This document shows positions 1-64,000 of a stretch of DNA of 64,000 bases, piece by piece; the first letter of the stretch is position 1; each line of letters begins with the position of its first letter. Location of the stretch: the NCBI GenBank assembly GCA_038363925.1, contig JAQQWL010000017.1, positions 160,602 to 224,601 of the forward strand, given 5' to 3'. The position numbers and the translations under genes are program-made. This stretch comes from Apiospora phragmitis. Its lineage: Eukaryota > Ascomycota > Sordariomycetes > Amphisphaeriales > Apiosporaceae. The notes under the pieces are model-generated. The model did not search any database, had not been told where the DNA came from, and saw only the letters and a list, made by a program, of their open reading frames with translations.

Positions 1-1034
1 TAGATTTTTAATCGATGAGAAAGTAGGTTTACCTCATAGTAAAATACAACAACGAGGTGTTTATATTTTTACTTGCTTAGATACGAACCAAAAATATGTA
101 GGTTCATCCTCTGTTTTGGCTTTACGGTTAAGAGGTTACTTAAATAAAACACATAAAAACATAGGAAAATTAATTCCTTTAATAGAAGAAAAAGGTTTAT
201 CTCGTTTTAAATTGGAAGTAATATGTTTACCCTATTATCCTGAATTTAAACCAGAGATAGTATTAGAGCAATATTTTCTATTGGATCCTTCTTTTAATTT
301 GAATACTATAAGAGTTTCAAATAACCCTAGTGGATCTACAGCTAAGCCTTTATATTTATACAATAGAGACAAATCTATACTTTATTATTTTACTCTACAA
401 CAGAAGGATTTTATATCTAAACTTAGTATTAGTCATTTTACTTTTACTAAACATCTTGAGAATAATACTTATTATTTAGGTAAATATTTATTTTTAAGAG
501 AACGAATACATACCGCAAAAGTATCCGATATGACTTTACCTGAGATAGCTATAATGTTACAACAAGATAGAGTTATTTTTAATAGAAGTAAACCAGTTAA
601 CTCAAATAAATCTATCTTATTAATTAACATTCAAAGTAGAGAAGAAATTCTGTTTGAAAGTTTAGGTAAATGTGTTAAATTCTTCTCAAATCAAGGTCTC
701 CCTGTTTCTCAATCAACAATAGTTAAACGGCTAGACACTAACATAGCTTATCGCGGGTATATTTGTAAAACCGCGGTTAAATAATATTATTTTTATAATA
801 AAAATTAACTTGTAATGAGATTGATATAAAAGTTATAACAAATTGCTGGAAACAGCCTAACTCTATATATAGAGTTATTGCTCAATCAGCAGGGAATCTA
901 CTATGTTACACGTTATACACATATTTGTAACTAGTAGCACCTTCAGAGACTAAACGTTATAGACCACGTCGATTAATCGATGTGCTTAAGATATAGTCCA
1001 ACCATAATAGTAATATTATGTTAATAAATTCGTG
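1..1034 (+). mobile_element. cox1 group I intron, 3' part (intron a)
   Basis: The window opens inside this intron. Its catalytic core follows the ORF: P near 841 (aattgctggaaa), Q near 883 (aatcagcaggga), R at 941-957 (cttcagagactaaacg) and S near 988 (aagatatagtcc). The intron ends with a G at 1034, and cox1 coding resumes at once. The ORF lies 5' of the core. Confidence 0.85.
2..784 (+). CDS. GIY-YIG homing endonuclease, 5' end outside window
   Basis: The frame is open from base 2 and stops at 784. The catalytic module is visible: GVYIF at about 56-70, then KYVGSS about ten residues later, followed by the Arg-containing helix (ALRLRGYL). The rest (about 200 aa) would be linker and DNA-binding tail; a helix-turn-helix-like stretch with SQSTIVKRL is near the C terminus. 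Such proteins nick an intronless allele and spread the host intron. An internal TTG start at 116 would remove the GIY half, so the real start must be upstream of the window, possibly in frame with the preceding cox1 exon. Confidence 0.8.
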   Translation, partial: RFLIDEKVGLPHSKIQQRGVYIFTCLDTNQKYVGSSSVLALRLRGYLNKTHKNIGKLIPLIEEKGLSRFKLEVICLPYYPEFKPEIVLEQYFLLDPSFNLNTIRVSNNPSGSTAKPLYLYNRDKSILYYFTLQQKDFISKLSISHFTFTKHLENNTYYLGKYLFLRERIHTAKVSDMTLPEIAIMLQQDRVIFNRSKPVNSNKSILLINIQSREEILFESLGKCVKFFSNQGLPVSQSTIVKRLDTNIAYRGYICKTAVK

Positions 1035-1156
1035 TCATTACAACAATAGTTAATATGAGAACTCCTGGTATAAGATTACACAAACTTGCTTTATTTGGAT
1101 GAGCTGTAGTTATTACAGCAGTGTTATTATTATTATCTTTACCGGTGTTAGCCGGT
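1035..1156 (+). CDS. cox1: cox1 exon (NMRTPGIRLHKLALFGW to LPVLAG)
   Basis: Cytochrome c oxidase subunit I is the catalytic subunit of complex IV in the inner membrane; it binds heme a, heme a3 and CuB and reduces O2. The translation gives the conserved NMRTPGIRLHKL and the membrane helix WAVVITAVLLLLSLPVLAG. The Trp of FGWAV is TGA, so translation table 4 applies. The 5' border rests on the group I end G at 1034 and completion of a split codon. Nine cox1 exons in the window total 1109 nt (about 369 codons) and join in frame. The 5' third of the gene lies outside the window. Confidence 0.9.
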
Positions 1157-1737
1157 AAATACTAAATTCTGCCGGCTCTAAATATGGCAAATTGCTTAAA
1201 TATCTTAGATTATTAAGACGATTAGCAGGGAAGCTTAGAGAATAAATTCTTTAAGAATCTTCAGAGACTAGACGCCATAATGTTTTGTGTCTTATAAAGA
1301 CTCTTTTACGGTATTATTCGTAAAACATAAGATATAGTCCAACTATCATTGTGAAATGATAAAGAAAGTAAAAATATTGTGTTAAAATAAAATTTTAAAT
1401 ATAACTAACTAACTAATAGACTAACTAACTAAACATAAAATAAATATTTACTTAAATTAATATAAAGGGAATATGGTTATTTTATATATAATATATTACT
1501 GATACTAATTTTAGTTCAAACTATTCTACATTAAATAGTTATAAAACTATACACTTAAAATCTGAAGTATCATTAGGTATATGTTCAATACCTATTGAGA
1601 CTTTAAAGCCAATAGTAAATAAGCTATTGGTAGGCACGCCCCCGGCTTCTGATTTTTTTTATTCTTATTATTATAAATAATAATAATAAAAAAAAAGGGA
1701 ATAACTAATTAATTAACTAATTAAATATTTGATAATA

Positions 1738-2078
1738 ATGAACCAAATTTTTACTAACATAGAGGGAATTTTAGGTTTTTCCTTCTTACTGAGGGTAATC
1801 CGGATTGATCTTACTTAAACATGGATAATTCGGATAATTCAGATAATGATAATAATAAATTAAAAAGGTGGTTAGATGCGGAAAGGGCAGAGAAAAAAAA
1901 AGCTAAGGAGGAAAGGAAAGAAGTAAATGATGCGCACTCTAGAGAACAAGACGCTAATGATACACCTACTCAAAAAGAACAAGAACTCCTTGATGATTTA
2001 GAGGAGAAAGATGAAAATATTAAATTAATGGATAACATCATTGAGACAATTAAGGGTTTTTTTGGTGGTGGTAATTAA
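1738..2078 (+). CDS. orphan ORF: short hydrophobic start, acidic/charged tail
   Basis: No family recognised. A 26-codon frame starts at ATG 1738 (MNQIFTNIEGILGFSFLL...) and ends with TAA at about 1816. A second frame starts at ATG 1821 and runs to 2078: 85 aa, opening with a DNSDN repeat, then a lysine/glutamate-rich, probably coiled-coil region, and ending in GFFGGG. The two parts may be one gene split by a frameshift or two unrelated frames. Hydrophobic head plus polar low-complexity tail is the layout of three other orphan ORFs here. Expression and function are unknown. Confidence 0.4.
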
Positions 2079-2534
2079 TCCTTCGTTATTTTAGTGCAAT
2101 GAAAGAAAATATAAAATGATTCATTTTTTAAGTGCATACCAATTAGATGGGATGGGATGTTATTTACAAAATAATTTCTAATATAAAATAATGATAAATT
2201 CTAGTAATATAAGTTCAACTTTATAAAGTAACTAGTCTCTTTTTTTTCAAAAAAATCAAAGGCACTAGATTTTTCCCTTTTTGTCTTTAAATGAAATAGT
2301 TCCCCCCCCCCCTCCTCCCTTAGAGGTAAGTGCTAAGGGTGGTGGGAGGTCCAAGGTAGGACCATTTTGGGTGGAGGTAAGGCTAAGGGTAAGGATGGTA
2401 GCCTAAGGGGGGAGTAAAAGTCATAAATAAAAAAAAAGTTGAATTTAGAATATAGTAGTTAGTTAGTTAATTAGTAGTTAGTAGTATTAACTAAATATTA
2501 AAAATAAAAGGAAATAACAAAGGTACCTGTGTTT

Positions 2535-3482
2535 ATGGGCGGTCTTGGTATATTAAATGGTTGTTATTTAAATGTATGCTTAGGATTAAATTATTATATT
2601 AGACATTTACATTTGTTTAGGGAGTTAAGAAAATTTAGTAGTTTTAATCCAAATAGACAATTATATTATTATATAGCTGGGTTAATAGAAGGAGACGGTA
2701 ATTTTTATGTACCTAAAACTTTAAAAACTGAAGCAGGTAAAACTAATATAGCTTCTATTAAAGTAGTGTTTGCTCTTAAAGATGCTCCTTCTACTGAATT
2801 TCTAAAAGAGACTATCGGTGGAAATGTTTATAAACGTAAAGATAAAAATTGTGTTAGATGATTAATTCAAGATAAAGCTACAGTAATTTTTATAGTGAAC
2901 GCTATCAACGGAAAATTAAGAATATCAAAAATTAGTTATTTTTATAACTTAATAGATTTTTTGAATTCTAAAGGTGAGAACATTATAAAATTACCTTTAG
3001 ATAATAGTCCATTTGATAGTAATGCCTGATTAGCCGGATTTATAGATAGTGGTGGGAATTTTACCATAAAAGGATTCTCTTCTGACAATCTTAGAACTTA
3101 TTTAGGGTTTCAATTTTATTTACCTCAAAGGGGCATTGATGTAAATGGTTACAGTACGGAATTATTTATGAAAAATTTGGCGGATTTTTTAAACTGTAAG
3201 CTAATGTTTAGAACTTTAAAGGAAGGATTTTCGAATTATGTTGTAAATACATCTAGTATACAAAGTAATAATATTATTATAGAATATTTAAATAAATATC
3301 CATTGTTAAGTTCTAAATATTTAGATTTTAATAATTGAGAAAAAGCTTTAAATTTATACGTACAAAAATTACATCGTGACCCTATATATTTAGAAGAGAT
3401 TAGAAATTTAAAACTAAATATGAATACAAAAAGAACCGAGTTTAATTGAAATCACATAAATAACTCTATTTATATATCTTAA
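2535..3482 (+). CDS. LAGLIDADG homing endonuclease (cox1 intron b)
   Basis: Reading TGA as Trp gives one frame from ATG 2535 (an in-frame GTG lies at 2529) to TAA at 3480-3482, about 315 aa. It has two LAGLIDADG helices: IAGLIEGDGNFYV near residue 50 and LAGFIDSGGNFTIKG near 160. The second motif has SGG where the acidic DG is usual, so the second active site may be weakened. The C terminus has the usual NMNTKR ending. It lies in the 3' part of intron b, well after the RNA core. Confidence 0.8.
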
Positions 3483-3519
3483 AACATAACATAGTTGAGT
3501 TACTAGTTTACCTAAAAAG

Positions 3520-3624
3520 GGAATTACAATGGTCCTTACAGATAGAAATTTTAACACATCATTCTTTGAAACAGCTGGTGGAGGTGATCCTATTTTATTC
3601 CAGCATCTTTTCTGATTCTTTGGT
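3520..3624 (+). CDS. cox1: cox1 exon ([17 protein letters not shown] to LFWFFG)
   Basis: Thirty-five codons continue cox1: [33 protein letters not shown]. The Trp of LFWFFG is TGA. The exon ends exactly at FFG, before the codons for HPEVY, the classic fungal intron site used by the yeast aI4 intron (established knowledge). Confidence 0.95.
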
Positions 3625-4569
3625 CAAATATGGCCCTTTATATTTTTTATAACGCAACAAACTATATGCGGGGAGTTTGCATTATGTTTATTAAGTACTT
3701 TATACATAAGTTATATTTATTATACCGTTAAAGTAAAAATCTTTTTAAATTGCAATAATCCGCAAGTAACCAAAGCGTTTAACTCGTGAGTAGGAACTTC
3801 AGAGGCCATACGTTTGTTAAATAAAAATTTAAGATGCATTCATACTAAAGGTAATTCAGAGATTAATCCTAAATTTAAAGAGTGGTTAGCAGGGTTAATA
3901 GACGGAGATGGTTGTTTTACACTATCTAAACAAGGTTATGCTGGTTTAGAAATAACTATGGATATAAGAGACGAGCGTGCATTACAAGCTGTTAAAAATA
4001 TATACGGTGGATCCATAAAATTAAGATCTAATGCTAAGGCATTAAGATACAGATTGCATCATAAAGAAGGTTTATTAAAACTTATTAACGATGTAAATGG
4101 TTTAATTAGAAATTCATATAGATTAGTACAATTAAATAAAGTTTGTATTAAGTATAGTATAAACTTAATTTTACCCGAAAAATTAACATATAATAATGGA
4201 TGATTATCAGGTTTCTTCGATGCCGACGGTTCTATAGGTATAAATAAAGCTAGCTGACAACTATCTCTATCTGCAACTCAAAAAACATCTGAATTACTTA
4301 ATCCTTTAATCGAATTGTACGGTGGGTATGTTTATATTGATAATGGTAGCTCTCAATCTTTTAAATGATATATTACTAAAAGAGAAGATGTGCTGAAATT
4401 ATTAGAATATTTTAAAGAATATCCACCTAAATCAGCAAAAATTAATAGAATACTTTTAGTTAATCAATTTTATGAGTTGAAAGATATGAAAGCTCACAAA
4501 ATTACAGAGGATTCTTTATTAAATAAAAGCTGAGATATATTTTATAAAAAATGATTAAATTATGAATAA
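3625..4569 (+). CDS. LAGLIDADG endonuclease/maturase fused in frame to cox1 exon
   Basis: The frame runs on from the upstream cox1 exon without a stop (TGA = Trp) to TAA at 4567-4569, about 314 intron-encoded residues. Motif 1 is LAGLIDGDGCFTL near 3897, motif 2 LSGFFDADGSIGI near 4207; both acidic catalytic positions are present. Its position and exon fusion match the I-SceII/aI4 maturase class, where the protein is cut from a fusion made on unspliced RNA. It looks intact. Confidence 0.88.
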
Positions 4570-4627
4570 ATTTTATAATTATTTAAAGATATGGTCCAAG
4601 CGTTAGAATTAAAATTTCTTAACGTAG
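3625..4627 (+). mobile_element. cox1 group I intron c (yeast aI4-type position)
   Basis: It sits between FFG and HPEV of cox1. Core elements P to R lie at 3748-3812 (aattgcaataatccg, caagtaacc, cttcagaggccatacg) and S at 4588-4602 (aaagatatggtcc). The ORF passes through P, Q and R and ends before S. The terminal G is 4627. Confidence 0.85.
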
Positions 4628-4638
4628 CATCCAGAGGT
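4628..4638 (+). CDS. cox1: cox1 micro-exon of 11 nt (HPE + 2 nt of V)
   Basis: The 11 bases catccagaggt lie between the terminal G of intron c (4627) and the start of intron d. They supply His-Pro-Glu and two bases of Val, exactly what is missing between FFG and YILIVPAFG. By homology to bovine COX1 the His is a CuB ligand (H240) and the Glu is the proton-channel E242, so this tiny exon is essential. Confidence 0.92.
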
Positions 4639-5623
4639 TAAATATATAAGCCTCTTAATGTTGCTATATGCTGGAAAAGCTTCGATATATAGTTTTAAAT
4701 ACTCCCTCTTTATTGAAATAGTCAAAAAGTTAAAATCATGAAGCCAATCAGCAGGTAACGCTTTTATTTTAAAAAGTGAAACCTCAGAGACTATACGCGA
4801 CAATACTGAAAATATAGAAAACATATCTATTCATGTCCCTACACATTTAAAACCGTTAAATGACGAACAATTCGGACATTATTTAGCTGGTTTAATAGAT
4901 GGTGACGGATATTTTAGTTCGTCCTGGGCGGAGCCCGGGATGAACATCGCCGAAGGGCGACGTTCAAAACAACAATTAGTAATTGTATTTAGTTCTCCTG
5001 ATGTTCAATTAGCTTATTATATAAAAAAAAGAATAGGTTTTGGTCATGTAAACAAAGTTAAAGATAAAAATGCTTATTTATATATTATATCTAATAAACA
5101 AGGTATAATTAAAGCAATAAATTTAATTAATGGAAAATTAAGAACATTCAACAAATTTAATCAAGTAATTAGTAACATATTAGCTAATCTTAAATATATG
5201 GAAGAAAACATAGAATTTAAAATTAATGATTCTAATGATTTTAATAATCACTGAATTGCAGGATTTTCTGATGCGGATGCTAGTTTTCAAATTAAAGTTG
5301 TTAATAGAAATAATAAACCTAAACCAGAAATTAGATTAAATTTTCAAATTGCAAAAAAAGATAATAATGTTTTATTAGTAATAAAAGAGCTATTTGGTGG
5401 TAACATTTCCTATAATAAACAAGGAGATTATTATACTTATAGTCTAGAAAGTTTTGGTTCAGCTAGAAAACTTATTAAATACTTCAATACTTTTCATCTA
5501 CAATCTAGCAAATATAGAGATTATTTAAAATGAAGAAAAGCATATATATTAGCTCAAAATGGTAATTTTTCAAAAATAATCGATACTTTTAACACTAGCC
5601 GCGGGGCTAATAAAAAAAAATAG
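4639..5623 (+). CDS. LAGLIDADG endonuclease/maturase, in frame from the micro-exon
   Basis: The frame is open from the 11-nt exon through core elements P, Q and R (TGA = Trp) to TAG at 5621-5623. LAGLIDADG motifs: YLAGLIDGDGYFS near 4878 and WIAGFSDADASFQI near 5254. Position and organisation resemble the aI5-alpha (I-SceIV-type) proteins. Motif 1 is directly followed by a GC-rich segment (4921-4964) adding SSWAEPGMNIAEGRR without breaking the frame, which looks like an inserted repeat element. Whether the protein still cuts is uncertain. Confidence 0.82.
4921..4964 (+). repeat. GC-rich element inserted in frame in a LAGLIDADG gene
   Basis: A ~44 nt block (cgtcctgggcggagcccggg followed by gccgaagggcgac) of high GC content stands in an AT-rich coding region just after the first LAGLIDADG motif. 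Similar GGCGGAG / CCGAAGGGCG words recur in the intergenic GC clusters. It preserves the reading frame. Confidence 0.6.
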
Positions 5624-6126
5624 ATTTTTTTTTATAATTGGCCGGTATCTCTTCAAGATAAAAGCCGGCCTAAGGCCAGCTCCGCTAGTAAACATAATAA
5701 TTATCTGGTCCCCCTCCTACCTCCTTAATTAATTGAGGAGGAGGGAGGGGGAATAATGAAGAAAAGCTTATATAATAATACAAGAAAAAAATCCTTTGTG
5801 CCCTGCGGTTTTTTTTTTTTTATTCTTTTTTAAATTTTACTACAAATATAGATTGTAATATAATAAAAAAGAATAAAAAATTTAGTTTCTGCCGCCACCC
5901 TTGGTGGCAGAAACTTGGCCGGAGGCCTAGAAACAGGATTAGATAAAATTTGTAAATTGAAAAATTCAATGAATAGATATTCAGTATAAGATAGAGTCCT
6001 AACAAAAACGGAAGTTTTTGAGTATTAATATTAATAGATCTTTATACTTGGATATGATGAATCATATTCGAAGTTTGCAGTATATTACGGTATAAGGCAA
6101 GACTATTAAATTAATCAAAATTATTG

Positions 6127-6213
6127 TTATATATTAATTGTACCTGCCTTTGGTATAATTAGTACAACTATTTCTGCTAACTCTAATAAATCTATATTTG
6201 GTTACATAGGAAT
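6127..6213 (+). CDS. cox1: cox1 exon ([12 protein letters not shown] to GYIG)
   Basis: It completes the split Val codon and reads [20 protein letters not shown], then KSIFGYIG, ending with two bases of a Met codon. The Tyr is the His-Tyr cross-linked residue (bovine Y244). Borders: G at 6126, then AT at 6212-6213. Confidence 0.92.
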
Positions 6214-6689
6214 TTTATTTTAGAAACCTTTAGCAAGTTTCATATTAAGTTCATCAGTATCAAACTCCGGGGAAGCCCTAAAGAATTAAGTACTAACAAT
6301 CAAAGGTAACTTTGAAAGGGCTTGCAGTAATGTGTAAGATACAGTAACAAGCTTAATTATAACTAAAAAATAGTAAATGGGTAATCGCGGATCTAAGTTC
6401 CTATTCATTCGTGTTTAGGTTAAAAGAGCAACGAGTAGACGGTACTGGATACAGATAAATTATCTGTATTTAAGGTGTGTTCTAAGTAGCCTTTAAAGAG
6501 GTTTATTATAACTAATCATTAATAATAATTAAATAAATAAGACAGCTAGGTCTAGTGGTTTAAAGACATAAATTATTTTTATTCTTTGTGTTTATTAAAT
6601 CATGAAAATATTTTAATCTAAAAATTTTGAAATAGAAAAAAAATTTTTTTTCTATAATTTTGATTCTTTTCTGCTCCTCAGCCCAGTAC

Positions 6690-6842
6690 GTCCTTGAACT
6701 TTATTTTTTTTTGAGTTTTTATTTTTTTTTTATTATGTTAGAATTTATAGTTGTAAGTCATAAAAAAAAATAAAAATAAATAAAATTTAGTTTCGAAGCG
6801 CACCTCTTATCTCTTTGAGATATCCGGTGCTGAAACTTTTTA
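6690..6842 (+). repeat. dispersed repeat (poly-T + AGTTTC palindrome), copy 1
   Basis: T-rich run, then attatgtta-aattta-gttgta, an A-rich run and an inverted repeat starting tttagtttc and ending gctgaaact. The same order of words occurs at 10796-10921, where it interrupts a LAGLIDADG gene. This suggests one small mobile or recombining element of about 150-190 nt. Confidence 0.6.
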
Positions 6843-7470
6843 TTTATTTTGTTTTCCTTTATTAATTTGTTTGTTTTAATCGGATTTTAATTTTTTTCAA
6901 TTTTTTCCTTTATTTATAGTTGAACGCATTTTATGAATAAAACGAACGAACGCTCTCTTTTCCGGACCCCCCCGGGGGGGGGGGATATAGGGGATGAGGA
7001 AGCACTTTATCATTAGTTTAGGATTTTTTTTATCCTAAAATTCGTCCTAATTTTACCTGTGCGTCCTATTATACAAAAATAAACTTTTAGTTTTATTATT
7101 TATCGTTATTACACGATATTCACTACAGTCTTAGTTAGCGAAAGGTGGTACAAGGTGACAGCTTCTCGAGGGAGCGGATTAGTAGGCTAGGTTAGCGCCC
7201 AGCCCTACTCATATCTTCAAATGTATATCTTAAGTGTAAGCTAATGACTTGAGTGTCTACCTAGAATTATTCTATATAAATTCATATTATTTATTTGATA
7301 ACTATTAAAAGACCAATCCTTTAACGAGGAGAGCCTGGGTCAGAAGTTCGGGCTTGAGTTTAGAGTACCAATTTTATTCACCAACAAAAATAATATGAAT
7401 AAGATGCTAAACTGACGAGATATGTAGGAATAAAAGCCCTATTGATTCTACAACTTTTCGTTCTAGAGCA

Positions 7471-7519
7471 GGTATATTATAATGGCATAGTTAGAGTTCA
7501 AATCTCTAAGTAATATACC
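7471..7519 (+). other. tRNA-like minihelix in cox1 intron e
   Basis: ggtatat (7471-7477) pairs with atatacc (7513-7519) like a 7-bp acceptor stem. Between them is a T-arm-like hairpin, tagag-ttcaaat-ctcta, and a short ataatggcata segment like a D loop. There is no anticodon arm, so it is not a functional tRNA; it could be a tRNA relic or processing signal. Confidence 0.35.
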
Positions 7520-7580
7520 CGATTCTAATTTTAATAGTAGTAGGGTTAAGAAGTTAGGAATTTATAAGGACACTCACTTA

Positions 7581-8475
7581 GTGACACCAAAAAAAATATT
7601 TAAAACAGCTTTCCAAATTTTTATAATTAAATCTAACATTAATTGTTCAATATTGTTGAACAAATATTTTTATCGTGAATACTTATTTTATTGCCCGGAG
7701 GGCTCGAAAATTAATAAAAGAAAATTTTCTATTTCTAGTTCAAAGTTATCTAATACTAATGTAGATGAAATTTTGAATAAGGCTTTAAACCATAAGCAAG
7801 AATTGGAAAAATCTATTAAACAAGCTAATACACAAAATCAGAGACAGCAAGAACGTGAGGAAGAAAAATTGCAACAATTAGCCGCAAAAAAAGCAGCAGA
7901 AGCTGAATTAGAGAAAAAACAAGTAGAAGTTAAAGAGGAAAAAACTTTCTCAGATTTAGCGCGTGATGGGTTTGATAATTGAATTTCTAAATTTGATAGA
8001 ATACAAGGCGAAGCAATAAATCAGCTAACTAAACAAGGTGAAAAATTAGATCCCTAAAAAACAAATGAAATAGCTGATAAATATGCAGAGCAAATGGAGG
8101 AATTAGCTCAAAAGGATCAAAAACAGACTGAAGATTTAGAAAAGGAGTTTGATAATGAAGTAAAATCAGTAAAATATTTCGAAAAAAGAGTAGATCAAAG
8201 TGCTGCTTTTTTTTTTTTTTAATTGGTCAAAAATTCGAAAAACAAGAAGAAGAAATGGATAAGGAAGTAAAAAAACCTCAAATTATGATGAATTTAAACA
8301 GGAGTATGAAAAAGAAAGATCGAAATGAAAACAAGAACATCAAGAAAATGTTCGAAATTTTAGACAAGAAAAACAAAATTTGAAAGAAGATATAAAATCT
8401 AAAGTAGAAACAGCCAGTGAAATGGTCGAGAGTTTACATGAAGAAGGTGGGCCCGATTGTACTGGGGAAGATTAA
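7581..8475 (+). pseudogene. orphan coiled-coil ORF, disrupted
   Basis: No family recognised. A 133-codon frame is open from 7581 to the TGA at 7980; reading TGA as Trp carries it to TAA near 8056. Lys/Glu/Gln-rich heptad-like sequence (EKKQVEVKEEK, AEQMEELAQKDQ) resumes after that stop, shifts frame at a run of 14 T (8207-8220), and again at a run of A near 8270, finishing SEMVESLHEEGGPDCTGED near 8470. Joined, it would be about 295 aa of mostly coiled coil. The N-terminal 50 residues are basic and partly hydrophobic. Either a decayed gene or an intact one with sequencing errors in homopolymers. Confidence 0.45.
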
Positions 8476-8500
8476 AATATAGGTGAAAGTCTGAAGCTCG

Positions 8501-8741
<241 letters not shown>

Positions 8742-10203
8742 ATAAAAAACCACTTAGTTCTCCCGACTCTTTTTTTTATAAAAAAAGAACTAAAGACTGC
8801 CATATGCTGGGAACTTCTGACAATTATACTACTAGAGTTTTATATGATCTGAGTAAAAATGTATAATTTTGAACAATCAGCAGGTAACCAACAGATAAAA
8901 CCATTTATCTTAGTAGGTACCTCAGAGACTAAACGTAGTCCCCTTAATATTATTAAGGGTAGATATAGTCCGTGAAACCAAAAATGATCATTTAATAGCT
9001 TGGTTGCTTCTAATAATAATCCTTTATTGAATATTGATCTTAGATTCAATATTCGTACTTATTCTACTTCTAATTTGTCGACTCTAACGGAGAAACAGGA
9101 TAATACTAATAATTTAGTTCCTTTAATTGCATATGATAACTTTAAAGAAAATAGAGTTAATATTTTAAAAGAACAAAAAGACAAATCTGGTATTTATTGT
9201 TTAATTAATAAAAATAATGGTCATTCTTATGTAGGAAGTTCTATTAATTTAGCTTCTAGAATGAGAAATTATCTTAATACTGCTTTTTTAAAAAGTAAAC
9301 AAAATATTAATATGCCTATCGTTAAAGCTTTATTAAAATATAATCCGTCTAACTTTAAACTATTAATATTAGAGTATGTAGACTTAAAAACTTTAACCCT
9401 TAGAGAAACTTATTATATAACATATGTATTGCCGTATTATAATGTGTTAAAACAAGGTTATTCTTCATTAGGTTATATACATACAAAGGAAACTAAAGCA
9501 TTATTATCCCAATTGGCTAAAAATAGAGTTCATACTGACGAAACTAAAGCTTTAATAGCTAGAGCTTTGACAGGTGAAAATAACCCATTTTACAATAAAA
9601 GCCATTCTATGGAAAATAAAGTAAGAATCATTGAAGCAAAGTCTGCTTATCCTGTTTATATATACGATTCTTTTAAAGAGTTATTAGTTATCTTCCCTTC
9701 TGTAGGAACTTTGGCTAAATTGATTAAATCTAATCATCCTACAATAGTTAATGTGATAAAAGAAGGAATTCTATTTAGAGGGGAGTGATATCTAAGGAAC
9801 ATCCCGTATAATATAAGCGATACTCCTATAATAACTAGTTGACAATCAGATGAAGGTAAACTTTTAGTAGCAGATATGATTAATAATTGTGATATTGTTA
9901 GGGCTATTTTTGTTTACGATTCGAATAAAAACTTTATAAAAAAATATAAAGGAGTTACTCAGGCTAGTAAAGATCTTAATATTAACCAAAAATTTATTAA
10001 ACAATATGCTAAAGTAAGTGGACTTTATAAAGGCTATCTTTTTGCATTTGAAAGATTACATGCCTCATTTTACCCTTCAGGTTTAAAACCGTTTAATAAT
10101 AAGAGATCTTTCTCTACTAGCTCTGAACGTCACAATACTAATAACAATGAGAGTACCGTTTCATTAAACCCTTGATTCTTGACAGGGTTTGCTGATGCTT
10201 AAA
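8742..10203 (+). CDS. GIY-YIG endonuclease fused to cox1 exon and running into a LAGLIDADG domain
   Basis: From the upstream cox1 exon the frame has no stop through the whole RNA core (P, Q, R and S), then continues into a GIY-YIG protein: [19 protein letters not shown] near 9187, helix LASRMRNYL, then the [11 protein letters not shown] catalytic Glu region. Two C-terminal DNA-binding-like modules follow ([12 protein letters not shown]..., [19 protein letters not shown]). Beyond, the same frame enters a LAGLIDADG motif (WFLTGFADA) where a TAA at 10201-10203 replaces the usual acidic codon. Internal starts such as TTG 9000 are possible. The GIY-YIG part looks intact. Confidence 0.78.
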
Positions 10204-11223
10204 GTTGTTTTACTTTATCTATATTCAAAGATTCTTCTAAAGCTTTAGGTTGACGTGCACGAACTCTTTTTACAATAGAGCTTCACGAAAAAGATTTAGC
10301 TTTATTAGAGTTGATTCGTGATTTTTTTTGTGTGGGTAAAATATATTCTCCTCGTAGTACTATCAAACAATATAAAGTTACCACGGTTAAAGATTTACAA
10401 GTTATTATAGACCATTTTAATAAGTTTCCTTTAATTACTAAGAAACGTGTTGACTTTGAATTATTTAAAGCAGCTGTTTCCTTAATTAGTAGCAAAGAAC
10501 ACTTAAGTAAGGAAGGGTTTGATAAGTTATTATCTATCAGATCTTCTCTTAACTTAGGTCTAACATCTGTCTTAGCTGAATATTTCCCTAATGTTAAACG
10601 ATATTCTACACTTGAGTCATGGGATAATAGTATTAAAGACCCCAACTGACTAGCCGGTTTTGCTAGCGGTGAAGCTTGTTTCTTTGTCCATATTGCCAAG
10701 TCTCAAACAACTAAGTTGGGTGAATCTGTTTAACTTAAGTTTAATATCACATAACATTCTCCCTCTCGGGCCAGGCCTAGCGACCTGGTCCTAGGCCTTT
10801 ATTTTTTTTTGATTTTTTTTTATTTTTTTTTTATTATGTTACAATTTAAGGTTGTATATCAGTAAAAAAAAATAAAAAAGTAAAAAAATTTAGTTTCTAA
10901 CCGCACCTGCGGTGCTGAAACTTGGCCGGGAGCCCTAGGGGGATGTGTTTTTAATAAAAAGCTTCGCGGATTTCTTTAACTGCGGTAAAGTCTATTCATA
11001 TCCTGATAAAACTTCTTTTAATATTACCTCTTTATTGGAGTTAAATAATAATCTTACACCTTTCTTAAATAAATTTCCAATTAAAGGGACAAAGTTCTTA
11101 GATTATGCGGATTTTATTAAAGTTATTAACTTAATGATCAATAAAGCTCATTTAACTAAAGAGGGATTAGACTTAATAAGAGATATAAAATCAAATATGA
11201 ATAGAAAAAGAACGGCTGTTTAA
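10156..11223 (+). pseudogene. LAGLIDADG endonuclease relic, interrupted by a repeat
   Basis: It shares its frame with the preceding GIY-YIG gene. Motif 1 is cut by TAA (GFADA-stop-SCFTL). Motif 2 (WLAGFASGEACFFV near 10650) is followed by stops near 10732 and 10750. The frame is then split by a ~186-nt repeat at about 10758-10943 and resumes at 10944 with SFADFFNCGKVYSYP, ending SNMNRKRTAV at 11223. Two stops plus an insertion make it non-functional. Confidence 0.75.
10758..10943 (+). repeat. repeat element inserted in the LAGLIDADG relic (copy 2)
   Basis: It starts with GC-rich ggccaggcctagcgacctggtcctaggcc, then T-rich runs, attatgttacaatttaaggttgta, A-rich runs, and an inverted repeat (tagtttctaaccgcacc...ggtgctgaaact), ending ggccgggagccctaggggg. 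Same architecture as 6690-6842. Protein homology on both sides shows clean interruption. Confidence 0.7.
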
Positions 11224-11302
11224 CTTTAGAGTACCTAATTAACTTAGGTAAGTTTAATCCACAGCTTACACTTACTTTTAATTAATCGACTACTTTTAAA
11301 GA

Positions 11303-11599
11303 TATTTTACTAATATACCTTACAATATAGAAGATGCACCTTTAATAACTGACTGAAATTCTAAAGAATCTGAGGAATTAATTTTAAATATAAATAATAA
11401 CAGTCAGATTAGGAAAGCAGTATTTGTATATGATATGAATAAGAATTTTGTTGCTAAGTATGATGGAGTAATGGAAGCCCAAAGAGCTTTAGGTATAAGC
11501 CATAGTAGAATCAAAAATTAAGCTAAAGTGAATGGTATTTATAAAGGTTATATATTTAGATACGAAAGATTAAATGATCAAGAAAATTTTGGTTCGTAA
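11303..11599 (+). pseudogene. GIY-YIG C-terminal tail relic
   Basis: The frame reads NIPYNIEDAPLITDWNS, IRKAVFVYDMNKNFVAKYDG, ALGISHSRIKN-stop-AKVNGIYKGYIFRYERL. It closely parallels the tail of the GIY-YIG gene at 9000-10175 but lacks a catalytic domain and has one stop near 11520. It is a leftover of a third GIY-YIG gene or a tail duplication. Confidence 0.65.
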
Positions 11600-11639
11600 A
11601 AAAAATTATATTCTTTTGGGTTACTTATAGGTAGTGATA

Positions 11640-11735
11640 AATACAATGCGTCCTTGAGGGACGCATTGTATCTTTCACCCTGGGGCTCCGCCAAGTTTCA
11701 GCACCGCTAGGTGCGGTTCGAAACTAATTTTTAAT
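11640..11735 (+). repeat. GC-rich palindromic repeats in intron f
   Basis: Two inverted repeats: atacaatgcgtccttgagggacgcattgtat (in two halves around ttga) and aagtttcagcaccgc-taggtgcggttcgaaact. The second belongs to the AGTTTC...GAAACT family found elsewhere in the window. Confidence 0.65.
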
Positions 11736-11782
11736 TAAAAGTTAATAGTTTTGTTTTAAAAGTAAGTGGATTATTATTATTT

Positions 11783-12685
11783 TTGAGTTCATTCATTTTT
11801 ATCGCTATTAAAAATAAGAATATACTTAATGCTTTAGATAAATTAAAACCAAATAAAGCTTTAAAGAGTTTTGCAAATTTTTATAAAGATAGAAAAGAAT
11901 TATATAAAGAATTTAAGGGGGATAAAAAAGGATATATATACATGATTGTAAATAAATTAAACGGTAAGTGTTATGTAGGAAGCACAAGATCTATTAAAGT
12001 TAGACTTTATAATTATTTTAATTTAGCTCTACTTGAATCACAGAAAGGACGGCCTATTTCTAGTGCTATTTTAAAATATGGACTTTTGAATTTTGCTTTT
12101 ATTATTATAGAAGAAGTAAATTTAGAAGTACATAATCTAGAGGAGCGTGAAACTTTTTGAATTAAACAAATAAATCCAGAATATAATTCAATAAATGACG
12201 CAGCTAGAAATTGAAGTGTATCTCATTTAGTAGAAACTAAATTGAAAATTTCAAAAAATAGATCTTCCGGTGTTGTATACATATATGATGAATTTAAGAG
12301 GTTACTAGTAATAGTTCCTTCTTTAAGTTCACTTGCTGTATCTTTAGGAAATTCTTCAATTACTATATCTTTAAAAAGAGCTATGCAAAATGAAATTTTA
12401 TTTCGTTCTTCTTGATATATATCTAAACTTCCCCTTAATGCAGATGAAAAACCTTTAATGGAAGTATCTTCATCTGAATATTCTGATTTAATAGAAAAAA
12501 TGAAATCTCAAAAACATATTAGAAAAGCCATCTTTGTATTTAAAGATGGCGAGTTTATAGGTAAGTATGTTGGGATAATGGAAGCCGAAAGAGCTTTAAA
12601 TATTTCTCATGATACAATAAATTCTAATATTGAAAAGAATACCACGTACAAAGGATATAGATTTAGTTTACATCGTGTTAGTTAA
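11783..12685 (+). CDS. GIY-YIG homing endonuclease (second in cox1 intron f)
   Basis: One frame from TTG 11783 to TAA 12685 with TGA = Trp, about 300 aa. GYIYMIVNKLNGKCYVGS near 11930 gives the GIY...YVG pair, followed by IKVRLYNYF (catalytic Arg) and a Glu in HNLEERETF. The C terminus has two DNA-binding-like modules (VVYIYDEFKRLL; IRKAIFVFKDGEFIGKYVG). It looks intact and lies at the 3' end of intron f. Confidence 0.8.
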
Positions 12686-12715
12686 ACCGTTAAACTAAAT
12701 GATACGAAAAATGTG

Positions 12716-12763
12716 AGTGGTGTAGTTTTAGCTAACGCATCTTTAGATATAGCATTCCACGAT
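12716..12763 (+). CDS. cox1: cox1 exon of 48 nt (SGVVLANASLDIAFHD)
   Basis: Sixteen codons between two introns, reading SGVVLANASLDIAFHD, a conserved helix-loop region of COX1. Borders: G at 12715 upstream, and U-final GAT at 12761-12763. Confidence 0.93.
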
Positions 12764-13636
12764 ACGGTTGTTTTGATAGTATTGTTTAGTACACTCGCAC
12801 TTAAGTATTTTACAACCCTTCGGTCTAGCCCTGTTAGTCCTGAGCGAAAGACTGTAAAATTAAATAAAGGTAGTTTAAATATTAAAAAGGATGATAATTT
12901 AACTAATTCAATGAGAGATGAAAATATTGACTACAATGAATATATAAAAATGTTTTGAGTTGGATTGATGGATGGAGATGGAAGTATTCAAGTAAATCAC
13001 TGACGTAAGCAATCTTTACAATATAGACTTGTTATTAAATTATCTAACCTTGAATCTAACTATAATATGCTGATTCAAATTGCTAAAATAATAGGTGGAA
13101 CGGTAAGAGTTACAGGTAAAGGAGCAGATGTTATTTGAGTAGTTAATAAGAAGGAAGAAGTAGAAGAAATTATAAAAATATATGACACTTATCCCCCTTT
13201 AACTTCAAAAAAAATCTGTCAACTTGCATTCCTAAAAACTTGTTTAACTCAGACCTCGGTAGAAACTTATTTATTGAATAGAAATTTGAAATATGATAAA
13301 CAGTTAACAATTCTAAAATCTAATATTGAATTTAATATACCTAGTTACTTTAAAACATGATTATCTGGTTTTATAGAAGCAGAAGGTTGTTTTTCAATAA
13401 GAAAATCTAATAATCATTCTTTTTCAATAGGGCAAAATGATGATGTTTACTTAATATATGCTATTAAAAAGTATTTTTATATAACTAATATAGTTAGAAA
13501 TCCTTATGGTAAGTTCTATTTTATAGAGGTATATAAAAAAGAAGTATTATTTAAAATAATCACTCATTGCGTTAATTATCCTTTATTAGGTGAAAAAAGA
13601 GAGTCGCTAAAAAAATTAAGTCAAAAACTTTCTTAG
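12764..13636 (+). CDS. LAGLIDADG endonuclease fused in frame to cox1 exon
   Basis: The frame continues from the 48-nt exon to TAG at 13634-13636 (about 291 intron residues, TGA = Trp). Motif 1 is WVGLMDGDGSIQV near 12958, motif 2 WLSGFIEAEGCFSI near 13361; both acidic positions are kept. No internal stop. Translation must come from unspliced RNA. Confidence 0.85.
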
Positions 13637-13936
13637 TCTTACGTATACCTATGTTATTTACTGTGACCTGGGTATGCTGGACACCATAATAGTAAGTGTC
13701 GTGTTGTCTTGTCACCGTGAAAAAATTTATACGTTTTTCGGTAAAATTATTATATTAATTTTGCTAACGGTGAAGTCTAGAACTAAATTGGCCATGAAAA
13801 AAATTATTATTAAAACAGATTTTGACTTACTTTAATCACCGCTATATCTTAAATTATGGGCTATACAAAGAATACGTATGGATACTATTTAAGATATTTT
13901 TTTTAATAATTATGGTCGTAATTATATATACGGTAA

Positions 13937-15073
13937 ATATATTCACAACAAGAGAAAATAGGGTGTTATCTTTCAATTCTAGTACACAAACTTACCGAAG
14001 GGATCCTAAAGGTCCCTGAGGATCCCTATAGGATAAGATCATATTCTGACAGTAAAATAAGTAAATTAGGTGAAGGTCCAGGTCTCCTTGCTCCTTCGTT
14101 CCATGCCAACTTTGTCCAGAAAAGGGCTGCATCTAACGAAGCAAGGGGCCCTGGCCCTGGCCCTGGCCCTGGCCCTGGCCCTGGACCTGGAAAAAAATTA
14201 GATCCTAATTTTGTTACTGGTTTAGTCGATGCTGAAGGTTCTTTTATGGTTTTTATAAAATTAAATTCAAATAACAGCCTTAAATTAGTACGACAAATAC
14301 AACTGTCTTTTGAGATATCTTTTCATATTAAAGATATAGAGTTAGTCTATAAATTAAAATCCTTTTTTGGGGAAGCTGGTACGATTTTTATTCCATCAAC
14401 TAGAAAAGATGTTAGATTAAAAATTACAACATTGAATGATATATTTAATTTTATAATTCCTCATTTTAAACAGTACCCTTTACATGGTATGAAAAGTTTA
14501 GATTATGATCTATGGTTTAAATGTGCAGAATTGTTACTAAGTAAGGAACATTTACAGGAAGAAGGGCTAAATAAAATTTTATCTTTAAAATCTATGCTTA
14601 ATAATGGTTTATCGGATAAATTAAAATTAGCTTTTCCTAATATAAAGACAATAGATAAACCTGTTTTGGAGGTTGAAAATATTCCATTAAATCCTAATTA
14701 TATGAGTGGATTTACCGAAGGAGACGGTTGTTTCACTGTAAATATATCTTCTAAAACTAATCAAGTTATTGCTTATTATATTCTTGAGCTACATAAAAGG
14801 GAAGTTCCTTTATTAACAAGTATACAAAAATTTTTTGGTGCAGGTTCTATAAATCAGGCATTAAATAGAAATACGGCTCGATTTTATATAAGTAAAAAAT
14901 CCGACTTGATAACTAAAGTATTGCCTCATTTCGATGCTTATAAATTGGAAGGTAATAAGTTTAAAAATTATTTAATCTTTAGAGAAATTGTGCTATTACT
15001 TAAGACTAAAGCGCATTTAACTCAAGAGGGGTTTAATAAAATAAAACTTCTTAAAGAGGGTTTAAATAAATAA
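13937..15073 (+). CDS. LAGLIDADG endonuclease with Gly-Pro repeat in its N-terminal extension
   Basis: The frame is open from an ATA at 13937 to TAA at 15073. The first ~90 residues are unlike the family and contain a GP dipeptide run coded by repeated GGCCCT hexamers (14147-14190). The endonuclease begins at LDPNFVTGLVDAEGSF (about 14210) and has a second motif, YMSGFTEGDGCFTV, near 14700; acidic residues are present in both. An ATG inside motif 1 (14246) is not a sensible start. It lies between P and Q of intron g. Confidence 0.78.
   Translation: MYSQQEKIGCYLSILVHKLTEGILKVPEDPYRIRSYSDSKISKLGEGPGLLAPSFHANFVQKRAASNEARGPGPGPGPGPGPGPGKKLDPNFVTGLVDAEGSFMVFIKLNSNNSLKLVRQIQLSFEISFHIKDIELVYKLKSFFGEAGTIFIPSTRKDVRLKITTLNDIFNFIIPHFKQYPLHGMKSLDYDLWFKCAELLLSKEHLQEEGLNKILSLKSMLNNGLSDKLKLAFPNIKTIDKPVLEVENIPLNPNYMSGFTEGDGCFTVNISSKTNQVIAYYILELHKREVPLLTSIQKFFGAGSINQALNRNTARFYISKKSDLITKVLPHFDAYKLEGNKFKNYLIFREIVLLLKTKAHLTQEGFNKIKLLKEGLNK
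14147..14190 (+). repeat. GGCCCT hexanucleotide tandem repeat
   Basis: About seven GGCCCT units, the last ones drifting to GGACCT, in an otherwise AT-rich mitochondrial sequence. They code for alternating Gly-Pro in frame with the downstream LAGLIDADG gene. Confidence 0.85.
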
Positions 15074-15506
15074 ATGCAGATAATTTATTAGGAGTAGAAG
15101 ATATAAATATAATTATATGGCGTATATATAACTTACTTGTTATTTTAATGCGGATAATAAGAAATAGTTACTAGATAATACCGTGGAAACCAAAGTTAAT
15201 AAATTCCTTAATTTATTATCGAGTAGGATCTGTAGAGACTAAACGTGACAGTCGAAAGTTTATTAAGTTAAATGATTAGATAAGTTATAGTCCAATCCAC
15301 TGCGTGAGCAGTGCTGTATAATGAGGGGTATCCATTCAAGAATAAAATTATTAATGTAATACTATATATTATAATAGATATAGGACTAGGTTTAATAGTA
15401 TTATATTTGGATAATTAATTCTGAACGTTTAGTTCAGAATTAATTATATACTTTTTTTTACATAATATATATAGAGACTTATATTTATATATTATTAAAC
15501 ATAATT

Positions 15507-16278
15507 TTGAATTCTATATATTTTGTGTACAACTTTATTTTTTTTTTTAATATAAATATGCGAAGAGTTGTTCTACAAAAAATTTTCGCTAAATTTTCTT
15601 GGTTTAAAAACAAGTTAAAGTTAATAATAAATTTACCTTTTTCTATATTATTTTTATTATTTTGTTTTCATATTAAGAATCCCTTGTTGTATTTTATTTT
15701 TACATACGACCAACTAGGATTAATCCCAGGTATAATTTTTTGTTTAATTTTAAATGTTTTATTAGTCCAAAATTTTAAAACTTTTTTTTTTCATTTTTGA
15801 CTTAGATAAAATTATCTTTTTATTTATTTTAAAAATATATCAAATTTTTACTATTTATCCTAGAACAGCATATAAATGTATATATTCTGGAATATATATA
15901 AATTATTCTCGTCATTTATCATCTATGTTATCATTTACTCAAGATTATGCGGAGCCTGCTTTATTATCATTAGCCGACGAAGCATCCTCTAAGTGCTTTA
16001 AATTACGTCAAGAAAAAATGGCAGCTCAAGCTATATGTGAAGCTATCGGGGACTCAAATATAGCATTACATCATATTTTTGATGAACATAGAAGACAATA
16101 TATGGAAAGTGAAGCTTACTGATTAGGTGAATACCGTAAAGCCAGAGCTGCAGTTAATGGTCTTACACACGAAGTAATAGCTGCCCAAAAAGAAGGTAGA
16201 GGTGTAAGCGTACAACTTGAAATACAAAGTTTTATGCCTACTGATTGATTTAGTAGATCTGAATATACAGTAATATAA
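15507..16278 (+). CDS. orphan membrane ORF with charged C-terminal domain (frameshifted at poly-T)
   Basis: No family recognised. Frame one (15507-15800) is hydrophobic with about three membrane segments (LPFSILFLLFCF, LGLIPGIIFCLILNVLLV). A ten-T tract (15782-15791) separates it from frame two, which is open with no stop from just after the tract through ATG 15925 to TAA 16276-16278 (TGA = Trp) and encodes a soluble, Ala/Glu-rich helical domain (LADEASSKCFKLRQEKMAAQ, RKARAAVNGLTHEVIAAQ). One T more or less would make a single protein of about 255 aa. It lies in the 3' tail of cox1 intron g. Confidence 0.5.
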
Positions 16279-16348
16279 AATAAAGGTTAAATATATTAAA
16301 TAAAAAAAAAATAAGCTATACATAAACTTTAGGATGAGTATATAACTG

Positions 16349-16503
16349 ACTTACTACGTAGTTGCTCATTTCCATTATGTTTTAAGTATGGGTGCTGTAT
16401 TTGCTATGTTCTCAGCTTGATATTTCTGAGTTCCTAAAATATTAGGTTTAAATTACAACATGTTATTATCTAAAGTTCAATTCTGACTTTTATTTATTGG
16501 GGT
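16349..16503 (+). CDS. cox1: cox1 exon (TYYVVAHFHYVLSMGAVFA to WLLFIG)
   Basis: Reads TYYVVAHFHYVLSMGAVFA, then FSAWYFWVPKILGLNYN and KVQFWLLFIG plus two bases of Val. HFH holds the heme a3 and heme a ligands (bovine H376, H378). Three Trp are TGA. Confidence 0.95.
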
Positions 16504-17311
16504 TAGGCAAACGGGAAGACTTTTTGAAAAGACCAGTAGATTGTACAGTTCTAAAGGTGGTAATTCACCTTTAAACCCTGAAGAAGAGTTTATTCTGTTT
16601 TTTGATAATGTTCAAGAAAGTAAAAAAGATATATACAAAGAGCTAAGAAAAAAAGCAGGTATATATGTTTTTATTAATAATAAAACAAATCAATTATATG
16701 TAGGTAGCAGTATAAATTTAACTAAAAGAATGGTAAGTTATTATCATTGTTACAATTCTGATAAACCATCTCAATTCGTTATTATTAGAGCAATGAAAAA
16801 ATATGGATTGGATAATTTTTCTTTGGGTATTAAAGAATTTTGTGATAATAATCCTAAGATATGTTTAGATTTAGAACAAAAATGGATAGATTACTATAAA
16901 CCTAAATATAATGTTTTAACTACTGCAGGTAATTCAGCAGGTTATAAACATAGTATTGAAACCATTAATAAATTAAAAGATATTCTCAAGAAAGAAAATC
17001 ATCCTAAATTCGGTAGTACTACATCTGTTGAAACAAAACAGGCTATTAGTGAGGGAATAAAATTATTTTATTCAAATAATAGTCATCCTAGTAAAGGATT
17101 AAAAGGTAATCTATCTCCACAATATGGTATTGGAGGTAAATTCGTCTTTTGTTATAATAAAACAGATAAAGAATTAATTTTTCCATCTATCAATGCTGCT
17201 AAACAACATTTTAATGTACGATGAACTTTTATAAAAAAAAACCTTGATACAAAAGAATGAGTAATTCTTCACGGTGAAGAATGAATGTTGCAATCTATAC
17301 AAAAAATCTAA
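16504..17311 (+). CDS. GIY-YIG homing endonuclease fused in frame to cox1 exon
   Basis: The frame continues from the exon to TAA at 17309-17311. AGIYVFINNKTNQLYVGSS near 16654 is the GIY...YVG pair, followed by LTKRMVSYY and the acidic DLEQKWIDYY helix. The C terminus has the GFKHSxET-like repeat and a module with FVFCYNKTDKELIFPS. TGA encodes Trp near the end. It looks intact. Confidence 0.85.
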
Positions 17312-17533
17312 ACAAAAAGAGTATGATTAGCCCCTCCCAATCATTCTATATGCTGGAAACTCTCATAAAGCTTAAGTACTTGGGCTCCGCCTAAGTAAAA
17401 ATCTTAAGTGTATCTAGATAATCAGCAGGAAACCAAAATAACCATACACGTTATGAGTAGAATCCTCAGAGACTACACGAAGGAGATTCTTGAAGATATT
17501 TATATTCAAGAATAAAGATATAGTCCACACATG
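16504..17533 (+). mobile_element. cox1 group I intron h
   Basis: It splits the Val codon of IGVNLTFFP. The GIY-YIG frame is first; the core follows it: P near 17350 (atgctggaaac), Q near 17421 (aatcagcaggaaacc), R near 17462 (cctcagagactacacg), S near 17516 (aagatatagtcc). Terminal G is 17533. This is the canonical ORF-then-core layout. Confidence 0.88.
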
Positions 17534-17552
17534 TAATCTTACATTCTTCCCT
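17534..17552 (+). CDS. cox1: cox1 micro-exon of 19 nt (NLTFFP)
   Basis: The bases t-aat-ctt-aca-ttc-ttc-cct complete Val and give NLTFFP, exactly the residues needed between LLFIGV and QHFLGLQGMPRR. It is bounded by G 17533 and by the next intron at 17553. Confidence 0.92.
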
Positions 17553-17824
17553 CTAGTTATGTTGGGGGCCTACATTAGAAATTATGTAGAGTAATATTGA
17601 AAAAAAAAAATTTTTTTTTTAAACTTGGCAAATTGCTGGGAGGATAATCTGGATTAATTTATCCTTTTATGTCTAATCAGCAGGCAATCTTTCTTTATAA
17701 TATAAAGAAAGCAGCTTCAACGATCAAACGCCAAGTATCCTCGATTTAAAACTAAATTAATTTTAAATAAGGATAGTGATATGATCTAAATAAAATAGTG
17801 ACTAATAAGTATTATTTTATCTTG

Positions 17825-18911
17825 ACTAGATTTACCTAAATCTTTATCATCTAGTTCATATAACTTGAGTCCTAAAATACAGAGATTAAGCTTATCTAAG
17901 CGTTTCTATTCTACCGATTCTGCGGACAAAAATATATTTAACATAGATAATCCGGATATTATTGAATCTATTAAATTTGATTCTCTTGAACAAGCATGTG
18001 AATAAATTAAGTTCAAATATTTAGGGGTTTCTGGAGTTTATAAATTAACAAATAAAAATGATCCTAATTCTTTTTATATAGGTAGTTCAAATAATTTAGC
18101 TAGAAGAATGGAGGAATATAATAAACTAACTATAGGTTTACGTAAACCTCATTCATCATCAGAATTAGAAATATCTAAAACTTCAGCTTTAAATTGAAAT
18201 TTGGAGTTTTTATATATTACTGCTCCTCAAACTTCCTTAGTTTATGAACAATATGCAATAATCAAATTTAAACCTACTATTAATAGCAATTTAAATGTAA
18301 TTCCGCGGATAAACCCTCAGTGAGGTAATAATTTGAATGGTGCTATTGCAACTATTGAAAAATTGTTATCATTATTTACTATTGGAACCGAAGGATATAA
18401 TAGAATAAATGTATTTCTTAAAACTTTTAAAATAGCTAACGGTTTAAATTATAAACCTGAAGATGCGGATAATAAATATTATTGCTTTTTAGTTTTTGTA
18501 TATGATATTGCTTCACCACACGAACATCCTATTGTTTATTCTTCAATTAATAGAGCTTTAAAAGGTTTACAAATAAGTCATAGTACTTTATTAGATTATA
18601 TTAATAATAAATATATTTTTGTTACGCAGCACTCAAATCTTATCTTATCTTTTGAATCTTTACCCCTCCGGCCTAGGCCCATAAAGGACCTAGTCCTGGG
18701 CCGAAAGGTTGAAGAAGATTTTTCCGAATATCAAGAAAAACCCGCAGGGGATAGTCAACTCCGTAAACATGTTATTGTTTACAATAAAGATAATGAAGTA
18801 GTAGTAGAATTTAAATCTGGTAGAGAAATGGCTAGATATTTCCAAATTGATGGAAAAGTAGCGAGAGCCGCTATTGCTAAAGCCTTCCTTCCTTTGTGCA
18901 AAGTGTGCTAA
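17825..18911 (+). pseudogene. GIY-YIG endonuclease with an in-frame stop
   Basis: One frame runs to 18911 (TGA = Trp) with a single TAA at 18003-18005, upstream of the catalytic module SGVYKLTNKNDPNSFYIGSS (about 18030-18090) and LARRMEEYN. The C-terminal part carries two modules (CFLVFVYDIASPHEHPIVYSS and VIVYNKDNEVVVEFKSGREMA). A GC-rich stretch at 18660-18710 (ccggcctaggcccataaagg) lies inside the frame and looks like an inserted repeat. A start after 18005 could still give a complete catalytic domain. Confidence 0.65.
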
Positions 18912-19299
18912 GGGTAAGGAGGCACCTTAGGCTGGCTAGCGCCAGCTTGAAGGAAAGGTAAAAAATAGAAGATAAAATAATGCTTATTATCGTACGTAAA
19001 GCCTATTATAGTGAATATTTCACAGATAGGCTTTTTACTCGGCCATCGGCCAAGTTTCAGTCGTCTCTGACGACGCCCGAAACTATTATATATTTTTCTT
19101 TATATACTATATTTCTATATTTTAATTAACCTTCGATAAATGAAAGATTATGTTTACGGCAAAAATTTTACACTATGTTAATTATTTTAAATTAAATGTC
19201 TTAGCATCTAATTGTACTTCAAATAACCCTGCTTTTGAATTAATCTAGCTACCGAAAAAAAAATCTATAGTGATGTACATATTTAGATTTTTTTTTCTA

Positions 19300-19790
19300 G
19301 ATATGTTCATCAGAGGTCGGCTCTTGCAAAAGACTTAATGCGACAAGCAACTATCTTTCGAAGGGTGAATTGTTATACGGTTGGGCTCACACCCCACGTG
19401 TCAATGTTAATAGGTTAAGGTACTGTAAGAGTAGATGTCAAATCAGCTTGCCAGGCGTAGTCTTGGTCGGACCTGGCGGAGACACCAGCAATCTGAGAAG
19501 TGAGCTTGGTGAAGGAATTTATCATGACCCACGTCTAGTAAACCTAAGAAATCTGATTTCTAAACAAACTAGTATTATACCTTTCATAAGAAGGTAGAGA
19601 CGTCAGTGTTTCCATACGTTACTCATAAAGGTTACAGTCACGGTTAGGACCTGAGGTTGAGATTTGGAGGGTGATAAAAGGCCATTCTTCAAGTTAAAGT
19701 TCGAATTTCATTATAAACAAAGATGAAAAGAATGCAGGAAATATGATGATCAAAGGAGACTGACACTAAGCTGTATCGGCATTAAATTTA
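19300..19790 (+). other. structured block, possible degenerate group II intron domains
   Basis: GC-richer than its surroundings with many short helices: tgcgacaagcaac near 19339, ggttgggctcacaccccacg near 19380, tagtaaacctaagaaatctg near 19537, then ggttaggacctgaggttgag. The order of words recalls group II domain I-III sequences and a LAGLIDADG ORF follows, as in some fungal group II introns. No clear domain V was found, so the assignment is weak. Confidence 0.35.
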
Positions 19791-19802
19791 TTAAAAAAAA
19801 AA

Positions 19803-20897
19803 GTGAACAAAATTTTTAACTTACAAAACATAATTAAAGGGTGCTTATTGCCCCTATCGAATACAGATAAGCCGGATCTTTTAAAAATACGGGCTATTAT
19901 GCTTTCATCACAAAATAGAGTAAAATTAGGAGTTAGTGCACTAAGGTTGCATTACAGTAATGTTAAATATTATACACAAGTAAGTAATAGTTTTTCAAAC
20001 TCGTTAAAATTGACTCCAGACTTTATTACTGGATTTTCAGATGCAGAAGGTTCATTTATGATTTCGATATTATCTAATAAAACTTGACGTCATGGTTGAA
20101 GTGTTGGAGCTAGGTTTGAAATTTCTCTTCATATGAAAGATGAGGTATTATTAGTAAAAATTCGTGAATTTTTTTAAGGCGCAGGTAGTATATATAGGTG
20201 TGGTGAGGATAAAATATCCTACAGAGTTAATCGTTTAGATGAATTATTAACCATTATTATACCGCATTTCAAACTATATCCTTTAAAGACTAATAAGCAG
20301 AAAGATTTTGAATTATTCTTAAAAGGTGTAGAATACATTAATAAAAAAGAACATTTAACCGAAGGAGGTTTTTCAAAACTAGTTGCGATCCGAGCTTCCA
20401 TGAATTCGGGTTTATCCAATAGTTTAAAAGCCGCATTTCCTTTATGTGAAGCCGCACCTAGACCTGAATTAGTGTTACAACCGTTAAACCCTCAGTGGGT
20501 AGCAGGGTTTACAAGTGGAGAAGGTTACTTTGGAGTAAAATTAAGTTCAAGTCGTACTATAAAGACTGGAGTACAAGTTAACCTAGTTTTTCAATTAACT
20601 CAACATAGACGTGATGAATTGCTAATGAAAAGTTTGATAGATTATTTCGGATGTGGAAAATATTATTCTTCTAATAGAGCAGAATATGGAGATTACATTG
20701 TAACTAAATTATCTTACATAACAGGTAAAATTATTCCATTTTTTGAGGAGAATGAAATAGCAGGTGTAAAATACCAAGATTTTAGTGATTGATGTAAAGT
20801 TGTCAGTTTAATGAAGCACAAGCAACATTTAACTCCGTCGGGTTTAGATAAAATAAAAGAAATAGTAAGCGGTATGAATAAAAATAGAAGTTTTTAA
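19803..20897 (+). pseudogene. LAGLIDADG endonuclease with one in-frame stop at a poly-T
   Basis: GTG 19803 to TAA 20895-20897. Motif 1 FITGFSDAEGSFMI near 20022, motif 2 WVAGFTSGEGYFGV near 20498, ending SGMNKNRSF. A TAA at 20175-20177 follows a seven-T run in a FF-stop-GAGSIY context, where homologues have FFG. Everything else is intact, so one substitution or homopolymer error explains it. Confidence 0.7.
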
Positions 20898-20919
20898 CTA
20901 TAAGGACTTTTTACTATTA

Positions 20920-21107
20920 TCTAAGGATGTTTCATTTCGAAAAACAATTTATGTTTTTGATAGTAATACTAAAGAAAATTTAGCTCAATTTTATGGTGTA
21001 TCTAAAGCTTTAAAATATGCTAAAGTTAATTTTTATACATTAAAAAGTTTAATAGAAAAAGGAAATTCACATAATGGTAAAATATATAGTTATAAAGATA
21101 AAATATA
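20920..21107 (+). pseudogene. DNA-binding tail relic (GIY-YIG C-terminal module)
   Basis: The frame reads KTIYVFDSNTKENLAQFYGV, SKALKYAKVNFYTLKSLIEK and SYKDKI before TAA near 21108. It matches the tail modules of the GIY-YIG proteins in this window but has no catalytic domain in front. Confidence 0.5.
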
Positions 21108-21141
21108 ATTAATGTAATACGTACGCCTATTAAAAGAATAG

Positions 21142-21462
21142 CAACATTTCTTAGGTTTACAAGGTATGCCTAGAAGAATTAGTGACTATCCTGACGCTTT
21201 TGCAGGTTGAAATTTAATTAGTAGTTTTGGATCTATTGTATCTGTAGTGGCTGCTTGATTATTCTTATACATAGTTTACGCTCAATTAGTAGAAGGAAAA
21301 TCTGCAAGTAGATTCCCATGAATGATACCTCAATTCTACACAGATACTTTACAAGCTTTATTAAATAGAAGTTACCCTAGTTTAGAATGAGCTTTAAGTA
21401 GTCCTCCTAAACCTCACGCCTTTGTGAGTTTACCTTTACAAAGTAAAATTTTGCCAGAATAG
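21142..21462 (+). CDS. cox1: cox1 last exon (QHFLGLQGMPRR to SKILPE)
   Basis: 107 codons: QHFLGLQGMPRRISDYPDAF, AGWNLISSFGSIVSVVAAW, LVEGKSASRFPW, PSLEWALSSPPKPHAF, ending SKILPE and TAG at 21460-21462. All Trp but none essential are odd; most are TGA. This completes COX1. Confidence 0.96.
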
Positions 21463-22241
21463 CACGAAAACTACTAATTGCATTAACAATATCTTTAGGT
21501 TTATATTTTTTAAAATCTAATTTAAGTGATGTTTTTAACAGTTTTCATGCTTTACATATAGTTTTTTTTACAACTGTTATGGTTTTCTTCAAAGAATTTG
21601 TATACTTTTTGTTTGAATACTTTGAAGATTTAAAATTAAAAAATTTTAATTCATCCACACCCGAAGGGGGAAGAGCAATTAATACTGATTTACCTACTAT
21701 TTTTACTAAAAATAATGAAACTTCAGGTTCAAAAGATTCATCTATACAAGATGATCCACGTAATTATGATTATGATTCTGATACTTCATCTGATTCTCAT
21801 ACTTCATCAGATTCTGAACTTAAAAAAGCGCTAGAAGAATCTAGAAAATTTAATCAACCTGGATCTTCTAAAACTGGAGGAGAATCTTCTAAAACTGGGG
21901 GAGAATCTTCTAAAACAGAAGCTGAATCTTCTAAAACTGGAGCTCAATCTTTAAGAGGATCTTCTCCCGTACGTGGTCAATATATTCCTGTTTCAACAGT
22001 AGATGAAACTGTCTTTAAAAAAGACATGGTAAATAACGTGGATATTAATGGAATTGAGGCTATGAAAATACAATTAAATGAATTGAAAGATACTTATGAT
22101 AAATCTGGTCTTCCACCTGATATAATAGATAAACAAAAATCCTCAATCGTTGAAAAAATACGTAGTTGTGAAAATAGATTATCAGAATTAAGAAACGAAA
22201 ATGTTGAAAATGCAGGTAAAGGTAAAGGTAAACGTAGTTAG
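21459..22241 (+). CDS. orphan ORF overlapping cox1 stop: hydrophobic head, Ser/Glu repeat tail
   Basis: No family recognised. The frame is open from ATA 21459, overlapping the cox1 TAG, to TAG 22241, about 260 aa; the first ATG is 21579. The N terminus is hydrophobic (LLIALTISLGLYFL, HIVFFTTVMVFF), the middle is acidic and Ser-rich with four imperfect SSKTGGE repeats, and the C terminus is helical and charged, ending GKGKGKRS. Overlap with cox1 suggests cotranscription. It shares its layout with the orphan ORFs at 1738, 15507 and 27717. Confidence 0.55.
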   Translation: MARKLLIALTISLGLYFLKSNLSDVFNSFHALHIVFFTTVMVFFKEFVYFLFEYFEDLKLKNFNSSTPEGGRAINTDLPTIFTKNNETSGSKDSSIQDDPRNYDYDSDTSSDSHTSSDSELKKALEESRKFNQPGSSKTGGESSKTGGESSKTEAESSKTGAQSLRGSSPVRGQYIPVSTVDETVFKKDMVNNVDINGIEAMKIQLNELKDTYDKSGLPPDIIDKQKSSIVEKIRSCENRLSELRNENVENAGKGKGKRS

Positions 22242-22365
22242 CTTAATTTCTTGCTCTCTGATATAACGAAGTTATAAATAGGATCCGGGCACGTAATAAA
22301 AAAAAAAATTAACGTTTGTATTATAACACTAGATAAAACAATATAAATATTTTTAATATTTATAA

Positions 22366-22436
22366 TTCTCATTAGCTCAAAGGTAGAGCTGGATACTTCT
22401 GATATCCCTATTTTAGTTCGAATCTAAAATGAGAAC
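22366..22436 (+). tRNA. trnR: tRNA-Arg (UCU)
   Basis: Acceptor ttctcat/atgagaa, D arm agctcaaaggtagagct, anticodon arm ggata-cttctga-tatcc with anticodon TCT, T arm attttagttcgaatctaaaat. It sits between the orphan ORF and nad1. A diverged second copy is at 29330. Confidence 0.93.
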
Positions 22437-22710
22437 ATCTGACCTTAATCTAAAGTCGGTATCTTGCTTGTCCCATTATCTCGAAGAGATAAGGGATACC
22501 CCCCCCCCCGGAACAAGGGTTTATGTATTTTTGTTTTATAACAAATAAATATATTTTAAAGTTCTAATTTGTCTTTTAAACTCTTTTTCTGATATCCCTC
22601 TTTATCACGTAGTGATATAAGGGGAAGAGGGATCCGGAATAAAGAGATAAGAGTGATAACCTTATTAGTATATATTTATTTTTCATTTATATTTATTATT
22701 ACACACGATT
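22437..22710 (+). repeat. cox1/nad1 spacer with GC palindromes
   Basis: Contains tatctcgaagagata around 22480, a run of C at 22500-22508, and a tatcacgtagtgata palindrome within ctctttatc...ataaggggaagag near 22598-22632. It belongs to the dispersed palindrome family. No gene seen. Confidence 0.6.
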
Positions 22711-23853
22711 ATGGATAATAAAGAAATAAATTTAAAAATTTTTTTTACAATGTTATATATACCAACTGTTATATCGATAGTCGAAGTTCTTTTAGTTATT
22801 GTTCCTGCCTTACTTAGTGTAGCTTATGTTACTGTAGCTGAAAGAAAAACCATGGCAAGTATGCAAAGAAGATTAGGTCCTAATGCAGTAGGTTATTACG
22901 GATTATTACAAGCTTTTGCTGATGCTTTAAAATTATTATTAAAAGAATATGTAGCACCTACACAAGCTAACATCGTTTTATTTTTTTTAGGTCCTGTTAT
23001 TACATTAGTTTTTGCACTACTAGGTTATGGTGTTATACCTTATGGACCTGGTTTAGCAATTAGTGATTTTAATTTAGGTATCTTATATCTGTTAGCAGTT
23101 TCTTCTTTAGCTACTTACGGAATACTATTAGCCGGATGAAGTGCTAATAGTAAATATGCTTTCTTAGGTTCTTTAAGAAGTACAGCTCAGTTAATTAGTT
23201 ATGAATTAATTTTAAGTTCTGCTATTTTACTTGTTATTATGTTAACAGGTAGTTTTAATTTAACTGTTAATGTAGAATCACAAAGAGCAGTTTGATTTAT
23301 ATTTCCCTTATTACCTATATTCTTAATATTCTTTATAGGATCTGTAGCAGAAACTAATAGAGCTCCTTTTGATTTAGCAGAGGCTGAATCTGAGTTAGTT
23401 AGTGGATTTATGACAGAACACGCTGCAGTTGTATTTGTATTCTTTTTCTTAGCTGAATATGGTAGTATAGTGTTAATGTGTATATTAACAAGTATATTAT
23501 TTTTAGGTGGTTATTTAATATTAGATTTTGTTTATTTATTAAGTTATTTAGACTTTTTAGTGTGACAATTATTTGTTATAGATTGAATTTTAGTTCTAGA
23601 TTACTTTGTTCAAGGTATAATGAATACTCCTGCCTTAGAAGGATTTTTATATGGTTTAAGTTTAGGAGTAAAAAGTTCTATAATGATTTTTACTTTTATT
23701 TGAGTTAGAGCATCTTTCCCTAGAATACGTTTTGATCAATTAATGTCTTTCTGTTGAACAGTATTATTACCAGTAGTGTTTGCATTTATTGTACTAGTTC
23801 CTTGTATTTTATATAGTTTTGATATATTCCCTATTAATATAAGCTTATTCTAA
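22711..23853 (+). CDS. nad1: NADH dehydrogenase subunit 1
   Basis: ND1 is a membrane-arm subunit of complex I at the quinone entry site. Intact, 380 aa, no introns. Recognisable blocks: [21 protein letters not shown] (loop 1; about residues 45-65), [20 protein letters not shown] and the ESELVSG acidic loop, then [14 protein letters not shown]. Eight hydrophobic helices. ATG 22711 gives a 13-residue leader before the ATG at 22750, where many homologues begin, so the true start could be either. Stop TAA. Confidence 0.95.
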
Positions 23854-24059
23854 ATACCATAATATCTCGCTATGTTTAGATATTTATGTATAATTAATTC
23901 TCTTATTTTGTTTCCCCCTTTTTTTTTATCCCTACGTTGTGTCGTAGGCAAAATGGGGGGGGGGTCAGAGGAGGTGAGAGAATCTATCATGTAATTGTTT
24001 ACTTATGATGTAATTTTAGTTTAATTATATGGGAAGTTTGTATTTTTTTTAGATAATAA

Positions 24060-24579
24060 ATGTTATTATCTTCTTTGTTATTAATTCCTATATTAGGAAT
24101 ATTTTTAATATCTAGTGATATCTCTTATGATAATACGGAAAACGCGCCTTCAAAAATAAAATCTTATAAAATAACAGCTTTCGTAACATCTCTTGTTAAT
24201 TTAGCAATATCTTTAGTTATATTTATATTATTTGATTTTAGTTCTAATCAATTTCAATTTGTACAAGAACATTATGATATAAATTTATTTGATATATATT
24301 TAGGAGTAGATGGGATTTCTATATATTTTGTATTATTAACTACTATAATAATGCCTATAGCTATATTATCTAATTGAAACTCAATAACAGAAAATATTAG
24401 ATCTTATTTAATAATAATGTTATTATTAGAAACATTACTAATAGCTGTGTTTTTAGTATTAGATATTTTATTATTCTATGTATTTTTTGAAAGTATATTA
24501 CCTCCTTTATTTATATTAATAGGTTTATTTGGATCTAGTAATAAAGTAAGAGCTAGTTTTTATCTTTTCTTATATACAT
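24060..24579 (+). CDS. nad4: nad4 exon 1
   Basis: ND4 is an antiporter-like proton-pumping subunit of complex I. Exon 1 covers MLLSSLLLIPILGIFLI to RASFYLFLYT plus one base of the next codon. It includes GVDGISIYFVLLTT and the conserved Glu of FVFFESILPP-type sequence (here YVFFESILPPLFI). ATG start at 24060. Confidence 0.93.
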
Positions 24580-25868
24580 TTTTCCGAAAGTGTAAAAGAG
24601 CCAAATTCCGGGCAAGCCTTAAAGCTTTAGTAACCAAGTATATAAAGGAAACTTTTTATATGGCCTGATTAATGACTCAGGGTATGGTAATATCACTAAA
24701 GATGAAGAACAATTTGTTCATGAAATGGGTAATCGCGGATCTAAATCATTCTGGGTTTAAAGTCGAGTGTACACAGACTATAAACTTAAAGGGTGTAAAA
24801 GAGCAACGAGTAGATGGTTCTTCGAGTTCTAGAATTTTAGATTTCGTAAAGTGTACTCTAGTCGCAGGAAAACCTGTTTTTGAGAGAAAATTTCATTCTC
24901 GTTATAATAATATTATTGCAAATAGTAACTTTAAAAGATTATTGCACACAACCTACATAAACAAATTGGAAGCTAAAACTAATTTAGATCCCTGATTTAT
25001 TACAGGGTTAGTTGATGCAGAAGGATCTTTTATGTTAGGTTTTTTTAAAAGTGATACGTATAGAATGGGTTATCAAATCCAAGCCATTTTTAAAATTGCT
25101 TTACATAGTAAAGATTTAGATTTACTATCTCAAGTTCAAAAATTTTTTGGGTTAGGTAAAATCACCAAACACGGAGAAACTTCTTCACAATATACAGTTA
25201 AATCTTTAAAAGATTTAGAAACAATCATTGCTCATTTTGATAATTATCCGTTATTAGGTCAAAAATGAGCAGATTATACTCTTTTTAAAAGTGCTGTTCA
25301 ATTAATTAAGGATAAAGAACATTTAAATAAACAAGGGTTTAATAAATTACTTTGTATTAGAGATTCTATGAATTTAGGTTTATCAGAAGAATTGAAATTC
25401 AATTTCCCTGAGATCAAGCCTGCACCTAGGCCATTAATTCAAAAAATTAATAATATAAATCCTAATTGAATCGCAGGTTTAACTAGTGGTGACGGATGTT
25501 TTCATATTTCTATACGTAACTCTCCTACAACTAAATGGGGTAAATCTGTAGTGTTAAAATTTCATATTGTTCAACATAGCAAAGATATTGAACTAATGGA
25601 AATGTTAATATCCACTCTTGGATGTGGTAGAATTGAATTAAGGTTAAACCAATCCGCAGTATATTTTGTTGTAACAAACTTTAAAGATATTTTTGAAAAA
25701 ATTGTACCACTATTTGATAAATATTCAATTATAGGTGTTAAAGCTTTAGACTTTGCGGATTTAAAAAAAGTATTGGATTTAATGCACAATAAAGAACATT
25801 TAACCGAACAAGGTTTGTCTAAAATTCAATCTATTAAGTTAAATATGAATTCTTTTAGAAAAATTTAA
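24580..25868 (+). CDS. LAGLIDADG endonuclease in frame with nad4 exon 1, reading through the intron core
   Basis: From nad4 exon 1 the frame has no stop through all four core elements (TGA at 24666 = Trp) and on to TAA at 25866-25868. The core-encoded part is basic and unlike the family; the endonuclease starts near 24985 with WFITGLVDAEGSFML and has motif 2, WIAGLTSGDGCFHI, near 25470, ending NMNSFRKI. An ATG or ATA within the intron could also be used. The catalytic part is intact. Confidence 0.8.
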
Positions 25869-25942
25869 TATTATTATAATTGCTGGTTAGCCAGTATGAA
25901 TTGAAGTAACTCAAAATTAAAGAAAACGCAGTTATGCGAACG
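24580..25942 (+). mobile_element. nad4 group I intron
   Basis: It splits the Leu codon of LYTLFGSLF. The core is at the 5' end: gccaaattccgggcaagccttaaag near 24600, gaaatgggtaatcgcggatc near 24721, gtaaaagagcaacgagtagatgg near 24797, gtgtactctagtcgc near 24851. Terminal G is 25942. The LAGLIDADG frame covers the core itself. Confidence 0.88.
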
Positions 25943-26898
25943 TATTCGGATCTTTATTTCTATTGTTATCTATTTTAACAATATCTTCTATAATGGGTAC
26001 TACTGATTTTGATGCTTTATTTAAAACTAATTTTGATTACACTACACAGGTATTTTTATTTATCGGTATTTTTATATCATTTGCTGTAAAAACTCCTACT
26101 ATATTTTTAAACAATTGATTATTAAAGGCTCACGTTGAATCACCTTTAGGTGGAAGTATAGTATTAGCAGGTATTGTTTTAAAATTAAGTTTATATGGTA
26201 TATTTAGAATAATCTTACCTATATTACCTAAAGCTTCTTTAGATTATACATTTATTGTTTTTGTTATAGGTGTAATTACAATAATATACGCTAGTTTTAG
26301 TACATTAAGAACTACAGATATTAAAGAATTAATAGCTTATAGTTCTGTATCTCACGCAGCTGTATACTTAATAGGAGTATTTAGTAATACAATCCAGGGT
26401 ATAGAGGGAGGTATAATATTAGGTTTAGCCCACGGATTTGTATCTAGTGGTTTATTTATATGTGCAGGAGGTATATTATACGATAGATCTGGTACTAGAT
26501 TAATACATTATTACAAAGGTGTAACTCAAATGATGCCTTTATTCTCTTTATTATTCTTTATTCTTTGTTTAGGTAATTGTGGAGCTCCTTTAACATTAAA
26601 TTTTGTAGGAGAATTTATGTCGTTATACGGTACTTTCGAAAGATTACCTCTATTAGGTGTGTTTGCTAGTACTTCAATTGTATTCTCAGCTGCTTATACT
26701 ATATACATGTTCAATAGAATTTCTTTTGGTGGATCATTTACTAAATTCTTTGAAGAAAATATAAGTGACGTAACTAAAAGAGAATTCTTTTTATTATTTG
26801 TATTAGTAGCCTTTACAGTAATATTGGGAATATACCCATCTATAATTTTAGACGGATTACATTACTCAGCTTCAAATTTAATCTATAGACTTATATAA
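25943..26898 (+). CDS. nad4: nad4 exon 2
   Basis: Completes Leu and reads FGSLFLLLSILTISSIMGTT through WLLKAHVESPLGGSIVLAG (with the conserved Lys-Ala-His), IAYSSVSHAAVYLIG, GNCGAPLTLNFVGEF to NLIYRLI and TAA. The exons join to 491 aa in frame. Confidence 0.95.
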
Positions 26899-27230
26899 TA
26901 ATTAATATAATTAACGGCTCCGCGGCCCCCCCCTTATCTCATAATCTTTTCGAGATAGGGGGGGGTTCCGGTCTTAAAAAAATCAGAGATTTTTTTTAAG
27001 CGGTGCTAAAAAAAAATATCTGATTTTTTTAAGCGGTGCTTAAACTTGGGCGGAGGCCGAGCAGGCCTATAAAAAGTTATTTTATTTATACTTTAATTTG
27101 ATGCCTTTGGCTAAGCTTTATCCCGGATCCTTTTTGGTGCCTTTATCACCGATATCTTTTAGTGATATCTGGCAAAACTTATTCTCTTTTATCTGTGTAA
27201 TCTGATAAAAGGGAGATTATAAATTATATA
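26899..27230 (+). repeat. nad4-nad2 fragment spacer with GC and tandem repeats
   Basis: Inverted repeat cccccccttatctc...gagataggggggg (26925-26967), then two copies of a unit around aatcagagatttttttt/aagcggtgct (26978-27043), then ggcggaggccgagcaggcc. Near 27145 a gatatcttttagtgatatc palindrome. No gene seen. Confidence 0.6.
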
Positions 27231-27494
27231 ATGATAACTTTATCTATATTAAGCTTATTATTTTCAAAAACCGTCATATTAAGACGAGATTTGTCCTTTC
27301 TATATACTAGAATAGCTATAATAGCTATTTCTTATTGTTTTTTACAAAATTTGGTAAGTTTATCTTTAGTAAACAAAGGAATAGGTTTACATGAAGTAAA
27401 TTTATTATATATTATAAGTATTATACAAATATTTTACATATTTGTGTTTATATTTATTATGTTAATGTTAATTTTAACCAGTTTTCCCTATTAA
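27231..27494 (+). pseudogene. nad2: truncated nad2 5' end
   Basis: 87 aa from ATG, LSLLFSKTVILRRDLSFLYTR-type start, then SLSLVNKGIGLHEVNLLY and FIFIMLMLILTSFPY before TAA. This resembles the N-terminal ~85 residues of fungal ND2 (LRRD...NKGIGL...FHIF). The rest of nad2 is absent, so it is a partial copy; the functional nad2 must lie outside the window. Family assignment is from memory of fungal ND2 and is fairly, not fully, secure. Confidence 0.65.
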
Positions 27495-27716
27495 ATTTTG
27501 GACTTAAAGCCTATTTGTCATCTTTAAAACATAATTTAATCAATGATTTTGTGTACTATAAAATCAAAATATTAAATCTAATATGAGTTAAACACTTATA
27601 TAACGTAGTAACAACTACTTATAATTTTATTGATACTCATCTATAATATATATTATTTTTGATGGTAGTGTCTTTTTTAGGTTTAATTTATTTAAACTTG
27701 GAATTATTTAAGTAGA

Positions 27717-28559
27717 GTATTTATTTATTAACTTTAACTATTCCTATAATTCTTATATCTATTGTTTATTATTTTGAACCTTGTTTAGTTAAACAGTTAA
27801 TAGTTGTTCGATTAACCTTAGGGGTTTTTTTTTTGATATTTAGTTTAATTTCTATTGTTTTGTTAAAATTATTTAATATAGATATTCAATGTATAAATTT
27901 ATTCTATCTAAATATATTTTTAGTTAGTATTCTTATTTTTAGTATTACTCATTTATTATATACTATTAATTGAAAAAAAAGGCTTGTTTAAATTAATAGT
28001 AGTTTTATCTCTAATTGTTGTTAATTTATGCTTGCTTAATATTATTATAATAGCTTTATTGTCTCCAGATTTTTATATCTTAAAAATGGAAAATAATTCA
28101 CCTCAAGGTGGTAATTCACCTCAAGGTGGTGGTTCACCTCAAGGCGGTAACATACCTCCAGGAGACCCTTCCCCAATAGGGTATAATAGAGGTAATACAC
28201 CAGAATTACCTAGAGATGACATGGAAGCTGCACGTTCTGCACTTGAAAAAATTACAGAAAAAAAGGCATCCATGTCACCGGAAGTTAAATCACATAATGT
28301 AGGGCATGTAGTACCAGGTGACCCTAATAATTTGAATTTACGGGAATTACATACAACTAGTGCAGCTGTAAATAATTATTTTGGTATGCCTGAATTTTCT
28401 TATATTAAAGGTGAAAGAGAACCTGGAAATGTTCTTACACAAAGCGGTCGAGCCGCCCCAGAAGGGAGTTTATTACTCCAACATGGAGACGGGACTAAAT
28501 ACTTTAGTCCTAATGTACGACACAAACCTAGCACTAATATAAAGATATCTGCATTATAG
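27717..28559 (+). CDS. orphan ORF: membrane segments plus PQGG-repeat tail (frameshift at poly-A)
   Basis: No family recognised. Frame one opens after TAG at 27714 and encodes about 90 hydrophobic residues with three membrane segments. At an eight-A run near 27974 the reading shifts into the frame that starts at 27984 (TTG) and runs to TAG 28559: another hydrophobic helix (LIVVLSLIVVNLCLLNIIIIALL), then three NSPQGG-type repeats and a polar tail ending NIKISAL. A one-base change would fuse them to about 280 aa. Same head-and-tail layout as the ORF behind cox1. Confidence 0.5.
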
Positions 28560-29329
28560 GCAAAATTAGCGGAAACAAGAACACCTAGCCCTCCTTATAT
28601 AGATAAGGTAGGATAGATTAAAGTAAAAAAAAAATTATGTCTGGTAAGGAATATAAAAATTTAATACTTAAATTCTTATTTCGTTTCGTTTTGTAATAGA
28701 CGTAAATGTTTATGTGGACGTTCGTTCTATTTTTATTAGTTTCTAATCCCCTAATATCACTACATGATAAAGGGGATAATTGAATAAAAAAAAATAAAAA
28801 TCTCTTTTTTATTTATAAGTCTTTACGACTGAAACTTTATATCCTCCCTTTTTCCCCAGAATCCGAAGAAATGCCTTCTATACAGGACTCAGATGGAGGA
28901 GACTAACATTTTAGTATTTATGTTAAAGGGTGGTTTTCTTTGTTTAGTTTGTATAAGGTATTTTTTTTGGTTAAAAAAAAAGTATAAATTATTTTCCTAA
29001 ACCTTTAAAGTCACCTGCGCTGCGCAGGTGAAAGGGTAATTATAGCAGATATTACCTGTTAATCCTGAAAAAAAAAGGTAAATTTTTATAAAGTAATAAT
29101 AAAATATATAATGAAAGTTATTCTAGTATAATGAATTTTATTATATAATCTTCTATATATTTATCTTACAATAAATTAAATTATATAGACATTAAGAATT
29201 GTGAATGTTACTTAAAATTACTTACCCCCTATCTGATATTACATACCATAACCTAGTGAGAATTAATCTCGTTATAGGAAGTAAAATGTATATTATTTTT
29301 AGGGTATGTCCCTATATATAGGGACATAA
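28560..29329 (+). other. spacer before second trnR
   Basis: AT-rich, no gene seen. It holds a gatatt-type palindrome (ccctaatatcactacatgataaagggg near 28747), a cacctgcgctgcgcaggtg hairpin near 29012, and the first of two direct repeats (cttatttcgtttcgttttgtaat...) at 28677-28714; the second is at 29619-29656. Confidence 0.5.
28677..28714 (+). repeat. 38-nt direct repeat, copy 1
   Basis: cttatttcgtttcgttttg followed by taatagacgtaaatgttta. The copy at 29619-29656 differs at about three positions. The pair brackets the second trnR, consistent with a duplication of this block. Confidence 0.75.
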
Positions 29330-29400
29330 TTTTCATTAGCTCAAAGGTAGAGCAGGATACTTCTAATATCCTTATTTTAGTTCGAATCTAAAATTAAAAT
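29330..29400 (+). tRNA. trnR: tRNA-Arg (UCU), second diverged copy
   Basis: Same arms as the copy at 22366: agctcaaaggtagagc, anticodon arm ggata-cttctaa-tatcc (TCT), T arm attttagttcgaatctaaaat. The acceptor ttttcat/attaaaa has one C-A type mismatch, so it may be a weak or decaying paralogue. Confidence 0.75.
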
Positions 29401-29801
29401 AGATAACTTTAAGACTGACCATAAAAATTCGATAAATTTTTTTATTTTACATATAAATAGAAAAGTTCTAGTTTTTTTTTTTTCGTGTAGGATTTAGTTA
29501 TTATTTATTTTTGCCAGTTTTTTTATCATTAAACATAAGTTTACCTATTTTTGTATTAAAATGTTTATTAGTAAATTTTAATTATATTTATTAAATCTAA
29601 TTTAATACAAATACAATCTTATTTCGTTTCGTTTTGTAATAAACGCAAATGTTCATTAGAATACTAAAATCTAACTAAATTAAGTAAAATTAAATTGAAT
29701 ATTTTATAACTTTATCCTGCCGATATAAGGGAGATATTTCAATTTTTTTTTCTGTATTCTTTTATATAACATTAATAAAAAAAAATCTTTATATATATAA
29801 A
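29401..29801 (+). other. trnR-atp8 spacer
   Basis: AT-rich with poly-T and poly-A runs and the second 38-nt direct repeat (29619-29656). No gene or clear promoter seen. Confidence 0.5.
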
Positions 29802-29954
29802 ATGCCTCAATTAACTCCTTTTTATTTTGTGAATGAAGTAACTTTTGCTTTTGCCATAATTTTAATAACAATATACATGTTATCTAAATACATATTACCT
29901 AGATTCGTTCGTTTATTTTTAGCACGTACTTTTATTTCTAAATTATTTAACTAA
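29802..29954 (+). CDS. atp8: ATP synthase F0 subunit 8
   Basis: 50 aa starting MPQLTPFYFVNEV with one membrane helix (FAFAIILITIYMLSKYILP) and a basic C terminus (RFVRLFLARTF). This is the conserved fungal form; it is part of the peripheral stalk. About 96 nt before atp6, the usual fungal order, so the two are probably cotranscribed. Confidence 0.95.
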   Translation: MPQLTPFYFVNEVTFAFAIILITIYMLSKYILPRFVRLFLARTFISKLFN

Positions 29955-30050
29955 ATAAAGTAGAAATAAAACTATTGTTGTTTGTCAAGAGATATTTTTC
30001 AATTTAGATATTTAAATATTTACTATTGAATACAATTATAATAATTTAAA

Positions 30051-30397
30051 ATGGAAAAATTTAATTTAAGTAGAGAAATAATTAGTCCTTTAAGTCAGTT
30101 TGAAATTAGAGATTTATTAAGTTTAGATGCACCTATATTAGGGAACTTACATATATCAATAACTAACATAGGATTATACTTAATGTTAGGAGGTTTATTT
30201 ATATTAGCTCTTAATCTTTTAAGTACAAATTACAACAGATTAGTAGGAAATAACTGATCTATTAGCCAAGAATCTTTATACGCAACTATACATAGTATAG
30301 TAACAAATCAAATAAACCCTAAAAACGGGCAAATGTACTTCCCATTTATATACGCTTTATTTATATTTATTTTAATAAATAATTTAATTGGAATGGT
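30051..30397 (+). CDS. atp6: atp6 exon 1
   Basis: Subunit a of the F0 proton channel. ATG 30051, MEKFNLSREIISPLSQFEIR; ends FILINNLIGM plus two bases of Val. One Trp is TGA. The five atp6 exons (347, 152, 25, 51 and 208 nt) join to 783 nt, 260 aa. Confidence 0.93.
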
Positions 30398-31475
30398 TAA
30401 CAGGAGCCTTTGCATTTTATCATTATTTATCTCAAACATACTTGAAGCATTAAGATTACAGAATAATCTAATTTTTCAAATACAATCATATTCTTCTTTT
30501 AACTCTGACTCACAGTCATCCGTACAAATAGACATATCTAAGGATAGTCCTAGATATAGTTTTAACAATAAAAATGCCTTCTACCTTAATCCTGATTATC
30601 TTACAGGATTTGTAGATGGAGAGGGTTGTTTCTCTCTTTCAATATATAAACAAGGTAAAAACTTAACTGGTTGACAAGTTAAGCCTATCTTTAGTATATC
30701 TTTACATAATAAGGATATTAAATTATTAGAAGCTATACAAAGAACTTTGAAAACAGGAAAGATCTATAAACATGGAGTTGATTCTATGCAATATCGTGTA
30801 AGTTCTTTAAAGAATTTACAAATAATCACAGATCATTTTGACAGTTATCCTTTAATAACTCAAAAGAGTGCAGATTATCTTTTATTTAAACAAGCTATAG
30901 CTATCATAAAGAATAAAGAGCATTTCTCTAGAGAAGGTTTACTGAAGTTAGTAGGAATTAAAGCTACATTAAACTGAGGTCTATCTGACAAGTTTAAAGA
31001 GAGTTTCCCTCTTGCAAAACCAGTAGTAAGACCTTCAGTAATATATAATCCTTTAAATGTTAAGATTAAGAACTTAAACTGAATTAGAGGATTTCTAGAA
31101 GCTGAAGGAAGTTTCCAAGTTATAACTCAAAATAATAGAAACGTTAGTTTAAGATTTTCATTAACTCAACATATTAAAGATGAGGTATTGTTAAAGGATA
31201 TAGTTACTTATCTAAACTATGGTAGATATTACAAATCACCAACACGTGATGAAGGTCAATACTTAGTAACAGTCTTTTCAGATATAAATGATAAGCTAAT
31301 ACCTTTCTTAAATGAGTATCCCTTATTAGGAGTTAAAAAAGAGGATTATTTAGATTTTGTACAAATAGCCGAATTAATAAAATCTAAAGCTCATTTAACG
31401 GACGAAGGATTAGAAAGAATAAAACTAATTAAAAGTAATATAAATAGAAAGAGAATAACAATAAAAGAAGAATAA
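30398..31475 (+). CDS. LAGLIDADG endonuclease fused in frame to atp6 exon 1
   Basis: The frame continues from exon 1 to TAA at 31475 (TGA = Trp), about 358 intron residues. Motif 1 YLTGFVDGEGCFSL near 30598, motif 2 WIRGFLEAEGSFQV near 31080, ending IKSNINRKRITIKEE. Both acidic positions are present. It looks intact. Confidence 0.86.
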
Positions 31476-31752
31476 ATGTTTAGATAATAGTAATATCATA
31501 GATAAATAATAATAAAATACAAAAAATTTCACTATATGCTGGAAACTTCTAATGCCTTTAGGTTCCGATTATCGGAGATAATCTTAAAGGATGAAACAAT
31601 GAACAATCAGCAGGAAACCAAAATAACCAGCCACGTTATGAGTAGGATCCTTAGAGACTACACGTGAAAAATCAATTAACACTGTTTTATAATAACAACT
31701 GAGTGATTAAGATATAGTCCACCATGGCAAGTCTATAAGATTTGCTGTGCTG
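30398..31752 (+). mobile_element. atp6 group I intron 1
   Basis: Splits the Val codon of GMVPYSF. ORF first, core after: P near 31533 (tatgctggaaact), Q near 31603 (caatcagcaggaaacc), R near 31648 (tccttagagactacacg), S near 31712 (aagatatagtcc). Terminal G 31752. Confidence 0.88.
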
Positions 31753-31904
31753 TCCATATAGTTTTGCTTCAACAAGCCACTTTGTATTAACTTTCTCTTT
31801 AAGTTTTACTATAGTTTTAGGTGCAACAATATTAGGATTCCAAAAACATGGTTTAGTATTCTTTTCTCTTTTAGTACCTGCAGGTTGTCCTTTAGCTCTA
31901 TTAC
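31753..31904 (+). CDS. atp6: atp6 exon 2
   Basis: Completes Val and reads PYSFASTSHFVLTFSLSFTI to FFSLLVPAGCPLALL plus one base. The 3' border is set by the GTGCG start of the group II intron at 31905. Confidence 0.93.
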
Positions 31905-34314
31905 GTGCGCCGGGCGAGGCGCTGTCGTTTCTTGTGATCCAGTCCGATCACTCGTGTATATATGACCACGGTTATTTTTGTGATACACGCCGCGGGTATT
32001 CACGTCTGTCTGGGCTAATAACCCTTTCGGAATGGGAAGCTGAATACAAACAGATACTATGATGTGGGCTGCCCCACAAAGAGGAGTGTCTGAGCGGGAG
32101 TAGTCATGTCGAGGCTAACAAACCTGATACTTATAAGTGCCTACTAGCTGCGGGAGATATCTTAAGCAGAATATATCGGTATCTTTACAACTTATCTAAT
32201 GGAATTGGTAATTGTTCCATTGGTAGTCATAGGGTTGTACGCTCCTTCCATACAGAAGACCTAAACGGGTATAAGCAGGCGGCTAAAACTACTTGGACAT
32301 TAAACGTAACTTCAGCGCAACCCCGGGATCTAACCGCCTCTATTTTTGATATGCGGAGACGGAGTTTCCATAGTAGCACAATTATATGTGCGAAGGGAAA
32401 CAGCATAACTTCTTCGAAAGTAGAAATTATAGATAGTAACCTTGTAAAACCGGCAATCAAGGTCAAACCCACTGAGGTGGCTAAGCGAGTCGGCGTTACT
32501 ACTATGATGAGAAAACTTTTGGAACAGAACAAGGTTGCTGGTCAGAAATATTACAAAATTATTAAAAACATTGCGGATCCGAACTTTCTTGTGGCCTGTT
32601 ATGATGAAATTAAGAGTAAACCCGGGAATATGACTCGAGGTATTGATGGAACCACTCTGGATGGAATAGATTACAAGTGATTTGAAAAAATGGCGATGGA
32701 TATCAGAAGTGGTAAGTTTAACTTCAAACCTAATCGTCGAGTAGAGATTCCTAAATCCAACGGGAAAACTCGGCCTCTTGGAATTGGATCTCCTAGAGAA
32801 AAAATTGTACAAAAGGCGCTTCACTCGGTATTGGAGGCGATATTTGAACCCCAATTCTTGGACACATCTCATGGTTTCAGACCTAACAGATCAACTCACA
32901 CCGCTCTTTTAAGAGCTTATTTAATTGGGAATAAGCATAACTGAGTTATCCAGGGTGACATTACCAAATGTTTCGACTCTATTCCTCACTCTATCATTTT
33001 GAAAAGGATAAGCGCTCAAATCGGAGACCCAGCTTTCCTTAGCTTAATTGGAAAGTTTATTAGTGCCGGGTACATTGATCCTACTACTGGAAAACTGGTG
33101 AACTCAGACACGGGGACACCCCAGGGGGTATCCTTAGTCCCTTGCTTAGTAATATTGTCCTGCAAGAGTTGGACAAGTATCTTGCTAAGTATAAAACTAG
33201 TTTCACCAAGGGGAGAAAGCGTAGGTGAAATCCAATGTACAAGAGCTTAATGGCAAAGAGAGGAAGAGCTACCTCTCCTGAAAGGAGATGGGAACTTCAG
33301 GGTCAGATGCGTACCATGAGAAGTACGGATATGTTCGATCCTGGCTTTAGAAGAATGGATTACATCAGATATGCTGACGACTTTGTCATTTTGGTAACTG
33401 GAAGTTTTAAAGATTCTAGATACATAAAGAACAACGTCAAGGACTTCCTTAAGGCAAATTGTGGAGTCGAACTTAATTCAGAAAATACCATCATATCGAA
33501 CATTGCAACGGAGAAATGGATGTTCTTAGGTGCAGAAATTTCAAAAATCAAGGCAAACAGCAGTTGACTGGTTAATCACGGTAAACGTAAAATGGTGGGG
33601 ACTCCAATGATCCAGGTGAATGCACCTAACTCTAAGTTAATTAAAACATTGAAAGATGCGGGGATAGTACGTATAAATCAGAATCAGAAAGTGATCCCCC
33701 AATGTCTTACAAGTATGGTGAACCTTAGCCACTACGAAATTGTGAGATTCTATAACTCCAAGATACATGGAACGTCAAATTATTACAGTTTTGCTTCAAA
33801 TCGAAATAATTTGCATTTCATAATCTGGCTGTTAAAAGCCTCTTGTGCCTTAACATTAGCTCGTAAGTTAAAACTTAGAACCATGAAGAAAGTTTTCAGC
33901 AGATTTGGTAGTGAACTTGAATGTCCTGACACTGGAGTTTCTCTTTACAAACCTGAACTGCATACAACTCATGAGTTCAAGAAAGGTGCTGTCGCAGACT
34001 TAGAAGAGAACATCAACACCGTTTGAAGTGGAAAACTAACGAAATCTAGTTTCGGATTGTCTTGTACTCTGTGTGGTTCAACTACTAATTTAGAGATGCA
34101 CCATTATAGATCAATAGCAAATGTCAGGGCTAAATATCGTAAGGGTGATAATGTTTCTTTCGCCCAACTTCAAGGTGCTCTTCAACGTAAACAAATACCC
34201 CTTTGTGAATACCATCACAAATTGTATCACAAAGGAGATTTGACTGCGTATGAACTAAAGAAAATTGCGAGTTATAGAGCGACTAGCTCACCTTGCCATC
34301 AAAAGAAGACTTAA
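31905..34314 (+). CDS. group II intron RT-maturase-HNH protein, fused to atp6 exon, one frameshift
   Basis: The frame is open from atp6 exon 2 through intron domains I-III (TGA = Trp at 32060) into the protein; the first ATG near the usual start is 32351. RT blocks: [50 protein letters not shown], then GTPQG. A five-G run at 33124-33128 lacks one G relative to the expected GTPQGGILSPL and shifts the frame, which resumes with RYADDF (catalytic Asp pair, about 33366), maturase domain X and a C-terminal HNH zinc-type domain (CTLCG...MHHYRS...CEYHHKLYH). Stop 34314. Otherwise complete. Confidence 0.85.
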
Positions 34315-34506
34315 TCCTCCCTTGATGGTAAAAGTGTATCGTTCACAAATGACTTTAATAAAAGTTTCAGCACGTACATTATTGTAATATTCTCTTTTAA
34401 AAACCAGTTATCGTGTCCTGGATACCAGTCGTTATGTGGCGAGCCGTATGATGGGAAACTATCACGTACGGTTCTGAGGGCAGTTCTTTAAAAGGCTGAC
34501 CCCTAC
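31905..34506 (+). mobile_element. atp6 group II intron with reverse transcriptase
   Basis: Starts GTGCGCCGGGCG (31905). Domain V is gagccgtatgatgggaaactatcacgtacggttc at 34440-34475, in two halves around the tetraloop. Domain VI and the 3' end (gacccctac) follow, ending at 34506, after which the split Pro codon is completed. GC content is higher than in the neighbouring introns. Confidence 0.9.
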
Positions 34507-34531
34507 CTTTATTAGTATTAATAGAATTCAT
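34507..34531 (+). CDS. atp6: atp6 exon 3, 25-nt micro-exon
   Basis: ct-tta-tta-gta-tta-ata-gaa-ttc-at completes Pro and gives LLVLIEF plus two bases of Ile. It lies between the group II intron and a group I intron and is exactly what is missing between PLALLP and SYLARN. Confidence 0.92.
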
Positions 34532-34912
34532 AAAGTAGATTAGGTTACTCTGTGAACAAGAGCCAAACTCCGGGGAAGTCCTAAAGCTTATAATACTAAA
34601 CAATATATGAAAATATATTAGTGGCTGAACTAATTACTCAGGTATAGTAACAAGTTATAAGATGAACGAAAGTGAAATGGATCATCGCGGATCTAAATCA
34701 ATTTTGAAGAATTAAATTCTTTATAGTTGTAAAAGAGCAACGAGTAGACGGTTCTTCAGTATTTTTAATACTGTAAGGTGTACTCTAGTCACCATTAAAG
34801 TGGTTTTGAGTAGAAATAAGTAACTCAAATTAATGTTTCTGTATAGTCTTGGCCAGTTTATTTATATCGGGAAACCAGTAACCTACTTATAAAATCTTTA
34901 GTTCTTAAATTA

Positions 34913-35215
34913 ATGTTGATACTTAATAACTATCCTTTGGAAACTAATGCTATGAAATATAAAATTATAAGAACGCCGTTTAAACAGTCTTATAATTCAG
35001 TTAATTATACATATACATGTAAAAGAACTATATTTACATCTTCTAGCTTAGAACCTGTGAAAGTTTATCTTAATTCTGATAAAGAAAAAGAATTTATAAT
35101 TCGTGATAATAAAGACCGGGCTGGTATTTATCGTTGAGTGAACATAGATTCAGGTAAAAGTTATATAGGTTCATCCTTGGTTTTGTTACTAGATCTTATT
35201 CTACTTTAAATAAAA
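34913..35215 (+). pseudogene. GIY-YIG N-terminal relic
   Basis: The frame reads IIRDNKDRAGIYRWVNIDSGKSYIGSS (in pieces; TGA = Trp) then hits TAA near 35208. The continuing helix (TRSYSTLNKKD) is in another frame. It is a broken first catalytic module directly in front of the tandem GIY-YIG gene. Confidence 0.6.
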
Positions 35216-35223
35216 AAGATTCA

Positions 35224-37197
35224 AATAGTCAACCTAAGGTTATCACTACTCCTGCAGCTTTATATCCAGATGCTTATCTAAATAAAAGTATAATATTAAA
35301 GGATAATAAAAACAAAGCAGGAGTTTATCGTTGAGTAAATAAGGTAAACAATGATTCATATATAGGTAGTAGTGTAAATCTTAATCAAAGATTAAGAAAT
35401 TACTTTACCTTTAGTTTTATTACCTCAAGTTTAGTCCGAAGTAAAAGCTTGATATATAGCGCGATTTTGAAGTACGGTTATGGTAATTTCCAACTAGAAA
35501 TCTTAGAATACTGTACAAAAGAAAACGCTATAAGTAGAGAACAATATTATATTGATTTATTAAAACCCCATTATAATCTTAACTTAATAGCAGGTTCAAG
35601 ACTTGGAAGTGTTAATTCGGAAGAAAGCAGGTTAAAAATGAGTAATTCTGCTAAAGGGCGTAAACTTACTGAAGAAACTAAAAAATTATTAAGTCTTGCG
35701 AATAAAGGTATTAATAACCCTAATTTTGGTAAAACTAGAAGTGAAAAAACTAAAGCCTTATACACTTTAGCCAGATTAGGTAAATCCTTTCTTTCAGAAT
35801 CTATGAAAGCTAAAATGAGTGTTCGAAACGGAACATCTTTAAGTGTTCTAGACTTAAAAACAAATGAAACTTCAGTGTACCCTTCCGTTAAAAAGGCGGC
35901 AGAAGCAATGGGTGTCTCACAACCTGCCATCACGAAAAGACTTAGTAAAAATCTAGATACCTTTGTGGTGAAAAAACAATACCAGGTTAAAAAGGTAAAT
36001 AAACTGTTGGAAACTAATGATAAAAGTATAGATATAGTACGGAGTCAGGCTTATAAACCTGTTAATTATGGAGTCTCTAACGGTAAAAGAAGTATGTCCA
36101 CATCAAGTAGATGTGTACCTGTTATACCCGTTAATTTTTATTCCAATTCTGATCTAGATAAGGAGTTAATTGTTAACGAGAATAATGGGCGAACAGGTGT
36201 CTACCGGTGAGTTCATATAGAATCGGGTAAATCATACATAGGTTCAGCTAAAAATTTAAGTACAAGATTTAAACAATATTTTAATTATAATCATATATCA
36301 TATCCTAAACGGAATTTAATAATCTATAAAGCATTATTAAAATATGGGTATTCAGGGTTTAGATTAGAAATTTTAGAATATTGCTATCCGGAGATATTAC
36401 TTGAAAGAGAACAATTCTACTTTGATACATGTAACCCAGAATACAATATATTAAAAGTAGCTGGATCTCCTTTAGGATATAGACATAGTGAAGCCGCTAA
36501 AAAATTAATTAGTTTAGCTTCTAAAGATAGAAAAGTTTTAGAATCAACTCGTGATATCAAAAGGGAAATCTTATTAGGTAAAACTTTAGATAAAGAGCAC
36601 ATAGAAAATTTGCGTTTAGGTAATACTTTGAGAAAATCTGTTATAGTTACTGATACTGAAACAGGGAATATAAAAGAATTTATCTCTCTTACAGAAGCCG
36701 GAGAATATTTAGGTATATCTAGGGTAACAGTGGGTAAATATTTATCCGAAGGTACTCTATACAATAAATATAAAATATCTAGCCTTAACGCAAGTTCTAA
36801 TGAAACTCAAGTATCTTCTAATGTAACGACATTACCTCAACAGCCTGTTTTATTAAATAATATTGAAACAGGGGATAAAAAAGAATTTGTTTCTATGACA
36901 GATGCTGCTAAATATTTGAATGTATCTAGAGCGCGTTTATGATATTTTATTCATAAAACGGGAGATGAAACCTTAAAAGGATATAGTATATCTAAACTAG
37001 AAAATCTTGAAAATAAAGTTACTAGAGGTACAAAGGGAATAGAGGTTACCGATCTTGAAACAAATAAAGTAACTATTTATCCTTCATTTACTTTAGCAGC
37101 TGAAGCTTTAAACATATCCCCATCAAGTATATCAGGGTATTTTGCAAAGCAACGTGTTAATCCCTTTAGAAAAAGATATATTTTTAAGTTAGTTTAA
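35224..37197 (+). CDS. tandem double GIY-YIG endonuclease
   Basis: One frame (TGA = Trp) to TAA 37197, about 650 aa, with two complete catalytic modules. Module 1: AGVYRWVNKVNNDSYIGSS near 35315, NQRLRNYF, SREQYYIDLLKPHYN. Module 2: TGVYRWVHIESGKSYIGSA near 36193, STRFKQYF, LEREQFYFD. Each is followed by SRLG/SPLG and DNA-binding-like modules (SVLDLKTNETSVYPS; VIVTDTETGNIKEFIS; PVLLNNIETGDKKEFVS). The exact start is unclear. Two GIY-YIG domains in one chain are unusual and point to fusion of two genes. Confidence 0.78.
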
Positions 37198-37347
37198 CTA
37201 TACGAGGAGTTTGCTTATCCATATCCCTTAGGGATATAGTTTAATAATTAATCTTTTAACTATCTTCTTAGTTACCCTAATCTACTTCGGGTTAATTGGA
37301 TTTTCTATGTTTATAATTAAAATAAAAACTGGTCAAGAGTACAGCCG

Positions 37348-37398
37348 ATCATACTTAGCTAGAAATATTTCTTTAGGTTTAAGATTAGCAGCTAACAT
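37348..37398 (+). CDS. atp6: atp6 exon 4, 51 nt
   Basis: Completes Ile and reads SYLARNISLGLRLAAN plus two bases. It contains the essential Arg of the a-subunit (LGLRLAAN). Bounded by G 37347 and the next intron at 37399. Confidence 0.93.
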
Positions 37399-38149
37399 AA
37401 ATAGATGAGGTTAGGTGACTTACTCTTATTGTGTTCAAGAGCCAAATTCCGGGGAAGCCCTAAAGCTCTAATAACTAAAGATAATACAAAAACTTTTTAT
37501 CTGGCCTGATTAATGACTCAGGGTATAGTAATATCATTAGAGATTCTAGTAATAGGAATGGGTGATCGCGGATCTAAATCAGTAATATATGTCTACTTAT
37601 TACGAGGAATCTAAACTAACATAGTTGCTTCGATAGGTAGATATACAAAACAATTACTGTAAAAGAGCAACGAGTAGACGGTTCTTTAGTTACTTATGGT
37701 TAAGCTATTTTTATCGTTTGACAATTTATTTAGCGAGAGGAATAGAATACATATTAATAACTATAAGGTATACTCTAGTCGCCGGGAAATCCGGTTCTTG
37801 GAATAAATTAAGTAATTCAAGATTAAAGATACCACAATAGCCTATCCTTAATTATATTTCTCTTACTTTGTTTTTTTACGGTTACGTTCTATTTATACGT
37901 AGCGGTATCACAACATAAATAGAGAAATGGGTAAATACATATTATTATTATGTATAAAGATTAATATCTTTGTTTACAATTTATTTTGTTATTTTAGGAG
38001 CTTACAGCTCCTTAGAAAGAATAAAGAAAAGTAAAATTTAAACGCAAGCATGTGCGACCCGTCTTTAAAGAAAGGATTTATTTATTGGGCTTATGCCAAT
38101 ATAAATACCTTTAAAGAAAGGATAAAGTTGTGAACGACTTATATTATCT

Positions 38150-38484
38150 AGTGTAAAATTTTTAAATACTAATTCAGTTTTACCCAATAGTATTAACATA
38201 AACAAAGTTGGAGAGACTATCTCACCACGTAGTTTATTATATCAACCAAGGGTAACTATAAATTTATACAAATTTGGTTACAATAAATTGGGCGTTAGAG
38301 CGTTTTCAGCTTCATGTGCAGCATGTAAAGATATTTCCTATACAAGTTCTTCAGATTTAGTTGTTTTTCTGGATGCAGACAAAGATAAACTTGATATTCT
38401 TAACCATATTAAAGGTAAATCTGGTATTTATATGTGAACTAATAAATTGAATAGTAAAAAGTACGTAGGTAGTTCTCCCCTATA
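38150..38484 (+). pseudogene. GIY-YIG N-terminal relic in atp6 intron 4
   Basis: The frame reads VLPNSININKVGETISPRS, DADKDKLDILNHIKGKSGIY, MWTNKLNSKKYVGSS then TAA near 38482. Only the leader and the GIY...YVG motif survive. Confidence 0.6.
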
Positions 38485-38774
38485 AATATGTCTATCCGAA
38501 AAATAATTATCTGTAGAACAAGCTGAATAAATATCTGTAGAACAAGCTGAATAAACACGAAAATAATATAAGTTCATGAGCAACAATGTATAGGATATTG
38601 TGATTACGAAATCACAAACCTATTTCATCTTCTTTCTCAAATTTAAAGAATAATAATAGTTATAATTATAAACATAAGAGCGGTTTTTCTACCGTAATTA
38701 GCCGCAGAAAATACTCACAAAGCTGCAGCTGCGCCACAAACAACTCAAAATTTTGCCTTATTCCTGTTGTAATA

Positions 38775-39532
38775 TATCCTGATTCTTTTTTAAATAAATC
38801 AATGATACTAAAGGATACTAAAAATCTGGCAGGAATATATCGTTGAGTTAATAAAGTAAATGGGAATACCTATATAGGTAGCAGTATTAATTTAGGCCGT
38901 AGATTTAGGGTATACTTTGATTTTTCTTATCTTTCCGTTAGAATAAATAAAAGTAAAAGTCTAATATACAGTGCAATTTTAAAGTATGGTTACTCTAATT
39001 TTCAATTAGAGATTTTAGAATACTGTACAAAAGAAAATGCTATAAGTAGAGAACAATATTATATTGATTTATTAAAACCTGAATATAATCTTAACTCTAC
39101 GGCTGGTTCAAGACTTGGAAGTATTCATTCGCAGGAAACTAGAGAAAAAATTGAGTATATCTGCTCAAGGGCATAAACACACTGAAGAAACAAAAAAAAT
39201 TAATTAGTTTGGCTACTAAAGGTGTTAATAATCCTAATTTTGGTAAAAAACACACTGAAGAAACTAAAGCCTTAATTAGTTTAGCCAGGTTAGGGAAATC
39301 TATTATTTCAGAATCCACCTAGGCAAAAATGAGTGAAGAACGTGGTACAGCCTTAAAAGTTATAGACTTAAATACAAATGAAACTTCAGTATATACTTCT
39401 ATAACTAAAGCAGCTAAAGCTATGGGTGTTACACATCCACCACTTTCGAGAAGGGTTAAAAATACACAAGGTTATTTTATAGTAAAAAAACGTTATCATG
39501 TAGAAAAGGTAAACAACTCTAATGAAACGTAG
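38775..39532 (+). pseudogene. GIY-YIG relic, close paralogue of the atp6 intron 3 gene
   Basis: AGIYRWVNKVNGNTYIGSS near 38830, ILKYGYSNFQLEILEYC, SREQYYIDLLKPEYN, then frameshifts near 39145-39200 and a TAG near 39318; the tail (VIDLNTNETSVYTSITKAAK) is open at 39329-39532. Nucleotide words such as tagaatactgtacaaaagaaaa are shared with 35505-35530, so the two introns exchanged or duplicated this gene recently. Confidence 0.7.
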
Positions 39533-40223
39533 ACTATTAGAGTATTATAATGTAAATAGATTACTAAATGAAAATAGTATGCCTATTAATGTTGCATTAT
39601 TAAAATACGGCTACCATAACTTTAGTCTTACTATTCTAGATATTTGTGACATAGATAATCTTATGTCTAGAGAAAAACATTTTTTTGAATTATACTCTGG
39701 AGAGTATAATATATTAAAAACACCTGGAAGCCCTTCTCGAGGGTCTGGATGAAAACATTCAGAAGCTACTGTAGAGAATATGCGTGCTGCTGCTCTTAAA
39801 AGATCTCCAGAAACTTTAGCTAAAATGTCAGCATCTCATCCTATGAAAATTCAAGTTGAGGTAACTGACATAGAAACAAATACTTCTACTACATACCACG
39901 CTATAAAAGCAGCTGCCCGTGCATTAGGTATTAATAAAAGATATATCGAACATTATATTTACTTAAATCAAGATAAACCTGTTTTAGGAAAATATACTTT
40001 TAAATTACTTGATACAGAAGGCCAGGTTGAAAAACCTAATATAGGAAAGGTGCAACCTGAAGGCAGTGTAGTTTTATCTAGAGAAGGCTCAACACAAACT
40101 ACGTTTAGTGCAGCCATAAAAGTTCAAAAAACATCTAAAAAGGTAGAGGTTACTAATGTAGAAACTAAAGAAGTTACAATATATTCTTCTATAGGTGCTG
40201 CAGTTAGAGCATTAGCTTGACGA
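39522..40223 (+). pseudogene. GIY-YIG relic lacking the N-terminal motif
   Basis: An open frame (TGA = Trp) from 39522 to TAG near 40223: VALLKYGYHNFSLTILDICD, MSREKHFFELYSGEYN, SGWKHSEATVENM, two DNA-binding-like modules (VEVTDIETNTSTTYHA; VEVTNVETKEVTIYSS). The GIY and YIG strands are missing. Perhaps the rear half of a former tandem gene like that in intron 3. Confidence 0.65.
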
Positions 40224-40342
40224 TAGCCAGTATATCTTTATACTTGAAAGAAAATAGAACTAATCCCTTTAAAGGTGTGTATTTGTTTAAATTAGTATAA
40301 GTTTTCGGGGATTTATTTAACAAAAGGATGAATTTGTGGACG

Positions 40343-40550
40343 TTTATCAGGTCACATGTTATTAAACATATTAGCAGGTTTCACATACAATATAATGACA
40401 AGTGGTATAATATTCTTCTTTTTAGGATTAGTACCTTTATCTTTTATTATAGCTTTTTCGGGTTTGGAATTGGGAATAGCTTTTATACAAGCACAAGTTT
40501 TTGTAGTATTAAGTAGTGGTTATATAAAAGACGGTTTAGATTTACATTAA
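40343..40550 (+). CDS. atp6: atp6 exon 5
   Basis: Completes Ile and reads LSGHMLLNILAGFTYNIM, LGLELGIAFIQAQVFVVL-type helix (here FSGLELGIAFIQAQ), ending SGYIKDGLDLH and TAA 40550. The Glu and Gln of the last helix that line the proton path are present. Confidence 0.95.
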
Positions 40551-40795
40551 GCAAAGTAAATTGTTTAATCACAAATTAATTTCCATTGTCACCTTCCCCT
40601 TTTTTATCGCAGATAAAAGGGGGGGGGGAAGGTAATCAGGTGGCTGAAATTTGACCTAAATTTTGATTCTTTTTTTAAATTAAATTACAATTTGGTATTC
40701 TCTTTTATCACTACGTGATACAGGTAAGAATTGTGTTAAATTTAAAAAGAGTAAAAATAATGTTTAATAATCATAATTAAAATTATGATTATTTA
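40551..40795 (+). repeat. atp6 downstream spacer with GC clusters
   Basis: ccttccccttttttatcgcagataaaaggggggggaagg (in halves) near 40593-40631 and tatcactacgtgata near 40709. No gene seen. Confidence 0.6.
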
Positions 40796-40890
40796 AGGTT
40801 ATGATGTAGTTGGTCTACATTTATATATGATTCATCATCTTATTAATCAATAGGGTGAAGAATTATGGGGTTCGATTCCTCCATAACCTT
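40796..40890 (+). tRNA. tRNA-like gene, identity uncertain (Met CAU is one reading)
   Basis: aggttat/ataacct acceptor, atgtag-ttggt-ctacat D arm and a ttcgatt T loop with a G-rich stem are clear. The middle does not fold cleanly: tatga-ttcatca-tctta gives a CAT anticodon with one mismatch, but leaves extra bases before it and a ~22-nt variable region. It may be an odd tRNA or a tRNA with an insertion. A partial copy of its 5' half appears near 43528-43572. Confidence 0.45.
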
Positions 40891-41325
40891 ATTAATATTT
40901 ATATAATTCTCTAGCTTCTTTTTATGCTGAGTTCCTTTACCTTGTAACACTGATCCCTTTTCCTTTTTATCACGTAGTGATATCAGGGGGAATGAGGCTT
41001 GGGGGATAAAGGGTAAAGGGAAAGAGATGGTATGAAAAGAATATTCTAAATAACTCCCTCGGCCTCCGGCCAAGTTTCAGCCACCTAAGGTGGCTATGTG
41101 TTTTTTCTTGCCCTCCTTTATCCGGAGGATACTGCAAGAAAAAACAAAGAAACTCTTTTTTTAGTTATATTACTTCATGCACTCTTATTTTTTTTATTGT
41201 TTGTATATTTAATACAATAATAAATTGTAATTTAATTACAAACAATAAAAAAATCTAGCTATAAAATAAATTAAATTAAAATTTAATTTATTTTATATTT
41301 AATTATACACGTGTATATATAAAGA
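40891..41325 (+). repeat. spacer with GC palindromes upstream of aminotransferase gene
   Basis: ccctttttatcacgtagtgatatcaggggg near 40960-40990, then ggcctccggccaagtttcagccacctaaggtggc near 41060-41095, then ttcttgccctcc...ggaggatactgcaagaa (41107-41144). 41160-41320 is very AT-rich with inverted repeats and could hold a promoter; none recognised. Confidence 0.55.
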
Positions 41326-42772
41326 ATGTTTATGTTAGTGCATACGATACAAGATCAGGAAGATAGTCGTAAACATAATAATAATGTAACTATTAAAAAT
41401 CTTAGCAGATTTCATAGTTCTTTTTCTCTAATGGGTCCTTTTAATGATAGTAGACCTTATGCAATTAAAGGTAGAGGTTGTTATATTATTACAAAAGATG
41501 GTCGTACTATTTTGGATGCGTCATCAGGTGCTATGGTATCTTCCATAGGTCATCGTAATAATAAAGTTATTGATGCGATAACTCGCCAAAACAAAACAGG
41601 TATAACTTACCTGTCTTCGGTTTGAAATAATCAAGTGGTCGAAAATTTATGTGAAGTTCTTATAAGAGGAACTAACTATCAAATGTTTAGAGTATATTTG
41701 CTTAATTATGGCTCTGAGTCAATAGAAGCTGCAATTAAGTTGGCTTATAGTTATCACAGTGAAAATAAAGAAAATAAGCGGATTAATATTGTGGCTAGGG
41801 TAGGTTCTTACCATGGAGCTACTTTAAATGCTTTGGCTCTATCAGGGTATTTTTCAAGAAAAATTTATTACAAATCTGTGTTAAAATTAGATAACATTCA
41901 CTACGTTTCCGCATGTTATCCATACCGTGAACTACTATTAGGTGAATCAGATGCTGCTTTCGTGGCTAGAAAGAAAGCAGAATTAGAAGCCAAATTTTTA
42001 GAGATAGGGGCTGATACAATTATGGCATTTATTCTTGAACCTGTGGTGGGGGGCAGCCTTAGGAGGTGTGCCTTCTGTACCTGGCTATTTAAAGGCTATG
42101 CAAGAAATTTGTGTTAAGTATGGTGTACTTTTAATTTTTGATGAAGTACTATGCGGTATGGGTAGAACGGGTACTTTGCATGCTTGACAATGGGATAATG
42201 TTATACCAGACATTCAGACCAATGGGAAGGGACTTGGAGGCGGATATGTTCCTATCTCCGCGGTCTTAGCCTCTGAAAAGGTTGTTAATGTTATATATAA
42301 AGGTAACGGAGAGTTTGTCCACGGACAAACATATGAAGGGATGCCATCCACTGTTGCAGGTGCCCTAGAAGTACAAAGAGTTATCCAGGATAAAAATTTA
42401 CTAGCTAATGTAACTAAACAAGGGGTATACCTGGAAAAACGTTTAAAAGCTGTTTTATCTGATCACCCTAATGTAGGAGAAATTAGAGGGCGTGGTCTTT
42501 TATGAGGCATAGAATTTGTAGAAGATAAAATAACAAAAATGCCTTTTAATCCTAACTTAGAAATAGCTAGAAGAATAGTGGATTTAGCTTTCTCACCTGA
42601 ATTTAACTTAGCTGTTTACTATGGGGGGTCTGCTGGTTATCTTTTTCATACAGATCGTATTATTATTGCTCCTCCATTTATCATCAAAAAGAAGGAGGTG
42701 GATTATATTGTGGAGGTGCTATCTAAAGTAATTAGTATAGTTTTTACTGAAGTTAGTACTAAAAGAATATAA
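41326..42772 (+). CDS. class III PLP-dependent aminotransferase, mitochondrially encoded (one frameshift)
   Basis: About 480 aa of the fold-type I class III (acetylornithine/4-aminobutyrate-like) family. ATG 41326. Blocks: [35 protein letters not shown] (cofactor phosphate region), [51 protein letters not shown] with the Schiff-base Lys, [30 protein letters not shown]. Two Trp codons are TGA, so the gene is written for mitochondrial translation. A six-G run near 42046-42052 has one base too many and shifts the frame. Substrate unknown. Such a gene is not part of the standard fungal mitochondrial set; nuclear origin followed by adaptation is inferred. Confidence 0.85.
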
Positions 42773-43239
42773 TGTAATAGTATAGAAAACATGTATATCT
42801 TGACCTTTAGGTTAAGATATGTAGTTTGTAACTATATTATTAAGAATTTTTCTTATTGCCCTCATATCCTTTTATCACGTAGCGATATCAAGGATAAAGG
42901 GCACGAATAAATTTAATAAGAGGTATTTCAGCAGTAATAAGTGTAATCTTAAGAATTAAATTTTATTTATATTACTTGATATCACGCTATATAAAACCCT
43001 TCTTCTTTTAAGAAGAGGGATCCTTTTCGGTCTCTCCTCCCATATAATCTCTTCGAGTTAAAGGGAGGGGGGAATATAGAAGAAAACCGGAGAAGATCTT
43101 AGATAAAGCCGGGGGCCGGGGGTTTACATCAAAAATATTTTTCGGTGTCCGCTTTAATTTTTATTTTTATTAAGGCTAGTAGACATAATTTTAATTATGT
43201 TTGTGTATGTCATTCACGATAAGGAATATAGGCCCAAGT
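42773..43239 (+). repeat. spacer with GC palindromes
   Basis: ccttttatcacgtagcgatatcaaggataaagg near 42867-42899, tctctcctcccatataatctcttcgag...aagggagggg near 43032-43072, gccgggggccgggggtt near 43109. No gene seen. Confidence 0.55.
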
Positions 43240-43515
43240 AAGAAAAATATAACATTAAGATCATCTATAAGTATGTGATACGAGAGATGATTCTTATCAA
43301 CAAATGCTAAAGATATAGGAACATTATATTTAATGTTTGCGCTATTTTCAGGGTTATTAGGTACAGCATTTTCTGTACTTATTAGAATGGAACTAAGTGG
43401 TCCAGGTGTTCAGTATATTGCAGATAATCAATTATATAATAGTATCATAACAGCTCATGCTATATTAATGATATTCTTTGTTGTGCAAGCATTAATCGGT
43501 GGAGGGGTAAAATAA
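43240..43515 (+). pseudogene. cox1: truncated cox1 5' copy
   Basis: The frame reads [76 protein letters not shown] then TAA at 43515. This is the N-terminal ~85 residues of COX1 (TGA = Trp). The normal sequence continues MPALIGGFGNF; here one residue is lost and the frame ends. The functional cox1 exons at 1-21462 are far away, so this is best read as a partial duplicate. Confidence 0.82.
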
Positions 43516-43718
43516 AAATACAAAAAAAAAAGGTTTAATCTAGTTGGTTTACATTTATCTTATATCACTTATCTAGCCCTCCCCCCAGATATCTGGGGGG
43601 GGTAAGAGTATAAAGATCGTCAGTAAAATAAAATATCGCGGATATCCCAGATCCCCTTATCACGTAGTGATATGAGGGGAAGAGGGCTAAAGCGATAAAG
43701 GCACAAAAAAATAGTACT
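43516..43718 (+). repeat. spacer with palindromes and a tRNA 5'-half copy
   Basis: 43528-43572 resembles the first half of the tRNA-like gene at 40796 (aggtttaatctagttggtttacattta). Then cctccccccagatatctgggggggg near 43578-43604 and ccccttatcacgtagtgatatgagggg near 43653-43680. Confidence 0.5.
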
Positions 43719-43980
43719 TCCCTGTGCCGAAGGCAAAAGATTTTGAAGATAAAAATAAACTAAATTTAAAAGAATTTAAGGAAGCTATAGTAAACAATAT
43801 GTCTATATATATAATTACTTCAAGTAAAAGGTTTAGATTTTAAATAGAAAATAGAATGAATAAATTAATTAAATGATAATATTATCCTTTAATGTATAAT
43901 TTAAAAGCGAGCATTGCAAAGCCTAGATAAAACTATAATTTAGAGAGATATATTTAGCAAGAAATAACTTTATTTTACAA
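43719..43980 (+). repeat. ~260-bp direct repeat, copy 1
   Basis: From ccctgtgccgaaggcaaaa to agcaagaaataactttatttta. About 90 percent identical by eye to 47072-47330, with small indels. The second copy lies directly upstream of rns. The pair brackets the nuclear-like segment. Confidence 0.85.
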
Positions 43981-44184
43981 AAAAAAAAATTACCAAACTA
44001 AATTAATATTAACTTAAAACTAAACTCTGGATTTTTAATCCCTTAATAAACTAAATAATGCATTCTGTAGCCGGAGGCTCATGAAAGAAAAAAAAATTAA
44101 TAAGCATAAGTTTATTTCAGACTTAGTAAAGAAAGTAGTTTAATTTGGTTTTATATTGAAAGAGTGTACGGCTAATAATATCCC

Positions 44185-44275
44185 ATAGATGTACCACTTT
44201 TTTTCGACAACAAGATCCAATACATGTACCACTTTTTCTCGACCCTATACATGTACCACCCTTTCTCGACAACAA
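44185..44275 (+). repeat. triple short repeat at the end of the aminotransferase fragment
   Basis: Three copies of a unit like atgtaccactttttctcgac(aacaag) at about 44189, 44223 and 44252. The third abuts the aminotransferase fragment, whose last residues (RERVVHV on the minus strand) are coded by it. It marks the truncation point. Confidence 0.75.
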
Positions 44276-44754
44276 GCTCCAAGGGTATTGCCGTGATATG
44301 AATTCTTCCGGGCAATGAAGTTGACACGGGGAGTTTTCGGGTCTTGTTCGTAGAAGTATTGACGAGACAGCTTTATAGCTGCCTCCATTGCCTCAGAACC
44401 TGACCCTGTCAAGTAGACTCTACCCATTTGGTTATTAGTACCTTGGATGAGCTCCTTGGACAAGTCTTCGACGACATCGTTGGCCCAAAATGAGGATGCC
44501 AGGTAGGGGGTTCCGGATTTTAACTGTTTATGTATTGCTTCGATGACTCTTTGGTTGGCTACGCCAAGACAGGAGACAGCAGCTCCTGAACATGCGTCAA
44601 ACACCTCGCGACCATCCTTTGTAGTAAGGTAATTGCCCTTACCGCTCAGGATCTGAGGGTACACCTTGCGAAGATCACGGAGAAAGGTGTACTCCGAAGA
44701 AGTTTGAGCGATTCCAGGCCAAGAGGTCATAGTGAAGAATGATGGGGGTGACAA
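44276..44754 (-). pseudogene. 5' fragment of a nuclear-type class III aminotransferase
   Basis: On the minus strand from an ATG near 44730 (MTSWPGIAQTSSEYTFL) the frame reads GKGNYLTTKDGREVFDACSG, WANDVVEDLSKELIQGTNNQ, MGRVYLTGSGSEAMEAAIKL and ARKNSYHGNTLG, then stops matching at the triple repeat. About 155 residues; the PLP lysine half is missing. Trp is TGG, codons use G and C freely. It is a homologue of the complete gene at 41326 (same SEAxEAAIKL, SYHG order) but not a recent copy. Upstream DNA (44755 on) may be its nuclear 5' flank. Confidence 0.8.
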
Positions 44755-47071
44755 GAAATATGTCTGTTGAAGGTCGTGACCAAGAAAATAGTCAAAGAGT
44801 TGGCTTAGGGTATACTTTGATGAGAATCAAAGTATACATAGGTTATGATTGATGGTGAGGTAATTGATTGTGACAGTGAGGGGTGCCGGCACGAGATTGG
44901 TGGTGTCGTGTTAGATTGTGATAGTGTGGAGGTTGAGGTTGGTGGTGGTGGTGGTGTATTTGATAGATTGTGATAGTGTAGGGGGGTTTAGATTGATGAA
45001 GATGAGTTTAGGATAAAAAATGAAAACAGAATGTAAGGGGGGGAGGTGACTATTTTTATATTGATAGATATTTCGGCTTTAGGTGCCGCCTGCTCCAGAT
45101 CCCCGAAGGGGAAGAGGAGGGGTAAAATTCATTTTTTATTTCTAAGCATTTGATTTCTAATCGTATGATTTCTAATCGTATGATTTCTAAGCCAAAGTGG
45201 CGGGGTGTGCTAGTTTTATTCAAAACTTGTTTTTGAATCAAACAGGTTTGATTCTTCAAACTAGGATGGTGAGCAAGGAGATATTTTAATTGGATGATAC
45301 CAAGGATAAGGAATCTAGGCGTAGATCATAGATAAGGAAAACAAGTTTTCCTTGGATCTAGATTCATGATCAGCCCACTAGTTATGTCTAGATGATCTGT
45401 TTATTACATCATAGATAAGGAAAACCTGTTTTTATTAGGTTCTAGCCTATCCATAATCTCTTCGAGATAAGGAAGGGAAGGGTCGGCTGGCCGGTATCTC
45501 TGATATCACTACGTGATAAAGAGATAAAAGTCGGCCTAAAGCCAGCCGGAGGCTAGATGATTCCATCATCAGCCCACATGACTCAATGACTCATGCCACG
45601 GTGGCAATCGAGATGCATTGCCTTGGCATGCATCTCGTTTCCGAGGGGGGGGGGGGTTAACAGGGATCTTAAACTATCTATTGGACAATGTCAATCACAA
45701 GATCAAAAGGATTACGAATTCTTCGAGAAGTATGATAAAAAAATATTAATTTAATTGGTCAAATCTTGAGATTGTGTGATCCAGACTAAAGGTGGCGTGT
45801 TCATCTCAGCATGTGATCTTGTATTATTCAAGGATCTTCATGATGATGTGACGTAATCTGGTGAGGCACAAACTTGTTTTAAAGTGGGGATCTTAATCAA
45901 GTGACTCGTCGATCGTGGGGGTTTACGGTTGAAGGGTCGGAGAAGATAAGAAGATTGTATGTGATTGGTGAATAGATACAGGGACTTAGTGTCCAACTAC
46001 GTAATATCGTACGATGTGGCCTCGTATCTGCTAGCCGCGGGGCGGTCCGCTAGTTTTGTCCCACAAACTAAACTGATGATTAGCCCTACATGTGGAGGTG
46101 ATCCGTCTTAGTTATTGGTCAAAATATCATCTCGTGTTGATTGCATTGTGGGGGTACATGTCGATTAGATAACTTGATTACGGAGTAGTGGCGAAACTTA
46201 CGTATTAAGATTGTGTAATCTAAAATTGGAGTCTGTCTCTATCAGAAGCTGATGATGTATAGTTAAAAAAGTTTCTTTAAAGGAGACACCTTTTCACTTT
46301 TGTTCTTTTATTTCTTCCCAGAAAAAGATCAGATCGATTCAGCCTAAACATTATCACATTACATCTGTATCTGTTCTATATTTTGTTCCATAATGGAATA
46401 TTTTTTGCCTTCTTTTCATTATTCAGGCAGCCATAATTGTTCTGTGCCCTCAAGTAAACAACTTCACAATGTCAACACCTCAAGATTTGATTTTTAGGGT
46501 ACTCTTCCCCCTTCAAGCCCTCAAAGTCCCTCTTTGAATTTACAGCACGGTCTGACTGTTTCAGAATCAACTCTTAATACAGGTTCGAACCTGTATCATA
46601 CAGATACTTCGTCGTGTTCTCTCGGAACCAAATTGAAGAGTAAGTAACATGGTTATATTTTTTAAGGTTTTACTGATCTTTAGTAGGAAAGGCTTCTGTT
46701 GACTCTGAAAGTCTAAGACTTTCAGAGCCCAAACGCCGATGTGTTTTGTCTCCTTCTGGCTTCGACCATCAATTGTTGGAATCGAAAAACAATATAAGCA
46801 AGATGAAACCTAGAATACTTCAAATCTATATTGAGCATCAGGTCGAGCGTTACATAAAGACCTTGGTCAAAGATTGTGCATTTGTGACCACTTCTTTGAG
46901 TATGAAGTCTTGGAAAGAATCTGAGGAATGGGATTTGGAGGAGGAGGAAGACAAGGAAGAGTTTATTCTGGAATCGAAGTTTGATCTTAAGTCTGTTATT
47001 CGTTTTACATAGTTGCATAATTTAGTCCTTCTGCTGATATAAATCTAAGATTTATAAAGCAGCCCAGCACA

Positions 47072-47330
47072 TCCCTGTGCCGAAGGCAAAATATTTTGGA
47101 GATAAAAATAAACTAAATTTAAAAGAATTTAAGGAAAGTTATAGTAAACAATATGTCTGTATATATAATTACTTCAAGTAAAAGGTTTAGGTCTTTAATA
47201 GAAAATAGAATAAATTAATTAAATGTTAATGTTATCATTTAATGTATAATTTAAAAGCTAGCTTTGCAAAGCCTACATAAAACTATAATTTAGAGAGATA
47301 TATTTAGCAAGAAATAGCTTGATTTTATCC
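47072..47330 (+). repeat. ~260-bp direct repeat, copy 2
   Basis: Partner of 43719-43980. It leads into the rns 5' flank and is probably the original copy, with the other generated at insertion or by recombination. Confidence 0.85.
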
Positions 47331-47399
47331 CAAAATAAAAAAGAAGATCTTATTTTTCTTGATTCATACGTAGAGTCTAGTGTGAATATCAAAACAACC

Positions 47400-47475
47400 A
47401 ATAATTTATAGTGATGGATGTAACCATCCACACATTTATAGTGATGGATGTAACCATCCACACTATAAATGTGTG
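47400..47475 (+). repeat. tandem repeat before rns
   Basis: Two copies of a 34-nt unit, atttatagtgatggatgtaa + ccatccacac, ending in actataaatgtgtg that pairs back on the repeat start. It immediately precedes rns and could influence transcription; no motif recognised. Confidence 0.7.
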
Positions 47476-47858
47476 TATATATGGGTGAGTTTGGTGATGG
47501 CTCTGATTGAACGCTGTCGAAATGCTTGACACATGCTAATCGAACGTTTAATTTAATAAAGCGTAAGCTTCTATTTTATTAAAAGTGGTGTACAGGTGAG
47601 TATAGACCCCAAGCCGACCTTAAAGAGGGGGAAAAATCCCCCATAATCCCCTCCCCGGCCTTGCCGGGGAGGGGGGGAGAGGGTAATTATGCCGCTTTAA
47701 GAGGACATAGGGTGGTCGCCGAGATAGGTTGTTGTTAAGGTTACTGCTTAACAAGCCTAAATTCTCGTAGTCGAAGCTGAAAAGTTGATCGACCACATTG
47801 GGGACGAAAAAATCCCAAGGCAAGCGAGTACAGCAGTGAGGAATCTTGGTCAATGGCC
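47475..47858 (+). rRNA. rns: small subunit rRNA, exon 1
   Basis: gagtttggtgatggctctgattgaacg (5' domain start), cacatgctaatcgaacg, gtggtgtacaggtgagtata, cagtgaggaatcttggtcaatgg. These match the bacterial 16S 5' domain order. A GC-rich hairpin (tccccggccttgccgggga near 47650) has expanded one helix. The 5' end is approximate. The exon ends at caatggcc before GTGCG at 47859. Confidence 0.88.
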
Positions 47859-50800
47859 GTGCGCTGTCTAATAATTTATATGGTTGTTCTCCTAACAAAA
47901 GAACCAGATTGTTTCAAATATCTGTAAAGCATCATACTTATCCTCGGATTAAAGGTTGTCCACCTAGTCCTTGTAAATCTAGTAATAGAGAGGGGAGTGT
48001 AGCATGTATGAAAAGCGGGTAAGCAGGACTCTAAGGAAGATAGAGCTGACGAAACGACAACTTGACCGCAAGCTAAGAGTCTCATGGTATTAAGAATAGG
48101 ATGTGGGGTTAGAGGACCACTATTACGGATATCATATACATTCATCGTATATCTTCTCACACGCCGTATACTACTACAATTTTTCATCGGGCCACGGAAA
48201 AATTGATGAAACTAGTAGTACCCCAACTCGAAGAAAGAGATAAAGCATCACAATACCTAAAAGATTCATGGCCGTATAAATTAGAATTCAGGATCTCTTA
48301 GAGATTGCACTAACAAGATCATCAATGATAGTGATAACATGGTAATTAGCTTAAATGAACCTATTCAGTAACTGAGTAGAAGGTCGTACCTCTTAAATGA
48401 GCAGACAATAAAATAAATCACAGACATAGATCTCTTGTTAGTGAGCAATCAATTAATGTTAAGTCGCCCTAAGAATATCTAAATCTGATTATTCATCTTA
48501 CAAACCATAATCTCTCTCTAAGTCTCAACAAGGGCAACGATGCAATCATCATGCTCCGGAACACTAGAAAGGGGAGAACATTGGCTTAGAGTTGAGTCTA
48601 AGTCCAGGAGAAAGGTTAGCAGCCTACCCTCCTGTAAAAATATGGTAAGCTGAGTAAGGTGCAGATAGCCAAAAATAATTAATAAAATAACGCTCAACAA
48701 ATAACTAACGTAAATACAAATAACTCAACACACTCTCTGGAATGCATTAATGTCCCCCATACAAATATTGAAAAACTGAACAAAGTTAACCCGGAATCAA
48801 AAGACATCTGACATATCATAAAAAATAAGTTAAAGTTTAATGAAGAAGGGAAATGTTGTAACGCCTTTGAAGTACTATGTAGCGGAGACGTCTTACTAAT
48901 GGCATACAACTCTATAAAGAGTAAACCAGGAAATATGACCAAAGGAATAGATTCAATCACACTGGATGGTCTGGATAAAAATTGATTCATCAAAGCTCAA
49001 AAAGATCTTCTGAATGAATCATGACAACCAAAACCAGCCAGAAGAGTTTATATCCCGAAAGCTAACGGTAAGAAAAGACCTCTTGGAATTAGCAGCCCTA
49101 GGGACAAAATAGTACAGCAAGCAATGAGGCTAGCGCTTGAAGCAGTCCTTGAACCTCTGTTCTTGGACACGTCTCATGGCTTTAGACCAAAACGTGGATG
49201 TCACACCGCCCTTAGAGAAGTTAGAGAGTGAAGAGGAGTAAGCTGATTCATAGAAGGTGACATAAAAGGTTTTTTCGACAATATAGACCACTATATTTTG
49301 GAGAACCTATTAAAAGAACACTTCGCTGAAGCCAGACTTATCAACCTCTATTGAAAGTTTGTTAAAGCTGGATATGTCGAGTTTGACCTAAAGAAAAAGG
49401 AATATGTATCCACAGATAAAGGGGTACCCCAAGGAGGAATTATTAGTCCACTTCTTTCTAACTTGATACTACATAAACTTGACGAATACGTTGAGGGTAT
49501 AGTAAAAAGATATGAAGATGAGAACAAAGTAAAGAAACCTTATAGTAAAAACAAAGCGTATCACAGTTTAGAGATGAGAATAATCAGATTAAAAAAAAAG
49601 ATAACCATTCTCCAAAACAATGGAGAAGATTTTACTAAAGAAAGAAAGGAATACAGAAAGAAAATGAAACTAAAAAGAAGACTGAAATCACTAACTCCCA
49701 ACCCAGATTACACCAAAGTCAGATATGTCAGATATGCTGATGACTGACTAATTGGTGTCTGAGGAAACAAGAAAACGGTGGTTGATCTTAAGTCAAGAAT
49801 AAAGAGTAAACTAGACGAATGAAAGTTAGAACTTTCAATAGAGAAAACCTTAATAACAAATGCAAGATCCGGAAGAGCCAAATTTCTGGGTACCGTTATT
49901 AAGAGGATCGCATCTAATAAAAGTACTTGATATACTAAGACTAAAGACAACAAGAAAAGAAGAATTCCAACCGGTGGAATATGAATGACTGCCCCTATTC
50001 TGGAACTTATTAAGAAATTGGAAGAAAAAGGATTTGTGAAAGTAATGAACAATAAGTGAAAACCCAAAAGTATAACTAAATTTACTTTACTACCAATTAC
50101 TGATATCATTATGAGATATAATTCAATAATTAATGGTATTTCTAACTACTACAGCTTTGCTGATAATCGGAGAAGACTAAACAAAATAATTTGAATTATA
50201 AAGGGAAGTCTCTCAACAACACTTAGAGCAAAATTAAAAATCAGTCAAAAAGTGTTCGATCAAAGATTTGGAGAAGACATAGTAGTCAAAGTAACTGGAA
50301 AAAGGTCAGAACCTAAATATGTTAAGTTTACTCAACCTAACCTTGAAAGAAACCCTATGGTTTTTTTAGGGGAGCAAAATTCAACGATCCGATAAATCCC
50401 ATTATATGAAAAATTTCAACTATTAACCCTCTAGGACTAGTATGCTCTAACTGTGGATTTACATCTAATATTGAGATGCATCATATCAGACATGTAAAAA
50501 CTGTCAATTTGAAATTAAATCCTTTTGAGCAAATGATGGCCAGAATTAATAGAAAACAAGTACCATTATGTAGAACTTGTCACAACCAAGTGCATAAAGG
50601 AGAATATAATGGAGTATCACTAAAGAACTACCAAAAAATTTTCAAAAAAATAATATAGATATTCAAAAACGACGAAAGCATTGAGAAAAAACAATAAATA
50701 AAACTAAGAAGTCGGAGGCCTCATACTAGTAATTATAGGGAATAATTATGAAGGGGGCTAGCTTGATCAAACCGAGATAAACCACCTGAAGCATGGGACA

Positions 50801-50981
50801 ACTGTCCAGCTATCTTTATTTGGTCACTTTCTCAAAACAAAAGCTATAGTATTAGTAATAATGCTAGGTGTCTAATGGACATCCATGCCTATTCATGTAG
50901 CGATCAGGGTGAGAGCCGTATGCTTTGAAAGGAGCACGTACGGTTCGGAAGGGGGTTCACTATACTGGGTTCCTACCTTAC
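47859..50981 (+). mobile_element. rns group II intron 1 with RT
   Basis: Starts GTGCGCTGTC at 47859. Domain V is gagccgtatgctttgaaag + gagcacgtacggttcgg at 50912-50948; domain VI follows and the intron ends ctaccttac at 50981. rRNA resumes with taacggctgaactggcaact, which fits helix 16-17 after caatggcc. 47870-48680 holds domain I-III sequence and no plus-strand gene. Confidence 0.87.
48687..50658 (+). CDS. group II intron RT-maturase-HNH protein (one frameshift)
   Basis: Open from about 48687 (TGA = Trp), start codon unclear. RT blocks: [95 protein letters not shown] (catalytic Asp pair, near 49732). Maturase domain X and [10 protein letters not shown] follow. A run of seven T at 50361-50367 shifts the frame; the HNH part is in the next frame (CSNCGF...MHHIRHV...[12 protein letters not shown]) to 50658. 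One indel would restore a full protein of about 655 aa. Confidence 0.82.
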
Positions 50982-51901
50982 TAACGGCTGAACTGGCAAC
51001 TTCGGAGAACGGAGAAGATTTACTGATATGCAAGTATGTTCTTACTCTAAATCGGTTTGTCGAATAAAGTTCTAACTGCATATTGATTATGACGATATGC
51101 ATATTTATGCCTTGACTAATTACGTGCCAGCAGTCGCGGTAATACGTAAGAGGCTAGTGTTATTCATCTTAAATAGGTTTAAAGGGTACGTAGACGGTAG
51201 TAAATGTCCTAACCGGATACATCTCTACTAGAGTTTTATGTGAGGAGAGTCGTACTTATGGTGTAGAGATAAAATTTGTTGATACTATAGGGACTGGTAA
51301 AGGCGAAGGCAACCTCTTATGTAAAAACTGACGTTCAGGGACGAAGGCACAGAGAACGAACAGGATTAGGTACCCAAGTAGTCTTTGCAGAGAATGATGA
51401 ATGCCATAAATTAGGTAATATTACTTGGTTTATAAATGAAAGTGTAAGCATTTCACCTCAAGAGTAGTGTGGCAACGCAGGAACTGAAATCACTAGACCG
51501 TTTCTGACCCCAGCAGTGAAGTATGTTATTTAATTCGATGATCCACGAAAAACCTTACCACAATTTGAATGTTATTAAAGTTATTTAAGGTTTTAATTTT
51601 AATAATACAAGTGTTGCACGGCTGTTTTCAGTTAATGTTATGAAACTGCGGTTCCGACCGTGTAATTAACGGATACCCCGGCTTTATTTACAATTAATAG
51701 AGCATTTCTTGCCCCCTACAATGGTAAGAATAAAAGGGAATAAGACAAGTCATCATGGCCTTAATATTGTGGGCTATAGACGTGCCACATATTCCTACAC
51801 AAAGAGAAGCAAAAATGCGAGTTTAAGCTAATCTCAAAAAATAGGATAGAATTCGGAAATGGATTGCAGTCTGAAATTCGGCTGCATGAATAAGAAATTG
51901 C
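50982..51901 (+). rRNA. rns: small subunit rRNA, exon 2
   Basis: Contains the 530 loop gtgccagcagtcgcggtaatac (51124), gattaggtaccc-like aggattaggtaccc (51360), acgcaggaactgaaatcac, gttgcacggctg, gacaagtcatcatggcc and gcagtctgaaattcggctgcatgaa. Continuous bacterial-type central and 3' major domain sequence. Ends caatt-like aaattgc at 51901. Confidence 0.92.
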
Positions 51902-54900
51902 GTGCGACGTGCAAAGCAGTACATTCTAATACGGTGAAATTCCGTCTTCTTAGAGAGCAAAGATGATCCTACCTTCACGTGCTGGACATAAGTTAGAAAT
52001 AATGAAACGAAAGTATGAAGCTGAAGGGACAAAAGTAACCGGACTTAAGTGTCAGCCTAGAGTGACGGCTCTACGCGGTGCCAGGATGAAGTGTTCTATG
52101 GTAATCGAAAGAAAAACATTCGATGAGGCCTCGTAATTATTCGTTAAGGGTGTAAGATGAATATATGTCCGTGATTTACATATATTAACTCTCCAATTCC
52201 CAGAGAAAAGAAAACTCGAGGGATATCTTACCGGGGTAAAGAAGTTACCTAAGGAACAAGTTAATGTGGAATGTACTGAACACGGTAACCCCCAAATCTG
52301 CCAAGTCGTCAGATAATCTAAGTTCCCAACAAGAGATGAATTGTTTTATTTTTATCTCAAGGAGTAAAAGACAATAACGAACGGAAGCAATGTATAAAGA
52401 ATAAAATCGGAAATCGTTGTACAGGGTGTGGGGAAGACGATGTTTCAAAAAGCTAATGTAATGCTGTAATGGCATTAATAGGATCTGTTGAAGTTTATCA
52501 GTTGAAAGTTCGTAAGAAAAGAGGAAGTTAGTTAACAGGCCCACACAAAACAATCAGTTAAAAGTCAAGGATCGCTCACGGTCATGACGTGTAAAACTTT
52601 CTCTGGGCTTACACCCCAGTTTAAATTTAGAATAGGACCAAGACGGATTGGGGCAGTGGGTACCTCTCCCCTAGAAGGAATGTCGAACCATTCTGTAGTA
52701 AATCGAGAGAGAAATATGATCCAGAGGAGAACTATATAATAAATGTAAAGAACTTTGTGCCAATTGCAAGTGTCAGCAATCAAATGCAAAACCAACCAGG
52801 TGTATTATAATTTAACAGAAGCTTGAAGATTTGATGTCCTAACAAGCCTAAAAGCGATAGGTCCTCAGGGGATAAAAGGCCCTCTGTAGGGAGCACAGTA
52901 CAAAGAACCGAAACAGGAATAATAAAGTAAACTTTGAAGAGTTACTTCAAACAAACAATTACTATAAATAAACTTCTAGTAACTAACACGAACTTAAATC
53001 AATCAAAAACGTAACACAATTTTTAAATATCAATTACACAAATAATAAAGAAAATGAAATCGGAATAGAAAAAGTGAACCAACAAACAACCGAAGCTCAA
53101 AAATGGCATGCCATAAACTGAAAAGAAGTCTATAAAAAGGTGGAAGAAAAGCAGAACGATATAGCAATAGCTATGTCGAAAGGTAATCTGAAATCCGTAT
53201 ATCAAATACAAAGATCCTTAATTGAAAGTTTTAATGCCAGAGCCATAGCTGTGAGAAAAGTTATAACTAATTCAGGTGGGAAAACTCCGGGAATCGATAA
53301 CGTAGTCCTAAATACACCGGAACAATATTATCAAATGATAAAAGAGATCCGCGAAATCATTCAGAACTTAAATGAATATAAATCTAAACCCCTCAGAAGA
53401 GTACTAATACCTAAGGCTAATGGAGACACTAGACCTTTAGGGATACCCACTATAAGAGATAGAATTATACAAGCGTTATATCACCTGGCTGTAGATCCCG
53501 CAGTAGAAGCTAGATCAGACAGATTCTCTTTCGGATTCCGAAAGAAAAGATCAACCCATGATGCAATATCCTACTTCCGTCATTATATGGACAAAACTGT
53601 AGCGCCCAAATTAGTGTTGGAAGCAGACATATCCAAATGTTTTGACAAAATCGATCACGGATTCCTTATGAAAAACACCCCAATTTGCGACAAAAGCGCA
53701 CTGCACCAATGACTTAAATCAGGAGTTATAGAACAAGGAAAATATAAACAAACCTATGAGGGAACACCTCAGGGAGGTATAATCTCACCTACTCTTTGCA
53801 ATATAGCACTGAACGGGTTAGAAGAGACAATCAAAAGTCAATTCAAAGATCCAAGTAAAAAGACAAGTGCAAAAATACAGGTAATAAGATACGCAGACGA
53901 CGTAGTCATAACAGGAAAAACTGAAGAAATATTGATAAGATGCAAACATATAATGGAGAACTTCATTAAAGAAAGAGGATTGCAGTTGAATCAAATGAAA
54001 ACCAAAATATCTAACATTGAGGACGGAATAGACTTACTAGGATTTAATATATCAAGAAAATTATGGAAAGCTGAATTGAATAGAAAAAGTAAACAGAAGG
54101 ATATACTAATTATCAAACCCACAACAAAAGCTATCACGAGTATCAAAGGAAAGATTGCGGATGCATTCAAGAGACAAAACACCATGGACACAATAATAAT
54201 GGAACTTAATCCTATCCTTAGAGGATGAATAGAACATAAAAGAATATCGTGACACTCCTTCGAGGCCTTTAAGGAATTGAATAAATATATCTGAGAACAA
54301 ATCAGAACAAAATTCGTTAAAGATAAACCAGGAAGAAGCAGTCAAAGACGAAATTACAAAGAAATAAAAGGAAATAACGGATGAACAGGTAAAAGCGGAA
54401 AAGTCCTATTAGATCCTATCAAAATAAACACGATAAAATACGGGATCATGAAAACTGATCTTAACCCTTATCTACTAGAACACAGAGAGTACTTCGATAA
54501 AAAGAAAGAATCCAGAGTGCTAAGTGCGATAAGAACAAAACTATTCAAGAAGTACCACAACACATGTGAGGTGTGTCAACAATCCTTACTAGGAATAGAG
54601 AAAGTAGAAATACATCACATCAAACCTAAAGAGGAAGGAGGATCAGACCATATCAGAAATCTGAAACCCCTACACCGAACATGTCATATTAAAGTAACCC
54701 ATGATAAAAGCAAAAATTGATAAACAGAAATTAGATCTAACTCGAAAGAGTGCAGACTTGAAACTGGTGAGAACTGACGAAATTGGCAAGTAAAAACTTA
54801 ACGAAGCTAAGACAGCTGGTACTTCAAATAAAAGACTAGTAGTATGGCTAAAACCACGTAGTAGCGACGTATACTCACAAGGTCCATAATATCGATAAGA

Positions 54901-55237
54901 TCAAGGCAACAAAGGATAGAGTCTGTTGACAAGACACGGCCACGGAGAAACTCAAAGGATGCAGGTTCGGGCCCATGCCAACGAATGTATTCTGAGGAAT
55001 CACCGCGAAACCTATCCAAAACAGTAACTTTGGAGACAAGTCAAAGCAACAAGAATCGATGCCCGGGTGTGAGTATGAATTACTCTAAGAAATGAAAGTT
55101 CGTCTGCCAAATTGCGGAAGCAAAAATAGCTAGATAATGATAGTAATCATTAAAAGTTCTTGCTCAAGCGGAGTGCGGTGAAAGTCGCACGCTCCGTTTC
55201 AAGAGGGGGAAAGCCTGAGAGGGCCTACCTATCTCGA
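51902..55237 (+). mobile_element. rns group II intron 2 with intact RT
   Basis: Starts GTGCGACG at 51902. Domain V is the ggagtgcggtgaaagtcgca + cgctccg hairpin near 55169-55196; domain VI and cctacctat follow. rRNA resumes at tagtaatcgtgaatcac (55238). The exact 3' site lies between about 55229 and 55237 because cctacctat is followed by ctcgag that fits neither side cleanly. Domains I-III fill 51902-52930. Confidence 0.85.
52933..54723 (+). CDS. group II intron RT-maturase-HNH protein, intact
   Basis: Frame open from 52931 to TAA 54721-54723 with TGA = Trp, about 595 aa; TTG 52936, ATA or GTG 53140 are possible starts, the first ATG being 53173. RT blocks: [89 protein letters not shown] (catalytic Asp pair, 53890). 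Domain X includes LNPILRGWIEHKR, and an HNH domain (CEVCQQ...VEIHHIKPKEEGG...LHRTCH) ends it. All key residues are present, so this intron may still be mobile. Confidence 0.9.
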
Positions 55238-55455
55238 GTAGTAATCGTGAATCACCATGTCACGGTGAATATAACTTCGGATTGGTACTAACCACTCGTC
55301 GCATGCTGAAAGGAGTTAGCGCAATAAGTTTGCTCTCTTATTATAATTAAGTAAACGATATGGTTTAGATGTTATAGTAGGATTCTTCGTATGCGCGATT
55401 CTGATTAGTGTTAAGTCGAAATACGGTTCAACACAATACAAGGACCAAATTGGTT
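55238..55455 (+). rRNA. rns: small subunit rRNA, exon 3 (3' end)
   Basis: tagtaatcgtgaatcaccat...cacggtgaata, then ttggtactaaccactcgtcg (the ACACACCGCCCGUC region in divergent form), a variable helix 44, and gtgttaagtcgaaatacggttc (cf. GAAGUCGUAACAAGGUAACC). The 3' end near 55455 is approximate. Confidence 0.82.
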
Positions 55456-55894
55456 ATTATATAAAAAAAAAATATAAGAATTAAAATCCTACTTTTACAG
55501 TATATGCAATATATAATTAGAAATATACTTTAGTTTCTGAACTTCAGAAATTATATTAAGTAGAATACCAAATAAAGGTATTAGGTATGTTCCTGCCTGG
55601 TTACACTAGTGAAAACGGTTAAACATTCGCCATCTGTTTATAGACCGTCGGTTAATTATATAATCGCTACAGACTGGATCACTGGTGGGTGGCTGAAATG
55701 CTGCTTAATGTACAGTCGAAAACCCCTAATTGATAAAAAAATTACACAAGGCTTTTTTAAAATCGTCCTGCTTTGTGGGATAGGTTAAATGAATTTTTAA
55801 CTTATTTCCCTTATGTCTGAGAAGAGATCGTAATAATAGAGTACCTGGGCGCTATACAGTTGGTATTTTAGTTATAGTGTGGGGGTTTAGCGTG
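55456..55894 (+). ncRNA. possible group I-like structured RNA downstream of rns
   Basis: After an AT-rich stretch (55456-55590) comes a GC-richer block: gtgaaaacggttaaac near 55612, aatcgctacagactggatcactggtgggtgg at 55664-55694 (like an R element), gcttaatgtacagtcg near 55704 (like an S element). This order recalls group IC1 intron cores, but no flanking exons were identified. An RNase P RNA is an alternative. Low certainty. Confidence 0.35.
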
Positions 55895-55934
55895 TAGTGG
55901 AAGTTGCACGGGAATCATAAAATTAAACAAAAAT
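55895..55934 (+). repeat. 40-nt direct repeat, copy 1
   Basis: tagtggaagttgcacgggaa followed by tcataaaattaaacaaaaat. Identical copy at 57165-57203. The pair brackets a broken GIY-YIG gene. Confidence 0.9.
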
Positions 55935-55940
55935 TTAAAA

Positions 55941-56012
55941 GCCTTGTGCAAAGGTGCTTATGCATATAGAATACTATAGGTATCTGGTTCAAGTCCAGAA
56001 CAGGTTTATGGG
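55941..56012 (+). other. tRNA-like remnant
   Basis: aagcct/aggttt ends, a tgca...tgca D-like arm and a perfect T arm (tctgg-ttcaagt-ccaga). The anticodon stem tatag-aata-ctata has only a 4-nt loop, so no anticodon can be assigned; probably a tRNA pseudogene. Confidence 0.4.
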
Positions 56013-56044
56013 AAATTTTTATTCAATTATTAAACGCGAATTTG

Positions 56045-56245
56045 GCACTTTTACCTTTCTCGGGCTCCGTCCAAGTTTCAGCACCGCTTAAAAAAATCGA
56101 AGATTTTTTTTGGCCTTTCGCCCAGGACTAGCTGGGCTAGTTTTTTCAAACAGGTTTGGAAAAACAAGTTTCCCCAAACTAGTTTCTGCCGCCACCCTTG
56201 GTGGCAGAAACTTGGCCTTCGGCCTAGGCCGAAGGGCGCAAGAAA
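56045..56245 (+). repeat. cluster of GC-rich palindromic elements
   Basis: gggctccgtccaagtttcagcaccgc, an aaaaaaatcgaagattttttt hairpin, gcccaggactagctgggc, aaacaggtttggaaaaacaa, and an element tagtttctgccgccacc + cttggtggcagaaacttggcc with a ttcggcctaggccgaa end. The last element is repeated almost exactly at 58440-58492. The open frame here is not a gene. Confidence 0.75.
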
Positions 56246-56368
56246 TAAAGGTGTTACTCATGCTTATTCTAAGAATCCTTGTTCATTTATGCTTCGTTAC
56301 ATGTCTCCTTCTATAGTTCGATTAGTAGTAAAAATACATTACCTTTTTAAGTTTATTTAGATTTAGCG

Positions 56369-57156
56369 GATGTAAAAACAATATATAAAGAAAACAATAG
56401 GAAGTCTGGTATTTATCGTTGAGTTAACTTGATTAACGGATCAACCTATATTGGAAGTGCTGCAGATTTAACTAGAAGATTAAGAGATTATTTTTCTCCG
56501 GCTCCGCAGCCCAGTACGCCGTAAGCGGACGAAGGGCTAAGTGATTAATGAAAGAATCTCTTAAAAATAATAGTATTATATATAGAGCTTTATTAAAGAA
56601 CGGTTATAGTAATTTTCGTTTAGAGATTTTAGAATACTGCGAAAAAGATATAATTATTGAAAGAGAAAATTATTATTTCTATGTACTAAAACCTACTTAT
56701 AATATTTGTCTTGTTGCAGGCTCTAGTTTAGGTCGTGTAACTAAGGACTCTACCCGTTTTAAACTTAAATATGCATGGGTGGTTAGATTATATAAAGAAA
56801 ATTCTAATTCTTTCGCTAATCAATTAGTTTTCAGTGAGTTTGTTTTAAACTGATTAGAAAAAAAAGTAAAAATATTAGAATTAACTACAAATAAACTTAA
56901 ACGTATGTTTGATGATATTACTGAAAATAGAACTCCATTTGTTAGATCACATGCTACCCGTATGAAAATGAGCTCATTCTCTCCTACTGCTGTTACTATA
57001 TTAGTAACAGATTTAAATAATGGAGTTACAACTTCTTACCCTTCAGCCAGAAATGCGGCTTTAGCGTTAAATTGTAGTAATTCCACTATTATGAATAAAT
57101 TAAATGGAAAAAACAGTAAAATTTTAAAAGGTAGATATTTAATAAATGGTAAGTAA
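56369..57156 (+). pseudogene. GIY-YIG endonuclease interrupted by a GC element
   Basis: Outside any recognised intron. SGIYRWVNLINGSTYIGSA near 56402 and LTRRLRDYFS are in one frame; a ~50-nt GC-rich element at about 56497-56546 (ccggctccgcagcccagtac...) then changes the frame. The rest is open: ALLKNGYSNFRLEILEYC, IIERENYYFYVLKPTYN, with TGA = Trp, ending ILKGRYLINGK. Similar to the atp6 intron proteins. The whole unit lies between the 40-nt direct repeats. Confidence 0.72.
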
Positions 57157-57164
57157 TATCTCAG

Positions 57165-57203
57165 TAGTGGAAGTTGCACGGGAATCATAAAATTAAACAA
57201 AAA
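57165..57203 (+). repeat. 40-nt direct repeat, copy 2
   Basis: Same sequence as 55895-55934, directly before trnY, suggesting that the intervening GIY-YIG unit arrived with a duplication of this sequence. Confidence 0.9.
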
Positions 57204-57208
57204 TAAAA

Positions 57209-57293
57209 AGGAAAGTTCCTTTATTGGTAAGAAGGGCTGAGCTGTAAACTCAGTAGCTATAGGCTTTTAAGAGTTCGAATCTCTTGTTTCCTA
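57209..57293 (+). tRNA. trnY: tRNA-Tyr (GUA)
   Basis: Acceptor aggaaag/gtttcct, anticodon arm ctgag-ctgtaaa-ctcag with anticodon GTA, a long variable arm (tagctataggctttt) as usual for mitochondrial tRNA-Tyr in fungi, T arm agag-ttcgaat-ctct. Confidence 0.9.
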
Positions 57294-57532
57294 AACTTTA
57301 CATGATCTAATTTTTATAATTTCTTTCAGGTATCCCTAATATCACCTACCTTATAAAATAAGAGGCTAAAGCACCTTGGTCCTCTCTTTTTATTACGCTT
57401 TCCCCTTATATCCCGCATATCCCTTTATCCATACGTGATATCAAGGATATGAGGGATATAAGTAATATAAGCAAGATAAAAGAGTGAATCCGAGCCCTGA
57501 TATCCTTAGGAATAAAGGGCAATAAATTATAA
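57294..57532 (+). repeat. trnY-trnN spacer with palindromes
   Basis: atatccctttatccatacgtgatatcaaggatatgagggatat near 57417-57459 is an extended inverted repeat of the GATATC family. No gene seen. Confidence 0.55.
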
Positions 57533-57603
57533 GTCTCTATAGCTCAATGGTAGAGCTTGATACTGTTAATATCATGATAGATGTTCGATTCATCTTAGGG
57601 GCT
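57533..57603 (+). tRNA. trnN: tRNA-Asn (GUU)
   Basis: Acceptor gtctcta/taggggc, D arm agctcaatggtagagct, anticodon arm tgata-ctgttaa-tatca (GTT), T arm agatg-ttcgatt-catct. Canonical. Confidence 0.93.
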
Positions 57604-58125
57604 AAAGGTTATTTTTTGTGTATTTATATTAAGTACAATATAAATATTAATATAGCCCTGCTCGGCCTTTGGCCAAGTTTAAGCACCGCGAATTATAAAA
57701 AAAGCGGAGATTTTTTTTAGCCCTTCGGCTCCACAGTCCCAGGACGTACTGAGCTTATAAAAGTAAAAATAGACTTTTTTTTTATTAGTTTCGGGCGTCT
57801 TGTCTGTTTTTTCTTGCAGTATCCTCCGGATAAAGGAGGGCATGAAAAACCATGAAACTTGGGCGGAGGCCTAGGAGCAGTGCGGTTAGAAACTAAAAAA
57901 ATCTCCGCTTTTTTTAAGACCGACGAGGGGTGCGCAGGGCTTATAAAAAAAATCCTATTTTTTTTCAGGAGTCGGTTAAAAATAAACACAGGTTGTTGCG
58001 TATGACTGGGCTCCGCCCAAGTCTCAAAGTAAAAAAAAAAAAATAAAGTGTAGCTCGGGAAGAAATAGTAGTTTTTTTTTTAATAATTCTGCCTCAAATA
58101 TTTTATATTGTCTCTGGCACGAGGA
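57604..58125 (+). repeat. trnN-trnK spacer dense in GC elements
   Basis: ctgctcggcctttggccaagtttaagcaccgcg (57659-57691; repeated at 59504-59532), ttagcccttcggctcc, ttcttgcagtatcctcc + ggataaaggagggcatg, cttgggcggaggcctaggagcagtgcggtt, and aaaaaaatc/gattttttt hairpins. Minus-strand frames here are not genes. Confidence 0.65.
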
Positions 58126-58197
58126 GGGATATTAGCATAATGGTAATGCATATGACTTTTAATCATCATTATATAAGTTCAAATCTTATATATCCTA
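58126..58197 (+). tRNA. trnK: tRNA-Lys (UUU)
   Basis: Acceptor gggatat/atatcct, D arm agcataatggtaatgc, anticodon arm atga-cttttaa-tcat (TTT), T arm tataag-ttcaaat-cttata. Confidence 0.9.
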
Positions 58198-58203
58198 TAT
58201 AAA

Positions 58204-58292
58204 CGAGCGGCCATAGGTTAATTAATTAGTGGTATTAGTTATAAGGTAATATAAATGACTCTTAATTTTCATTATATAAGTTATAACTAAGT
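58204..58292 (+). pseudogene. chimeric tRNA relic (trnG 5' part + trnK 3' part)
   Basis: gagcggccataggttaa matches the first bases of trnG at 59592; ggtaatataaatgactctta + attttcattatataagtt matches the second half of trnK at 58142-58180. The acceptor ends cannot pair. It looks like a recombination product of two tRNA genes. Confidence 0.65.
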
Positions 58293-58429
58293 ATATATAT
58301 AAGTAAAGAGAAGACTATTAAATAGAAAATTTTAAAAGGATAGGATCCAAACCTTATTCTCATTTAAGGTTAGAATAAATCTTGTTGTTTAAGGGTTCGA
58401 TATCCCCTTATAGCCCTGCGGCTCCTAGG

Positions 58430-58505
58430 CCTCCAAACAAGTTTCTGCCGCCACCCTTGGTGGCAGAAACTTGGCCTTCGGCCTAGGCCGAAGGGTGCGG
58501 TTAAA
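58430..58505 (+). repeat. GC palindromic element, near-exact copy of 56178-56232
   Basis: caagtttctgccgccaccct + tggtggcagaaacttggcct + tcggcctaggccgaaggg. Shared almost base for base with the 56 kb copy, so it was copied recently. Confidence 0.85.
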
Positions 58506-58619
58506 AACTAATAAAAAAAAAGAGATTTTTTTTATAAGGCCCAGTACGGAGAGGGATCCTTTATTTTAAATGTCAGTAGAACTACTTTAAGAACGATTGG
58601 TTGAAAAATTGAAGGTTTC

Positions 58620-58621
<2 letters not shown>

Positions 58622-58707
<86 letters not shown>
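58622..58707 (+). repeat. double microsatellite (GTC)n then (GTCT)n
   Basis: About twelve CGT/GTC units (58622-58658) followed directly by about twelve GTCT units (58659-58707). It sits at the exact truncated N-terminal edge of a LAGLIDADG relic. Such perfect GC-containing microsatellites are rare in fungal mtDNA. Confidence 0.95.
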
Positions 58708-58708
<1 letters not shown>

Positions 58709-59471
58709 TGCTGTCCATAAAAAAGATCGGGCATTATTAGAAAATATTTCAAATTATCTAGGTGTTAGTGCAAATATTATACAATATGGTAATAAAGTTA
58801 AACTAAGAATGTCGGCTAAACAAGATCTTTAAAAAATTATGGCTCATTTTTACAAATATCCCTTAATAACTCCAAAATTGGCTGATTACTTTGTTTGAAA
58901 GAAAGCTATAGTTATGGTTTTTGAGAGAAAACATTTGAGTGTAGAAGGATTATGTGCAATTGTAAGTATTAAATCGTCGCTAAATTTAGGATTATCTCCT
59001 GTATTACAAGAAGGATTTCCAGAAACCCTCCTATGTGAAAGACCTTTAGTAGTTGATCTAGTAATACCTTCTGAAGATTGAGTAGTAAGGTTTGTTTCAG
59101 CCGAATGTTGTTTTTTCGTAACTAAACATAGATCTCCTAGATTAGGTTGAAAGGTAGGAGTTGCCTTTATCTTGACTCAACATAACTGTGATGAAGTTCT
59201 TATGAGAACTTTTGTAGATTACTTTGTATGTGGTTCTTACTATCCTCCCAGTACAAGGGATATTGGTGAGTATAAATGTAAAAATTTTAAGAATAATTAT
59301 GATAAAATTCAACAATTCTTTTTGAAATACCCTCTTCTTGGATCAAAGGTCGAGGATTTTAAAGATTGATGTCTTGTACTTGAATTAATAAAAAATAACG
59401 CACACCTTACTCAAGAGGGGTTGGATACTATATTAAAGATAAAAAATGGTATGAATACAGGAAGATCATAA
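58708..59471 (+). pseudogene. LAGLIDADG endonuclease relic
   Basis: From AVHKKDRALLENISNYLG after the microsatellite, one frame (TGA = Trp) with one TAA near 58830, through SSLNLGLSPVLQEGFPETL, motif 2 in the eroded form WVVRFVSAECCFFV, then ILTQHNCDEVLMRTFVDYF and ending IKNGMNTGRS. The first LAGLIDADG motif is missing. No intron core was recognised around it. Confidence 0.75.
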
Positions 59472-59591
59472 AATTTTTATCTTAAGATAAATAAAATTAG
59501 CCCTGCTCGGCCTTTGGCCAAGTTTAAGACCGGCAAGGGGTGCGCTGGCTGCCGGCCCGGGGGGGGGGGGGTTAAAAACTTTAATTTATAA

Positions 59592-59663
59592 GCGGCCATA
59601 GGTTAACTGGTAGACTTATCGACTTCCAATCGAAAGGTGTCGATTCGAATTCGACTGGCCGTA
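59592..59663 (+). tRNA. trnG: tRNA-Gly (UCC)
   Basis: Acceptor gcggcca/tggccgt, D arm ggttaactggtagac, anticodon arm atcga-cttccaa-tcga (TCC), T arm gtcga-ttcgaat-tcgac. Confidence 0.92.
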
Positions 59664-60072
59664 ACAGTATTATTATATATTTAATATAAAGTTCTTTTAT
59701 TTTATTCTGGTGCTTCTATTGGTCTCCTTATATTACAATCCCTACGGAGATATCACAATCCCCACGTGGGGGGGGGGGAGGGATATCCAGGAAAGGATAA
59801 GGTAAGAAGAAAAGGATTATAACTTAAGAACTAGTTCCCTCGAAGAGGGACCTTGTCCCTTGGAAAGCGGAACAAGTTCCGCCTTAAAAAAAATCGAGGG
59901 TTTTTTTAAGGCGGGACTAGTTTTTGTGCCCTTATCCCCTATAGGGAAAAGGCTATAAACTGGTTTATTGCTCGCAAAGCACGAAAAACAAGTTTGCCTA
60001 AACTTGTCCCGGGAGACTGGTTCCCGATATCCCGGATATCACTCGTGATATCCGGGATATGAGGGATAAAGG
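59664..60072 (+). repeat. trnG-trnD spacer with GC elements
   Basis: ggagatatcacaatccccacgtgggg near 59748-59773, paired ggaacaagttccgcc / ggcgggac arms around a poly-A/poly-T hairpin (59866-59926), and gatatcccggatatcactcg + tgatatccgggatat near 60029-60061. No gene seen. Confidence 0.65.
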
Positions 60073-60145
60073 GAACTAGTAACTTAATTGGTAAAGGGCT
60101 TCTCTGTCACAGAAGCAGATATCGGTTCGAATCCGTTCTAGTTCG
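60073..60145 (+). tRNA. trnD: tRNA-Asp (GUC)
   Basis: Acceptor gaactag/ctagttc, anticodon arm cttct-ctgtcac-agaag (GTC), T arm atcgg-ttcgaat-ccgtt. Confidence 0.93.
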
Positions 60146-60173
60146 AAAATATATGGTATATGAATTTTATTAA

Positions 60174-60256
60174 GGAAAGGTTTCCATAGGTAAGGTAAGG
60201 TATTTGCTAAATATTGTGTATAATTACACCTGGGTGTTCGAATCACCTCTTTTCCG
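60174..60256 (+). tRNA. trnS: tRNA-Ser (GCU)
   Basis: Acceptor ggaaagg/cttttcc, anticodon arm ggtat-ttgctaa-atatt (GCT), long variable arm (gtgtataattacac), T arm gggtg-ttcgaat-cacct. Confidence 0.9.
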
Positions 60257-60373
60257 TAACTTAAATATGCTTTTCCTACTTACCTTGGATTACGTGTAAT
60301 ATCTTAGATATTGCCTTCATATCCTACATATTTTACGAGATAATTGGATAAAGGGCTCGAAAAATGAGGAATA

Positions 60374-60444
60374 AAGAGTATAGTTTAAAGGTAAAATAGG
60401 GAGCTTCAACCTCCAAATTCTCAGTTCAAGTCTGAGTACTCTTG
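60374..60444 (+). tRNA. trnW: tRNA-Trp (UCA)
   Basis: Acceptor aagagta/tactctt, anticodon arm gggag-cttcaac-ctcc with anticodon TCA, T arm ctcag-ttcaagt-ctgag. The UCA anticodon reads both TGA and TGG and supports translation table 4. Confidence 0.93.
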
Positions 60445-60493
60445 TATTATTATTTCCCTTCCCCGCAAGCTTGCGGGGAAGGGGAAAAATCAA

Positions 60494-60566
60494 CGGATTA
60501 GGGCCGGGTTGGTAAGGCGTCTCATTTGGGTTGAGAAGTAGTTATGTTCGAATCATAATAATCCGA
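60494..60566 (+). tRNA. trnP: tRNA-Pro (UGG)
   Basis: Acceptor cggatta/taatccg, anticodon arm tctca-tttgggt-tgaga (TGG), T arm ttatg-ttcgaat-cataa. Confidence 0.93.
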
Positions 60567-60732
60567 AATAGTAAATTTTTATTTTTTACTCCTCCGCTAC
60601 CTTGTTTCTTATACCTTTATCCCTCTTATCCCGGGTATCACTACGGGATAAAGGGGGGGGGGAAGGGGAATAGATAAAGGCACTAAATAAGCCCTTTGGC
60701 CTTAATCATAAGAGAGGGGCTAAATTAATTTA

Positions 60733-60819
60733 AGAGAATTGATCGAGTGGTCTAAGATGGTAAGCTTGAGTCTTATTTGGTCAGAAATGATCACATCCGT
60801 TCGAATCGGATATTCTCTG
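60733..60819 (+). tRNA. trnS: tRNA-Ser (UGA)
   Basis: Acceptor agagaat/attctct, anticodon arm gtaag-cttgagt-cttat (TGA), long variable arm (tggtcagaaatgatca), T arm atccg-ttcgaat-cggat. Confidence 0.9.
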
Positions 60820-61186
60820 TATTCTATTTATATAATACTTATATCTTTTTTAATTATAAAAGAATGTTTTTTGTGTATCTACGGTTTAATTCTAATTAAA
60901 CTAAAATTATTTAGTCTTTTAGGTTGCTTATTCCCTGATGTCATGTAGTGATAAAGGGAAAGGAAGACTGCCTATAGAGTAATATATGCTTTTTTAAGAG
61001 TATATAACTTCTTTTGCCCTCATATCCTTCATATCCTTGATATCATTAGTGATAAAGAGATAAAGGGATAAAGGGGACGAAAAGAATGGAAAAATAGGGA
61101 GCTTCAACCTCCAAATTCTCAGTTCAAGTCTGAGTAAATTAGTTTAATTTCCTTTACGAAGGTGAATTTTTTAATTTTTATCCAAA
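60820..61186 (+). other. trnS-nad6 spacer with partial trnW copy
   Basis: AT-rich with tatcattagtgataaagag-type palindromes near 60935 and 61040. 61094-61136 repeats the 3' half of trnW (see separate entry). No gene seen. Confidence 0.6.
61094..61136 (+). pseudogene. trnW 3'-half copy
   Basis: aatagggagcttcaacctcc + aaattctcagttcaagtctg + agta is identical to bases 60396-60438 of trnW, then diverges. It lacks the 5' half. Confidence 0.9.
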
Positions 61187-61306
61187 ATGAATAATTTATT
61201 TCTTATATATGAGACTTATACAAACGGTTATAGAACAGATATTTTAGATATCATTTCTCTTTTTGCAATTTTATGTGGAATATTAGTTATTATTAGTAAA
61301 AATCCT
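61187..61306 (+). CDS. nad6: nad6 exon 1
   Basis: ND6, a membrane subunit of complex I. ATG 61187, MNNLFLIYETYTNGYRTD, ILDIISLFAILCGILVIISK to KNP. Ends at U-final CCT before the intron. Confidence 0.9.
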
Positions 61307-62851
61307 AGAAAAACATGTTCTTTGGGATAAACTGCCAAACTCCGGGGAAGCCTTAAAGCTTTTGATACTAAGCTGTAGTCGAAAGACTATTAGTGGATGG
61401 ATTAATCACCCATGTATAGTAATAAGTCAAAAGATGATCTTTTCTATAATACTAGTAAAGGATAAATAGGTAATCGCGGATCTAAATCAGTATTATTGAA
61501 TAATAGTGCTGTAAAAGAGCAACGAGTAGACGGTAGTTGATGTATTAATAATTTAATGCATTTAAGGTGTACTCTGCAGATAAAAAAAAAATGCATTAAA
61601 ATGTGCGAATATAAGAACTGTGAGTAAGCTTTACAGACTTAGTTACAAACTAAACTTAATATCTGCACCCTCTGATCAAACGAAAATTATACTTTGTGCA
61701 TCCCTCCCCTACTACGCCGGATTTAATAGAAAAACTAGGTTTTCTATCAAATCTTTGAACGATCTCTTTATAAGATCACATCATACAAAATCTTTAAGTA
61801 ACCTAGATACACCTTTAAAGTTAAATCCCTTATTTATAACTGGGTTTACTGATGGGGAAGGTTCATTCTCAATAAGTATTAGAGATTTAGATAAGGATAC
61901 TAAAAAAGGAAGAGTACTCTATGTATTTTCAATAGTATTACATAAGAAAGACGAAGGTATATTGAAAAGTATTCAATATACCCTTGGAATAGGAAAAATA
62001 TATGACATAGGAAAAGAAGGAGTACAATTCCGTGTGGAATCTAAAAAAGAGTTATTAATTTTAATAGAACATTTTGATAAGTATCCGTTAATAACTAAGA
62101 AAGGTAAAGACTTTATATGTTTTAAAAAAGCTATTTTTTTTTAATAAAAAACAAAGAACATTTAACAAAGGAAGGTTTATTAAAGTTAGTGTCTCTGAAA
62201 GCTTTAATGGGTAAAGGTCTTACTAATGAATTAAAAACAGCCTTTCCTTATATTGTTTCAGAAAATGAATTAGGAATATCCAATTTAACTTTATCTCAAA
62301 ATTTAATAATAGATCCCAATTGATTAGCAGGGTTTATATCCGCGGAAGGTTGTTTTATCATCAGTATTTTTAAATCTACATCTGTAAAAACAGGATTCCA
62401 AGTACAGTTAAGATTTGTACTAAGTCAACACATAAGAGACAAAGAATTATTTGAATATTTTGTAAAATATTTAGGGTTTGGTCGTATAGCTGTAAATAGA
62501 GAAGCAGTAGAATTTATAGTTAATAAATTCTCGGATTTAAAAGATAAATTCTTACCTATATTACATTTACAACATCCCATAGTAGGTTATAAATATTTAG
62601 ATTACTTATATTTTATGGAGGCTGTAGAAATGATGGAAAAAAATCCCATTTAACAGATGAGGGATTAAATAAACTCCGTGAAATACAAATATTAATGAAT
62701 AGTGGAAGGGAAAACACACCTTCAGAAGATACCGATTCAGGTATATTAGATTAAACTATGTGTTTTTTGTATATGTGAAGGGAATACAAGAGGGATGCTT
62801 CGTAGTCAGTAAAAGAGAAATGAAAGTTTGAAGAGGTTTTTTTTTATTGTG
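61307..62851 (+). mobile_element. nad6 group I intron 1
   Basis: Core at the 5' end: ccaaactccggggaagccttaaag near 61334, aataggtaatcgcggatctaaa near 61466, gtaaaagagcaacgagtagacgg near 61512, aaggtgtactctgcag near 61564. Terminal G 62851. Confidence 0.87.
61620..62754 (+). pseudogene. LAGLIDADG endonuclease with two homopolymer frameshifts
   Basis: GTG 61620. Motif 1 FITGFTDGEGSFSI near 61840 and motif 2 WLAGFISAEGCFII near 62323 are intact. The frame shifts at an eight-T run (62135-62142) before [13 protein letters not shown], and again at a seven-A run near 62638 before the HLTDEGLNKL block, ending GILD at 62754. Both lesions are in homopolymers; without them the protein would be complete, about 378 aa. 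Confidence 0.75.
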
Positions 62852-62964
62852 ATCGTATCAGTTTTATTCTTAATAGGTTTATTTGCAAGTATATCTTGTT
62901 ATTTAATAATGTTAGGTTTAAGCTTTATAGGTTTATCTTATTTAATAGTATATATAGGGGCGGT
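62852..62964 (+). CDS. nad6: nad6 exon 2
   Basis: IVSVLFLIGLFASISCYLIM, LGLSFIGLSYLIVYIGA plus two bases of Val. It has the conserved SYLIVYIGAV helix of ND6. The remainder of nad6 lies beyond the window. Confidence 0.92.
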
Positions 62965-64000
62965 GAACAAAAAGTGTATGAAATATGCCGCGTTGGTTAA
63001 AATCCAACTCTACAAAGTCTTTTTAATTCTAATTAAATTTTACGGGTCGGGAATTCTTACCTACCCTTCTTCTTTTAACCCAAAAATCTCCTTAATTAAT
63101 CGTCATAATTACTTTTCAGATGTAAAGGTTAAATCTCTCGATAAAAATAAAAGCTTTTATTCTACTTTAGCTTCTGCAGATTTAGAATATGAAAATTTTA
63201 TTAAATGGTTTGTAGGGTTTGCTGATGGAGAATCTAATTTTACTATAGTATTTCAAAAAGATAAAAAAGGTGATATTACAGGAGCTAGTTTTAGATTTAT
63301 TCTTGAATTACATGTTGATGATATAAATACTTTGATATATATCAAAAGTAGATTAAATATAGGAAATAATATATCAGAATATGGTAATAGTTGTAAATTT
63401 ACAGTCATACATAAAAAAGATATTGAAAAATTAATCTCTATATTTGACAAACATAATTTAAATACTACTAAATATCTTGACTATCTAGATTTTAAAAAAG
63501 CTTTTCAATTATATTATGAAAATAATACAATCAATAAAAGAATATTGATAGATAAGCTATTAGAAATAAAAAATGGAATGAATACTAATAGAAAGGATTT
63601 CAGTTATCCTAGTTATCATAAAATAGCTATATCTAGTTATTGATTATTAGGACTTATTGAAGGTGAAGGTTCTTTTTATTTAGACAGACATAAATTTCAA
63701 CCAGCTTTTAAACTTGGGCTTACTAAAGTACAATATCCAGTTATAGAAAAAGTTCAAGATTTTTTAGTCAATAACCTAGGATTTGATAAGTATTCTATCT
63801 TTAAATTAAAAAATTCTTCAGTAATTACTATTTTAGAAGAAAAAAGTCGAGATAATAGAAAGCCATTTGTAAAACTAGTAATTACCAATACTAATGTGTT
63901 AGTAAATTACTTTATACCTTTTTTAAATACTATGATATTTATTACTAAAAAAGGCTTAGATTTCTACGACTTTAAAATTATTAGCACAGCTATTTATAAA
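62965..64000 (+). mobile_element. nad6 intron 2 (group I presumed), runs off window
   Basis: It splits the Val codon of YIGAV. Only the exon-fused LAGLIDADG frame is seen; the RNA core must be beyond 64000. Confidence 0.7.
62965..64000 (+). CDS. LAGLIDADG endonuclease fused to nad6 exon 2 (3' end outside window)
   Basis: The frame continues from exon 2 to the end of the window (TGA = Trp at about 63643). Motif 1 WFVGFADGESNFTI near 63207 and motif 2 WLLGLIEGEGSFYL near 63643; both acidic positions are kept. No stop through 64000. Confidence 0.82.

Follow-up and report, generated by a model that had tools for sequence, protein, structure and literature searches.

How does a class III aminotransferase gene come to lie in the mitochondrial DNA (mtDNA) of Apiospora phragmitis, and is it still a working gene? 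Such a metabolic gene is normally nuclear-encoded, and gene flow is generally taken to go mainly from mitochondrion to nucleus. The stretch that we analyzed (the window, 64,000 nucleotides) is C19:160602-224601, where C19 is the 224,601-bp mtDNA contig in a genome of 52.67 Mb and 19 contigs. C19 carries rns and tRNAs including tRNA-Trp(UCA) and tRNA-Arg(ACG); nad3, nad4L, nad5, atp6, and atp9 were located by tblastn, and cox1, nad1, and nad4 were recognized by eye in the ORF list. There are four aminotransferase loci in this mtDNA, copies 1 to 3 and a short remnant (Table 1), and copy 1 raises the question.

Table 1. Features of the copy 1 region and the other aminotransferase loci (window coordinates unless C19 is given).
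Feature	Position	Strand	Basis
Copy 1: class III aminotransferase of 480 codons (code 4) with a single frameshift	41326-42772	+	ORFs, profile search
G6 run holding the one-base frameshift	42048-42053	+	sequence
Duplicated cox1 5' region (upstream sequence, start codon, leader), aligning as two pieces of 96% each	40866-41366	+	self-comparison; source C19:150043-150328 and 150454-150672
N-terminal leader common to copy 1 and functional cox1	41326-41391	+	sequence comparison
ATG, likely native aminotransferase start; P0005 begins here	41431-41433	+	alignment
Second cox1, truncated; its leader has diverged, and 73 residues of exon 1 match functional cox1 exactly before a stop	43195-43515	+	ORFs, self-comparison
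atp6 3' exon, upstream neighbor; relative P0001 starts with a similar piece	40341-40538	+	tblastn
Start of rns, downstream neighbor	47487-47937	+	rns match
Last exon of functional cox1; C-terminus PPKPHAFVSLPLQS resembles a segment close to the N-terminal end of P0001, P0002, and P0084	21166-21462	+	by eye, tblastn
Copy 2, intact aminotransferase, 449 aa, without TGA, upstream of nad4L	C19:106677-108026		ORFs, tblastn
Copy 3, aminotransferase 5' fragment, GC3 0.51, 92% to P0061	44272-44697	-	sequence match
34-residue aminotransferase remnant	C19:104726-104827		best E 0.001
Left direct repeat bounding the GC-rich stretch with copy 3	43713-43989	+	self-comparison
Right direct repeat, 91%	47066-47342	+	self-comparison

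Read in code 4, copy 1 consists of two overlapping ORFs (41326-42117 and 42035-42772), 241 codons followed by 239 codons plus stop, which join at GGGG within the G6 run. Both pieces match one and the same class III aminotransferase and cover positions 11-213 and 210-440 of the NCBIfam model PRK07483, in agreement with the initial annotation of a class III enzyme of about 480 residues. Both exceeded the Pfam Aminotran_3 cut-off of 30.5 in the profile search of the organism's own genome (C19:202068-202652, 104.2 bits; C19:202663-203334, 161.1 bits). The nearest protein among the matches listed is P0001. The homology is far beyond chance, because the match is nearly end to end, P0001 has 80% identity over 94% of the query, and TAA and TAG are absent from the two pieces up to the frameshift and the end, respectively. 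The expected DEVxxGxGRTG and KGLGGGY motifs are both present, the latter as GKGLGGGY. By sequence, copy 1 also retains the Schiff-base Lys, the Asp of DEV, the Y-H-G stack, and the phosphate G-S and T, residues whose roles we assume to be the catalytic ones that these names imply.

Among the 25 NCBIfam models shown, PRK07483 (aspartate aminotransferase family) was the best for copy 1. Its curated cut-off of 485 was exceeded by copy 2 (P0121, 515.0) and by P0122 of A. kogelbergensis (523.1); P0001 fell slightly below it (474.3), and copy 1 could be scored only as two pieces (187.7 and 262.8). Acetylornithine, ornithine, and 4-aminobutyrate types had been proposed for comparison. The acetylornithine/ornithine models (argD, PRK01278, PRK03244, and TIGR01885) scored far under PRK07483 and below their own cut-offs, and no GABA-named model was among the 25 shown, yet the best PDB sequence match of P0001, to which it was aligned, is 5kr6, named 4-aminobutyrate transaminase. 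Judged by family, copy 1 would be a PRK07483-type enzyme, transferring amino groups between amino acids and keto acids.

Copy 1 is written in the mitochondrial code. Trp is encoded by three TGA and one TGG codons (the initial annotation had counted two TGA), and the site lies between atp6 and rns, which bears out the earlier view that this is a mitochondrial gene and no recent insertion. The description as AT-rich fits GC3, at 0.22 near the 0.11-0.18 of the five resident stretches measured (two homing-endonuclease-type ORFs gave 0.18-0.19), but overall GC is 35%, above the 26-28% of those five stretches. A contaminant, an assembly chimera, or an mtDNA copy in the nucleus might be suspected from the GC-rich copies 2 and 3 (GC3 0.42 and 0.51). 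We hold such an origin to be highly improbable, given the TGA codons and the position of copy 1, the atp6 piece at the start of its relative P0001, and the NCBI names of P0122 and of P0121, which has the same sequence as copy 2 ('hypothetical protein PG994_015199 (mitochondrion) [Apiospora phragmitis]'), both of which include '(mitochondrion)'.

The surroundings of copy 1 point to cox1. Two cox1 duplicates (40866-41366 and 43195-43515) flank the gene, and in the downstream one the leader and exon 1 align at 43195-43479 with 93% identity. The first ~22 residues of copy 1 follow the sequence upstream of and into cox1 (...NNNVT in copy 1, ...QNNIT in cox1). Functional cox1 may start either there or at the later ATG of MSSISMW, in which case this leader would be 5' UTR in cox1. 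P0005 begins at Met36 of copy 1, apparently the native start of the aminotransferase. From its position between the cox1 duplicates and its cox1-like leader, copy 1 therefore probably borrows the cox1 5' flank.

As assembled, copy 1 is not one continuous reading frame, and the frameshift cuts the half with the PLP-lysine off from the N-terminal half. A single lesion in a G run had been described; there is indeed only one, and the run is the G6 of Table 1, not 42046-42052. The frameshift could be an assembly error in a homopolymer, leaving copy 1 an intact and expressed mitochondrial gene. It is the sole lesion seen in 1447 bases, the second G6 run of copy 1 (42623-42628) keeps the frame open, and the substitutions look constrained, as described below. 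True slippage is also plausible because the mtDNA holds 65 G/C runs of 6 or more, and we rate the error as possible but rather unlikely. Since copy 1 carries one frameshift, it is most likely a gene that broke recently; copy 2, which is intact but not the same, sits at another place in this mtDNA.

Whether copy 1 was under selection before it broke can be judged from its substitutions. In columns where P0001 and P0002 agree, copy 1 has changed at 30 of 321, and conservation is lower at the changed columns than at the others (P=0.0052). Adding P0003 as a stricter test weakens the effect (18 of 272, P=0.023). The own branch of P0001 showed no such effect in the same tests (24/315, P=0.32; 19/273, P=0.22). 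Copy 1 was probably constrained until recently, as its changes favor variable columns. It could instead be a long-dead pseudogene that is passively carried. Besides the frameshift itself, this reading can draw on the near-invariant columns, 9 of 86 of which are broken in copy 1, including a Y in place of the near-invariant S ahead of G-S-E. That count equals the 9 of 87 in P0001, an unbroken ORF, and exceeds the 0-7 of the other 12 of the 14 rows scored. Against long death stand the concentration of changes at variable columns and the clean frame: the copy 1 branch has about 67 residue changes (0.15 over 448 columns) with zero further stops or frameshifts, where our estimate without selection is about 3 stops (3.0-3.6% stops per mutation). 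We regard a long-dead pseudogene as quite improbable.

The other loci differ from copy 1 in how far they resemble resident DNA. GC3 is 0.59-0.65 in three nuclear paralogues measured, 0.51 in copy 3, 0.42 in copy 2, and 0.22 in copy 1, and the series across the three copies suggests that they arrived in the mtDNA at different times. Copy 3 lies antisense to copy 1, 1.5 kb away, within a GC-rich stretch of ~3.1 kb between 277-bp direct repeats (91%; the whole spans 43713-47342) that also contains 35-nt tandem repeats. A DNA match over the genome for a nuclear source of this insert found, outside C19, only two small C9 pieces. These form a small inverted pair of nuclear fragments (G000:C9:3218442-3218702) with 88-90% identity to copy 3, and would be either what is left of a nuclear parent or the product of a return transfer from the mtDNA.

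Several further observations were made on this mtDNA. The tRNA-Arg(ACG) gene is duplicated (C19:104617-104689 and 106116-106188), and the remnant and copy 2 each lie directly downstream of one of the two. Copies 1, 2, and 3 contain 9, 15, and 6 CGN codons, and the five resident stretches measured contain 0 or 1. An A9 run near the stop of copy 2 was not counted as a poly(A) tail, because runs at least that long turn up 0.37 times per kb. The rns gene is split (47487-51975), with a reverse-transcriptase-like ORF recognized by eye (48899-50395) and a group II intron match (50911-50981) between its parts. More reverse-transcriptase-like ORFs, also found by eye, lie at 31742-34314 and 53074-54723 and adjoin group II intron matches at 34439 and 55164.

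Joining of the aminotransferase to respiratory genes recurs in relatives. The first protein search gave five proteins with both Aminotran_3 and a respiratory domain among the 120 matches listed, and at least 12 (nad3 in nine, nad5 in two, and nad4L in one) are in the best 120 of 7871 matches, query included. Most of the fusion proteins are predictions from contigs and are known here at the protein level. The N-terminus of P0001 is an atp6-like piece with 63% identity to C19:200942-201139 (E 1e-20; Pfam ATP-synt_A E 0.11, below the cut-off); next comes a short piece of the cox1 C-terminus (PPKPHAFVS), which matches weakly (E 0.009). P0002 and P0084 begin with atp9 and then a cox1 C-terminal piece, and the atp9 piece is also in P0169. 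A stray 14-residue cox1 C-terminal piece directly follows atp9 in A. phragmitis itself (C19:82481-82522). We infer that the aminotransferase cassette once stood behind cox1 and has since moved. Two deposited nad3 records, Dematophora necatrix P0089 (590 aa) and Nemania diffusa P0165 (892 aa), carry the aminotransferase domain. Like copy 1 they have the aminotransferase in frame behind a respiratory gene, and they belong to the same 26-row group in the 78-row tree below, but their host gene is nad3, not cox1. The D. necatrix paper (PMC11404375) does not use the word 'aminotransferase' anywhere in its main text. At C19:78512-79973, nad3 of A. phragmitis runs in frame into ~230 unrelated residues, after which the 3' part of nad3 appears a second time, an architecture of the same kind as the nad3-aminotransferase fusions elsewhere.

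We compared three trees, all built from non-bacterial rows. The 144-row tree comprised 136 of 163 proteins and 8 rows of our own, after P0121 and 26 proteins with an aminotransferase part below 380 aa were dropped. A careful 51-row tree used 45 hand-chosen proteins of the 163 and 6 own rows, leaving out nucC17b and nucC2out, and a quick 78-row tree added 22 new proteins and 5 fragments to those 51 rows. Rows were labeled mitochondrial or nuclear from record names, respiratory-gene fusion, or named contigs mostly over 450 kb. P0012 of Juglanconis oblonga ('putative aminotransferase'), which we take to be mitochondrially encoded, is a homologue but lies outside the clade of copy 1. P0172 is probably the Annulohypoxylon stygium mtDNA gene as far as it is described in PMC6140425, hence its mitochondrial label. 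Supported closest relatives differ for each copy in the 51-row tree: P0001 for copy 1 (100/99), P0122 for copy 2 (100/98), and P0061 for copy 3 (99/92). Copy 1 and P0001 sit inside starred sets without any nuclear-labeled row. In the 78-row tree, copy 1 and P0172 share a group of 26 rows (SH-aLRT 88, not starred), of which 10 are labeled mitochondrial, 16 are unlabeled, and none is labeled nuclear.

These trees bear on whether the three copies descend from a single entry into the mtDNA and diverged there afterwards. With an outgroup of 9 rows, all nuclear, the fewest label changes in the 51-row tree are 3, of which only 2 are forced by starred branches (4 and 2 in the 78-row tree). A single clade of copies 1-3 against the 19 labeled nuclear rows was not rejected (p-AU 0.122), nor was one of copies 1-2 (0.278), whereas one clade for all 12 labeled mitochondrial rows was rejected (p-AU 0.0025), these groups having been named after the tree was seen. 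The different closest relatives of the copies and the GC3 values, which suggest different ages, also argue against a single entry, which we consider doubtful.

An old transfer from either nucleus or bacterium had been suggested, and of the two we favor a fungal nuclear gene over a bacterium as the direct source, because the named nuclear matches are fungal and are closer than the bacterial plasmid matches (five listed, 40-48%). A tblastn search of PLSDB with P0002 gave 1908 plasmid records, none reaching 60% identity, and the organisms shown are bacteria. Viral contigs scanned with copy 1 and P0122 gave 2 and 3 pattern matches, which encode no relative. All five nuclear paralogues inspected (C4, C13, two on C17, and one on C2; class III matches on C11 and at C2:2478983 were outside this survey) have an intron inside the same Gly codon of G-S-E. 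Both splice signals were displayed for the C2, C13, and one C17 gene, and the donor only for the C4 and the other C17 gene. Apparently the same intron is present, unspliced, in P0020, P0031, and P0073. As copies 1, 2, and 3 are without it, entry of a nuclear gene into the mtDNA by an RNA route fits but is unproven.

Taken together, we think it probable that copy 1 belongs to a lineage of fungal class III aminotransferases, of nuclear origin and long resident in mitochondria, and that it captured a cox1 flank and was recently broken. The lineage would have entered the mtDNA from a nuclear gene, perhaps via an intron-free copy, and may have moved within the mtDNA by recombination. The cassette would then have landed in frame behind pieces of resident genes, where it is found in several relatives; in A. 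phragmitis this could explain why copy 1 follows a duplicate of the cox1 5' flank and a cox1 leader of ~22 residues. Flank and leader may supply transcription and cox1-type translation initiation, and the product would be a soluble matrix aminotransferase. Statistical evidence suggests that selection is still visible in the copy 1 substitutions made after the split from P0001, the nearest known relative, and one frameshift would then have broken the gene.

Mitochondrial aminotransferases are already reported in A. stygium and Pestalotiopsis fici. In A. stygium mtDNA, a class III aminotransferase-like gene lies between atp9 and cox2, and the atp6-rns interval holds an AAT_I fragment (Deng et al., 2018; PMC6140425), so copy 1 is not the first such case. 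The case resembles ours in the family, in the mtDNA location, in the fragment occupying the same atp6-rns interval as copy 1, and in the placement of P0172 in the same 26-row group. It differs in that the available text describes two short introns and mentions no cox1 fusion (PMC6140425), whereas copy 1 is fused to the cox1 leader and frameshifted. P. fici, as in A. phragmitis, has a reported mtDNA aminotransferase, there a standalone gene (named in PMC11277600), and aminotransferase-encoding mitochondrial introns are mentioned elsewhere (PMC7902536, on a mitogenome; PMC8393795, a review). As far as open-licence full-text searches show, the cox1-leader capture, several lineages in one mtDNA, and the fusions with respiratory genes are new; no paper describing in-frame fusions of aminotransferase and respiratory genes was found in those texts.

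Arg8 is acetylornithine aminotransferase, a class III enzyme. In the ARG8m system of S. cerevisiae, this nuclear gene is recoded to the mitochondrial code and replaces the COX1, COX2, COB, or VAR1 reading frames (PMC9943650). Copy 1 offers a natural parallel to this reporter, although ARG8m is engineered and, by NCBIfam scores, of a different class III subfamily. A wider and more speculative reading, which we think unlikely, is that the mtDNA of Sordariomycetes and relatives is a recurrent home of one metabolic gene: nuclear aminotransferase mRNA/cDNA would have entered several times, a mobile cassette would capture respiratory-gene 5' ends or C-termini, and the result would be a working matrix enzyme, a natural ARG8m. 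For sequence records, at least two deposited 'nad3' proteins are actually nad3-aminotransferase fusions. One metabolic gene family is found repeatedly in mtDNA, variably adapted within a single genome and joined in frame to respiratory genes in relatives, and these repeated, variably adapted copies therefore make nucleus-to-mitochondrion transfer datable and testable.
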